NCBI GenBank assembly: GCA_016235875.1
Contig: JACRII010000080.1
Coordinates: 1-39,266 of the forward strand
DNA from: Planctomycetota bacterium
GTDB lineage: Bacteria > Planctomycetota > Brocadiia > Brocadiales > Brocadiaceae
Length of the DNA: 39,266 nucleotides
Direction of reading: 5' to 3'
Below, piece after piece: positions 1 to 39,266 of this stretch (positions are counted from its first letter, which is position 1; every line of letters starts with the position of its first letter). A program made the translations under genes and the position numbers. The notes below the pieces were generated by a model, which searched no databases, was not told where the DNA came from, and worked only from the letters and a program-made list of their open reading frames with translations.

Positions 1-140
1 AGATGGTGATGCCGGGAGATAATGTGAAGGTAAACGTAGAGTTATTGACGGCGGTGGCGATGGATGAGGGGTTAAGGTTTGCAATTCGAGAAGGCGGAAA
101 GACCGTTGGCGCCGGTGTCGTTACTAAGATTATTGAATAA
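1..140 (+). CDS. tuf: Elongation factor Tu, C-terminal fragment (5' end outside window)
   Basis: The reading frame enters at base 3 and ends at TAA 138-140, giving 46 codons. The visible part is the end of EF-Tu domain 3: [10 protein letters not shown], then [17 protein letters not shown] and the usual end TKIIE. EF-Tu is the GTPase that brings aminoacyl-tRNA to the ribosome. It sits directly upstream of rpsJ, the classic str-S10 junction. The G domain lies outside the window, so the gene is judged on its C-terminus alone, which is highly conserved. Confidence 0.95.
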
Positions 141-154
141 ATTATATTTAGTGA

Positions 155-182
155 TTGATTTTAGTAAAATGTGTGTTATATT
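155..182 (+). promoter_or_regulatory. Possible sigma70-type promoter before rpsJ
   Basis: TTGATT (155-160) and TATATT (177-182) are separated by 16 bases in the 90-bp AT-rich gap between tuf and rpsJ. The position fits a promoter for the S10 operon, but AT-rich DNA produces such matches by chance. Confidence 0.35.
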
Positions 183-230
183 TATTCTCTTTTGCAATTA
201 ATGGTTTAATAGTTTCTTTATTGGAGTGTT

Positions 231-542
231 ATGGTGCTGGATCAGAAAATAAGAATACGAATGGAAGCTTATGACTATCGGGTATTGGATCAATCTGCCT
301 TAGAAGTTGTTGAAACGGCAAAGCGTACTGGAGCGAAGGTGTTTGGCCCCGTCCCTTTGCCAACTCGTATCGAAAGATACACAGTACTTAGATCACCACA
401 TGTTGATAAAAAGTCGAGAGAACAATTTGAGATAAGAACTCATAAAAGGTTGATTGATATCGTTGAGCCTACCGCAAAAACTATGGATGCGTTGAATAAA
501 ATAAATATGCCGGCAGGTATAGAAATCAAAATAAAAGCTTAA
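231..542 (+). CDS. rpsJ: 30S ribosomal protein S10 (uS10)
   Basis: Small-subunit protein of the 30S head and first gene of the S10 operon; also the NusB partner in antitermination in other bacteria. The 103-residue length is normal for S10. Family landmarks are [18 protein letters not shown] near the N-terminus, [25 protein letters not shown] in the middle (split here: [10 protein letters not shown], then [16 protein letters not shown]) and the ending [16 protein letters not shown] at 223-226 lies only 4 bases before ATG 231. GTG 234 would have better spacing and is a possible alternative start. Confidence 0.97.
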
Positions 543-585
543 ATTAAGAAACGTAAACATTCTTGTGGATTGAGGTGAAAGTGGC

Positions 586-1227
586 ATGTTAAGTGGATTT
601 CTTGGGAAGAAAATTGGGATGACGCAAATTTACACTGATGATGGGTGTTTACTCCCGATAACCCTAATTCAAGCAGGGCCGTGCAGTGTAATGCAAATAA
701 AAACTATAGAAAATGATGGCTATTCTTCGATTAAGTTGGGATTTGACGATAAGAAAAAGAAAAATGCAACAAAACAAGAGATTGGAAGTGCAGCAAAGGT
801 TTCGCAGGAGCCGAAAAGGTTCGTAAGGGAAGTGAAGCCTGATGCTGGTGCGGATATTAAATTAGGACAAAGTATTACCGTGGATGTATTCGCTGATGTC
901 AAACAGGTGGATGTTGTTGGGATGACTAAGGGGAAGGGGTTTGCAGGTGTGATGAAGAGATGGAATTTTAAGGGTGGCGCAAAAACCCACGGGTCTACAC
1001 GGCATAGACCGCCTGGTTCGATTGGCTCCAACACCGATCCGGGAAGGGTAATCAGGGGAAAGAAAATGGCCGGAAGACTCGGTGTCGAACGTGTGACAAT
1101 AAAGAATATCGATGTAGTGAAGATTGATAAAGACAGGAATTTATTATTTGTTAGAGGCGCGGTTCCTGGACATAAAGGAAGTTATCTTATATTAAATAAA
1201 AGTAGAGTGAAAAGGGTAGGTAAATAA
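586..1227 (+). CDS. rplC: 50S ribosomal protein L3 (uL3)
   Basis: Early-assembling 50S protein whose extended loop reaches towards the peptidyl transferase centre. The 213 residues match the family length. Landmarks are GFLGKKIGMTQIYTDDG at the N-terminus, the GMTKGKGFAGVMKRW block, and the loop GSTRHRPPGSIGSNTDPGRV followed by KMAGRLG. A GAGGTGA Shine-Dalgarno precedes ATG 586. It lies between rpsJ and rplD as in most bacteria and is very probably cotranscribed with them. Confidence 0.97.
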   Translation: MLSGFLGKKIGMTQIYTDDGCLLPITLIQAGPCSVMQIKTIENDGYSSIKLGFDDKKKKNATKQEIGSAAKVSQEPKRFVREVKPDAGADIKLGQSITVDVFADVKQVDVVGMTKGKGFAGVMKRWNFKGGAKTHGSTRHRPPGSIGSNTDPGRVIRGKKMAGRLGVERVTIKNIDVVKIDKDRNLLFVRGAVPGHKGSYLILNKSRVKRVGK

Positions 1228-1232
1228 AATTT

Positions 1233-1844
1233 ATGGAAATACCTGTATATAGCAAAGAGGGAGAAAAAATAGATAACTTACAGTTGGACGATAAGAAGTT
1301 TGGCGGGCCTATTCGTAAGAAATTGCTAAGAGATGCAGTCATCATGTACGAAGCAAACAAGAGACAGGGGACGGCTTCTACAAAAACTAAAGGTGAGGTT
1401 GCAGGTGGTGGAAGAAAACCATGGGTGCAAAAGCACACAGGTAGGGCAAGGGCTGGTAGTATTCGTTCTCCGTTGTGGAAAGGTGGTGGCGTGTCGCACG
1501 GTCCAAAACCAAGAGACTATTCATTCGCAATTCCTAAAAAAGCAAGAAGGTTAGCACTTTATACGGCATTATCTGCGAAGGCAAGGGATAACGAATTGGT
1601 TGTTATAGATGATTTAAATTTTGATATTCCTAAAACCAAGCAAATGGTTGGCATATTGAAAGCTCTGAACATAGAAAATTCTAGTTGTCTAATAGTGGTA
1701 TCGAGGGCAAACGAAGCAGTTTGGAAATCAGCGAGAAATATACCCTCTATAAAAATAATGACGAGTACGGAGCTAAATGCGTATGAGGTTCTTAGGCCAA
1801 AAAAAGTACTTTTAACAAAGGAAGCATTGAGTAGTATAGGATAG
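1233..1844 (+). CDS. rplD: 50S ribosomal protein L4 (uL4)
   Basis: 50S protein lining the peptide exit tunnel; in some bacteria it also represses the S10 operon. The 203 residues are normal. The tunnel-loop signature is clear: KRQGTASTKTKGEVAGGGRKPW, given here as KRQGTASTKTKGEV then AGGGRKPWVQKHTGRARAGS, followed by SPLWKGGGVSHGPKPRDYSF. The ATG follows rplC by 5 bases, consistent with translational coupling. No S10-leader-like structure for L4 autoregulation was identified upstream of rpsJ. Confidence 0.97.
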   Translation: MEIPVYSKEGEKIDNLQLDDKKFGGPIRKKLLRDAVIMYEANKRQGTASTKTKGEVAGGGRKPWVQKHTGRARAGSIRSPLWKGGGVSHGPKPRDYSFAIPKKARRLALYTALSAKARDNELVVIDDLNFDIPKTKQMVGILKALNIENSSCLIVVSRANEAVWKSARNIPSIKIMTSTELNAYEVLRPKKVLLTKEALSSIG

Positions 1845-1860
1845 GAGTAAAGAATATCTC

Positions 1861-2142
1861 ATGGACACGTACAATATAATAAAGAGACCTTTACGAACTG
1901 AAAAGAGCGTTGCAGATGGAGAGGCAACGAATTCATATCATTTTGAAGTTGATTTAAGGGCAAATAAGATTCAAATAAAAAAGGCAGTAGAGAAACACTT
2001 CAATGTGAAAGTTCAGGATGTAAGAACCATAGTAAGAAAAGGCAAGACGAGAAGGGTTCGGTTCAAGTTAGGAAGGACAAAAGACTGGAAGAAGGCTGTA
2101 GTTACGCTGAAAGAGGGAAGTACAATAGATTTTGGCTATTAA
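1861..2142 (+). CDS. rplW: 50S ribosomal protein L23 (uL23)
   Basis: Protein at the tunnel exit that docks trigger factor and SRP. The 93 residues are typical. Landmarks are the N-terminal IIKRPLRTEKSVADGE and the central VDLRANKIQIKKAVEKHFNV, followed by VRTIVRKGKTRRV and the RTKDWKKAVVTL end. It sits in standard order between rplD and rplB, 16 bases after rplD. Confidence 0.97.
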   Translation: MDTYNIIKRPLRTEKSVADGEATNSYHFEVDLRANKIQIKKAVEKHFNVKVQDVRTIVRKGKTRRVRFKLGRTKDWKKAVVTLKEGSTIDFGY

Positions 2143-2166
2143 ATAAACGAAGAGGAATAGATATTC

Positions 2167-3012
2167 ATGGGCATTATATATTATAAACCGGTTACTGCAG
2201 GAAGACGATTTGCAAGTGTTTCTGATTTTTCAGAAATAACAAAAACAAAGCCTGAAAAATCTTTATTAGAACCTTTAAGAAAAACCGGTGGTCGAAATGC
2301 AGAGGGTAAGATAACCGCTGAACATATTGGTGGCGGGAGCAGACGACATTATAGAATTATTGATTTTAAACGCAAAAAAGATAATATTCCGGCTAAGGTT
2401 GCCAGCATAGAATATGATCCTAACCGATCAGCGCGTATTGCCCTGTTGCATTATGTAGATGGAGAGAAGAGATACATTCTTGCTCCTGATAAGTTGCAGG
2501 TCGGCAAGAGTGTAATGTCAGGTGATAAAGTTGAGCCGGAAATCGGTAATTGTATGCCGATTAAAAATATACCATTGGGTTTAGATATCCACAATATCGA
2601 GTTGCACGTTGGTCAGGGTGGGCGATTGGTGCGTTCTGCGGGTGGAGTAGCCAAATTGCTGGCGAAAGAAGGAAATTATGCGCATATTGTCCTGCCGTCA
2701 GGAGAGGTAAGGAAGGTTTTTGTTGGTTGCAGGGCTACGATAGGCCAGCTTGGAAATCTCGATCATGGTAACATCAGATTGGGAAAAGCAGGTAGAAGCC
2801 GTTGGAAAGGGATAAGACCACATGTAAGGGGTGTAGCTCAAAACCCTGTAGCGCATCCGTTAGGTGGTGGAGAAGGCAGAAGCGGCGGTGGAAGGCATCC
2901 TTGTTCCAGGACTGGTTTATTGGCGAAGGGCGGGAAAACGCGAAAAAAGAAAGCGTTAAGCAATAAGTTTATAATTCGCAGAAGAAGGATTGGCGCTAGA
3001 GGCAATTTGTAA
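2167..3012 (+). CDS. rplB: 50S ribosomal protein L2 (uL2)
   Basis: Core 50S protein needed for subunit joining and peptidyl transfer. The 281 residues match the family. Landmarks are [21 protein letters not shown] and [15 protein letters not shown], then [20 protein letters not shown], and the C-terminal catalytic-region loop [20 protein letters not shown] with the functionally important His. The ending [17 protein letters not shown] is basic as usual. Confidence 0.98.
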
Positions 3013-3054
3013 AAAAGAATAAATTAACTGGTTAACTGGTATTTGGGAGAGGTT

Positions 3055-3339
3055 ATGAGTCGTTCAGTAAAAAAGGGACCGTATATTGATAGTAAGTTAA
3101 TGAAGAAAGTATTGAAGCAAAAAGATGCAGGTGGCAGTGAACCTATACGGACATGGGCTAGGAGCTGTACGATTGTCCCTGAGTTTGTTTCACATACCTT
3201 TATGATTCATAACGGTAAGATATTTCAAAAACTATTTGTTACAGACGATATGGTTGGCCATAAACTTGGAGAGTTTGCCCAGACACGTATTTTTAGGGCT
3301 CACGGTGGTGTGAAAAAGAAAGAAACTCCACACGGTTAG
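3055..3339 (+). CDS. rpsS: 30S ribosomal protein S19 (uS19)
   Basis: 30S head protein that works with S13 near the A site. From ATG 3055 the protein is 94 residues, begins MSRSVKKGPYIDSKLMKK and contains RTWARSCTIVPEFVSHTF and HKLGEFAQTRIFRAHGG. An in-frame TTG lies 12 bases upstream (3043). The GGGAGAGG run at 3045-3052 overlaps that codon's start region and is well placed only for ATG 3055, so ATG is chosen. Confidence 0.97.
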   Translation: MSRSVKKGPYIDSKLMKKVLKQKDAGGSEPIRTWARSCTIVPEFVSHTFMIHNGKIFQKLFVTDDMVGHKLGEFAQTRIFRAHGGVKKKETPHG

Positions 3340-3387
3340 CATGTAGTAAGGTCAATTATAGATTATTGCACTGAAAGGTTGTATAAA

Positions 3388-3723
3388 ATGGAATTTAGAT
3401 CCTGTTGTAAATATGCGAGGATATCACCGCGAAAAGCAAGATATGTTATTGATCTTGTCAGAGGTAAGTCGGTTAATGATGCATTAAGGATTTTGAGGGT
3501 AACTCATAAACGTGCATCTTACATGATAGATAAGGTAATTAGAGCTGCCATAGCCGCTGCAAATGAAAATTTAGATGTTGATGTTGATTCTCTGTTTGTA
3601 ACACAAGCATTGGTGGATGGTGGTCCTACCAGAAAATGGCAACGTACGAGACCTCGTGGCATGTCGGCGCGGATATTGAAGCGTACCAGCCATATCACGG
3701 TAGTGTTATCTGAAAAAAAGTAA
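3388..3723 (+). CDS. rplV: 50S ribosomal protein L22 (uL22)
   Basis: 50S protein whose beta-hairpin lines the exit tunnel constriction. It is 111 residues from ATG 3388. Landmarks are KYARISPRKARYVIDLVRGK and the hairpin and end region GPTRKWQRTRPRGMSARILK followed by RTSHITVVL. AAAGG at 3374-3378 is nine bases before ATG 3388 and sits too close to an upstream in-frame TTG at 3379, so the ATG is preferred. Confidence 0.97.
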   Translation: MEFRSCCKYARISPRKARYVIDLVRGKSVNDALRILRVTHKRASYMIDKVIRAAIAAANENLDVDVDSLFVTQALVDGGPTRKWQRTRPRGMSARILKRTSHITVVLSEKK

Positions 3724-3754
3724 AAAGTATAAATAAATAATAAGAGGAGATAAG

Positions 3755-4453
3755 ATGGGTCATAAGGTATGTCCAATAGGATTAAGGTTAGGGATAACTC
3801 AGGGGTGGAGATCGATTTGGTATGCCGACAAAAAAATCTTTGGCTCATTACTCGTAGAAGACCAGAAGATTCGTAAGACAATTAAAAAAAGTTATAGCTT
3901 TGCCGGGATTTCTCTTATTGAGATAGAAAGAACTCGGCAAGATGCGAAAATAACTTTGCATACTGCGCGTCCTGGCTTGATAATTGGTAGAAAAGGCGCT
4001 GAGGTCGATAAACTTAAAGACGAGATACAAAAAATCACGGGAAGAGAAGTTGTTATTAAAATCAAAGAAATCATGAAGCCTGAACTGCAGGCACAGCTTG
4101 TTGCTGAAAACATTGCAGAGCAGCTGGAAAAGCGAGTTGCATTTAGAAGGGCGATGAAAAAAGCACTGGATGCATCAAATGATGCAGGCGCAAAAGGTGT
4201 AAAGATGCAGGTTGCAGGCAGGCTGGGTGGAGCTGAGATCGCAAGGACTGAAAAAATGTCATCGGGAAGTGTTCCTTTACATACATTAAGGGCCGATGTT
4301 GATTACGGTTTTGCTGAAGCTAAAACTACGTACGGTGTTATTGGGGTAAAAGTTTGGATTTATAAAGGGTTAATTAGTTCCGAGAAGGAGAAGTCATATG
4401 CGCCTGATGCCAAAGAGGGTGAAGTTCAGGAAGTCGCAACGGCAAAAAATTAA
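3755..4453 (+). CDS. rpsC: 30S ribosomal protein S3 (uS3)
   Basis: 30S protein at the mRNA entry site with helicase-related function. The 232 residues begin [20 protein letters not shown]. The KH domain is shown by [20 protein letters not shown] (around residues 70-90), and the C-terminal domain by [20 protein letters not shown] strong AGAGGAG precedes the start. The last 56 bases, coding an acidic, low-complexity tail ([13 protein letters not shown]), overlap the start of rplP in another frame. Confidence 0.97.
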
Positions 4454-4817
4454 AGGAAATGCGACAAGAGGTAATAGGGTATCTTTCGGTGAATTTGGAT
4501 TGCAGTCTTTGGAACCTGGGTGGATAACAGCCCAACAACTCGAGGCAGGAAGAGTATCAGCATCCCAATATCTTCCAAGAGAGGGGAAGTTGACGATAAG
4601 GGTGTTCCCTCACAAATCCGTATCATCGAAACCTATTGAAACCCGTATGGGAAAAGGTAAGGGTGAGCCTGAATTCTGGGTTGCCGTGGTGAAACCGGGG
4701 ACCGTTTTGTACGAGCTGAGTGGTATCAATGAAGAAATTGCAAGACAGACATTTAATAGAATAGCTCATAAAATGCCGGTAAAGGTGAGACTTGTACAGA
4801 GGAGAAAGACGATTTGA
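4398..4817 (+). CDS. rplP: 50S ribosomal protein L16 (uL16)
   Basis: 50S protein that positions the A-site tRNA elbow. The 139 residues begin [20 protein letters not shown], which matches the usual L16 opening, and contain ARVS-like [20 protein letters not shown] and [26 protein letters not shown] at 4385-4390 is seven bases before ATG 4398, supporting this start even though it lies 56 bases inside rpsC. The family N-terminus would be lost if translation began after the rpsC stop. It overlaps rpmC by four bases. Confidence 0.96.
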
Positions 4818-5032
4818 AGGTCAGTGAAATGCGAATGAAGTCTAGGCAGGAAATTTTGGATGAAATTGATGCTTGCAGAAGGGAATTGTTGAACATTCAA
4901 TTTCAGTGGCAAGCGGGTGAAACTCGAAATCCTGCCCAGAGAAGAGATATTCGAAGAGATGTTGCACGATTGAAAACTATTCTGAGAGAGATGGATTTGT
5001 CTATCAATACTCCTCTCAAGGCAAAGGAGTAA
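4814..5032 (+). CDS. rpmC: 50S ribosomal protein L29 (uL29)
   Basis: Small helical 50S protein near the tunnel exit. The 72 residues begin at TTG 4814, which overlaps the rplP stop (TTGA arrangement), giving [18 protein letters not shown], a good match to the family N-terminus. The C-terminal helix holds GETRNPAQRRDIRRDVARLK, the L29 signature region (normally ...NP.+IR..RR.IAR..T). ATG 4829 is possible but would cut into the conserved N-terminus. Confidence 0.95.
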   Translation: MKVSEMRMKSRQEILDEIDACRRELLNIQFQWQAGETRNPAQRRDIRRDVARLKTILREMDLSINTPLKAKE

Positions 5033-5040
5033 GTTTGAAA

Positions 5041-5310
5041 ATGAGCGTTGAAAATAAAAGAGGCAGAAGAAGGAAAATTGTCGGGACGGTCATTGGTAAT
5101 AAGATGCAGAAGACAATAGTCGTTGAGGTTGTACGTCTTGTAAAACATGCCAAATATGGTAAGTTTTTAAAACGGTCTTCAATCTATAAAACACACGATC
5201 AAAATAACGAAGCAAAAGTGGGCGATAAGGTTGAGATTATAGAGGCGAGACCATTAAGCAAAACAAAATCTACAAGATTACTTCGAATCATAGAAAAGGC
5301 AAAGCCATAG
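5041..5310 (+). CDS. rpsQ: 30S ribosomal protein S17 (uS17)
   Basis: Primary rRNA-binding 30S protein with an OB fold. The protein is 89 residues from ATG 5041. Landmarks are RRKIVGTVIGNKMQKTIVVE, then VKHAKYGKFLKRSSIYKTHD and the end IIEARPLSKTKSTRLLRII. AAGGAG at 5024-5029 lies 11 bases before ATG 5041 and 5 before an in-frame TTG at 5035. Either start is possible and they differ by two residues. Confidence 0.95.
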   Translation: MSVENKRGRRRKIVGTVIGNKMQKTIVVEVVRLVKHAKYGKFLKRSSIYKTHDQNNEAKVGDKVEIIEARPLSKTKSTRLLRIIEKAKP

Positions 5311-5331
5311 AATTAAGCGGAGTTTAAAAAA

Positions 5332-5700
5332 ATGATAATGGAACAAACAAAGCTAGATATTGCAGACAACAGTGGTGCTAAAAGGGCTACGTGTATAAAG
5401 GTATTAGGCGGTAGCGGTAGGACATATGCCACGGTTGGAGATATTATTGTTGCGGCAGTAAAGAAGGCAATACCAGAGGGGGTAGTTAAAAAAGGGGAAG
5501 TGGTAAAAGGGGTAGTTGTGCGGACAAAAAAAAATATACGAAGAGACGACGGTTCTTATTTAAAATTCGACAAAAATGCGATAGTGATAATTGACAATGA
5601 TGGCAACCCTCGAGGAACTCGTATATTTGGTGCTGTAGCCAGAGAATTACGGCAAAAGAATTTTATGAAAATTATATCTTTGGCCGCTGAAGTTGTGTAG
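5332..5700 (+). CDS. rplN: 50S ribosomal protein L14 (uL14)
   Basis: 50S protein at the subunit interface, and the binding site of the RsfS silencing factor in other bacteria. The 122 residues equal the family length. Landmarks are [20 protein letters not shown], then [20 protein letters not shown] and the end [22 protein letters not shown] lies about ten bases upstream of the ATG. Order is standard between rpsQ and rplX. Confidence 0.98.
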
Positions 5701-5749
5701 AAAGATTTAATTACAAGGTTAAACAAATACCTGTGGAGAATGTATAGTT

Positions 5750-6085
5750 ATGCATGTTTGCAAAAATGATTTAGTTGCAGTGATGGCTGGCAATGAGGCT
5801 GGTAAAACAGGGAAAATAATACAGGTTTTACGAGATAAAAAGCGAGTTGTTATTAAGGGTCTAAATTTAGTTTATAGACATACAAAACCAAGCCAAAAGA
5901 ACCAGCAAGGGGGTAGAATACAGAAAGAAGCTTCTATCGCAATTGCAAGTGTGTTACCCATTTGTCAGAATAAAAACTGTAAAAGAAATGGCAAGGGAGT
6001 GCGCACAAGAAAAAAGATATTGGAAAATCGTAATAAGATGCGTGTATGCGCCTGTTGTGGGTCTGAAATAATTTCTGCTGAGTGA
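5750..6085 (+). CDS. rplX: 50S ribosomal protein L24 (uL24) with cysteine-rich C-terminus
   Basis: 50S assembly initiator near the tunnel exit. The KOW motif is visible in VCKNDLVAVMAGNEAGKTGK and the family core in VVIKGLNLVYRHTKPSQKN. At 111 residues the size is normal. The C-terminal third carries C72, C77, C100, C102 and C103, including the CACC motif, which could form a zinc ribbon; many L24 proteins have only part of this set. A GGAG is 11 bases before ATG 5750, rather far, and no better start is seen. Confidence 0.95.
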   Translation: MHVCKNDLVAVMAGNEAGKTGKIIQVLRDKKRVVIKGLNLVYRHTKPSQKNQQGGRIQKEASIAIASVLPICQNKNCKRNGKGVRTRKKILENRNKMRVCACCGSEIISAE

Positions 6086-6101
6086 GGTTTTAACGTAAAA
6101 T

Positions 6102-6644
6102 ATGGCAAGATTATTAGAAAAATATCAAAAGCAAGTAGTACAGGAACTCATAAAGAAGTTTAATTATAAAAATAAACTCTCGCTGCCTAAGCTACAGAAG
6201 ATTGTGGTTAATATGGGTGTAGGCAGGGCAGTTGATAATAAAAAACTCATTGAGGAAGCAACGAAACATCTGACGATAGTTACTGGCCAAAAACCGCTCG
6301 TTACCGTAGCAAAAAAAGCAATAGCTGGTTTTAAACTACGCAAGGGTCAGGCAATTGGATGTAAAGTTACGTTGCGGGGGAAAAGGATGTTTGAATTTTT
6401 GGACCGTTTAATTAGTATTGTGTTACCGAGAATAAGAGATTTTAGGGGCATTTCCCCAAAGGCATTTGATGGCCGTGGTAATTATACCTTGGGTCTGACA
6501 GAGCAGATCGTATTTCCTGAAATAAGTATCGAGAGTGTGGAATTTGTTCAGGGTATGGATATTACCATGGTAATATCCGGTAATTCAAACGAGCAATCCT
6601 GTGAATTGTTAAAATTATTGGGTATGCCTTTTAGGTCAGAATAA
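6102..6644 (+). CDS. rplE: 50S ribosomal protein L5 (uL5)
   Basis: 5S rRNA-binding protein of the central protuberance. The 180 residues match the family. Landmarks are LPKLQKIVVNMGVGRAVDNK, TGQKPLVTVAKKAIAGFKLR and the segment FLDRLISIVLPRIRDFRGIS followed by FDGRGNYTLGLTEQIVFPEI. It lies 16 bases after rplX in the normal spc order. Confidence 0.98.
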   Translation: MARLLEKYQKQVVQELIKKFNYKNKLSLPKLQKIVVNMGVGRAVDNKKLIEEATKHLTIVTGQKPLVTVAKKAIAGFKLRKGQAIGCKVTLRGKRMFEFLDRLISIVLPRIRDFRGISPKAFDGRGNYTLGLTEQIVFPEISIESVEFVQGMDITMVISGNSNEQSCELLKLLGMPFRSE

Positions 6645-6653
6645 GGAGTACGA

Positions 6654-6839
6654 ATGGCAAGAAAATGCTTGGTAGAAAAATCAAAAAAAGAGCCAAAATA
6701 TAAAACGAGAAAATACAACAGATGTCAGTTATGCGGACGTCGCAGGGCATACTATCGTAAATTTCAAATCTGCAGACTTTGTTTTAGAAAACTTGCTTCA
6801 AAGGGAGAAATTCCAGGCGTAAAAAAAGCAAGTTGGTAG
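6654..6839 (+). CDS. rpsN: 30S ribosomal protein S14, type Z, zinc-binding (uS14)
   Basis: Short 61-residue zinc form of S14, a 30S head protein. Four cysteines form the site: C24-x2-C27 (RCQLCGR) and C40-x2-C43 (ICRLCFR). The family ending [11 protein letters not shown] is present. An AAGGAG lies just upstream. The zinc form at the spc position is the ancestral arrangement; no zinc-free paralogue is in the window. Confidence 0.98.
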
Positions 6840-6884
6840 AAAGTCAGTTATTACAGAATAGTATTAATAATAAGGAATATAATA

Positions 6885-7286
6885 ATGTGTATGACAGATC
6901 CGATTTCTGATATGCTGACGCGTGTTAGAAACGCAAGCGTGATTAAACGAGAAAGTGTGGATGTTTCCTCATCCAAGGTAAAGTCGGCAATTTTAAAAAT
7001 ATTAAAGGAAGAAGGCTATATCAAGGATTTTAAAGAGATGCCAATGGGGGGTAACAAAGCTTCCATAAGGATCTACTTAAAGTATGGCCCCTTAAAACAG
7101 CAAATAATTAATAAAATTGAGAGAGTGAGTAAATCGAGTAGACGGATATATAAGAAGGCTGAGAAAATTGGTAAAATCTTTGGTGGAATTGGTACTGCGA
7201 TATACTCCACATCGAGAGGCATTGTAAGTGACAGGGAGTGTAGAAAACTAAAAATCGGTGGTGAGTTGATTTGTATTGTGTCGTAA
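6885..7286 (+). CDS. rpsH: 30S ribosomal protein S8 (uS8)
   Basis: Primary rRNA-binding protein of the 30S platform; in E. coli it is the spc-operon translational repressor. The 133 residues include MTDPISDMLTRVRNASVIKR at the N-terminus and the C-terminal signature GIGTAIYSTSRGIVSDRECR. AAGGA at 6872-6876 is eight bases before ATG 6885; an in-frame ATG at 6891 would give the more usual MTDPIS start but with poorer spacing. Confidence 0.97.
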   Translation: MCMTDPISDMLTRVRNASVIKRESVDVSSSKVKSAILKILKEEGYIKDFKEMPMGGNKASIRIYLKYGPLKQQIINKIERVSKSSRRIYKKAEKIGKIFGGIGTAIYSTSRGIVSDRECRKLKIGGELICIVS

Positions 7287-7313
7287 GCGATTTATCTGGA
7301 TAAAGGATTTAAA

Positions 7314-7877
7314 ATGTCACGAATAGGAAAACAACCCGTTAAAGTTCCAAACGATGTAAAAGTGTCAATAAGCGGTAATACGTTAAATATCGATGGTTCG
7401 AAAGGAAAACTAAGTCAGACATTTCATCCTGACATAGCTATAGAGTATATTCATCAGGATAAGCAAATTGTAGTAAAAAGATCTTCCGATGAAAAATATC
7501 ATAGAGCATTGCATGGTTTGACACGTTCGTTAATTTCAAATATGGTAGTGGGTGTAACTAAGGGTTATTCCAAGAATCTTGAGATTGTTGGACTTGGTTA
7601 CAACGCTAAGGTTCAAGGTAAAGATCTTGTATTATTACTTGGGTATACGCACCCGGTAAGTTTGGAGATACCGAAGGGAATAAAGGTAGAAGTTACGAAC
7701 CCAACTAATCCTGCAAAGTTTACAGTATCAGGTCCTGACAAGCAAATGGTGGGACAATTTTCAGCTGTAATCAGGAATATGAGACCACCTGAGCCGTATA
7801 AAGGAATGGGTGTTAAATACGAAGATGAGGTTATTAGAAGAAAGGCTGGGAAAGCAACCACATCCGGTGCTGCATAA
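7314..7877 (+). CDS. rplF: 50S ribosomal protein L6 (uL6)
   Basis: 50S protein near the sarcin-ricin loop, made of two similar domains. The 187 residues begin MSRIGKQPVKVPNDVKVSIS and end with the signature RPPEPYKGMGVKYEDEVIRR followed by KAGKA. The inter-domain part YSKNLEIVGLGYNAKVQGKD is also typical. An AAAGGA Shine-Dalgarno precedes the start. Confidence 0.98.
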   Translation: MSRIGKQPVKVPNDVKVSISGNTLNIDGSKGKLSQTFHPDIAIEYIHQDKQIVVKRSSDEKYHRALHGLTRSLISNMVVGVTKGYSKNLEIVGLGYNAKVQGKDLVLLLGYTHPVSLEIPKGIKVEVTNPTNPAKFTVSGPDKQMVGQFSAVIRNMRPPEPYKGMGVKYEDEVIRRKAGKATTSGAA

Positions 7878-7902
7878 CAGTATTAATTAAGGATTTTTAG
7901 AT

Positions 7903-8271
7903 ATGGATCATATAAAGGAAAAATTACGAAAAAGAACACGACGTCACCTTAGAATTAGAAGGAAAGTAGTAGGAACTGCCGAGAGACCACGTTTGAGCGT
8001 GTATCGGAGTTTAAAGCATATTTATTGTCAAATTATTAATGATATAGAAGGAAGGACGTTAGTAGCGGCTTCAACGCAATCACCTGATCTTCGGTCACAG
8101 ATTAAATACGGAGGGAATGTTGTTGCTGCTGAGATCGTTGGGAAAAAGATTGCAGAAGAGGCAAAAAATAAGGGTATTACTAAAGTTGTGTTTGATAAAG
8201 GCGGTTATAAGTATCACGGAAGGATAAAGGCCTTAGCTGAAGCTGCAAGAAAATACAATTTGAGTTTCTAA
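7903..8271 (+). CDS. rplR: 50S ribosomal protein L18 (uL18)
   Basis: 5S rRNA-binding protein of the central protuberance, acting with L5. The 122 residues begin with a basic tail ([18 protein letters not shown]). Landmarks are [20 protein letters not shown], the variable middle [13 protein letters not shown], and the C-terminal signature [20 protein letters not shown]. It is in normal order after rplF. Confidence 0.98.
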
Positions 8272-8297
8272 AATCTGATTCGTACAAGGAGAATCAC

Positions 8298-8783
8298 TTG
8301 GCACGTTTGGAAGAACCTGTAAATATAGAAGAAACAGTTATAAGGATCAATCGTTGTACAACGGTAACAAAGGGCGGTAAATCAATGAGTTTTAGCGCCT
8401 TAGTAGTCGTTGGAGATAAAAAGGGAAGTGTTGGAATTGGATTTGGTAAGGCGCGGGAAGTACCCAACGCTGTTAATAAAGCAGTTAAAGAAGCTAAAAA
8501 GCAAATGGTTAAAATACCATTGAAAGGCGATACCATACCACATGAGGCATGGGGAAGATATAAAGCAGCCAATGTGTACTTAAGGCCGGCATGTTCTGGT
8601 ACTGGAATAAAGGCTGGCGCTTCTGCGCGAGCCGTGATTGAGTATGCAGGCATTAAGAATATATTAACAAAATGTTACGGTAAGAGAAACCCGCTGAATG
8701 TGGCTAAGGCAACGTTGATGGGTTTGAAAGCTTTGAGAACAAAAGAAGAGGTTGGAGAACTGAGGGGAGTGAAGATAGAATGA
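8298..8783 (+). CDS. rpsE: 30S ribosomal protein S5 (uS5)
   Basis: 30S protein of the decoding fidelity and mRNA entry region. The 161 residues start at TTG 8298, seven bases after an AAGGAGA (8285-8291). The dsRBD-like N-domain reads EETVIRINRCTTVTKGGKSM and the C-domain includes GVGFGKA-type GSVGIGFGKAREVPNAV and SGTGIKAGASARAVIEYAGI. The stop overlaps the rplO start by four bases (ATGA), leaving no room for rpmD (L30), which normally lies here. Confidence 0.97.
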   Translation: MARLEEPVNIEETVIRINRCTTVTKGGKSMSFSALVVVGDKKGSVGIGFGKAREVPNAVNKAVKEAKKQMVKIPLKGDTIPHEAWGRYKAANVYLRPACSGTGIKAGASARAVIEYAGIKNILTKCYGKRNPLNVAKATLMGLKALRTKEEVGELRGVKIE

Positions 8784-9223
8784 ATCTTTTTGATATAAAA
8801 TCAATACCTTTTCCCAGAAAGCGTAAAAAGCGAGTAGGTCGAGGCAGGGGGTCAGGTATGGGAAAAACTTCCTGTAGAGGAGGTAAAGGAGCAACGGCCA
8901 GGTCCGGAAATGAAACAAGTATACAATTTGAAGGTGGGCAAACTCCACTTTTTCGTCGATTGCCAAAGAGGGGGTTCAATAACCCTTTTAAAAGAGAATA
9001 TAGTGTAGTTAATGTAAAGGATATTGAACGGTTTGATAATGGTACCCATGTAAACCCTGAAAAATTAATGGAAGTCGGGCTTATAAGAAAGATATTAGAC
9101 GGTGTAAAGGTATTGGGTGACGGTGAAATCACAAAACCTGTAACGGTGAGTGCTCATAAATTTAGTAAGGTTGCGATAGAAAAGATTAAAGCCGCGGGTG
9201 GAGAAATAAAGGTCTTATCATGA
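8780..9223 (+). CDS. rplO: 50S ribosomal protein L15 (uL15)
   Basis: 50S assembly protein. The 147 residues show the Gly-Arg-rich N-terminal extension RKKRVGRGRGSGMGKTSCRG followed by GKGATARSGNE, then FEGGQTPLFRRLPKRGF and the C-terminal HKFSKVAIEKIKAAGGEI. The start overlaps rpsE and the stop overlaps secY, each by four bases, so the three genes are probably translationally coupled. Confidence 0.97.
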   Translation: MNLFDIKSIPFPRKRKKRVGRGRGSGMGKTSCRGGKGATARSGNETSIQFEGGQTPLFRRLPKRGFNNPFKREYSVVNVKDIERFDNGTHVNPEKLMEVGLIRKILDGVKVLGDGEITKPVTVSAHKFSKVAIEKIKAAGGEIKVLS

Positions 9224-10602
9224 TCGAACAATTTGGAAATATTTTTCGAATACCAGAGTTACGTAAAAAAGTACTCATTACCCTCGGGCTTATCGCTTTA
9301 TGCCGTGTTGGGGTTTATATACCAATTCCTGGAATTGATACAACAGTATTAAAATCATACTTTCATCAATTTACACAAACAGGTGTTGGACAATTATTAG
9401 GCTTGGTGGATATGTTTGCCGGTGGTGCGCTTACTTCTGGTGCGATTTTTGGTTTAGGAGTTATGCCTTATATTAGCGCATCTATCATTTTTCAATTACT
9501 GGTAGGTGTGGTACCTTACCTTGAAAGATTACAAAAGGAAGGTGAAGTAGGTCGGAAAAAGATTAACCAATATACGAGACTTGCAACGGTAGGGTTATGC
9601 CTGTTTCAGGCGTTTGTCATGACGCGAACGCTTTATACGGTAGAATTTAATGGTGTTCCTGTTATACCGGTATATCTCCAGGGTATTGGGTTCCAGTTGA
9701 TGGCGGCGCTTCTCTTGACAACCGGAACTATGACCATGATGTGGATCGGAGAACAAATTGAAGAACATGGTATTGGTAGTGGAATATCAATAGTAATTAT
9801 GGTTGGTATCATTGACCGTTTACCTTGGGCTTTCTCTCAGGTGATGCAAAATTTTACCTTTTCTGTTACACCTGCCGAACATCAGATTGGTATTGTGAAA
9901 TTAATCGTCCTGTTAGGGATGTTTCTTGCGATTGTCGGTGGGGTTATATATATTACCCAGGGTCAAAGACGAATACCAGTCCAGCAGGCAAAGCATACTC
10001 GTGGAAGAAAGGTATACGGCGGACAAAGGCATTTCTTGCCGCTTCGAGTTAATCAAGCCGGTGTAATGCCCATTATTTTTGCGCAATCTTTGTTAATATT
10101 CCCTGCTGCTATTATGCAAGGCATTCAGGTGCGTTTTGAACCTGGAAGCTTTGGATATTGGATTACTTCTCGTTTGTCAGAAGTTTTGCAAGGCGGTGTG
10201 ATTTATGTTATACTTTATATACTTCTCATAACGTTTTTTTGTTACTTTTGGACAGCGATACAATTCAATCCTAAAGAAATGTCAAATAATATGAAGGACT
10301 ATGGAAGTTTTGTTCCGGGAATCAGACCAGGCCAGAGGACGGCAGAATACTTAGAAGGTATCATGGGTAAGATTACATTGGCTGGGGCTGCTTTTTTAGC
10401 GTTAATTGCAATATTACCGAAAATTGTGGCAGGTGGTTTTGAACTGAACCGCGCTATAGCCGGTTTTTACGGTGGAACGGGTTTGCTTATTATCGTTGGT
10501 GTGGCGCTTGATATGGTTCAGAGAATAGAGTCCCATATGATTATGAGACAGTATAGCGGGTTTTTAAGCGGTGGAACCCGAATAAGAGGAAGAATGGGAT
10601 GA
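9220..10602 (+). CDS. secY: Protein translocase subunit SecY
   Basis: Channel subunit of the SecYEG translocon in the cytoplasmic membrane. The 460 residues contain about ten hydrophobic helices. Landmarks are RVGVYIPIPGIDTTVL in the TM1 and plug region, GLGVMPYISASIIFQLL in TM2, and the cytosolic loop QGQRRIPVQQAKHTRGRKVY, followed by LPLRVNQAGVMPIIFAQSLL and PKEMSNNMKDYGSFVPGIRP. It overlaps rplO and adk by four bases each, the usual spc-operon end. Confidence 0.98.
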   Translation: MIEQFGNIFRIPELRKKVLITLGLIALCRVGVYIPIPGIDTTVLKSYFHQFTQTGVGQLLGLVDMFAGGALTSGAIFGLGVMPYISASIIFQLLVGVVPYLERLQKEGEVGRKKINQYTRLATVGLCLFQAFVMTRTLYTVEFNGVPVIPVYLQGIGFQLMAALLLTTGTMTMMWIGEQIEEHGIGSGISIVIMVGIIDRLPWAFSQVMQNFTFSVTPAEHQIGIVKLIVLLGMFLAIVGGVIYITQGQRRIPVQQAKHTRGRKVYGGQRHFLPLRVNQAGVMPIIFAQSLLIFPAAIMQGIQVRFEPGSFGYWITSRLSEVLQGGVIYVILYILLITFFCYFWTAIQFNPKEMSNNMKDYGSFVPGIRPGQRTAEYLEGIMGKITLAGAAFLALIAILPKIVAGGFELNRAIAGFYGGTGLLIIVGVALDMVQRIESHMIMRQYSGFLSGGTRIRGRMG

Positions 10603-11285
10603 TGATTGTGTTTCTTGGACCTCCGGGAGCAGGTAAGGGAACTCAAGCAGAATTGATTAGTAAGGGAAAAAAGATTCCTCATATATCTTCTGGAAATTTA
10701 CTAAGAGAAGCAGTTGAAGCTGGCACTGAGACAGGGAAAAAAGCGAGAAATTACATAGAAAAGGGTCTTTTGGTTCCCGATCAAATAGTTGTTGATATCA
10801 TCAAAGATCGCATATTAAAAAATGATTGTAAGGTAGGTTTTGTTTTAGATGGTTTTCCGAGGACGCTTTCGCAGGCAAAAGTGTTAGACGAGATGCTGAG
10901 AAATCTTGGAAATAGTTTGGATATGGTTTTTTATTTTTCTGTATCCAAAGAAAGTGTGGTCCAAAGATTGTCAGGCAGGTTGATTTGCGGCGCTTGCGGT
11001 GCAAACTATCATAAAATTTATGTTCCATCTTCAAAAGAAGGACTTTGCGATAAATGTGGTGGTAAATTAAATCAACGTGCGGATGATAAACCCGAAACAA
11101 TACTGGAAAGATTAAGGGTTTATCATGAACAGACCGAGGGCTTGATTGGTTACTATAAAAAGAGTGGTATTTTGAGAGAAATTTCGAGTGATGACAGGCG
11201 GATTGAAATGATTACTAAAAATATATCGGATACTATTGAGAATACATTGCAAAAAAAGTCCTTGATTGGTCGAGGGGTAAACTGA
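10599..11285 (+). CDS. adk: Adenylate kinase, zinc-lid type
   Basis: Converts ATP and AMP to two ADP in the cytosol. The P-loop is GPPGAGKGTQ (residues 7-16), the AMP-binding part is SSGNLLREAV and LDGFPRTLSQA, and the long LID domain carries four cysteines C130, C133, C150 and C153 (CGAC and CDKC), typical of the zinc-binding form. A conserved RADDKPETILERL follows. The 228 residues are normal for a long-LID enzyme. Two ATG codons are adjacent at 10599 and 10602; the first overlaps the secY stop. Confidence 0.97.
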   Translation: MMIVFLGPPGAGKGTQAELISKGKKIPHISSGNLLREAVEAGTETGKKARNYIEKGLLVPDQIVVDIIKDRILKNDCKVGFVLDGFPRTLSQAKVLDEMLRNLGNSLDMVFYFSVSKESVVQRLSGRLICGACGANYHKIYVPSSKEGLCDKCGGKLNQRADDKPETILERLRVYHEQTEGLIGYYKKSGILREISSDDRRIEMITKNISDTIENTLQKKSLIGRGVN

Positions 11286-11286
11286 G

Positions 11287-12039
11287 TTGATAGTTTGTAA
11301 ATCCCCCCGCGAGATTGAAATAATGAGGGCTGCGGGAAAGGTCGTAGCTAACGCACTAAGATTAGCCAAAGAGATTGCAGGAAAAGATGTAACGACTGAT
11401 TATCTGAATAAAGAGCTTGAAAAGTATATAATAAGTCAGGGTGGGATACCTATTTTTAAAGGATACAGAGGGTTCCCAAAAAGTATTTGTACGTCGATAA
11501 ATGAAGAAGTTGTGCATGGAATTCCCGGACCGAGAAAATTAAGGGAGGGAGATATACTCAGCATCGATGTCGGAGTTGGCTATCGAAAATATGTTGCCGA
11601 TGCTGCATTAACGATACCTATAGGAGAAGTTACACCAGAGGCTAAAAGACTTATAGAGGTGTGCGAAAAGTCGCTGTTCATGGCAATTAATGTTATAAAA
11701 TCAAATAAAAAACTATCTTTGATATCAAGTACAATACAAGAATATGTCGAAAAAAGTGGTTATTCTGTTATCAGAAATTACACTGGTCACGGGATTGGGA
11801 GGTGCATGCACGAAGACCCACAGGTGCCCAATTTTGTGAGCAAATCATTGTTAGAAGCAGATGAAATTTTAATGTCTGGTGTTACTATTGCCATTGAACC
11901 CATGATATGTATGGGTAAGTATGACACTGAGGTCTTAAACAATAAGTGGACAGTGGTGACGAAAGACAGAAAATTATCCGCACATTTTGAACATACAATT
12001 GTGGTTACCGAGAATGGTGCAGACATTCTAACGCAATGA
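11287..12039 (+). CDS. map: Methionine aminopeptidase, type I
   Basis: Removes the N-terminal Met from new proteins. All five metal ligands are visible: D94 (SIDVGVGY), D105 (VADAALT), H168 (TGHGIG), E204 (AIEPM) and E235 (FEHTIVV). At 250 residues it is the compact type I form without an N-terminal extension. It starts at TTG 11287, one base after the adk stop, giving MIVCKSPREIEIMRAAGKVV. The adk-map-infA order is the common bacterial one. Confidence 0.97.
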   Translation: MIVCKSPREIEIMRAAGKVVANALRLAKEIAGKDVTTDYLNKELEKYIISQGGIPIFKGYRGFPKSICTSINEEVVHGIPGPRKLREGDILSIDVGVGYRKYVADAALTIPIGEVTPEAKRLIEVCEKSLFMAINVIKSNKKLSLISSTIQEYVEKSGYSVIRNYTGHGIGRCMHEDPQVPNFVSKSLLEADEILMSGVTIAIEPMICMGKYDTEVLNNKWTVVTKDRKLSAHFEHTIVVTENGADILTQ

Positions 12040-12073
12040 AAAAAATTTCTGAAACAGACATACCCATTTAAAT

Positions 12074-12292
12074 ATGCCCAAAGAAGAACCCATAAAAGTA
12101 GAAGCAACTGTAAAAGAAGCACTTCCCAATGCGATGTTTTGGGTAGAATTACAGAATGGTCACAAAGTGCTCGCACATGTTTCCGGGAAGATGCGGATGC
12201 ATTTTATTAAAATACTGCCAGGAGACAAGGTGACAATTGAAATGTCTCCTTATGACCTCGATAAAGGCAGAATTATTTATAGACAAGTTTAG
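12074..12292 (+). CDS. infA: Translation initiation factor IF-1
   Basis: Binds the 30S A site during initiation. It is a 72-residue OB-fold protein with the family core [20 protein letters not shown], then [20 protein letters not shown] and the end [13 protein letters not shown]. Length and order (map-infA-rpmJ-rpsM) are classical. Confidence 0.98.
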
Positions 12293-12336
12293 TGTCGATT
12301 CTAAAATCGACTAATAAGTTTTTAGGATGATAAACG

Positions 12337-12450
12337 ATGAAGGTTCGATCTTCTGTGAAACGAATTTGTGAAAACTGCAAAATAGTTAGAAGGAAAAATG
12401 TAGTTCGTGTAATCTGTTCTAATCCGCGCCATAAACAGAGGCAAGGGTAA
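12337..12450 (+). CDS. rpmJ: 50S ribosomal protein L36 (bL36), zinc-binding
   Basis: ATG 12337 to TAA 12448-12450 encodes 37 residues starting [20 protein letters not shown] and ending NPRHKQRQG. The zinc ligands C11, C14, C27 and H32 (CENC, IC, RH) are all present, so this is the zinc-binding C+ form. AGGATGA lies upstream. It is the smallest ribosomal gene and sits in its standard place between infA and rpsM. Confidence 0.97.
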
Positions 12451-12492
12451 TATCAGACTAATTTAGAAAATAATTTAGAAAGGAATTGATTA

Positions 12493-12876
12493 ATGCCGAG
12501 AATTGCAGGAATAGACATTCCCGCAGATAAAAGGATTGTTATTGCACTCACATACATATATGGGATCGGTAAGGCTTTGTCCCAGAAAATACTGAAAGCT
12601 GTGAATATTGATGAGAACTTACGTGCGAAGGATATTCATGAAGATCAGTTGAGTACGTTGGGTGCTTATATAGAAAAGAATTTTTCTACTGAGGGACAGT
12701 TACGTCGACAGGAAATGCAGAATATTGTGCGTATGAAGAGCATTAATTGTTATCGTGGGATCCGCCATAAGGTAGGTTTACCTGTGAGGGGACAAAGAAC
12801 AAAAACAAATGCACGCACGAGAAAAGGTCGCAAGAAGACAGTAGCCGGTAAGAAGAGTGTAAAAGAATTGGGTTAG
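12493..12876 (+). CDS. rpsM: 30S ribosomal protein S13 (uS13)
   Basis: 30S head protein contacting the P-site tRNA and L5 (bridge B1b). The 127 residues begin MPRIAGIDIPADKRIVIALT with the helix-two-turn-helix motif YGIGKALSQKIL. The C-terminus has the signature GIRHKVGLPVRGQRTKTNAR followed by a basic tail. AAAGGA precedes the ATG. The next gene is a methyltransferase rather than the usual rpsK. Confidence 0.98.
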   Translation: MPRIAGIDIPADKRIVIALTYIYGIGKALSQKILKAVNIDENLRAKDIHEDQLSTLGAYIEKNFSTEGQLRRQEMQNIVRMKSINCYRGIRHKVGLPVRGQRTKTNARTRKGRKKTVAGKKSVKELG

Positions 12877-12931
12877 TATGACGCTCATGTCGTCCTCTCG
12901 ATTGAAGCAGGGTTAAACTTAAGAATTATTT

Positions 12932-13765
12932 ATGGAAATCAAAGAAACAATAGGAGAGCTGTTAAAATCGAGTAAGGAGTTGTTAAAGATAATTGAATTG
13001 GATCTTGACCAATCCAGTGATGAGCGAGATATAAAGAAGTTTAACGAAGTAATAGGGTTTTGTGAGCAAGTTGTACGAATCATAGAAGCGTATCCACAGG
13101 ACAAGGAAATTGTTTTTCTCGATTGTTCGTGTGGTAAATCATATTTATCATTTGTGCTGAATATTATCTTGAAAAAGCACTTTGCTGTAAATACCTATTT
13201 TTACGGTGTTGATACTAATAGAATACTGATAGAAAAATGTGATCGAATTAAAAACAGCCTCGGCTTTCAAAATATGCATTTTATTAACGGCAGAATAATT
13301 GATGTTCAGCCTGAAAAGCCTGTGGACATTGTGATTGCATTGCATGCGTGTGATATTGCAACGGACGAGGCCATTGCCAAGGGCATTAAGTCAGGGGCAA
13401 AATATATAGTTGTAGTTCCCTGTTGTGAAAACCAAATCAGGAGTCGCTTAAAGGTAGGGCATCCGCTTGTCGACTTGACTGATTTTGGGCTTTTAAGGTA
13501 TCGGTTCGCCGATATTTTGACGGAAGCATTAAGGGCACAATTTCTTACTGGCACTGGCTATCATGTAAAACTGACGGAGGTAACGTCCCCTAAGTTTACC
13601 CCAAAAAATTTAATGATAATAGCTCGAAGGAAAAAAGGAAACAAAAGGTATAATTTGGACAAATATAAAAGACTGAACGAAATGTTCAACACAGAGTTTG
13701 TGTTAAATAATTATTTTAGCGAATGTGAGCTGGATCAAAATAGTTTACTTAGTCCTGTTAACTGA
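12932..13765 (+). CDS. SAM-dependent methyltransferase within the ribosomal operon
   Basis: Rossmann-fold methyltransferase of the Methyltransf_32 (PF13679) type, judged by motifs. Motif I is FLDCSCGKSYLSF (residues 62-74), the acidic motif II is GVDTN (92-96), then ALHACDIATDEAI (136-148), VPCCENQ (162-168) and TPKNLMIIARRK (223-234). The paired HxC and PCC motifs are characteristic of this family, whose members include the eukaryotic METTL25 and GSTCD groups. The N-terminal 55 residues are helical. It lies between rpsM and rpsK on the same strand with short gaps and is probably cotranscribed with them. A ribosome or translation-related substrate is inference from position; the substrate cannot be read from sequence. 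Confidence 0.8.
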   Translation: MEIKETIGELLKSSKELLKIIELDLDQSSDERDIKKFNEVIGFCEQVVRIIEAYPQDKEIVFLDCSCGKSYLSFVLNIILKKHFAVNTYFYGVDTNRILIEKCDRIKNSLGFQNMHFINGRIIDVQPEKPVDIVIALHACDIATDEAIAKGIKSGAKYIVVVPCCENQIRSRLKVGHPLVDLTDFGLLRYRFADILTEALRAQFLTGTGYHVKLTEVTSPKFTPKNLMIIARRKKGNKRYNLDKYKRLNEMFNTEFVLNNYFSECELDQNSLLSPVN

Positions 13766-13801
13766 TAGAGAAATTGTTTCGTTTGAGGATAAAAAATAAT
13801 C

Positions 13802-14182
13802 ATGTCAAGTGTAGGTAAGAAAAAAATAAGGCGTAATGTTTCACGAGCGGTTGCGAACATCAAGGCTACTTTTAATAATACATATGTGACGATATCTGAC
13901 GTTAATGGTGAGACGATATGTTGGGCAAGTGCTGGCACGGTAGGTTTTAAAGGGTCGCGCAAAAGTACTCCATTTGCAGCTCAAAAAGCGGCATCGAGTG
14001 CGGCAGAAAAGGCACAAAAGTATGGGGTGCAGGAAATTGAAATTAGAGTCAAAGGTCCAGGTCCGGGCAGGGAATCAGCCATCACAGCGCTTCAGGCGGC
14101 AGGTCTGAGCATAAAGGCGATTGAAGATGTAACACCGCTTCCCCATAATGGTTGTCGTCCAAGGAAAAAACGCAGAGTATAA
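13802..14182 (+). CDS. rpsK: 30S ribosomal protein S11 (uS11)
   Basis: 30S platform protein. The 126 residues include [20 protein letters not shown], then [20 protein letters not shown], the loop [20 protein letters not shown] and the end [18 protein letters not shown]. These are family hallmarks. It is separated from rpsM by the methyltransferase gene. Confidence 0.98.
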
Positions 14183-14216
14183 TAGGTTTTAAAAAGAGGT
14201 TTGAGAAAGGAAAAAA

Positions 14217-14843
14217 ATGGCTAGATACGTAGGTCCCCAGTGTAGATTATGCAGGAGAGAGGGTGGAAAACTATTTCTTAAAGGGATAAGATGTGATACG
14301 GTTAAGTGCGCAATTACAAAGCGGAAGTATCCTCCCGGTCAGTTTACATGGGGTAGAGGCAAGTTATCAAAATATGGAATCCAATTTCGTGAAAAGCAAA
14401 AAATGAAACGTTTTTATGGAATTTTAGAAAGGCAATTCAGAAATTATTTTAGAAAGGCAGAACGGCAAAAGGGAAATACGGGAGAGAATCTCTTGGTTAT
14501 GTTAGAGAGAAGGCTGGATAATGTTTTATGTTTAGTCTCTTTTGCTGCATCAAGAAAAAGTGCCAGACAGTTAATTCGTCATGGCCACATAACGGTTAAC
14601 GATAAAAAGGTGGATATTGCTTCTTACCTGGTAAAAGTTGGAGACGTTATAAGACCAAAGAATACTGAAACAAACCTAAATATTGTAAAAGCGAATATAG
14701 AATTATTAAAAGGTCGCAACATTCCTGCATGGATAGAATTTAAAGCGGAAATACCAGAGGCGGTAGTAACGCAGCTTCCTGCAAGGGAAGATATTTCAGT
14801 TCCTGTTCAAGAACAGCTAATTGTAGAACTGTGTTCTAAATAA
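14217..14843 (+). CDS. rpsD: 30S ribosomal protein S4 (uS4), zinc-binding form
   Basis: Primary 16S rRNA-binding protein and, in E. coli, the alpha-operon repressor. The 208 residues begin MARYVGPQCRLCRREGGKLF. C9, C12, C26 and C31 form a likely zinc site, the C+ type. The S4 RNA-binding domain reads ARQLIRHGHITVNDKKVDIA. An AAAGGA lies upstream. It lies 35 bases after rpsK; a longer 157-base gap separates it from rpoA. Confidence 0.98.
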   Translation: MARYVGPQCRLCRREGGKLFLKGIRCDTVKCAITKRKYPPGQFTWGRGKLSKYGIQFREKQKMKRFYGILERQFRNYFRKAERQKGNTGENLLVMLERRLDNVLCLVSFAASRKSARQLIRHGHITVNDKKVDIASYLVKVGDVIRPKNTETNLNIVKANIELLKGRNIPAWIEFKAEIPEAVVTQLPAREDISVPVQEQLIVELCSK

Positions 14844-15000
14844 GGAAGTTTGGTTGGTTCAATTCATTCCGCAACTGTAAAGTCAACTGATATATTTTGC
14901 ATAGCCTCACAGAGTTTTGTTTTCTTAAATATATTATTGTTCACAATATAACAATTTATTTTATTTTGAAATCCCTTATTACTGAATTAGGGGGAAAAAT
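14844..15000 (+). other. AT-rich gap between rpsD and rpoA
   Basis: This 157-base gap is the longest inside the ribosomal cluster. It holds a small inverted repeat, ATTGTT and AACAAT around 14935-14955, and ends with AGGGGGAAAA, the rpoA Shine-Dalgarno. Several poor -35/-10 matches exist but none is convincing. An internal promoter or a regulatory site for rpoA-rplQ is possible. Confidence 0.4.
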
Positions 15001-16017
15001 ATGCGAATAAGGTGGAGAGGTCTTGAACTTCCCGTCCGTGTGGATGTGGAACATGAGACTTTGACCGATACATATGGAAAGTTTATAGCTGCTCCTTTTG
15101 AGCGTGGATTTGGTCATTCTGTGGGGAATAGTTTACGTAGGATTCTGCTTTCTTCGTTAGAAGGCAGTGCAGTTGTGTCTGTTAAGATTGACCGGATAAG
15201 TCACGAATTTACCCATATACCTGGTATAGTCGAAGACGTAACAGATATTATGTTAAACATCAAAAACCTCGTTGTGAAGCTACACACCGATCAGCCTAAA
15301 GTGATAAAAATTGAAGCGAATAAAAAGGGTGAAGTAAAAGCAAAAGATATTATAACGGATGATAATATAGAAATTCTGAATGAGGATTTACATATTGCCA
15401 CGCTCTCTGAGGACGTTAATTTCAAAGTAGAGATGGAGGTACGAAAGGGTCGAGGGTATGTGACTGCCGAAGAAAATGAACCTGAGGAACAGGAGATTGG
15501 ATTAGTAGCAGTGGATTCTATATTTTCTCCTGTAAGAAATGTTCGTTTTGCAATTGAAGAAACACGCGTTGGCAGACGTACAAATTATGATAGACTCATC
15601 ATGGAAATATGGACAAACGGCGTAGTGTCTGCAGAGATGGCCCTTGTTGAGTCAGCAAAAATTTTGAGAAAACATTTAAATCCATTTGTACAGTACTTTG
15701 AGATCGGCAGAGAATTGCAACAGGTTGAAAAGAGGATGGGAATTGAATCAGCCCCGGAGATATCAGAAGAAGAGCTTAACAAAAAATTGAGTATGTCTAT
15801 AACGGAATTGGATTTGTCAGTAAGGGCTTCCAACTGCCTTGAAACTGCAAAAATCGCAACGGTAGGCGATCTTATTGCGAAAACAGAGGAACAGCTTCTT
15901 GAGATTAAAAACTTTGGTAAAACTACTTTAAAAGAAGTTAAAAAAAAATTAACACAACTAAATTTAATGATCGGAATGCCTATACCGATTAAACAAATAG
16001 AAAAAGGGAAAGGATAA
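15001..16017 (+). CDS. rpoA: DNA-directed RNA polymerase subunit alpha
   Basis: Alpha subunit that nucleates polymerase assembly and binds UP elements and activators. The N-terminal domain shows FERGFGHSVGNSLRRILLSS (residues 33-52) and the later VGRRTNYDRLIMEIWTNG. The C-terminal domain has LDLSVRASNCLETAKIATVG and LLEIKNFGKTTLKEVKKKL, the helix-hairpin-helix part. The 338 residues are full length. It ends four bases before rplQ. Confidence 0.98.
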   Translation: MRIRWRGLELPVRVDVEHETLTDTYGKFIAAPFERGFGHSVGNSLRRILLSSLEGSAVVSVKIDRISHEFTHIPGIVEDVTDIMLNIKNLVVKLHTDQPKVIKIEANKKGEVKAKDIITDDNIEILNEDLHIATLSEDVNFKVEMEVRKGRGYVTAEENEPEEQEIGLVAVDSIFSPVRNVRFAIEETRVGRRTNYDRLIMEIWTNGVVSAEMALVESAKILRKHLNPFVQYFEIGRELQQVEKRMGIESAPEISEEELNKKLSMSITELDLSVRASNCLETAKIATVGDLIAKTEEQLLEIKNFGKTTLKEVKKKLTQLNLMIGMPIPIKQIEKGKG

Positions 16018-16021
16018 TTCC

Positions 16022-16582
16022 ATGAGACACAGAATGAGGGGAAGGCATTTATCCAGGACTGCCTCACATAGAAAAGCACTGAGGCAGAACATTGCAAATA
16101 GTCTTCTTTCGTACGGGAGAATTATTACAACGCTTGAAAAGGCAAAAGAAACAAAGTCTTTTGCTGAAAAAATAATTACCACTGCTAAAAAAGGGCTGAT
16201 GAAAAAAGAGACTGATAAACCAGGATACGTGCATTGTTATCGTCAGGTTCTTTCAAGCTTGAGAAATGCTGAGGTTGTAAAAAAACTGTTTGGAGAAGGG
16301 CAATGGCGTGAAACTGGTGGTATTGCACAAAGGTATATGAGTCGGAACGGCGGGTATACGAGGATATTAAAGTTGTCAGGAACTCGATTAGGTGTCCTGT
16401 CCGGGAGCAGCGTTGGGAAAATACCAGAACTTGAATACAAGATGGAAGGCAGGGATAGAAAATTACGCATGCTGGGAAGGAGACTTAACGATAATGCATC
16501 TCGCGTGATTTTTGAATTAGTTGAAGGTGCAGTTGAGGCACAGAAAGCCGAGGAAATTAAACCCGAAGTCACTACTGCATAG
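16022..16582 (+). CDS. rplQ: 50S ribosomal protein L17 (bL17), enlarged
   Basis: 50S protein next to the tunnel exit. The N-terminal half is typical: MRHRMRGRHLSRTASHRKAL and IITTLEKAKETKSFAEKII. At 186 residues it is about 60 longer than the E. coli protein. After the core GGYTRILKLSGTRLG there is an extra basic segment of roughly 45 residues (about 125-168), then the usual end motif NDNASRVIFELVEG and a short acidic tail. It is the last gene of the cluster, followed by a terminator. Confidence 0.96.
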   Translation: MRHRMRGRHLSRTASHRKALRQNIANSLLSYGRIITTLEKAKETKSFAEKIITTAKKGLMKKETDKPGYVHCYRQVLSSLRNAEVVKKLFGEGQWRETGGIAQRYMSRNGGYTRILKLSGTRLGVLSGSSVGKIPELEYKMEGRDRKLRMLGRRLNDNASRVIFELVEGAVEAQKAEEIKPEVTTA

Positions 16583-16626
16583 TGGGAGTTAAAATCTTAT
16601 TTTAATCATTTGTTGAGGTAAAATAC

Positions 16627-16669
16627 AAAACCCTTCTACTAACGATTGACGTAGTGGAGGGGTTTTTTT
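16627..16669 (+). terminator. Rho-independent terminator after rplQ
   Basis: AAAACCCTTCTACT (16627-16640) pairs with AGTGGAGGGGTTTT (16653-16666) with two G-T pairs, followed by a run of T. It lies 45 bases after the rplQ stop and closes the ribosomal cluster. Confidence 0.85.
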
Positions 16670-16685
16670 ATCCACAAAGAGAGTT

Positions 16686-17270
16686 ATGCCGAAGAAGCGT
16701 TTGATACTTGCTTCAACTTCGCCGAGAAGAATTGTATTATTAAAATCACTGGGTTATCATTTTGACATTATTCCTCATGACATCGAAGAATGTATTCATG
16801 GTAATGTTTTGCCAACGGAGTTAGTTCTGAATCTCGCCTTCTTAAAGGCGAGTGATGTTGCCAGAAGGGTGTGTGACGCCGTAATTGTTAGTGCAGATAC
16901 AATTATTGTGCACGAAAAAGGTATTTTGGGTAAACCCAAAGATGTAAGTGATGCCAAAAGAATACTGTCAATACTGAGCAATTCGGAACATGATGTTATT
17001 TCTGGTGTATGCGTGATGGCATCTCCATCACGAAAGAAAATGTTGCGAATTGAACGAACACATATTAAAATGAAAAGTATAAAAGACGAAGAAATTGACA
17101 GATATATTCTAACAGGTGAACCAATGGATAAGGCAGGTGCTTATGCCATCCAGGGTGAAGGTGGAAAATTTATTGAAAAAATAGATGGCAGCTACTCAAA
17201 TGCAGTCGGATTACCTTTGGAATTATTACAAGAAATGCTTAACCATTTTATGAATGATGAGAATGCCTAG
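16686..17270 (+). CDS. maf: Maf-family nucleoside triphosphate pyrophosphatase
   Basis: Cytosolic housecleaning enzyme that hydrolyses dTTP, UTP or modified NTPs to NMP and pyrophosphate. The 194 residues begin MPKKRLILASTSPRRIVLLK with the active-site S-x-SPRR loop (residues 10-15). The catalytic Asp motif SADTIIV and GKPKDVSDAKRIL follow, then AYAIQGEGGKFIEKIDGSYS and NAVGLPL. Its end overlaps the next gene by 17 bases. Whether it is the dTTP/UTP (YhdE-like) or m7GTP subtype cannot be settled; the QGEG motif favours the dTTP/UTP type. Confidence 0.93.
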   Translation: MPKKRLILASTSPRRIVLLKSLGYHFDIIPHDIEECIHGNVLPTELVLNLAFLKASDVARRVCDAVIVSADTIIVHEKGILGKPKDVSDAKRILSILSNSEHDVISGVCVMASPSRKKMLRIERTHIKMKSIKDEEIDRYILTGEPMDKAGAYAIQGEGGKFIEKIDGSYSNAVGLPLELLQEMLNHFMNDENA

Positions 17271-17727
17271 AAATTTTAGTTGGCTTATACAAGATGAAAT
17301 TGCCGGTATGGCAAGACCTATGTCAATGGTAGCAGACCTTGAGTTTCTTAAGGATAATGGGATCGAAGCAATAGTATCGTTAACGGAAGTGCCGCTTCAC
17401 AAAACCCTAATAGAAGAGTTTGGCTTTGAGTATAAACATATTCCCATACCTGATCTTGCATCTCCAACACAAGAACAAATCGAGGAGTTTGTATCTTTCG
17501 TAAATAATCTTACAACTTCCAAGAAGAAAATTGTCGTTCACTGTGATGCCGGGATCGGCAGGACAGGCACCATGCTGGCCTGTTATCTTGTAAACAAGGG
17601 CTGTAGTGCAAGTCTGGCTATTACAGAGGTGCGCAAAAAAAGGCCGGGTTCAATAGAAACGGCAGAACAGGAAGATACGGTCGTGAAATATGAAGAAAGA
17701 AATTCAAAGAAACATCATAAAGACTGA
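17254..17727 (+). CDS. Dual-specificity protein phosphatase, DUSP23-like
   Basis: Cysteine-based phosphatase. The P-loop HCDAGIGRTGT contains the HCx5R signature (H96, C97, R103), and PIPDLASP supplies the likely general acid D67. The N-terminal PRNFSWLIQDEIAGMARP closely resembles the start of animal DUSP23/VHZ and its archaeal and bacterial relatives. At 157 residues it is a single compact domain without a signal peptide. ATG 17254 lies inside maf; ATG 17263 (MPRNFSW) is the more natural start by homology. Coupling to maf is likely; the substrate is unknown. Confidence 0.88.
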   Translation: MMRMPRNFSWLIQDEIAGMARPMSMVADLEFLKDNGIEAIVSLTEVPLHKTLIEEFGFEYKHIPIPDLASPTQEQIEEFVSFVNNLTTSKKKIVVHCDAGIGRTGTMLACYLVNKGCSASLAITEVRKKRPGSIETAEQEDTVVKYEERNSKKHHKD

Positions 17728-17728
17728 C

Positions 17729-18520
17729 TTAATGCTTTTTGTTTAGATGTTCCTGGGCAATAATAGCAGCACCCACGGCTGTGGTAATCTGTGGATCGGG
17801 CGGAACGTGTAAATCTACCCCTAATTCTTGTTCCAATGCCTTTTTCAATCCCTGATTAAAGGCAGGGCCTCCATCAAAGAAAATAGCTTCTTTAACGCCG
17901 ATTTTTTTGACCATGGATACTACTCGCTTGGCAATGGATTTGTGTATTCCTGCAATAATATCCTCGACACGTCTTCCCTGAGATAGTAATGATATCACTT
18001 CAGATTCACCGAAGACTGTGCATAGGCTATTTATCTGTGGTATATCTTCTGCCTTCTCCGATAATCTTCCTAACTCATCCAGTTCTACCTCAAGGACACG
18101 GCTCATGACCTCCAGGAAACGTCCCGTCCCGGCAGCGCATTTGTCGTTCATGGCAAAATCCACCATAATACCATTATTATCCAGGGCGATTACCTTGCAG
18201 TCCTGACCGCCGATATTAATAAGTGTCCTTACATTTACCTTCCCGTTCATGAGCCATTTGGCGGCCCTGGCATTTGCCGTTATTTCTGTGACAATTTCGT
18301 TGGCGGGTACCATCCGGCGACCGTATCCTGTAGTTACTGTGTATTGGATTTCTTCTTCTCTAAGGTCCAGGTCTTCCAACATCTCATCGAACAACAGTTT
18401 TACCGTCTTCTTGCAGTTAGCGCCTGTAGAAGATATTTTTGAGCCGAGGATTGCATTTCCTCTCATTATCACGGTCTTAGTAGTAGTCGATCCGATATCG
18501 ATTCCTGCTGCGATTTTCAT
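17729..18520 (-). CDS. BadF/BadG/HgdC-type ATPase, CoA-dehydratase activase family
   Basis: ASKHA-fold ATPase related to the iron-sulfur activators of 2-hydroxyacyl-CoA dehydratases and benzoyl-CoA reductases, which drive electrons with ATP. The phosphate-binding motif is GIDIGSTTTKTVIM (residues 6-19), a second is NIGGQDCKVIALD, and the cluster cysteines are C128 (KCAAGTGRFLE) and C167 (LCTVFGESEV), matching the positions in HgdC. Start ATG 18520 gives 263 residues and the usual family opening; an ORF start at 18547 would add nine atypical residues. No dehydratase partner is in the window, so its target is unknown. It converges with the phosphatase gene, one base apart. Confidence 0.88.
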   Translation of the reverse strand: MKIAAGIDIGSTTTKTVIMRGNAILGSKISSTGANCKKTVKLLFDEMLEDLDLREEEIQYTVTTGYGRRMVPANEIVTEITANARAAKWLMNGKVNVRTLINIGGQDCKVIALDNNGIMVDFAMNDKCAAGTGRFLEVMSRVLEVELDELGRLSEKAEDIPQINSLCTVFGESEVISLLSQGRRVEDIIAGIHKSIAKRVVSMVKKIGVKEAIFFDGGPAFNQGLKKALEQELGVDLHVPPDPQITTAVGAAIIAQEHLNKKH

Positions 18521-18648
18521 GGATGTAATATTAACCGTTAAGGGCATTCAGGGCAAGATAAAAGATATTTCTCGAACGTTAAAATGGTTGGGAGATAGCA
18601 ATCGGGATGTAAAGAAGGTAAACGTATGTTATTAAAATATCATTTTTG

Positions 18649-18676
18649 TTGACAATAAAGGATTTGTTTGTAAAAT
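18649..18676 (+). promoter_or_regulatory. Sigma70-type promoter upstream of typA
   Basis: A consensus TTGACA (18649-18654) is followed after 16 bases by TAAAAT (18671-18676). Transcription would begin near 18683 and run through the terminator hairpin at 18746 before reaching typA. Confidence 0.7.
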
Positions 18677-18745
18677 ATTATTAATTATGTCTGACGTAGT
18701 TGTATGGCTTGATGACTAACTAATGTGAATATGTTGTAATATAGA

Positions 18746-18776
18746 GCCGCTACGATTTATCGTTGCGGCTTTTTTA
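18746..18776 (+). terminator. Intrinsic terminator or attenuator before typA
   Basis: GCCGCTACGA and TCGTTGCGGC form a ten-base stem with one mismatch around a TTTA loop, followed by six T and ATTT. It lies downstream of the promoter and upstream of typA, so it either ends a short (about 90-nt) RNA or attenuates typA. Confidence 0.75.
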
Positions 18777-18844
18777 TTTAGTTTATTTTACCACAGAAAA
18801 AACATAAAATATCAAAGAAAAAGATATTTAGTTTAAGGAGTAAT

Positions 18845-20707
18845 ATGACACAAATAGTGAGAGATGACGTCCGTAATGTGGCAATTATTGCCCATGTTGA
18901 CCATGGCAAAACTACCCTTGTAGATCAAATGCTCAAGCAGAGCGGTACATTTCGGTCTAACCAGCAGATTCAAAATGTAGAAAGGATTATGGACTCCAAC
19001 GATTTGGAACGCGAACGAGGGATTACTATCCTGGCCAAGAATACTGCTATCAATTATAAAGGTGTAAAGGTTAATATTATTGACACACCAGGACATGCTG
19101 ATTTTGGAGGAGAAGTGGAGCGTGTACTCAAGATGGCAGACGGCGTACTGCTGCTGGTGGATGCAGCCGAAGGGACGATGCCCCAGACGCGTTTTGTGCT
19201 CCGTAAGGCGTTGAGTTATAATCTGAGACCACTTGTGATAATCAATAAGATTGACAGACCGGACGCTCGTTGCGAGGAGGTGTTGAATGAGGTGTTTGAT
19301 CTCTTTGTTGAGCTTAATGCAACCGACGAGCAATTGGATTTTACGGTGATTTATGCCAGTGGGCGGGAAGGTTACGCAAAATTGTCCTTAGAAGATGACA
19401 ATAAAGATATTGTCCCGCTACTCGATGCAATTTTGCATTACGTTCCTAAGCCTAGCGGTGATCCTGGTGCTCCATTGCAGATGCAGATAACATCGTTGGA
19501 TTATAATGATTATGTTGGCCGAATTGGAATAGGGAAAATTTTTATGGGGAGTATCAACACAGGCCAGCAAGTTACGAGAATCGACAAAAACAGCAATCAT
19601 ACGACGCATAGGATAACTGAATTATTTACTTTTACAGGGTTAGGAAAAGAGCCGGTAAAATCAGCCAGGGCCGGAGATATTGTTGCATTAACCGGGATTG
19701 AGAACATTGACATCAGCGATACTATTGCCTCTATCGATAATCCACAGGCAATGACAAAAATTAGTATTGATGAGCCTACGCTTTCGATGATATTTTCGGT
19801 TAATAACTCTCCTTTCTGTGGTCAGGATGGTAAATATGTTACCAGCCGAAACCTGAGGGAAAGGCTTTATCGGGAACTGCGATCAAACGTAGCCCTCAAG
19901 GTGGAAGACACGGAAACGCCGGATGCTATTCGTGTTTCCGGGCGTGGTCTGTTACACCTGTCCGTGTTAATTGAAAATATGCGGAGGGAGGGATACGAAC
20001 TACAGGTTTCCAAACCCAAGGTTATTTTCAAGGAATTGGAAGGCGAAAAAGCAGAACCTATAGAATATGTTGTGATCGATGTGCCCAAAGAATATGAGGG
20101 CCAGGCGATCTCCATGTTAGGTTCACGGAAGGGAGAAATGCTCAGCATGGATACCGACAAAAATATTACACATTTTGAGTTTAAAGTACCTTCCCGGGGA
20201 TTGATTGGACTGAGAAACCGCCTCTTGAGCGCCACACGTGGAGAAGCAGTGATATATCATAATTTTTATGCCTATGAACACTACAAAGGTGATATTGCCC
20301 ATCGCATACAGGGTGTATTGATTTCTATGGCTCTCGGCGAGATAACCGCTTATGCCTTGGATGGATTACTGGACAGAGGTGTCATGTTTGTAAAACCAGG
20401 AGATCGTGTGTACGAGGGGATGATAATTGGTGAACACTGTGAACAGAACGATATTTCGGTAAACGTCATCAGGGCCAAAAAGGCGACCAATATTCGTTGC
20501 GCTACTGCGGATAAAGGAATCAAACTTCCTCCACCCAGAGAATTTTCACTTGAAATGGCCTTAGAGTATATCGAGGATGATGAATTGGTAGAGATTACAC
20601 CCAAAACCTTTCGATTGAGGAAGAAGCTCCTTACTGAGAATGAACGTAGAGTTACTCGCAGACAACAAACCCTGGAACCTGTAGAGACATCCTCGGAAAA
20701 AACGTAA
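18845..20707 (+). CDS. typA: Ribosome-associated GTPase TypA/BipA
   Basis: Translational GTPase of the EF-G group, linked to 50S assembly and stress or cold adaptation. G1 is [10 protein letters not shown] (residues 16-25), the switch I area has [15 protein letters not shown]3 is [16 protein letters not shown] and G4 is NKIDRPDAR. The C-terminal BipA-specific domain contains [20 protein letters not shown] and [16 protein letters not shown]. The 620 residues are full length. AAGGAG lies seven bases before the ATG. It converges with the HU gene across a shared terminator. Confidence 0.98.
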
Positions 20708-20741
20708 TGGGTGAATGTTACTGAAGAAATGAGAAACAAAC

Positions 20742-20771
20742 AAAAAAGCAGGCTTTAAAGCCTGCTTTTTT
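20742..20771. terminator. Bidirectional terminator between typA and HU gene
   Basis: A perfect hairpin AAAAAAGCAGGC / GCCTGCTTTTTT around TTTAAA. The A and T runs on both sides allow it to act for typA on the + strand and for the HU gene on the - strand. Confidence 0.92.
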
Positions 20772-20794
20772 GTTATATATTCAATGTGAACTGT

Positions 20795-21070
20795 TTATTT
20801 GTTTACAGCATTCTTGAAATCTTGTCCCGGGGTAAATTTTACCGTTTTACTGGCCTTGATGTTAATCACAGCCCCTGTCTGAGGATTGCGCCCTTTCCGT
20901 GCCTTCCTTGTTCTTACTGAAAAAGTGCCAAATCCAATCAAGCGGACTTCTTTAGTCTTCTTAACGCCATTCTTTATACCGTCTAAAATAGCGTTTACCG
21001 CTTTTTCCCCGCAAGCCTTTGATACCTCACATTCTTTTGCCACAACTTCAACCAATTCCTGCTTATTCAT
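20795..21070 (-). CDS. hup: DNA-binding protein HU
   Basis: Small nucleoid protein, 91 residues. It begins MNKQELVEVVAKECEVSKAC, carries the core LIGFGTFSVRTRKARKGRNP with the beta-arm tip QTGAVINIKASKTVKF and ends GQDFKNAVNK. The minor-groove intercalating RNPQTG element is intact. GAAAGGAGG lies just upstream of the ATG, and a promoter match lies at 21145-21173. IHF is the alternative, but RKGRNPQTG and the lack of IHF features favour HU. Confidence 0.96.
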   Translation of the reverse strand: MNKQELVEVVAKECEVSKACGEKAVNAILDGIKNGVKKTKEVRLIGFGTFSVRTRKARKGRNPQTGAVINIKASKTVKFTPGQDFKNAVNK

Positions 21071-21144
21071 TCAACATCCTCCTTTCAAAAAAATGGTTTA
21101 TGTGATATGAGAACGATATACCAAGCATGCTATTTTCTTGGGTT

Positions 21145-21173
21145 AGAATACATTAAATGACTTTCTGAATCAA
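21145..21173 (-). promoter_or_regulatory. Promoter of the HU gene
   Basis: On the - strand TTGATT (21173-21168) and TATTCT (21150-21145) are separated by 17 bases, about 75 bases before the HU start codon. Spacing is ideal and both hexamers are four or more matches to consensus. Confidence 0.6.
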
Positions 21174-21288
21174 GCATTTTCTGGATTTTTTCAATAAATA
21201 TTTTTTCCCAGAATTGTTCTGCAAAGAGTTCTTGGATATTAGAATGCTCATTTTCGTAATCAGAAACAACCAACTATGCCAGGGATTT

Positions 21289-22026
21289 TTAGCTTTTTTC
21301 CCACTCCTGAGTATACAATACAGACCTTTTGAACTCTTTTTCAAACACCCATCCGACAATGATGAGCGCTGATTTTTTAATCGATTCCTGCTTAACCTTT
21401 TCAGCAATATCAATGAGTTTACTGCAAACAATCTTCTGGTCAGGCCAAGTTGCCTTATACACAACGGCCACAGGGCAGTCCTTACCATAATGTGGAATGA
21501 GTATTTTTACAACTTCATCGATTTTGTCGATACTCAAGAAAATACACATTGTGGGAGTAGTGGTTGCCAGTTTACCGAGGTGTTCTTTATCGGGAATGGG
21601 GGTTTTCCCTTCCATGCGAGTAATCACAATGGTTTGTGTGGTTCCGGGAAGAGTTAGCTCTTGTTTTAAAGCCGCTGCGGCGCCAACAAAGGAACTGACT
21701 CCGGGAATAACCTCATAAGGAATTCCCAGTTCGTCCAATGCGCACATCTGCTCTTGCATTGCGCCGTAAATTGATGGGTCTCCTGAGTGTATCCTTGCAA
21801 CGTCAGCATTCTGCCTAAATGCGTCTTTAAAAACAACCACCATTTCTTCCAGACGCATATCAGAAGAATCGTATATCTTTGCGTGGGACGGAAGGGCATT
21901 AAGTAATTCTTTATTTACTAAAGAACCGGCATAAATGCAATATCCGGATCGTTGGATAGCCTTGAATCCCTTAATCGTTATTAACTCAGGGTCTCCCGGG
22001 CCTGCGCCTATAAAATATACCTTCAT
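21289..22026 (-). CDS. cobM: Precorrin-4 / cobalt-precorrin-4 C11-methyltransferase
   Basis: SAM-dependent tetrapyrrole methyltransferase of corrin ring synthesis (CobM in the aerobic pathway, CbiF in the anaerobic one). The 245 residues begin MKVYFIGAGPGDPELITIKG, then RIHSGDPSIYGAMQEQM and YEVIPGVSSFVGAAAALKQE, the SAM-binding features, and TQTIVITRMEGKTPIPDKEH, which is typical of the C11 enzyme. No other ring-synthesis gene adjoins it here, though cobS and cobU lie 6-8 kb downstream. The anaerobic name cbiF may be more apt if the host is anaerobic. Confidence 0.93.
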   Translation of the reverse strand: MKVYFIGAGPGDPELITIKGFKAIQRSGYCIYAGSLVNKELLNALPSHAKIYDSSDMRLEEMVVVFKDAFRQNADVARIHSGDPSIYGAMQEQMCALDELGIPYEVIPGVSSFVGAAAALKQELTLPGTTQTIVITRMEGKTPIPDKEHLGKLATTTPTMCIFLSIDKIDEVVKILIPHYGKDCPVAVVYKATWPDQKIVCSKLIDIAEKVKQESIKKSALIIVGWVFEKEFKRSVLYTQEWEKS

Positions 22027-22032
22027 ATGCCC

Positions 22033-22398
22033 TTAATTTCCGTCTTTCCAATGAATGGCATTAACGATGACTTTTTTCGATTCTTCTCCTACAATCTTGA
22101 ATTGACTGTCCTTTATCAAATACGTCGAGGCTTCTTTGCTGCTGGTTCTTACGGTAACAACCCAGCATCCCCCGTCTCTGCTGACAGACTCGATCTTTCC
22201 TTTCTTTACCGTAACACTGATATTTAATACGGACTCCTGCTCTGCATCCGTTATTTGCCGCACATTTTCTACGGCAAATACGCTCGGTAAGCCGGATTTT
22301 AGTTTAATCTCCGGGACTTCATAATCATAAAACTGTCCAAATGCAGTGGAAGACATTCCACATAACAAAAATACAAATACAACTATCTTGTTCCTCAT
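22033..22398 (-). CDS. Small exported protein of unknown function
   Basis: 121 residues from ATG 22398, with a GAGGTGA Shine-Dalgarno just upstream; a GTG at 22407 overlaps that site and is less likely. The N-terminus MRNKIVVFVFLLCGMSSTAF is a signal peptide with a probable signal peptidase site after AFG. The mature part of about 97 residues is beta-rich with a single Cys (GGCWVVTVRTSS) and ends KKVIVNAIHWKDGN. No family is recognised. It lies six bases upstream of cobM in the same direction, so the two are probably cotranscribed, but a cobalamin role is not evident. Confidence 0.75.
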   Translation of the reverse strand: MRNKIVVFVFLLCGMSSTAFGQFYDYEVPEIKLKSGLPSVFAVENVRQITDAEQESVLNISVTVKKGKIESVSRDGGCWVVTVRTSSKEASTYLIKDSQFKIVGEESKKVIVNAIHWKDGN

Positions 22399-22503
22399 GT
22401 ATGTCACCTCATATTTATGAATGAATGCGTGTGAATATATAGGGCACTATTCTACACACAGAACAAAGAGGTAGCAACCCATTTTTAGTATATTTATATT
22501 ATA

Positions 22504-22532
22504 TTGACACATCTCGAATTGTTATTTATAGT
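22504..22532 (+). promoter_or_regulatory. Sigma70-type promoter of kdsA
   Basis: TTGACA (22504-22509), a 17-base spacer and TATAGT (22527-22532). The start of transcription would be near 22539, about 45 bases before the kdsA ATG. Confidence 0.75.
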
Positions 22533-22585
22533 ACTTTATCTTATTTTGCCGTATCCCCGTATTGTTTGCACAGGATTGTTTACTT

Positions 22586-23425
22586 ATGCTCGATCAAAAG
22601 GTTAAAATTGTAAACGTAAGAAATCTGGCTGTGGGTCAAAGACAGCCGCTGGCCTTCATTGCAGGTCCATGTGTCATAGAGACACATGAAAGCTGTTTGA
22701 AACTGGCGGATAAATTAAAGACCATTTTTCAGAAAAAAAAATTGCCTTTTATTTTTAAGGCATCGTATGACAAGGCAAATCGGACATCTATCAATTCGTA
22801 TCGGGGACCAGGCGTTAAGGAAGGTATAAAGATTTTGGCTGATATAAAAAAACGGTTGGACTTACCGATACTTTCCGATGTCCATAGTGAAGAAGAAATT
22901 CCAATCGTATCGGAAACACTCGATATTATCCAGATACCTGCATTTCTTTGTCGTCAAACTGATTTAATTCTGGCTGCGGCAAAGACGGGCAAACCAATTA
23001 ATATCAAAAAAGGGCAATTTTTGGCGCCGTGGGATATGAAGTCAGTTGTTGAAAAAGTACGAAGTACGGGGAACGAACGAGTTCTATTAACCGAACGAGG
23101 TACGTGTTTTGGTTATAATAATCTGGTCAGCGATATGCGGTCGTTAGTTATAATGCGTGAATTAGGCTACCCTGTGATTTATGATGCCACACACAGTGTT
23201 CAATTACCCGGTGGTCACGGAAACGTTTCCGGAGGAGAAAGAAACATGGTTATCCCGCTCGCCAGAGCCGCTGTTGCAACGGGATGCGATGGATTGTTCC
23301 TGGAAGTGCACGAAAACCCGGAAAAAGCTCTTTCTGATGCCGCAACAATGCTTTCAATAGAAGCCTTGCCGAACTTGCTTGACCAGGTATTGGAGATACA
23401 CAGAGTGGTTACAACAGATACTTAA
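22586..23425 (+). CDS. kdsA: 3-deoxy-8-phosphooctulonate synthase (KDO-8-phosphate synthase)
   Basis: Condenses phosphoenolpyruvate with arabinose 5-phosphate to KDO-8-phosphate for lipopolysaccharide core synthesis. The 279 residues from ATG 22586 contain PLAFIAGPCVIETHES, KASYDKANRTSINSYRGPG, DVHSEEEIPIVSETLDIIQI, NIKKGQFLAPWDM, LTERGTCFGYNNLVSDMR and DATHSVQLPGGHGNVSGGER. The CVIE cysteine and the later His and Asp suggest a possible metal-dependent form, not decided here. TTG 22562 would add eight residues but has no Shine-Dalgarno. Presence of kdsA argues for an outer membrane with KDO. Confidence 0.96.
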   Translation: MLDQKVKIVNVRNLAVGQRQPLAFIAGPCVIETHESCLKLADKLKTIFQKKKLPFIFKASYDKANRTSINSYRGPGVKEGIKILADIKKRLDLPILSDVHSEEEIPIVSETLDIIQIPAFLCRQTDLILAAAKTGKPINIKKGQFLAPWDMKSVVEKVRSTGNERVLLTERGTCFGYNNLVSDMRSLVIMRELGYPVIYDATHSVQLPGGHGNVSGGERNMVIPLARAAVATGCDGLFLEVHENPEKALSDAATMLSIEALPNLLDQVLEIHRVVTTDT

Positions 23426-23446
23426 AATATATCACCCTCCCATAAT

Positions 23447-23548
23447 CCGGCGTTGTCCAAAAAGTATTTTGAACGTACCATATGTAGGGGCTGAAGATTT
23501 TCAGCCCCTACCTTTTGTATGATTTATGGACTTTTTGGACAGCACCGG
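23447..23548. mobile_element. MITE-like element with 19-bp terminal inverted repeats
   Basis: The ends CCGGCGTTGTCCAAAAAGT (23447-23465) and the inverse of it at 23530-23548 match at 17 of 19 positions. The 102-bp element has no ORF, and its centre is the 28-bp palindrome at 23484-23511. Size, terminal repeats and lack of coding fit a non-autonomous transposable element. No transposase is in the window. Confidence 0.65.
23484..23511. repeat. 28-bp GTAGGGG palindrome, copy 1
   Basis: Perfect arms GTAGGGGCTGAA and TTCAGCCCCTAC around GATT. It is one of four exactly 28-bp palindromes in the window that begin GTA and end TAC with a G-rich left arm. It may also act as a kdsA transcription stop, although there is no long T run. 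Confidence 0.85.
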
Positions 23549-23560
23549 AGGGAAAGAAAG

Positions 23561-23599
23561 TTCCCTCGCCTCTTGTGGCGAGAGGGTCTGGGTGAGGGG
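23561..23599. repeat. GC-rich hairpin repeat, C-arm/G-arm family
   Basis: CCCTCGCC and GGCGAGAGGG form a hairpin, followed by TCTGGGTGAGGGG. The arrangement (hairpin, then G-rich tail with TGGGT or GAGGG) is shared with repeats at 27664, 27944, 28955 and 29470. Confidence 0.7.
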
Positions 23600-23620
23600 T
23601 ATTCTTGTGTAAATTAATTA

Positions 23621-23648
23621 TTGTAAATACCAAAAATTTTAGTATAAT
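23621..23648 (+). promoter_or_regulatory. Promoter of tRNA-Thr gene
   Basis: TTGTAA (23621-23626), 16 bases, then the consensus TATAAT (23643-23648). Transcription would begin about ten bases before the tRNA. Confidence 0.65.
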
Positions 23649-23666
23649 CTCACTGTTTAAGTTATT

Positions 23667-23739
23667 GCCCGCGTAGCTCAATTGGCGGAGCACGTCATTC
23701 GTAATGATGAGGTTGTCGGTTCGACTCCGATCGCGGGCT
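23667..23739 (+). tRNA. tRNA-Thr, anticodon CGU
   Basis: A full cloverleaf of 73 bases. The acceptor stem is GCCCGCG/CGCGGGC, the D arm GCTC/GAGC, the anticodon stem CGTCA/TGATG with loop TTCGTAA (anticodon CGT, reading ACG threonine codons), the variable loop AGGTT, and the T arm GTCGG/CCGAT with loop TTCGACT. The discriminator base is T, and CCA is not encoded. Confidence 0.93.
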
Positions 23740-23866
23740 TTTACTATTAAGGCATAGTCGAAGGTTGTCCCTCCCCTGATTTTTTAGAACATATCAAAAC
23801 AGCATATATTTCCAGGAAAATAATTCTCTTCAATTCGGATTTGTAACCCTCATTTGTAAAATAATT

Positions 23867-25255
23867 ATGGTCATTAATAAGAAAAAGGTATTCGTATTGG
23901 GACTGGACTCGATACCGCCCGAACTCCTATTTGATAGGTGGTTAGACCAGCTACCCAATATAAAATGCCTTGTTTCCAATAGTAGCTATGGTGCGATGAA
24001 GAGCACCATCCCGGCTATTACCTGCCCTGCATGGGTGTCCATGATGACCAGCGCCAATCCCGGCAGGCTAGGATTATATGGGTTTAGAAATCGGTCGAGT
24101 TACGACTATGAGGGATTGTCATTCGCAAATTCAAGCACCATTCGTCAGGATACTGTTTGGGATATTTTATCAAAAATAGGGAAGAAGGTTGTGGTGGTTG
24201 GCGTACCCATGACATACCCTCCAAAACCTGTCAATGGATGTATGGTAACGTGCTTTATGACGCCCGATACGAAGTGTGATTATACGTATCCACACGAGCT
24301 GAAAGCCGAGGTGGAGTCTGTTTCAAATGGTTATATCCTGGATGTCGAGGAGTTCCGGAGTGATAATAAAGACCCTATTTTAAAAACAATCTATGATATG
24401 ACAGAGAAACGGTTCCGGCTAACCAGACATTTTATTCGTTCCAAAGACTGGGATTTCTTTATGGTTGTAGAAATGGGGCCCGACAGGATTCACCATGCCT
24501 TTTGGAAATATTTTGACGAGGGTCATCCAAAATATATACCAGGTTCTCAATACCAGAATGCCATACTGAATTATTACAAATACCTTGACGAGGAAATTGG
24601 TGATACCCTCAAGCTTTTAAGTGATGATACATTGATTCTAGTTGTTTCCGATCACGGGGCAAAAAAAATGTTCGGAGGTATCTGCATTAATGAGTGGCTT
24701 ATCCAGAATGGTTACCTGAAGCTGGTACAATATCCGTCAGAGACAACGCAGTTCAATAAACTCATTGTCGACTGGGAAAATACGATGGTCTGGGGTGAGG
24801 GCGGATATTACGGCCGGATATTTATGAATGTAAAAGGTCGTGAACCCAAGGGAGTCATTGCACCGCAGCATTATGAGCATTTTCGGAACGAATTAATAAG
24901 GAAGCTGGAAGATTTACGGGATGAGAATGGCAGGAATATTAATACAAAGGTCTTTAAACCCGAAGATATTTACACGGAATGCAACGGCATACCGCCTGAT
25001 TTAATTGTATATTACGGCGATCTCTCTTGGCGGTCTATTGGGAGTGTGGGGAACAGGACTATCTGGGCAAGGGAGAACGACACCGGTTCCGATGATGCAA
25101 ACCACTCCCAGTACGGTATCTTTATTATGCGAAACGGCGGGAGTCAGTATGGAGTGCGGCGTGAAGGTGTTACTTTATACGATATTGCCCCGACGATATT
25201 GAACTATATGGGTGTTAAAGTACCAGAAGATATGGAAGGAAAGGCGCTTCTGTAG
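23867..25255 (+). CDS. Type I phosphodiesterase / alkaline phosphatase superfamily protein
   Basis: 462-residue hydrolase of the phosphodiesterase/nucleotide pyrophosphatase group (PF01663-like). The first metal Asp is in VFVLGLDSIPPEL (D14), the likely nucleophile Thr in PAITCPAWVSMMTS (T52), further metal ligands in MGPDRIHHAFWKYF and VVSDHGAKKMFGG, and a C-terminal His in DDANHSQYGIF. These give the expected two-metal site. It ends with TLYDIAPTILNYMGVKVPED, typical of the family. There is no signal peptide, so it should be cytosolic. Related enzymes act on nucleotide-sugars, phospholipids or phosphonates; the substrate is not readable. No clear Shine-Dalgarno precedes the ATG. Confidence 0.87.
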   Translation: MVINKKKVFVLGLDSIPPELLFDRWLDQLPNIKCLVSNSSYGAMKSTIPAITCPAWVSMMTSANPGRLGLYGFRNRSSYDYEGLSFANSSTIRQDTVWDILSKIGKKVVVVGVPMTYPPKPVNGCMVTCFMTPDTKCDYTYPHELKAEVESVSNGYILDVEEFRSDNKDPILKTIYDMTEKRFRLTRHFIRSKDWDFFMVVEMGPDRIHHAFWKYFDEGHPKYIPGSQYQNAILNYYKYLDEEIGDTLKLLSDDTLILVVSDHGAKKMFGGICINEWLIQNGYLKLVQYPSETTQFNKLIVDWENTMVWGEGGYYGRIFMNVKGREPKGVIAPQHYEHFRNELIRKLEDLRDENGRNINTKVFKPEDIYTECNGIPPDLIVYYGDLSWRSIGSVGNRTIWARENDTGSDDANHSQYGIFIMRNGGSQYGVRREGVTLYDIAPTILNYMGVKVPEDMEGKALL

Positions 25256-25384
25256 CTCCCACGTTTAGCATTTTACAAAAAACATTCTTGCAAAAGGCAG
25301 GTAGACATTGCCAAAACCTTCTTTCAAACCCTTTTTTAGTAATTTATTGCTTTTGACAGATGAGTTTTCACACATTAAAAAAAC

Positions 25385-25413
25385 TTGACATTGTTTTGCC
25401 AACTACTTACTAT
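25385..25413 (+). promoter_or_regulatory. Consensus promoter before the gene cassette
   Basis: TTGACA (25385-25390), a 17-base spacer and TACTAT (25408-25413). It lies about 90 bases before the cassette boundary, like a Pc promoter of an integron. TTGCC and GGCAA half-sites flank the -10 box and could be an operator. Confidence 0.7.
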
Positions 25414-25503
25414 ATCGGCAAGTTGTATACAAACTTTATTATATGCCCAAATGGACATATAATAGCCGTAAAGCAAGACGGCTTTTAGTACGCTTAATTC
25501 ATG
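25414..25503 (+). promoter_or_regulatory. Leader with three palindromes between promoter and cassette
   Basis: It contains the ten-base palindrome TTGTATACAA (25423-25432), an imperfect inverted repeat TATATG...CATATA (25440-25461), and a hairpin AGCCGT/ACGGCT (25464-25483) followed by TTTT. The segment ends at the G of GTTAGAC, the cassette boundary. It may be an attI-like or regulatory leader, or part of the old insertion target. Confidence 0.45.
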
Positions 25504-26789
25504 TTAGACCTCCGGTAAAAATTGAATGTTAGAGTATTATCAATCAGCGCTTATCTCTCTATTCGCAAGAGTTCAAGAGTTGAACTCCAATCCCACCGAT
25601 CTGGCTTTGTGCCTAAATATTCAAGAAAAACTGATTCAAAGAATTACCTACGTTGAGCGAAGAATCAGAACTCTCAAAGATGAAATTGCAAAGAGTAAGA
25701 AGCGACTTAAAACCACGCAGCCTGTTCGATTAAGTAAAATAGAATCAACGGGGACAAAAGAAGCCATTCAGTACAAGCACCACCTTCTTGATGAGTATCG
25801 GTTACTATTATCAATCCTCAACGCGGTTGGTGATGCTATCGTATTTACGTACATAGATAAATGGGATATCAAACCAATGGCCTTCAAAGAACCAGCGGGA
25901 TTCATATCTGGAAAGAAGGGGACCCGGCTTGAACGGCGAATATTTAGAGGAGCTTTTGGTTTAGGTCAAATTGCAATATTGAACGATCTGACAACCTGTC
26001 TGCGCTACGGGGATATAACTGTGCCGAGATTCGGCAAGGCTCTAATAATTGAGGTGAAGTCAAGCAAGAAACGCAATACCAACGACCGTACAGAAAGGCA
26101 AGAAATTGGGATGAACAAGATAGGCAATTATCTGGCTACTGACCGCACCGAGGGTCTATATGGCAAAGAAGGGGCATTCGTTCGCATTTCTTTTCAACGG
26201 GAAGAAAGGCATCACAGAGACAGATTAAATGTCATCCTGGCGGAAGCTCTAAAAAATGGATTTAGCTATGAAGAAGTTGAAGAGGGTCTACATTACTATG
26301 CGGCTACACGATTCGATGAGCTCTCGCTTAATGAGGTTGTTAAAAGATGCGATGGAAAGCCATTATTTCAATATGTCGATTTCATTGATAATACAGGCTA
26401 TTTCCCATTGACACTATCAATACGCGATCCGGCAGCACTCTATAAGTTCTATAGAGGCGGATTAACTCTCCTAGTTTTTATTAAACCTAAGACTATTGAA
26501 CAGAAGTGTAAAGACAAAGGCTTTACAGCAGAAATCCTCTTTGATGAGGAGTGGGCGATTAAACTTGTGAACCCTAAACTAATTCCGTATGACGACGGAG
26601 CAATAAGGATAGGAAGGCACATATTTGGCCGAATATTTGGCGAGTTTTTGAGCCTTGATTGGTTTCTGAATGAGATGATGGATAGATCAATAATTGATCA
26701 TTCAACTTTAGTTGGAGCAGAGACGGTCTAACAATCGCATCCAACGGCAAGTGAAAGCTGACGCTTTCACTTGCCGTTGATACTCAGCG
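25504..26789 (+). mobile_element. Integron-type gene cassette (one ORF plus attC)
   Basis: The segment begins TTAGAC right after a G (25503) and ends at the G (26789) of the GTTAGGC core. Joined as a circle, the end G plus TTAGAC would make GTTAGAC, the exact complement of the internal core GTCTAAC at 26726-26732. This self-complementarity is the hallmark of a true cassette. The ORF starts 22 bases inside the left end and its stop lies in the attC, as in standard cassettes. No intI is visible in the window. Confidence 0.8.
25526..26731 (+). CDS. PD-(D/E)XK nuclease-like protein carried by the cassette
   Basis: 401 residues, family not recognised. Residues 35-62 are highly charged and probably coiled coil (VERRIRTLKDEIAKSKKRLK). 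A PD-(D/E)XK-like active site is visible: G162-D163 (YGDITVP), then the hydrophobic strand ALIIEVKSSK with E176 and K178, twelve residues after the Asp, plus an upstream acidic helix around E136 (RLERRIF). The C-terminal half is mixed alpha/beta without a known motif and has no membrane segment. The stop TAA lies inside attC core GTCTAAC. No good Shine-Dalgarno precedes the ATG. A defence or DNA-processing role is inference from the nuclease motif and the cassette setting. Confidence 0.7.
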   Translation: MLEYYQSALISLFARVQELNSNPTDLALCLNIQEKLIQRITYVERRIRTLKDEIAKSKKRLKTTQPVRLSKIESTGTKEAIQYKHHLLDEYRLLLSILNAVGDAIVFTYIDKWDIKPMAFKEPAGFISGKKGTRLERRIFRGAFGLGQIAILNDLTTCLRYGDITVPRFGKALIIEVKSSKKRNTNDRTERQEIGMNKIGNYLATDRTEGLYGKEGAFVRISFQREERHHRDRLNVILAEALKNGFSYEEVEEGLHYYAATRFDELSLNEVVKRCDGKPLFQYVDFIDNTGYFPLTLSIRDPAALYKFYRGGLTLLVFIKPKTIEQKCKDKGFTAEILFDEEWAIKLVNPKLIPYDDGAIRIGRHIFGRIFGEFLSLDWFLNEMMDRSIIDHSTLVGAETV

Positions 26790-26795
26790 TTAGGC
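26726..26795 (+). other. attC recombination site (70 bp)
   Basis: R'' core GTCTAAC (26726-26732, fits RYYYAAC) and R' core GTTAGGC (26789-26795, fits GTTRRRY) enclose a perfect 17-bp stem: arm CAACGGCAAGTGAAAGC at 26742-26758, loop TGAC, and the inverse at 26763-26779. C26741 is unpaired, like an extrahelical base, before two further pairs. The flanks CAATCGCAT and ACTCAGC resemble the spacer parts of known attC sites. Confidence 0.82.
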
Positions 26796-26990
26796 ATAGC
26801 GCGGAGGTCATTAATAAGAGGAAGTCAATAGGGGTTGAAGTAATCAGGAGACACACTGTACCTTTAGAACAGGACGGGCTATACGATGTCAAACAACTGG
26901 CAACCGTTTGTTCAATGGAAGTGAAGGTGAAAGGTCAAAATGCACGGTGTCTGAAGATTCTACGACCACGAAGAACAATCTCTCAAATGT
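26796..26990 (+). other. Short stretch after attC, no recognised gene
   Basis: An open frame runs from inside the attC through this stretch to 27064, in part reading LEQDGLYDVKQLATVCSMEV. It has no proper start codon with a Shine-Dalgarno, runs into the end of the next gene on the other strand, and matches no family I know. It might be the remnant of the DNA into which the cassette inserted, or a decayed neighbouring cassette. Confidence 0.35.
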
Positions 26991-27605
26991 TTATTTTGTA
27001 CTTTTTTTGTTTGCGTATGCGACCTCAACTACCTTCTTCGTTTTTGTCGAAAATTTGGAGATGAGTTTATCCAGTTTGGGAATTATTACAGGGCTTGCCA
27101 CCTTTGCAAGGAATCCAAGAAAGACATTGTCGAATTTTAAGTGGACGGCAGTTTTTACCTCTTCAAAATATCCTTTTTCATCTTTATGCGTTGTGTAACT
27201 AATCTCTAATACAATAGTACCTGAAAAACTGAAGAACACCGTAGCATTGCCATGTCCCACATATATTACCTTGTGTGGCTGCCGTTCTATAAGCTCAAAC
27301 TCTCCTGTGACGTGTTTTGACGGCATCTGTATGCTGTACTTACCATCCCCTCGAACCTCAAGTATCAACTCTTTTCGGTTAAAATCTCTTCCATGCTTTG
27401 TAAGTTCTTCTACGTGTTCTATAAAGTATTCCAGTGTCTTTCTATCTGTGCGTACTGCAATAGGTTTCTGGACTCTGGTGAATGCGCTGGAATTGATAAT
27501 GGACTGTACATTATCTGAATCTGACAGAACGGTTTCGGGGTAGAGAGGTGCAAGCCAGGAGAAAGTGAAAAGACAGATGAATATGGCATTACGGAATAGA
27601 CGCAC
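26991..27605 (-). CDS. Exported protein of unknown function, possible SRPBCC-type fold
   Basis: From GTG 27605 the protein has 204 residues and starts MRLFRNAIFICLFTFSWLAP, a clear signal peptide. The open frame extends upstream to 27713, but that part is translated repeat DNA (27664-27775), so the later start is chosen; no strong Shine-Dalgarno supports it. The mature part contains KTLEYFIEHVEELTKHGRDF, then YSIQMPSKHVTGEFELIERQ and FFSFSGTIVLEISYTTHKDE. The last, with a long C-terminal helix, recalls START/SRPBCC lipid-binding proteins. That fold guess is weak. The ending is Lys-rich (KTKKVVEVAYANKKSTK). Confidence 0.65.
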   Translation of the reverse strand: MRLFRNAIFICLFTFSWLAPLYPETVLSDSDNVQSIINSSAFTRVQKPIAVRTDRKTLEYFIEHVEELTKHGRDFNRKELILEVRGDGKYSIQMPSKHVTGEFELIERQPHKVIYVGHGNATVFFSFSGTIVLEISYTTHKDEKGYFEEVKTAVHLKFDNVFLGFLAKVASPVIIPKLDKLISKFSTKTKKVVEVAYANKKSTK

Positions 27606-27663
27606 AGTGTAATTCTTGTATAGATTAGGATAAATTAGGCTGCCTGCGGCAGCGACTTTTAAG

Positions 27664-27775
27664 CTCCCCTCTAGAAAGAGGGGCTGGGGGTGTGTTGCGG
27701 CAAACTTACACACCCCTTTATCCTCTCTTTTTAGAGGGGAACCACAAAAGCTTGCCCTCGTGAAAACGGGGGATT
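27664..27775 (-). repeat. Composite inverted-repeat element, copy A
   Basis: Two hairpin-plus-tail units face each other: TCCCCTCTAGAAAGAGGGG with GGGGGTGTGT on the left, and ACACACCCC with a CCTCTCTTTTTAGAGGGGA hairpin on the right. Beyond the right unit lies CTTGCCCTCGTGAAAACGGG. Read on the - strand, the order (CCCCCGTTTTCACGAGGGCAAG, given as CCCCCGTTTTC then ACGAGGGCAAG, followed by two facing hairpins) matches the element at 28907-29070. Confidence 0.7.
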
Positions 27776-27877
27776 GAAATTCCTGTACATTAAATTATTA
27801 CAGTTGCAAATGCGATATCTGATAGCACGCAGGGGCAATTCTATCACAAAAATGATTTGATATAAAAAGGATTCTAG

Positions 27878-27904
27878 TTGACAGTTTTTGCCAAAGTTTA
27901 TAAG
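27878..27904 (+). promoter_or_regulatory. Possible promoter upstream of cobS
   Basis: A consensus TTGACA (27878-27883) is followed after 15 bases by TATAAG (27899-27904). The spacing is short, so this is uncertain. Confidence 0.35.
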
Positions 27905-27939
27905 CTCATAAAGCAGTATTGCCGTAAATATTTAACCTC

Positions 27940-28013
27940 CCCTCGTTCCCCTCCTTCGCAAGGAGGGGACTTTGTCGTGAGCGCTCAGTCGAACGATGAG
28001 GGGGTGGTAAAAA
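27940..28013. repeat. GC-rich hairpin repeat with TCGTTCGACTGAG motif
   Basis: CCCCTCCTT and AAGGAGGGG form a hairpin (27950-27970) preceded by CCTCCCCTCGTT. Then follows GTCGTGAGCGCTCAGTCGAAC, nearly the same as the loop of the inverted repeat at 37226-37282. Confidence 0.65.
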
Positions 28014-28055
28014 ACTCTATAAAAAAAGTTTTTACACAGTAATATTATAAAGAGA

Positions 28056-28865
28056 ATGAAAAATTTCTTGTGGGCGCTTAAATTTCTAACCATCATTCCT
28101 ATTGACAGGGAAGATAAAATAAAGCCAAAGGATTTTGGTTCCGTTGTCTGCTGGTTTCCAGTCGTAGGTTTGTGCATTGGTATGTTCCTGTTTGCAGTAT
28201 ACCTGCCTCTCTATTTCTTTTTTCCACCTCTTATTACAGATGCCCTGATTATCCTTGTTTTTATTGCAATAACAGGGGCATTACACCTTGACGGTATTGC
28301 CGATACCTGTGACGGCGTCTGGGGCGGCTGGAATAAGGAAAAACGACTGGAAATAATGAAGGACAGCCGCATCGGCAGTTTCGGCGCTATTGGACTAATC
28401 TGCTTGCTCGGACTCAAATACCTTAGCTTGCACAGTATTGGAGAAATTTCCACGATACATAATGCGTTTTTTGGTGACAATACAAAATGTATTTCCTGTT
28501 TTATCTCTCCTCTGTTGGTAAATAAATGTGCTGCGTTGCTATTAATGCCAGTTGTGGGGAGATGGGCGCAGGTCGGTGCCGCAGGGCTGTCTCAATATGC
28601 CAGGGGCGAATCTGGCACGGGAAGTTTTATTCTGGGAGGAACTACACGAAGACACGTGATTTATGCATCGCTCCTTCCAGTATGCTTGTTTTGGTATTTT
28701 TACGGCCTGAGTGGATTCACAATATTTGCAATAATTATCATTTTCACCCTGGTCTGGATTTGGTATATTAAAAGGAAAATTGGCGGTATGACAGGAGACA
28801 CTCTGGGAGCTACCAATGAAATCGCCGAACTCCTATTTTTGTTGAGTCTTTTTATATTTAGATAG
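28056..28865 (+). CDS. cobS: Adenosylcobinamide-GDP ribazoletransferase (cobalamin synthase)
   Basis: Membrane enzyme joining adenosylcobinamide-GDP and alpha-ribazole in the last part of cobalamin synthesis. The 269 residues begin MKNFLWALKFLTIIPIDRED, with YWFP-type VVCWFPVVGLCIGMFLF, the metal-binding signature HLDGIADTCDGVWGGWNKEK, RLEIMKDSRIGSFGAIGLI, and near the end GGMTGDTLGATNEIAELLFL. Several hydrophobic helices are evident. The protein is slightly long; a loop around STIHNAFFGDNTKCIS (about residues 131-147) looks extra. It pairs with cobU 220 bases downstream. Confidence 0.95.
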   Translation: MKNFLWALKFLTIIPIDREDKIKPKDFGSVVCWFPVVGLCIGMFLFAVYLPLYFFFPPLITDALIILVFIAITGALHLDGIADTCDGVWGGWNKEKRLEIMKDSRIGSFGAIGLICLLGLKYLSLHSIGEISTIHNAFFGDNTKCISCFISPLLVNKCAALLLMPVVGRWAQVGAAGLSQYARGESGTGSFILGGTTRRHVIYASLLPVCLFWYFYGLSGFTIFAIIIIFTLVWIWYIKRKIGGMTGDTLGATNEIAELLFLLSLFIFR

Positions 28866-28906
28866 CAGTTTACTTGTGTTTCTGTGTCTCCGGGTTTAAC
28901 CAGAGT

Positions 28907-29070
28907 CACATATCCCCCTTTACACGAGGGCAAGTTTTATAATGGTACGAATTATTCCCCTCTTGGGAGGGGTTAGGGGTGGGTCCCTTGGTCATGAAAT
29001 CTCAGTGAATATCTTACAAATTACCGACTTACCCACCCCTAGTCCCTTCCCAAGAGGGGACTTTCTAACT
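28907..29070 (+). repeat. Composite inverted-repeat element, copy B
   Basis: It starts CCCCCTTTACACGAGGGCAAG (as CCCCCTTTAC then ACGAGGGCAAG), followed by a hairpin TCCCCTCTTGGGAGGGG with GTTAGGGGTGGGT. After about 50 bases comes the facing unit, ACCCACCCCTAGTCCC then TTCCCAAGAGGGGACTTTC. The two facing units match over roughly 32 bases with few mismatches. Architecture equals copy A at 27664-27775 in the opposite orientation; the two copies flank cobS. Confidence 0.7.
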
Positions 29071-29086
29071 TGATTATATATCTACA

Positions 29087-29767
29087 ATGGCGAAAATGAC
29101 CTTTGTTATTGGCGGCGCACGGAGCGGCAAATCTGTCTTTGCAGAAGATCTTGCCAGGAAGTACAAGGACGTCGTTTATATTGCGACCGCAGAGGTTAAA
29201 GACGAAGAGATGCGCGACCGGATTCAAATCCATCGTGCCAGGCGTCCCTTTAACTGGAAGACCATTGAAGCTCCATTCCATGTAGACAGGGTTATACCAA
29301 ACCTGGATGAAAAGGTGGGAGTCGTTTACCTTGATTGTATTACCTTGTATATTACGAATATGCTTTTGAGTGATGAAACGGGCTCATGTAAGGGCGAACG
29401 GTCGTTCGCCCTTACAAAAGATGATAAAAATCCCCCTCCCCTTACCCCTCCCGCCAGGGGAGGGGAAACGAAAGGGGTGGCAACATCCCCCTCTCTTGAT
29501 GGGAGGGGCAAAGGGGAGGGTGAAAGGGAAATTTTAAAACAAAAGCAGTCACAAATACTCGAAGAAATTAATAAACTCTGCAAGGTGTGTCGCGAGTCAA
29601 AGTCAGATGTTATTATGGTTTCAAATGAGGTTGGACTTGGCATTGTGCCTGATAACGCCCTTTCGCGCGTGTTCAGGGATATTGCAGGCAGCGCTAATCA
29701 GATACTGGCAGATGAAGCTGACGAGGTCTACTTTATGGTGGCAGGAATTGCGCAGAGGATAAAATAA
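29087..29767 (+). CDS. cobU: Adenosylcobinamide kinase / adenosylcobinamide-phosphate guanylyltransferase with repeat-derived insert
   Basis: Bifunctional enzyme (CobU/CobP) that phosphorylates adenosylcobinamide and transfers GMP to it. The P-loop is VIGGARSGKSVFAE (residues 7-20), followed by VYIATAEVKDEEMRDRIQIH with the guanylylated-His region (IHRARRP), VYLDCITLYITNML and MVSNEVGLGIVPDNALSRVF. At 226 residues it is about 45 longer than usual. The excess, residues about 99-147, is low-complexity (NPPPLTPPARGGET) and is encoded by a 28-bp palindrome plus GC-rich repeat, inserted in frame between ITNMLLSDETG and the helix KQKQSQILEEINKL. Catalytic motifs are intact, so activity is plausible. 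Confidence 0.9.
   Translation: MAKMTFVIGGARSGKSVFAEDLARKYKDVVYIATAEVKDEEMRDRIQIHRARRPFNWKTIEAPFHVDRVIPNLDEKVGVVYLDCITLYITNMLLSDETGSCKGERSFALTKDDKNPPPLTPPARGGETKGVATSPSLDGRGKGEGEREILKQKQSQILEEINKLCKVCRESKSDVIMVSNEVGLGIVPDNALSRVFRDIAGSANQILADEADEVYFMVAGIAQRIK
29381..29530 (+). repeat. Repeat block inserted inside cobU
   Basis: About 150 bases made of the 28-bp palindrome (29388-29415: GTAAGGGCGAAC, GGTC, GTTCGCCCTTAC) and two C-arm/G-arm hairpin units (29432-29480 and 29489-29521) of the family seen at 23561 and 28955. The length is a multiple of three and contains no stop in the cobU frame. Confidence 0.75.
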
Positions 29768-29812
29768 AAAAACAGCGCTTAAACAGCAAAGAGCACAGAG
29801 AATGTAATAATT

Positions 29813-30805
29813 ATGGATATTTACCAATTTAAGTCCTTACTGGATAAAGACAAAAAATTTCCAATATATGTGTTTTATGGAGATGAGGAATTTTTTATCA
29901 ATGAGACGTATTCGGCAGTAAAGACGCATTCTCTCAAGGATACCGACCCAAGCCTATCTCTGGTCGAGTTTAAGGGGGGCGAAACTTCTGGCGGTGTAAT
30001 ATTTGATGAATTACGAACATTGCCATTTTTTGCCAGCAAAAACAAGCTGATAGTCGTGGAAGAGGCTGATGTTCTCGTAGAAAAGAATCGGGAAACCCTC
30101 GAAAAATATTTGCAAACGCCCGCAAATCATGCCTCTCTGGTTTTGGTGTGTAGTAAATGGGACAAGCGGACGAAACTGGCAACCCTTGTAGACAAGGTTG
30201 GAATTTCAATTGAATGCAAAAGGTTAAAGGACCATCAATTGCCCAATTGGATTTCCATTCGTGCAAAACATTATAAAAAGAATATTTCTTCTGTAGCAGC
30301 CCAGAAGCTGGTTGAAGATGTAGGTAATAATCTGGCGATTATAGATAAACACCTGGAAAAGTTATCCATTTATCTGAGCGAGAAAACAACCATCGATGAA
30401 AGGGATGTGGATGCACTCGTGGGCGTGGATAGAAGCCGTACGGTATTTGAGTTGACAGATGCCGTTGCGCAAAGAAATGCAGGGGGGGCGCTCAAAATTC
30501 TTAGCCAGATGTTGACCCATGGCGAAGATTCTGTGAGGATTATCAGCCTCCTGGCGTGGCAAATCAAGCGGCTGTGGAGGGCAAAGCAAATATTAAAGCA
30601 GGGAGGGGATGAGTATAAGGTTACCTCGGAGTTGCAAGTCGTTCCATTCTTTGCAAAGCGTTTCTTTGAACAGGTCAAACTTTTTGCAGAAGAAGACCTC
30701 ATGAGAAAACACGCGCTTTTGCTGGAAACAGACGTAAAGAGCAAGACCGGTTCCTTTGGCACACAATTATTATTGGAATTGCTGGTGTACAAATTGTGTG
30801 TTTAA
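29813..30805 (+). CDS. holA: DNA polymerase III subunit delta
   Basis: Clamp-loader subunit that opens the beta clamp. The 330 residues contain the N-terminal FYGDEEFFINETYSAVK, LPFFASKNKLIVVEEADVLV, then LVCSKWDKRTKLATLVDKVG and the C-terminal VFELTDAVAQRNAGGALKIL followed by ISLLAWQIKRLWRAKQIL. This is the typical divergent HolA pattern. A weak start context (no clear Shine-Dalgarno) precedes ATG 29813. It follows cobU by 45 bases and may share its transcript. Confidence 0.93.
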   Translation: MDIYQFKSLLDKDKKFPIYVFYGDEEFFINETYSAVKTHSLKDTDPSLSLVEFKGGETSGGVIFDELRTLPFFASKNKLIVVEEADVLVEKNRETLEKYLQTPANHASLVLVCSKWDKRTKLATLVDKVGISIECKRLKDHQLPNWISIRAKHYKKNISSVAAQKLVEDVGNNLAIIDKHLEKLSIYLSEKTTIDERDVDALVGVDRSRTVFELTDAVAQRNAGGALKILSQMLTHGEDSVRIISLLAWQIKRLWRAKQILKQGGDEYKVTSELQVVPFFAKRFFEQVKLFAEEDLMRKHALLLETDVKSKTGSFGTQLLLELLVYKLCV

Positions 30806-30869
30806 AGTATACATCAGCGTTCCCTTATTCCAGTTACTATTAACCGAGAGGGACGGGAATATGTTACAG

Positions 30870-31002
30870 AATCTGGAACTCATGAACTCAGGGAAAAAGA
30901 GAAATAGTTTTTTGTCTGTGTTTTACGACGTGTGATGTTATCATAAATATTAATGCAATTTTATTTTTAAAATAACATTCGTGAGTTCCTGATTTCCAGA
31001 TT
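30870..31002. repeat. Inverted repeat with 20-bp arms
   Basis: AATCTGGAACTCATGAACTC (30870-30889) and the inverse at 30983-31002 match at 18 of 20 bases. The 93-base centre is AT-rich and non-coding. It may be a small non-autonomous element placed just upstream of the toxin-antitoxin pair. Confidence 0.55.
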
Positions 31003-31038
31003 TAATTTTGCCAAAATAAACATTATGGGAGTATAGAA

Positions 31039-31272
31039 ATGAAGAAAAAATGGATTGTATCAAATCCAAAGGTGATGATGGGTAAACCGGTTATTGCTGG
31101 AACACGAATTACTGTTGAGCTAATTTTGGAGAAACTTGCTGCGGGAGAAACAGTAGAACAGATTCTCCAAGCCCATCCCAGACTCACCCGCAAAGCAATT
31201 CAGGCAGCCCTGGAATTTGCAGCAGAGGCTTTACGGGCAGATGTGGTCTATCCAATTCATGAGACAGTTTAG
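31039..31272 (+). CDS. DUF433-family antitoxin
   Basis: 77-residue protein with the DUF433 pattern: NPKVMMGKPVIAGTRITVEL, ILEKLAAGETVEQILQAHP and LTRKAIQAALEFAAEA, a winged-helix-like DNA-binding fold. DUF433 proteins are usually paired with DUF5615 PIN-like toxins, and such a gene follows with one base of overlap. The antitoxin normally binds the toxin and represses the operon. GGGAG at 31027-31031 precedes the ATG. Confidence 0.88.
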   Translation: MKKKWIVSNPKVMMGKPVIAGTRITVELILEKLAAGETVEQILQAHPRLTRKAIQAALEFAAEALRADVVYPIHETV

Positions 31273-31628
31273 TGAAATTTCTGGCTGATGAAAGTGTGGA
31301 TCGTCAAATTGTTGACCGTCTTCGGAGTGACGGTAATTTTGTATGGTATATTGCCGAAATGAAGCGGGGTATCTCAGATGATGCAGTGCTTGATATGGCC
31401 AACCGCAAGAAGGCTTTATTATTAACAGCGGATAAAGATTTTGGTGAGATTGTATTTCGTTAGCATCGTTTTACTGTGGGTGTTGTGCTTATACGGTTAG
31501 AAAGTTTATCTCTTACAAGTAAGGTGAAGATAGTTTCTTCTACAGTTAATAAACACACAAAAGAACTCACGCATGCCTTTGCTGTGATTACAGCGGGAGG
31601 CATCCGTATTCGCCAGGGGTTTGCTTGA
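31272..31628 (+). pseudogene. DUF5615 PIN-like toxin, split by an in-frame TAG
   Basis: GTG 31272 opens a frame reading MKFLADESVDRQIVDRLRSD, then WYIAEMKRGISDDAVLDMAN and ALLLTADKDFGEIVFR, ending at TAG 31461-31463 after 63 codons. The same frame continues without a further stop to TGA 31626-31628 and reads HRFTVGVVLIRLESLSLTSK, exactly what should follow in DUF5615 proteins. The whole would be 118 codons with TAG as codon 64. The acidic residues D7 and D57 of the PIN-like site lie in the first part. The gene is most likely inactivated by one base change. Confidence 0.85.
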
Positions 31629-31773
31629 GAAAATATTAAATTCTGTAACGTATGTCTGCGTGTAAAATTGGAAAATATGGAAAAGAATCAGGGTGCTAAT
31701 TTTAGAATGATTATTTAAATAATTCGTGTTTATTCGTGGCAAATAGTTAAGATAGGAAAAGAAAGGAAATTAA

Positions 31774-32421
31774 ATGAAATTTTTTATTGATACGGCAGAT
31801 GTAAAAGAAATTCGGGAGGCGCATAGCCTGGGCATTCTGGATGGAGTAACGACCAATCCCTCTTTGATAGCCAAAACGGGTCGTCCGTTTCGTGAAACGA
31901 TTGAAGAAATTTGTTCTATTGTACAAGGTCCTGTCAGCGCTGAGGTGGTGAGCCTGGATACAGATGGTATGCTCAAGGAGGCAAGAGAACTGGCAAAAAT
32001 AGCTGACAATATCGTGGTCAAGATTCCCTTGATTAAAAATGGTTTGAAGGCCGTAAAAAGATTGACAGAAGAGGGTATTAAAACGAATGTAACACTCTGC
32101 TTTTCATCGAATCAGGCGCTCCTGGCGGCAAAGGCAGGAGGTACCTACGTCAGTCCGTTTGTCGGGAGACTTGATGACAGAGGGCAGGTAGGTATGGATC
32201 TGATCGAGGAGATTCGTACCATTTACGACAACTATGGATTCCAAACGGAAATCATTGTTGCCAGTATTCGGAATCCAATACACGTGCGGGATGCAGCGAT
32301 GATGGGCGCTGATGTTGCAACGATTCCTTTCAATGTCTTTGATCTACTTGTTCAGCATCCGCTTACTGACGATGGGGTCAAAAGGTTCTTAGCCGATTGG
32401 GAAAAGGTACCGAAGAAATAA
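31774..32421 (+). CDS. tal: Transaldolase, TalC/MipB type
   Basis: Short transaldolase (or fructose-6-phosphate aldolase-like enzyme) of the pentose phosphate pathway. The 215 residues begin [20 protein letters not shown], then [15 protein letters not shown], and the Schiff-base lysine K83 in [17 protein letters not shown]. Further landmarks are [33 protein letters not shown] and [27 protein letters not shown] precedes the ATG. The length matches the small subfamily 3B; transaldolase versus aldolase activity cannot be decided safely from sequence. Confidence 0.95.
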
Positions 32422-32430
32422 AATAATAAT

Positions 32431-32524
32431 TCACCGCAGAGATGCAAAGAACGCAAAGTTTGCATGTAGGGGTAATTCATGAATTACCCCTACTCAATGT
32501 TCCCTTTGCGCCCTGGCGCGGTGA
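32431..32524. repeat. Imperfect inverted-repeat element enclosing a 28-bp palindrome
   Basis: TCACCGC (32431-32437) and GCGGTGA (32518-32524) form the ends, with CGCAAAG (32452-32458) and CTTTGCG (32504-32510) inside. The centre holds the perfect palindrome 32466-32493 (arms GTAGGGGTAATTCA and TGAATTACCCCTAC). It looks like one repeat nested in another. Confidence 0.6.
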
Positions 32525-32564
32525 GATGAAAGCTTTTGGAAGAAAATAATTGTGGAGTAAAATA

Positions 32565-33785
32565 TTGTTCAAACCTACAAAAAGTAAACTCAGCATATTT
32601 TTCCTGGTCTTAACATTCCTGCCGCTCATTGTCATGCGACTCGTTGTTTATCCCATTACCTTTCAAGCCTTGAAAGACGAAATTATCAAAAACCTGGAAG
32701 GGGCGGTGCGGAAGCAGACGGAATTGATCACAAAATGGATGGAAGAACGCACGGCCGATGCCCAACTCATTGCAAATAATCCCCTTGTCCTCCTGATTAT
32801 GCAGTCGGTTGCCGGAAATGCTGAACATACAGATTTATTGAAAAATTTGGAGACGATTAAATACTTCGATTACTTGTGGAAGGAATACGGTTCAATAGAG
32901 GCATTTATTGCAGACCGTGAGGGTGTTGTACGCATCGCGTCAAGGAAGGAACTTGTTGGCGCTAATATTTCAGCAAAGGATTATTTTCGCTCTTCTATCA
33001 AAGGGGCTTTTTTTACCTCCAATATCATACCTTCTGATGTGCCTATTGAAAATGAATCGGGGATGTTAGAAGCTGGTGTGCCTACCATGCTTGTTTCTGC
33101 GCCGATTAAAGACTGGTCGAATTCGGTTGTGGGAATGGTAACACTGCGGATAGACGTTTCTGAAATTAACACAATGATGCAGAATATTCATATTGGTAAG
33201 ACCGGAGAAACCTATCTTATCAATGGATACGGATACATGCTGACAGAATCCAAGTTTGCGGAAGATTTGAAAGGGCAACATCGGATAACAAAACGGTCTG
33301 CCCTGGAATTGAAGGTTGCCAACCCGCTAACGGATGTTATGACGAAAGGGGTAAGTGAGTGTCTGAAAGGTTCAGAAGGTTTCGATGCTGACGGTTACAG
33401 CGATTATCGGGGCGTGAATGTGATAGGATTCTGGCGCTGGATGCCGGATTATGGCTGGGGCGTGATTGCTGAGATCGATGTCAACGAGGGGTATGGAAAA
33501 CTTTACGAATTACGGGATTATATCTTGTTTACCTTTGGATTGGTTGCCGTGGGGGTTATCATCGTTGCCTTCTTTTTGGGGAAGAAGATTTCTGCGCCGA
33601 TTTCCTATATTACAGAGACAGCCAGGGAAATTGCCGGAGGCCGTTACCATGTAAGGGCACATTATAAGGCAGGTGACGAGATTGGTGAACTTGCAGGCGC
33701 AATTAACAAGATGGCAGAGACCCTGGAATCGAGGTCTCAAATGTCTGAACCTACAAACCCGTCTAAATTACAAGGGGAAATTTAG
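32565..33785 (+). CDS. Membrane Cache-HAMP sensor protein without output domain
   Basis: About 406 residues from TTG 32565, which has GGAG seven bases upstream; TTG 32550 would add five residues. The order is an N-terminal membrane helix (IFFLVLTFLPLIVMRLVV), a long periplasmic double-Cache domain (PSDVPIENESGMLEAGVPTM, GKTGETYLINGYGYMLTES, LKGSEGFDADGYSDYRG, WGVIAEIDVNEGYG), a second helix (TFGLVAVGVIIVAFFLG) and a HAMP linker (ISAPISYITETAREIAGGRY, then GDEIGELAGAINKMAETL). It stops 15-20 residues later, with no kinase, GGDEF or chemoreceptor domain. It is adjacent to rarA without a gap. Partner proteins must supply output, if any. Confidence 0.85.
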   Translation: MFKPTKSKLSIFFLVLTFLPLIVMRLVVYPITFQALKDEIIKNLEGAVRKQTELITKWMEERTADAQLIANNPLVLLIMQSVAGNAEHTDLLKNLETIKYFDYLWKEYGSIEAFIADREGVVRIASRKELVGANISAKDYFRSSIKGAFFTSNIIPSDVPIENESGMLEAGVPTMLVSAPIKDWSNSVVGMVTLRIDVSEINTMMQNIHIGKTGETYLINGYGYMLTESKFAEDLKGQHRITKRSALELKVANPLTDVMTKGVSECLKGSEGFDADGYSDYRGVNVIGFWRWMPDYGWGVIAEIDVNEGYGKLYELRDYILFTFGLVAVGVIIVAFFLGKKISAPISYITETAREIAGGRYHVRAHYKAGDEIGELAGAINKMAETLESRSQMSEPTNPSKLQGEI

Positions 33786-35132
33786 TTGACGATCAAAAAA
33801 CCAGAAAGAGATTTATTTGATGCAAAGGTGAAAACCACGAAAAAAGCCCCGCTGGCCGACCGGATAAGGCCGAAAAATTTAAAAGAGTTTGTGGGACAGG
33901 AACACCTCGTTGGACCAAACAAAATACTCCAAAGGCTAGGAGAAAACAAGGAACTGATATCTCTGATTTTTTGGGGGTCTCCGGGCGTAGGGAAGACAAC
34001 GCTGGCCTCTATTATTGCCCAGTCAGTCGATGCCCACTTTGTTTCTTTTTCAGCGGTACTATCAGGGGTCAAAGATATCCGTGAAGTAATCGAAGAAGCC
34101 AGGGAACAACTTAAATATTACAATAAAAAAACCATTCTCTTCGTTGATGAGATTCACCGGTTTAACAAGGCGCAGCAGGACGCCTTCCTGCATCATGTGG
34201 AAGACGGCACCATAACTCTGATTGGCGCCACCACAGAAAACCCATCCTTTGAGGTGAATGCCCCGCTTTTATCACGCTGCAAGGTGCTGGTGCTGGAACA
34301 ACTCACCGAAGACCATCTAAAGACTATTATGAACAACGCATTACAGGATGGGGAACGAGGTCTTGGCAACCTGAAAGTGGAAATTCAGAATGACGCATTT
34401 GATTTTATTGCACGCCTTTCTCATGGAGATGCCCGGGTGGCTTTAAACACTATGGAAGCGGCTGTTATGCTTGCGAAACCCGATCAGGAGGGCAAGCGAA
34501 CCGTAACCCTGGAAATCGCCCAGGAGGCAATGCAGCGGAAGGCGCTCCTTTATGACAAGGGTGGAGAAGAACATTACAATGTTATTTCGGCATTTATTAA
34601 ATCTATGCGGGGAAGCGATCCGGATGCGGCCATTTACTGGCTGGCGCGCATGCTGGATGCGGGCGAAGACCCTCTTTTCATTGCGCGTCGTATGATTATA
34701 TTTGCGTCGGAGGATATTGGAAACGCAGATCCCGCTGCCCTTCAACTGGCGGTTGCCGTTAAGGATGCCTTTCATTTTGTGGGCATGCCAGAAGGATGGA
34801 TACCCCTGGCTCAGGGTGTCACTTATCTTGCCTGTGCGCCAAAGAGCAATGCCTCATACATGGCTTATTTAGAGGCGTTGAAAGACGTTAAAGAGAAAGG
34901 CGCATTAGCGGCGCCATTGCACATCCGGAATGCCCCGACTTCCATGATGAAGGACATGGGATATGGAAAGGGGTACAAATATCCACATAGCTTTGGTGGT
35001 TATGTCGGACAGGTGTATATGCCCGAAGAACTTCTGGGGAAGGAATACTATAAACCTACAGATAATGGTTTTGATAAGGTACTCAAAGAGCGACTCGAAA
35101 TATATAAAAAAGGACGCAATTCCTTAAAATAA
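33786..35132 (+). CDS. rarA: Replication-associated recombination protein RarA (MgsA)
   Basis: AAA+ ATPase acting at stalled replication forks. The 448 residues contain PLADRIRPKNLKEFVGQEHL, Walker A GSPGVGKT (residues 64-71), Walker B ILFVDEIHRFNKAQQDAFLH, sensor 1 GATTENPSFEVNAPLLSRC and the C-terminal tetramerisation part with RGSDPDAAIYWLARMLDAGE, then FASEDIGNADPAAL and YKYPHSFGGYVGQVYMPEEL. It starts at TTG 33786 immediately after the previous stop, with AGGGGAA upstream, so the two genes are probably cotranscribed. Confidence 0.96.
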   Translation: MTIKKPERDLFDAKVKTTKKAPLADRIRPKNLKEFVGQEHLVGPNKILQRLGENKELISLIFWGSPGVGKTTLASIIAQSVDAHFVSFSAVLSGVKDIREVIEEAREQLKYYNKKTILFVDEIHRFNKAQQDAFLHHVEDGTITLIGATTENPSFEVNAPLLSRCKVLVLEQLTEDHLKTIMNNALQDGERGLGNLKVEIQNDAFDFIARLSHGDARVALNTMEAAVMLAKPDQEGKRTVTLEIAQEAMQRKALLYDKGGEEHYNVISAFIKSMRGSDPDAAIYWLARMLDAGEDPLFIARRMIIFASEDIGNADPAALQLAVAVKDAFHFVGMPEGWIPLAQGVTYLACAPKSNASYMAYLEALKDVKEKGALAAPLHIRNAPTSMMKDMGYGKGYKYPHSFGGYVGQVYMPEELLGKEYYKPTDNGFDKVLKERLEIYKKGRNSLK

Positions 35133-35396
35133 GGTGATTAAATAGGGCTTTTTGTCCTTTTGAATATTGTGTTTGTATTAAAATGCTTAATTATTTTGAA
35201 TTTTTAAAAACCCAATGTATAATATTTTAGTTGATAATTTTTATGACAGGGTGGGAATAGGGATGTTTGTGCAGAATATGAACGAAAGGAGGAAGAACAA
35301 CATAGTGCTTACTACTAGAGATTATGGTTGTAGTTATATTTGGTCATACAAAGGTGCAGTATCTATGTTATTTTTTTCCTATAAGGAGGAAGAACA

Positions 35397-37175
35397 ATGT
35401 CTAAAACAACCAAATCAATTATAGCTACATTTATTATAACAATTTCCTTGCTGTCGCTGTTTACAGCAAAAACGGCTTTTCCTGACACCTTCGGTATCAT
35501 TAGGGAAGGTATAGGAAGGGATTTACAAGGCATTACGCGAAAACAGGCTGAGATTATAACTGCCTGGGTGGATGCCAGAAAGAAAGATATAAGGGTTACT
35601 GCCAATAACCTGCCTGCATACCGAAGCTCAGTGATTCGGGATGATAAAGAACCAGACTTTACCAGGCCGCTTGAATATCTCGTTTTTCTGAAAAACATAT
35701 ATCATTACAAGGAAGTTTTTATCGTAAATCCTACGGGTACGATCATTGTTTCGACGGATAAAAATTATATCGGAAAGGATGTTTCCTCTTCACAATATTT
35801 TCAAGAGGCAATTAAGGGTAAAACGTTTATTTCCGACATCATGCCTTCTACAGTACCCATCGAGAATGAATTCGGTGAGTTGGAGTTGGGCCTACCTACG
35901 ATGTTTGTATCAACCCAGGTCACGAATGAAAAGATGGATGTCCTTGGGGTTTTGGTCTTCCGGCTTGATGTAAATGAGCTTATAAAATTAATAATACCCA
36001 TGAAAGCAACGGAAACTGGAGAAGTTTATTTAATCAACAAAGAGGGGTACATGTTAACCTCATCCCGATATACAGATGATCTTAAGGGTGATGGCCTTAT
36101 AAAAAAGAGGACGACGTTAGAGCTGAAAGTGGCAAATCCCAAGACAGGAAATCTGACACAGGCGGTTCAGCAGTGTTTGAAAGGAATGGAGGGATACAAT
36201 GATACAGGCTACCTCGATTATCGGGGCACCAGTGTGATTGGGTACTGGATGTGGTTGCCGTATCTTAATTGGGGTCTTATTGCCGAAATTGACATAGATG
36301 AGGCATGTAATGAGGTTCGTAAATTTTTTCAGGATACAACTATTAAAAATCTGCGGGGTCTTATGCATCGGCAGGTCGAATTAGTAAAAATGAGGATGGA
36401 GGGACATAAGAATAATGCCGCAGCGATTGCCCGTAAGCCGCAGACTATTCACTTTGCAAAGGGTGTGGCATCGGTGGATGAATTTGTAACTGCCCTAAAC
36501 TATTTGGAGTTTATCAGAGATGAATATGGGTATAAAGGTATATTTATCTGCGACTCTGCCGGGGTCGTAAGGTTATCGACAGAAAAAAATCTGGTAAATA
36601 TGAACTTTTCCGGGGAAGACTATTTCCTGGAAGCAAAAAAGCGTGGAGTTTTTGTGAGCGAGGTGAAGCCCTCAACTACACCGATTTTGAATGAGTTCGG
36701 CAAGGTCGAACGTAATGTACCTACGTTGTTTGTATCTGCCGTAATCAAGGACCATGATGGCGCTTTTGCAGGTGTCGTGGTTTTCCGAGTGGATACAATG
36801 GAGTTGAATAAACTCATGCAGAGTATGGAGATTGGTGAAAGCGGGGAAACCTATCTTATTAATTCGGAGGGGGTTCTTGTTACTGAGTCACGGTTTGTAA
36901 TCGAACTGAAAAGAAAAGAAATGATAAAAACCAGGACGGCTTTGGAACTCAAAGGGATTAGTCCTAAGTCAGGAAGGTTGACAAAGGGAATAGCCGAATG
37001 TTTAAGCGGAAGTGAAGGGTACGATGTTACAGGTTATCCCGACTATCGGGGTATACCGGTAATAGGAACCTGGTGTTGGATTCCGGAATATGAATGGGGT
37101 ATAATTGTCGAGATCGATCTTGATGAGGCGTTCCGCAAGAGTTCTGCATTCTGGGGTATCAAACAGTATTTTTAA
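35397..37175 (+). CDS. Exported tandem double-Cache protein without output domain
   Basis: 592 residues. The N-terminus (residues 8-28) is a signal peptide or anchor (IIATFIITISLLSLFTAKTA). Two similar units of about 270 residues follow, roughly 36-300 and 306-585. Each begins with a long helix (TRKQAEIITAWVDARK; MHRQVELVKMRMEGHK) and shares motifs with the 32565 protein: PSTVPIENEFGELELGLPTM / PSTTPILNEFGKVERNVPTL, TGEVYLINKEGYMLTSSRY / SGETYLINSEGVLVTESRF, and YLDYRGTSVIGYWMW / YPDYRGIPVIGTWCW. It ends in FWGIKQYF with no C-terminal membrane helix and no signalling domain. AAGGAGGAAG lies just before ATG 35397. It is probably periplasmic and ligand-binding; the ligand is unknown. Confidence 0.82.
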   Translation: MSKTTKSIIATFIITISLLSLFTAKTAFPDTFGIIREGIGRDLQGITRKQAEIITAWVDARKKDIRVTANNLPAYRSSVIRDDKEPDFTRPLEYLVFLKNIYHYKEVFIVNPTGTIIVSTDKNYIGKDVSSSQYFQEAIKGKTFISDIMPSTVPIENEFGELELGLPTMFVSTQVTNEKMDVLGVLVFRLDVNELIKLIIPMKATETGEVYLINKEGYMLTSSRYTDDLKGDGLIKKRTTLELKVANPKTGNLTQAVQQCLKGMEGYNDTGYLDYRGTSVIGYWMWLPYLNWGLIAEIDIDEACNEVRKFFQDTTIKNLRGLMHRQVELVKMRMEGHKNNAAAIARKPQTIHFAKGVASVDEFVTALNYLEFIRDEYGYKGIFICDSAGVVRLSTEKNLVNMNFSGEDYFLEAKKRGVFVSEVKPSTTPILNEFGKVERNVPTLFVSAVIKDHDGAFAGVVVFRVDTMELNKLMQSMEIGESGETYLINSEGVLVTESRFVIELKRKEMIKTRTALELKGISPKSGRLTKGIAECLSGSEGYDVTGYPDYRGIPVIGTWCWIPEYEWGIIVEIDLDEAFRKSSAFWGIKQYF

Positions 37176-37187
37176 AGAATCTTGTAG

Positions 37188-37215
37188 GTAGGGGAGAACG
37201 GACTTTCTCCCCTAC
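37188..37215. repeat. 28-bp GTAGGGG palindrome, copy 4
   Basis: Arms GTAGGGGAGA and TCTCCCCTAC around ACGGACTT. It lies 13 bases after the tandem-Cache stop codon and could also help end its transcript. Confidence 0.75.
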
Positions 37216-37225
37216 AGGTATATAA

Positions 37226-37282
37226 ATGTAGGGGTTGAAGACTTCGTCGTGAACTCAGTCGAACGATTTTCAACCCCTACAT
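37226..37282. repeat. Inverted repeat with ATGTAGGGGTTGAA arms
   Basis: Perfect 14-base arms ATGTAGGGGTTGAA (37226-37239) and the inverse (37269-37282) enclose 29 bases containing GTCGTGAACTCAGTCGAACG. That inner motif recurs at 27975, suggesting a second repeat placed inside a GTAGGGG palindrome. Confidence 0.75.
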
Positions 37283-37293
37283 GTCTTTTCTCT

Positions 37294-37668
37294 TTACGTC
37301 ATCGTTAAGAGTTCTTCAACCATTGAAGATATCTTTGCGAACCTTTCCTTCTGTATCCCTCCGCCTACAGCCTTTGCTTCTGCTACCTTTCCTGCAAAAA
37401 AATTGGGGATAACCTCGTTATCTCGTGTATTCCTGAAGATATCCCATGCGTCCCTTACTTCCTTAATCTTGCCTTCGGCTTTTGTGCCTTTTGCATTCAC
37501 CATTAAGGTGGAAAAAAGCGATATAGTTTCGTTTGTTAGATTTTTTACCGTTGTACGGCATCCCTCTTGTTTTTGCTTGTCACTCTCACCAAGCATGGTA
37601 ACAAGTGCGGTTCTTGCATCCACAAGCTTCGTCTTAAGGCCATTGATGTCGCTTGCACTGACAGCCAT
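37294..37668 (-). CDS. Free-standing four-helix-bundle sensor-like protein
   Basis: 124 residues, all helical, without signal peptide or membrane segment. Its pattern (LKTKLVDARTALVTMLGESD; ISLFSTLMVNAKG; EVRDAWDIFRNTRDNEVIPN; then FFAGKVAEAKAVGGGIQKER and FAKISSMVEELL) resembles the 4HB_MCP ligand-binding bundle of chemoreceptors, here detached from any membrane anchor. The assignment is by pattern only. AAGGAGGTGA is an excellent Shine-Dalgarno before ATG 37668. It converges with the tandem-Cache gene, with two repeats between them. Confidence 0.7.
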   Translation of the reverse strand: MAVSASDINGLKTKLVDARTALVTMLGESDKQKQEGCRTTVKNLTNETISLFSTLMVNAKGTKAEGKIKEVRDAWDIFRNTRDNEVIPNFFAGKVAEAKAVGGGIQKERFAKISSMVEELLTMT

Positions 37669-38035
37669 ATTTCACCTCCTTGATATGTTGCCCTTCACCT
37701 TCAAATTCGCAGACAGTCCACACGGCTGTCCATGCGTGGTGAAAGATAATAGATAACTCAAAACTTAAAACCGGAGTCTTCAGATATGGTATGCAGGAAA
37801 CGAATTCAATGAGGCGCATGAAGACACAATACTATAAATTGCAAATATCATTCCCCTTTTATAGGGATAACTCACGTGGGAAAATATATCCTAATCCTTT
37901 ATTTCCTGCTATGCTAGGAGAGGTATTGATTCTTATTTTAATTGAACGTTATGTAACGAAGGCATTTCTTTTTGAAATGTACACTGCATTTTGAAAGGAG
38001 ATATGGGGGCAAATCTTTTAAAATGTTTAATGATT
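37669..38035. other. Intergenic region, no gene recognised
   Basis: This 367-base stretch lies between the four-helix protein start and the end of the FAD oxidoreductase gene, both on the - strand. Short open frames (for example 37791-37994) lack coding character and a ribosome site. It probably holds the promoter of the four-helix protein; no strong consensus was found. Confidence 0.5.
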
Positions 38036-39244
38036 TCAGAAAAATCCGAGTCCCATTTTCTCCTCTACTTCATCAACGATAAACTTGCTAAATGAAAAGG
38101 CCGATGTGAACGCAGGCGACACCGCATTTAATATATGTGTGGAATTTTCTCCATGTTCGACAACGAAATCCATTACCAGTTTCATCTCTTCTTTGTCAAG
38201 TAATTGTGCCCTGATTCCCGGAGTTAGGTAATTACCGAACTTGTTTGTATCTATCCTTTTTACTAAATGAGTGGCTTGGTGTATAAAATAGTTCCGGTAA
38301 TATTTTTTGAATTCTTCGAAGGTTAGACTTCTAAAATTAAAGGCATTGGTAAAAAAGAGCTTTGCCTCATGAAATAAAACCTCAAGAAATTCGTTCAGAT
38401 TAAAATTCGAGACGCCCTCGTAATTTTCCCTCCAGAAGGCCGGGATTGCAGTTGGGCCAATCTTTACTTTTCCACTTATCGTAATGGTAAAATGGACCCC
38501 AAGAAATGGATTTTTTAAATTAGGCACAGGATAGATATGTTTGTGAATTAAATTATTGTCTTTATATTCCATGTATAAACCCTTGAATGGAATCAAGGTA
38601 TATTTTTGTCCAATCCCAAATTGATGAGCTATTTTGTCTGCGTAGAGACCTGCTGAATTGATTAAATGTTTAAACTTTATCTTGTGTGTATTGGTGCTTA
38701 TTGTGTTGGTGTCGTCTCTTTTAATAAACTTCTCGTTGAATAAAATATTTACCTTCTCTTTCAAGGTATCGGCTATATGTCCGGCTACTTCTTTGGGGTT
38801 TACTACGGAAGTTGTTGGTGAATATAATGCCTTATCGAAAGTCCTGGCATTTGGCTCGAGTTCTTCAAGTCTTTTTTCATCAATTAACTCTAAATCTACG
38901 CCGTTTGTATCGCCCCTCCTTTTTAGTTCAAATATACTGTTAAGTTCCTTTTCATCCTTTGCTACCACAACTTTTCCACACCGATTTATTGATAGATTAT
39001 TTTTTAAGCAGTAATCAGTTAACAGCTTGTTTCCTTCTACAGTAAATCTCGATTTTAAACTATCCGGTGTATAGTAAAAGCCGGCGTGGAGTACGCCGCT
39101 GTTTCTGCCGCTCGCATGACATGCCACAGTGGCCTCTTTTTCAATTAAGGTGATCTTTAAATCCGGATGCCTGTTGTAAATTTCTTTGGCGATGGAAAGA
39201 CCGATTATTCCACCGCCAACGATTAATATGTCCGTCGTTATCAT
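38036..39244 (-). CDS. lhgO: L-2-hydroxyglutarate oxidase-like FAD-dependent oxidoreductase
   Basis: DAO-fold flavoenzyme of the LhgO (YgaF) type, oxidising L-2-hydroxyglutarate to 2-oxoglutarate or a similar hydroxy acid. The 402 residues begin with the FAD Rossmann motif ILIVGGGIIGLSIAKEI (residues 6-22), then ASGRNSGVLHAGFYYTPDSL, a strong LhgO signature, TTSVVNPKEVAGHIADTLK, LINSAGLYADKIAHQFG and PFKGLYMEYK. Near the C-terminus lie GIRAQL and HILNAVSPAFTSAFSF. AAGGAGG lies ten bases before ATG 39244. The substrate is inferred from family resemblance. Confidence 0.88.
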   Translation of the reverse strand: MITTDILIVGGGIIGLSIAKEIYNRHPDLKITLIEKEATVACHASGRNSGVLHAGFYYTPDSLKSRFTVEGNKLLTDYCLKNNLSINRCGKVVVAKDEKELNSIFELKRRGDTNGVDLELIDEKRLEELEPNARTFDKALYSPTTSVVNPKEVAGHIADTLKEKVNILFNEKFIKRDDTNTISTNTHKIKFKHLINSAGLYADKIAHQFGIGQKYTLIPFKGLYMEYKDNNLIHKHIYPVPNLKNPFLGVHFTITISGKVKIGPTAIPAFWRENYEGVSNFNLNEFLEVLFHEAKLFFTNAFNFRSLTFEEFKKYYRNYFIHQATHLVKRIDTNKFGNYLTPGIRAQLLDKEEMKLVMDFVVEHGENSTHILNAVSPAFTSAFSFSKFIVDEVEEKMGLGFF

Positions 39245-39266
39245 GTCACATCCTCCTTATGATACG

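Follow-up and report, generated by a model that had tools for sequence, protein, structure and literature searches.

A single integron gene cassette at a predicted attI relic in a Brocadiaceae genome

How does a single integron gene cassette come to lie between two conserved genes, with no integron integrase gene (intI) beside it? The question is raised by a 39,266-bp stretch of planctomycete DNA (contig JACRII010000080.1, hereafter the window), in which an earlier note, made from the letters alone, had described a solitary cassette, inserted at a secondary or relic attI site by an integrase acting in trans. The window's own genome is designated G000 (a MAG, 83.5% complete, 207 contigs); G001, G002 etc. 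are the other genomes of comparison, and L numbers denote the loci that were read. The best explanation as a whole, with a probability of roughly 0.87, is that the cassette was captured at the attI of an integron whose own intI was deleted, either earlier or later.

The cassette and its attC site

Positions 25504-26795 were confirmed as a real, canonical mobile integron gene cassette. By sequence inspection, its attC (26726-26795, forward strand) consists of R'' GTCTAAC (26726-26732), L boxes with an extrahelical C, a long stem and R' GTTAGGC (26789-26795). The stem has 16-17 pairs with one unpaired C; the DNA fold reaches -22.5 kcal/mol (z about -7 to -9 relative to shuffles, none of which equalled it on either strand). 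The left edge, G25503/TTAGAC (the slash marks the crossover), has the G/TT form and is perfectly complementary (7/7) to the R'' of the cassette itself. The 5' end TTAGAC and 22-nt leader (25504-25525, forward strand; same junction in L038 and L039) are followed by the ORF (25526-26731), the TAA stop of which (26729-26731) lies within R''. The 17-bp stem, TTAGAC boundary, 22-base leader and stop within attC described earlier are thus all present.

Two covariance models were used, both excluding the window's site: R1 was built from 21 other attC sites (13 from plasmid resistance-cassette arrays, 8 from relatives) and R2 from 78. The covariance-model check that the earlier note had proposed gave a clear match with R1 (34.1 bits, E 4.8e-6; next match in the window E 2.9), and each model found one attC in the window. 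In the R2 alignment, 156 cells were changed on both sides (62 expected) and 88.9% of cells were paired (25-41% in slid versions); these counts lean towards the structure, because the alignment was fitted to it. A heuristic attC finder missed the site with a narrower L-box offset and gave it the full consensus score once widened. The Rfam scan of the window at gathering thresholds returned tRNA alone, and blastn of the attC against plasmids returned no matches.

The same cassette was found in two other genomes, at 97.7% DNA identity in G044 and 98.9% in G002, compared with 67-70% and 92%, respectively, for the housekeeping gene typA. Identity with both begins within 2-3 bp of 25503/25504, and the G/TTAGAC edge recurs in three contexts. 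In G044, from a different family (RIFCSPLOWO2_12_FULL_40_19), the cassette stands in an array behind another cassette's attC, its own attC being cut off; in G002, of the window's genus (Ca. Brocadiaceae), it stands behind a different site, AAAGATAAAAATGAATG/TTAGAC, an attI lacking intI. Its presence in Planctomycetes and Ca. Brocadiaceae genomes bears out the planctomycete host suggested earlier. Sequence comparison shows that the cassette has moved horizontally, and recently.

Differences between the window and G044 copies are spread over codon positions (8, 8, 12); of the codons affected, 21 change non-synonymously and 7 synonymously. In G002, an in-frame TAA interrupts the gene (L039, about 5668). 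From this spread and this stop, selection on the cassette gene seems weak in at least some carriers.

The locus and the predicted attI

The left neighbour (23867-25255, forward strand), a conserved type I phosphodiesterase gene (Pfam PF01663, E 4.5e-47), marks the insertion locus; the right neighbour (26991-27713, reverse strand) is conserved and without a Pfam family. Homologues of the two are directly adjacent in G001 and G012, and no integron was found between orthologous flanking genes in any relative examined. The earlier note had called for a comparison with empty sites in related genomes: the sister genomes have both flanking genes with no integron between them, so its counter-case, of shared flanks with no empty-site alternative, does not apply. 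In G003 and G010, an APS-kinase-like (adenylylsulfate-kinase-like) gene occupies the spot of the relic integron (L056 2631-3453 and L031 432-1130, respectively).

The 92 bases after attC (26796-26887, forward strand) gave no match; the TTAGGC at 26796 may be what remains of a following cassette, or may belong to the old attI as its right side. A dispersed repeat (26888-26988; 94% identical to G006, also in G020 and G008) ends the species-specific insert on the right. Two further dispersed repeats were noticed beyond it: a MITE-like one of about 124 bp (27631-27754), which recurs many times (84-96%) here and in relatives, and one of about 80-120 bp (27932-28050), present in many relatives.

On the left, 25331-25503 (forward strand) aligned with 12 other copies in the order of an attI region, family A (attI-A), with the crossover after G25503. 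A consensus scan (10/12 matches) found within it a candidate promoter Pc, TTGACA-17-TACTAT (25385-25413, forward strand), aimed at the cassette and conserved across the aligned copies. Further left, 25289-25342 (reverse strand) is a 54-bp intI relic that covers about codons 229-246; it diverges from the cassette, the orientation of a canonical integron, and is fused directly to the promoter region. It is 89% identical to the interior of a frameshifted intI in G016 (L050 2451-2504; E 2.8e-12 against the whole G016 genome) and 85% identical over 47 bp to G046; tblastn placed it inside IntI, and a pairwise alignment was also made. The rest of intI is missing beside this attI. Several attI-A homologues lie between cassettes and intI or intI fragments: G055 keeps IntI residues 1-107, G025, G026 and G030 an N-terminal piece, G046 the C-terminal part and G016 a frameshifted whole intI; none of the surveyed copies adjoins an intact intI. 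The window's copy lacks about 32 bp that are found inside the region elsewhere.

By homology and promoter consensus, 25331-25503 is a genuine attI with its candidate Pc, the relic of an integron. This upholds the relic attI of the earlier note and rejects its alternative of a secondary site, given a left flank in which a conserved attI-promoter region is joined by a piece of intI. Activity of Pc is predicted, and the cassette, a single gene that is probably expressed, is immobile unless an integrase comes from elsewhere.

Sites lacking intI and the order of events

The cassette is solitary locally, as the earlier note had it; genome-wide it is not. In G000, R1 found 12 attC at E<=0.1 and R2 found 19 at E<0.01, on 15 contigs, for a total of about 19; R2 was trained partly on G000 sites and its E-values are rough. 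In nine sister-family genomes of the same order, a natural negative control, R1 gave no match at E<=0.01. The scattering is not a contig artefact, since the single-contig genome G026 has eight attC scattered over its chromosome.

G000 holds four kinds of attI without intI: A, the window's kind, and three others. attI-B, TAGAATAAAGATAAAAATGAATG/TT with a TTGACA/TAATAT promoter, occurs at nine places in G000 (reversed control, 0 matches) and is truly an attI, because it is that of the intact integrons in G026 and G020. attI-C, TTTATACAGnCTGTATAATCATnG/TT, stands behind the last 25-27 residues of an inverse-integron IntI; attI-D, CCGCATAnTATGCGGATCAATCTAATnAnTG/TT, has two copies. Among 76 distinct attI-B copies read, intact intI was present beside 2, a fragment beside 11 and no trace beside 63 (54 of which had at least 1 kb read upstream). 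Of the attI-B copies with TT, 34/69 continue as RRRY (5.3% background), and 9/11 attI-B cassettes that were checked open with six bases perfectly complementary to their own R''.

Tandem arrangements were also seen. On contig G000:C171 (L221, L097), the last 25-27 IntI residues occur twice around one cassette, with the attI-C palindrome after each, as a tandem of two relics. attI-B tandems, mostly about 0.9-1.1 kb apart (G000:C36 16232/17148; G001:C155; G032:C35; G018:C1; G056:C21), resemble attI-ORF-attI units and could hint at how attI copies spread. We rejected the idea that attI-B spread as a mobile unit whose left end is constant: the length over which unrelated copies are homologous varies (about 40-230 bp), a pattern better explained by former integrons in decay.

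In outline, an integron attI between the two conserved genes would have captured a mobile cassette with a predicted nuclease gene by integrase-mediated attI x attC recombination, and the integron's own intI would have been deleted before or after capture, leaving the 54-bp fragment, the cassette promoter and attI. The cassette would now be a probably expressed single gene, stuck unless an outside integrase acts, in one of many relic integrons of the genome. Since the exact locus with an intact intI was found in no relative, we infer the deletion from homologous attI regions at other loci; the order of deletion and capture is likewise a matter of inference. The intI fragment is short and the MAG fragmented, which limits this explanation.

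The chance that attI already lacked intI when the cassette arrived, and that an outside integrase (encoded on another replicon, by a different integron or by a copy since lost) acted in trans, is put a little short of even. In its favour are orthologous attI-B loci lacking intI, which have intI fragments in common and differ in their cassettes from species to species. At orthologous attI loci without intI, up to 1.5 kb of left flank is common up to the crossover G and sequences then diverge. At one locus, G028 and G004 have an intI fragment and upstream genes in common, each with an ORF and attC, the ORFs differing. At a second, 380 bp are 90% identical between G002 (with the window's cassette) and G012, and the two cassettes differ. 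At a third, a cvpA-like gene and the same last 25 IntI residues are followed by three different inserts in G000, G001 and G010; the right flank is also common to G000 and G001, with a clear attC in G000 alone. The fourth locus follows a guaB-like gene (named from its sequence). One toxin-antitoxin-like cassette occupies it in both G002 and G010 (95.7%; flank 81%); G003, G004 and G031 have other inserts there, and attC was looked for in these and not found.

Where the intI deletion is common and the cassettes are not, exchange followed loss of intI in cis; DNA conserved up to the crossover G with different cassettes beyond it points to an integrase acting in trans, and cassette exchange at these loci by such an integrase is the simplest reading of the alignments. 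The 98.9% identical cassette at another intI-less attI in G002 indicates recent movement and also favours trans action, as does the survey for integrases. No IntI scored above the family cut-off in the G000 assembly, in agreement with the earlier note's lack of a visible integrase, Xer-type and other tyrosine recombinases alone being found, although an intI elsewhere could be missing from a MAG of this completeness and contig number. Nor was an intact IntI over the cut-off found in the window's genus, including three assemblies at least 95% complete; its source of trans integrase may be transient, plasmid-borne, lost or missed by binning. Against trans action here, the window's locus was found in no relative, which leaves the order of events unreadable, and attI-A, with 32 bp deleted internally, may have lost some of its function. 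The earlier note's integrase in trans is therefore supported for other intI-less attI loci, including that of G002 with the same cassette, and not established for the window's insertion, because intI may have been deleted after capture.

As a separate observation, many contigs of G041 carry more than 20 near-identical 253-aa ORFs like tyrosine recombinases, weakly matching IntI residues 7-176, with the look of an expanded mobile element.

We would give even odds to an order-wide distributed integron system, in which many intI-less attI-promoter units at conserved chromosomal positions (downstream of guaB-like or cvpA-like genes, for example) would serve as long-lived landing pads, where single cassettes are taken up, expressed and exchanged via a trans integrase, instead of one intI-attI array. 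The window's site would then be one such pad, or a decaying one.

The other readings fare worse than capture at an attI that lost its intI. Insertion at a genomic site other than attI (attG), with an integron never present, is very improbable: attG sites that hold a single cassette are known (Loot et al., 2024, as cited in PMC11023631) and sister genomes lack an integron here, but the target is attI-like: over about 170 bp, the DNA to the left of the crossover is a conserved attI-promoter region that lies beside intI elsewhere, and an intI fragment is present too. Still less probable is a complete integron split by assembly with intI on another contig; the MAG is fragmented, but conserved genes flank the cassette on either side within a 39-kb contig, and where intI is expected, within about 200 bp of attI, a fragment alone is present. 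Stable stems after genes are common, but a chance inverted repeat or terminator behind an ordinary gene can be dismissed given the covariance-model score, both core boxes, the same edges in three genomes and strong covariation in the family model.

Known systems and cassette cargo

The usual explanation of a single orphan cassette is an attG insertion or the remnant of an array. Here their origin is directly readable, with attI, promoter and sometimes an intI fragment still present, and the natural feeding of remote docking sites by integrases becomes directly testable at orthologous attI loci that lack intI and differ in their cassettes. Through such loci a genome might distribute accessory genes over its chromosome one at a time, each driven by a promoter; here these genes are often nuclease-like or toxin-antitoxin. 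The host is related to ammonium-oxidising planctomycetes, and leftover docking sites occur throughout its genome and those of relatives.

With a single attC and no integron integrase nearby, the window cassette is a SALIN that is demonstrably a relic integron. SALINs, described in Shewanella, are defined by a single attC lacking an integron integrase (PMC9229058); the present one shares this arrangement and differs in its recognisable attI, promoter and intI fragment. CALINs, proposed degraded integrons without intI, have by default at least two attC (IntegronFinder 2.0, PMC9024848), whereas the window has one, not a cluster. In Xanthomonas chromosomal integrons, intI is inactivated by stops or large deletions at one ancestral locus beside ilvD, and arrays become stable after its loss (PMC12444791); there too attI and cassettes outlive a decayed intI, but in the present case each genome has numerous loci, of four kinds of attI, and cassettes changed once intI was gone. 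attG insertions (Loot et al., 2024, Nat Microbiol 9:228, as represented in the citing papers PMC11023631 and PMC12444791) likewise place cassettes outside integrons by a trans integrase, at sites that are not attI-like, unlike these conserved attI-promoter units. Treponema inverse integrons, which the intI tree groups with Ca. Kuenenia (PMC3607928), are intact; the attI-C relics also derive from integrons with intI pointing at the cassettes, but keep intI 3' ends alone. Delta-attI-type cassettes carry attI1/attI2 fragments at cassette ends as extra attI copies in arrays (PMC12901181); tandem attI arrangements occur here too, but whole promoter-attI units are dispersed over chromosomes. No published 'orphan' or 'solo' attI was found in the literature searched, an incomplete search. 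As far as searched, genome-wide intI-less attI pads with cassette turnover are new, and the window cassette is of the known SALIN kind.

The cassette ORF (P0001, 401 aa; 25526-26731, forward strand) encodes a predicted PD-(D/E)XK nuclease. Its motif E ... GD ... (I/L)IE(V/M)K is conserved in five divergent homologues, and homologues from Rhizobium, Klebsiella and relatives have the acid, GD and (I/L)IE(V/M)K residues of such nucleases; this conservation suggests nuclease activity. P0001 matches phrog_14906, of unknown function (E 1e-31), and no family at cut-off in Pfam, PADLOC or NCBIfam; no relatives were found in phages or viral contigs, and an AlphaFold model from two sequences had a pLDDT of 35. 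Other G000 cassettes encode a DpnII-MboI-like nuclease, DUF4365 and DUF4238, and a Phd antitoxin just below its cut-off; a defence role for such cargo is plausible. Among the loci read, L080 (CP125156.1) is a 5.37-Mb Klebsiella 'plasmid' record with seemingly chromosomal genes, and is probably mislabelled.
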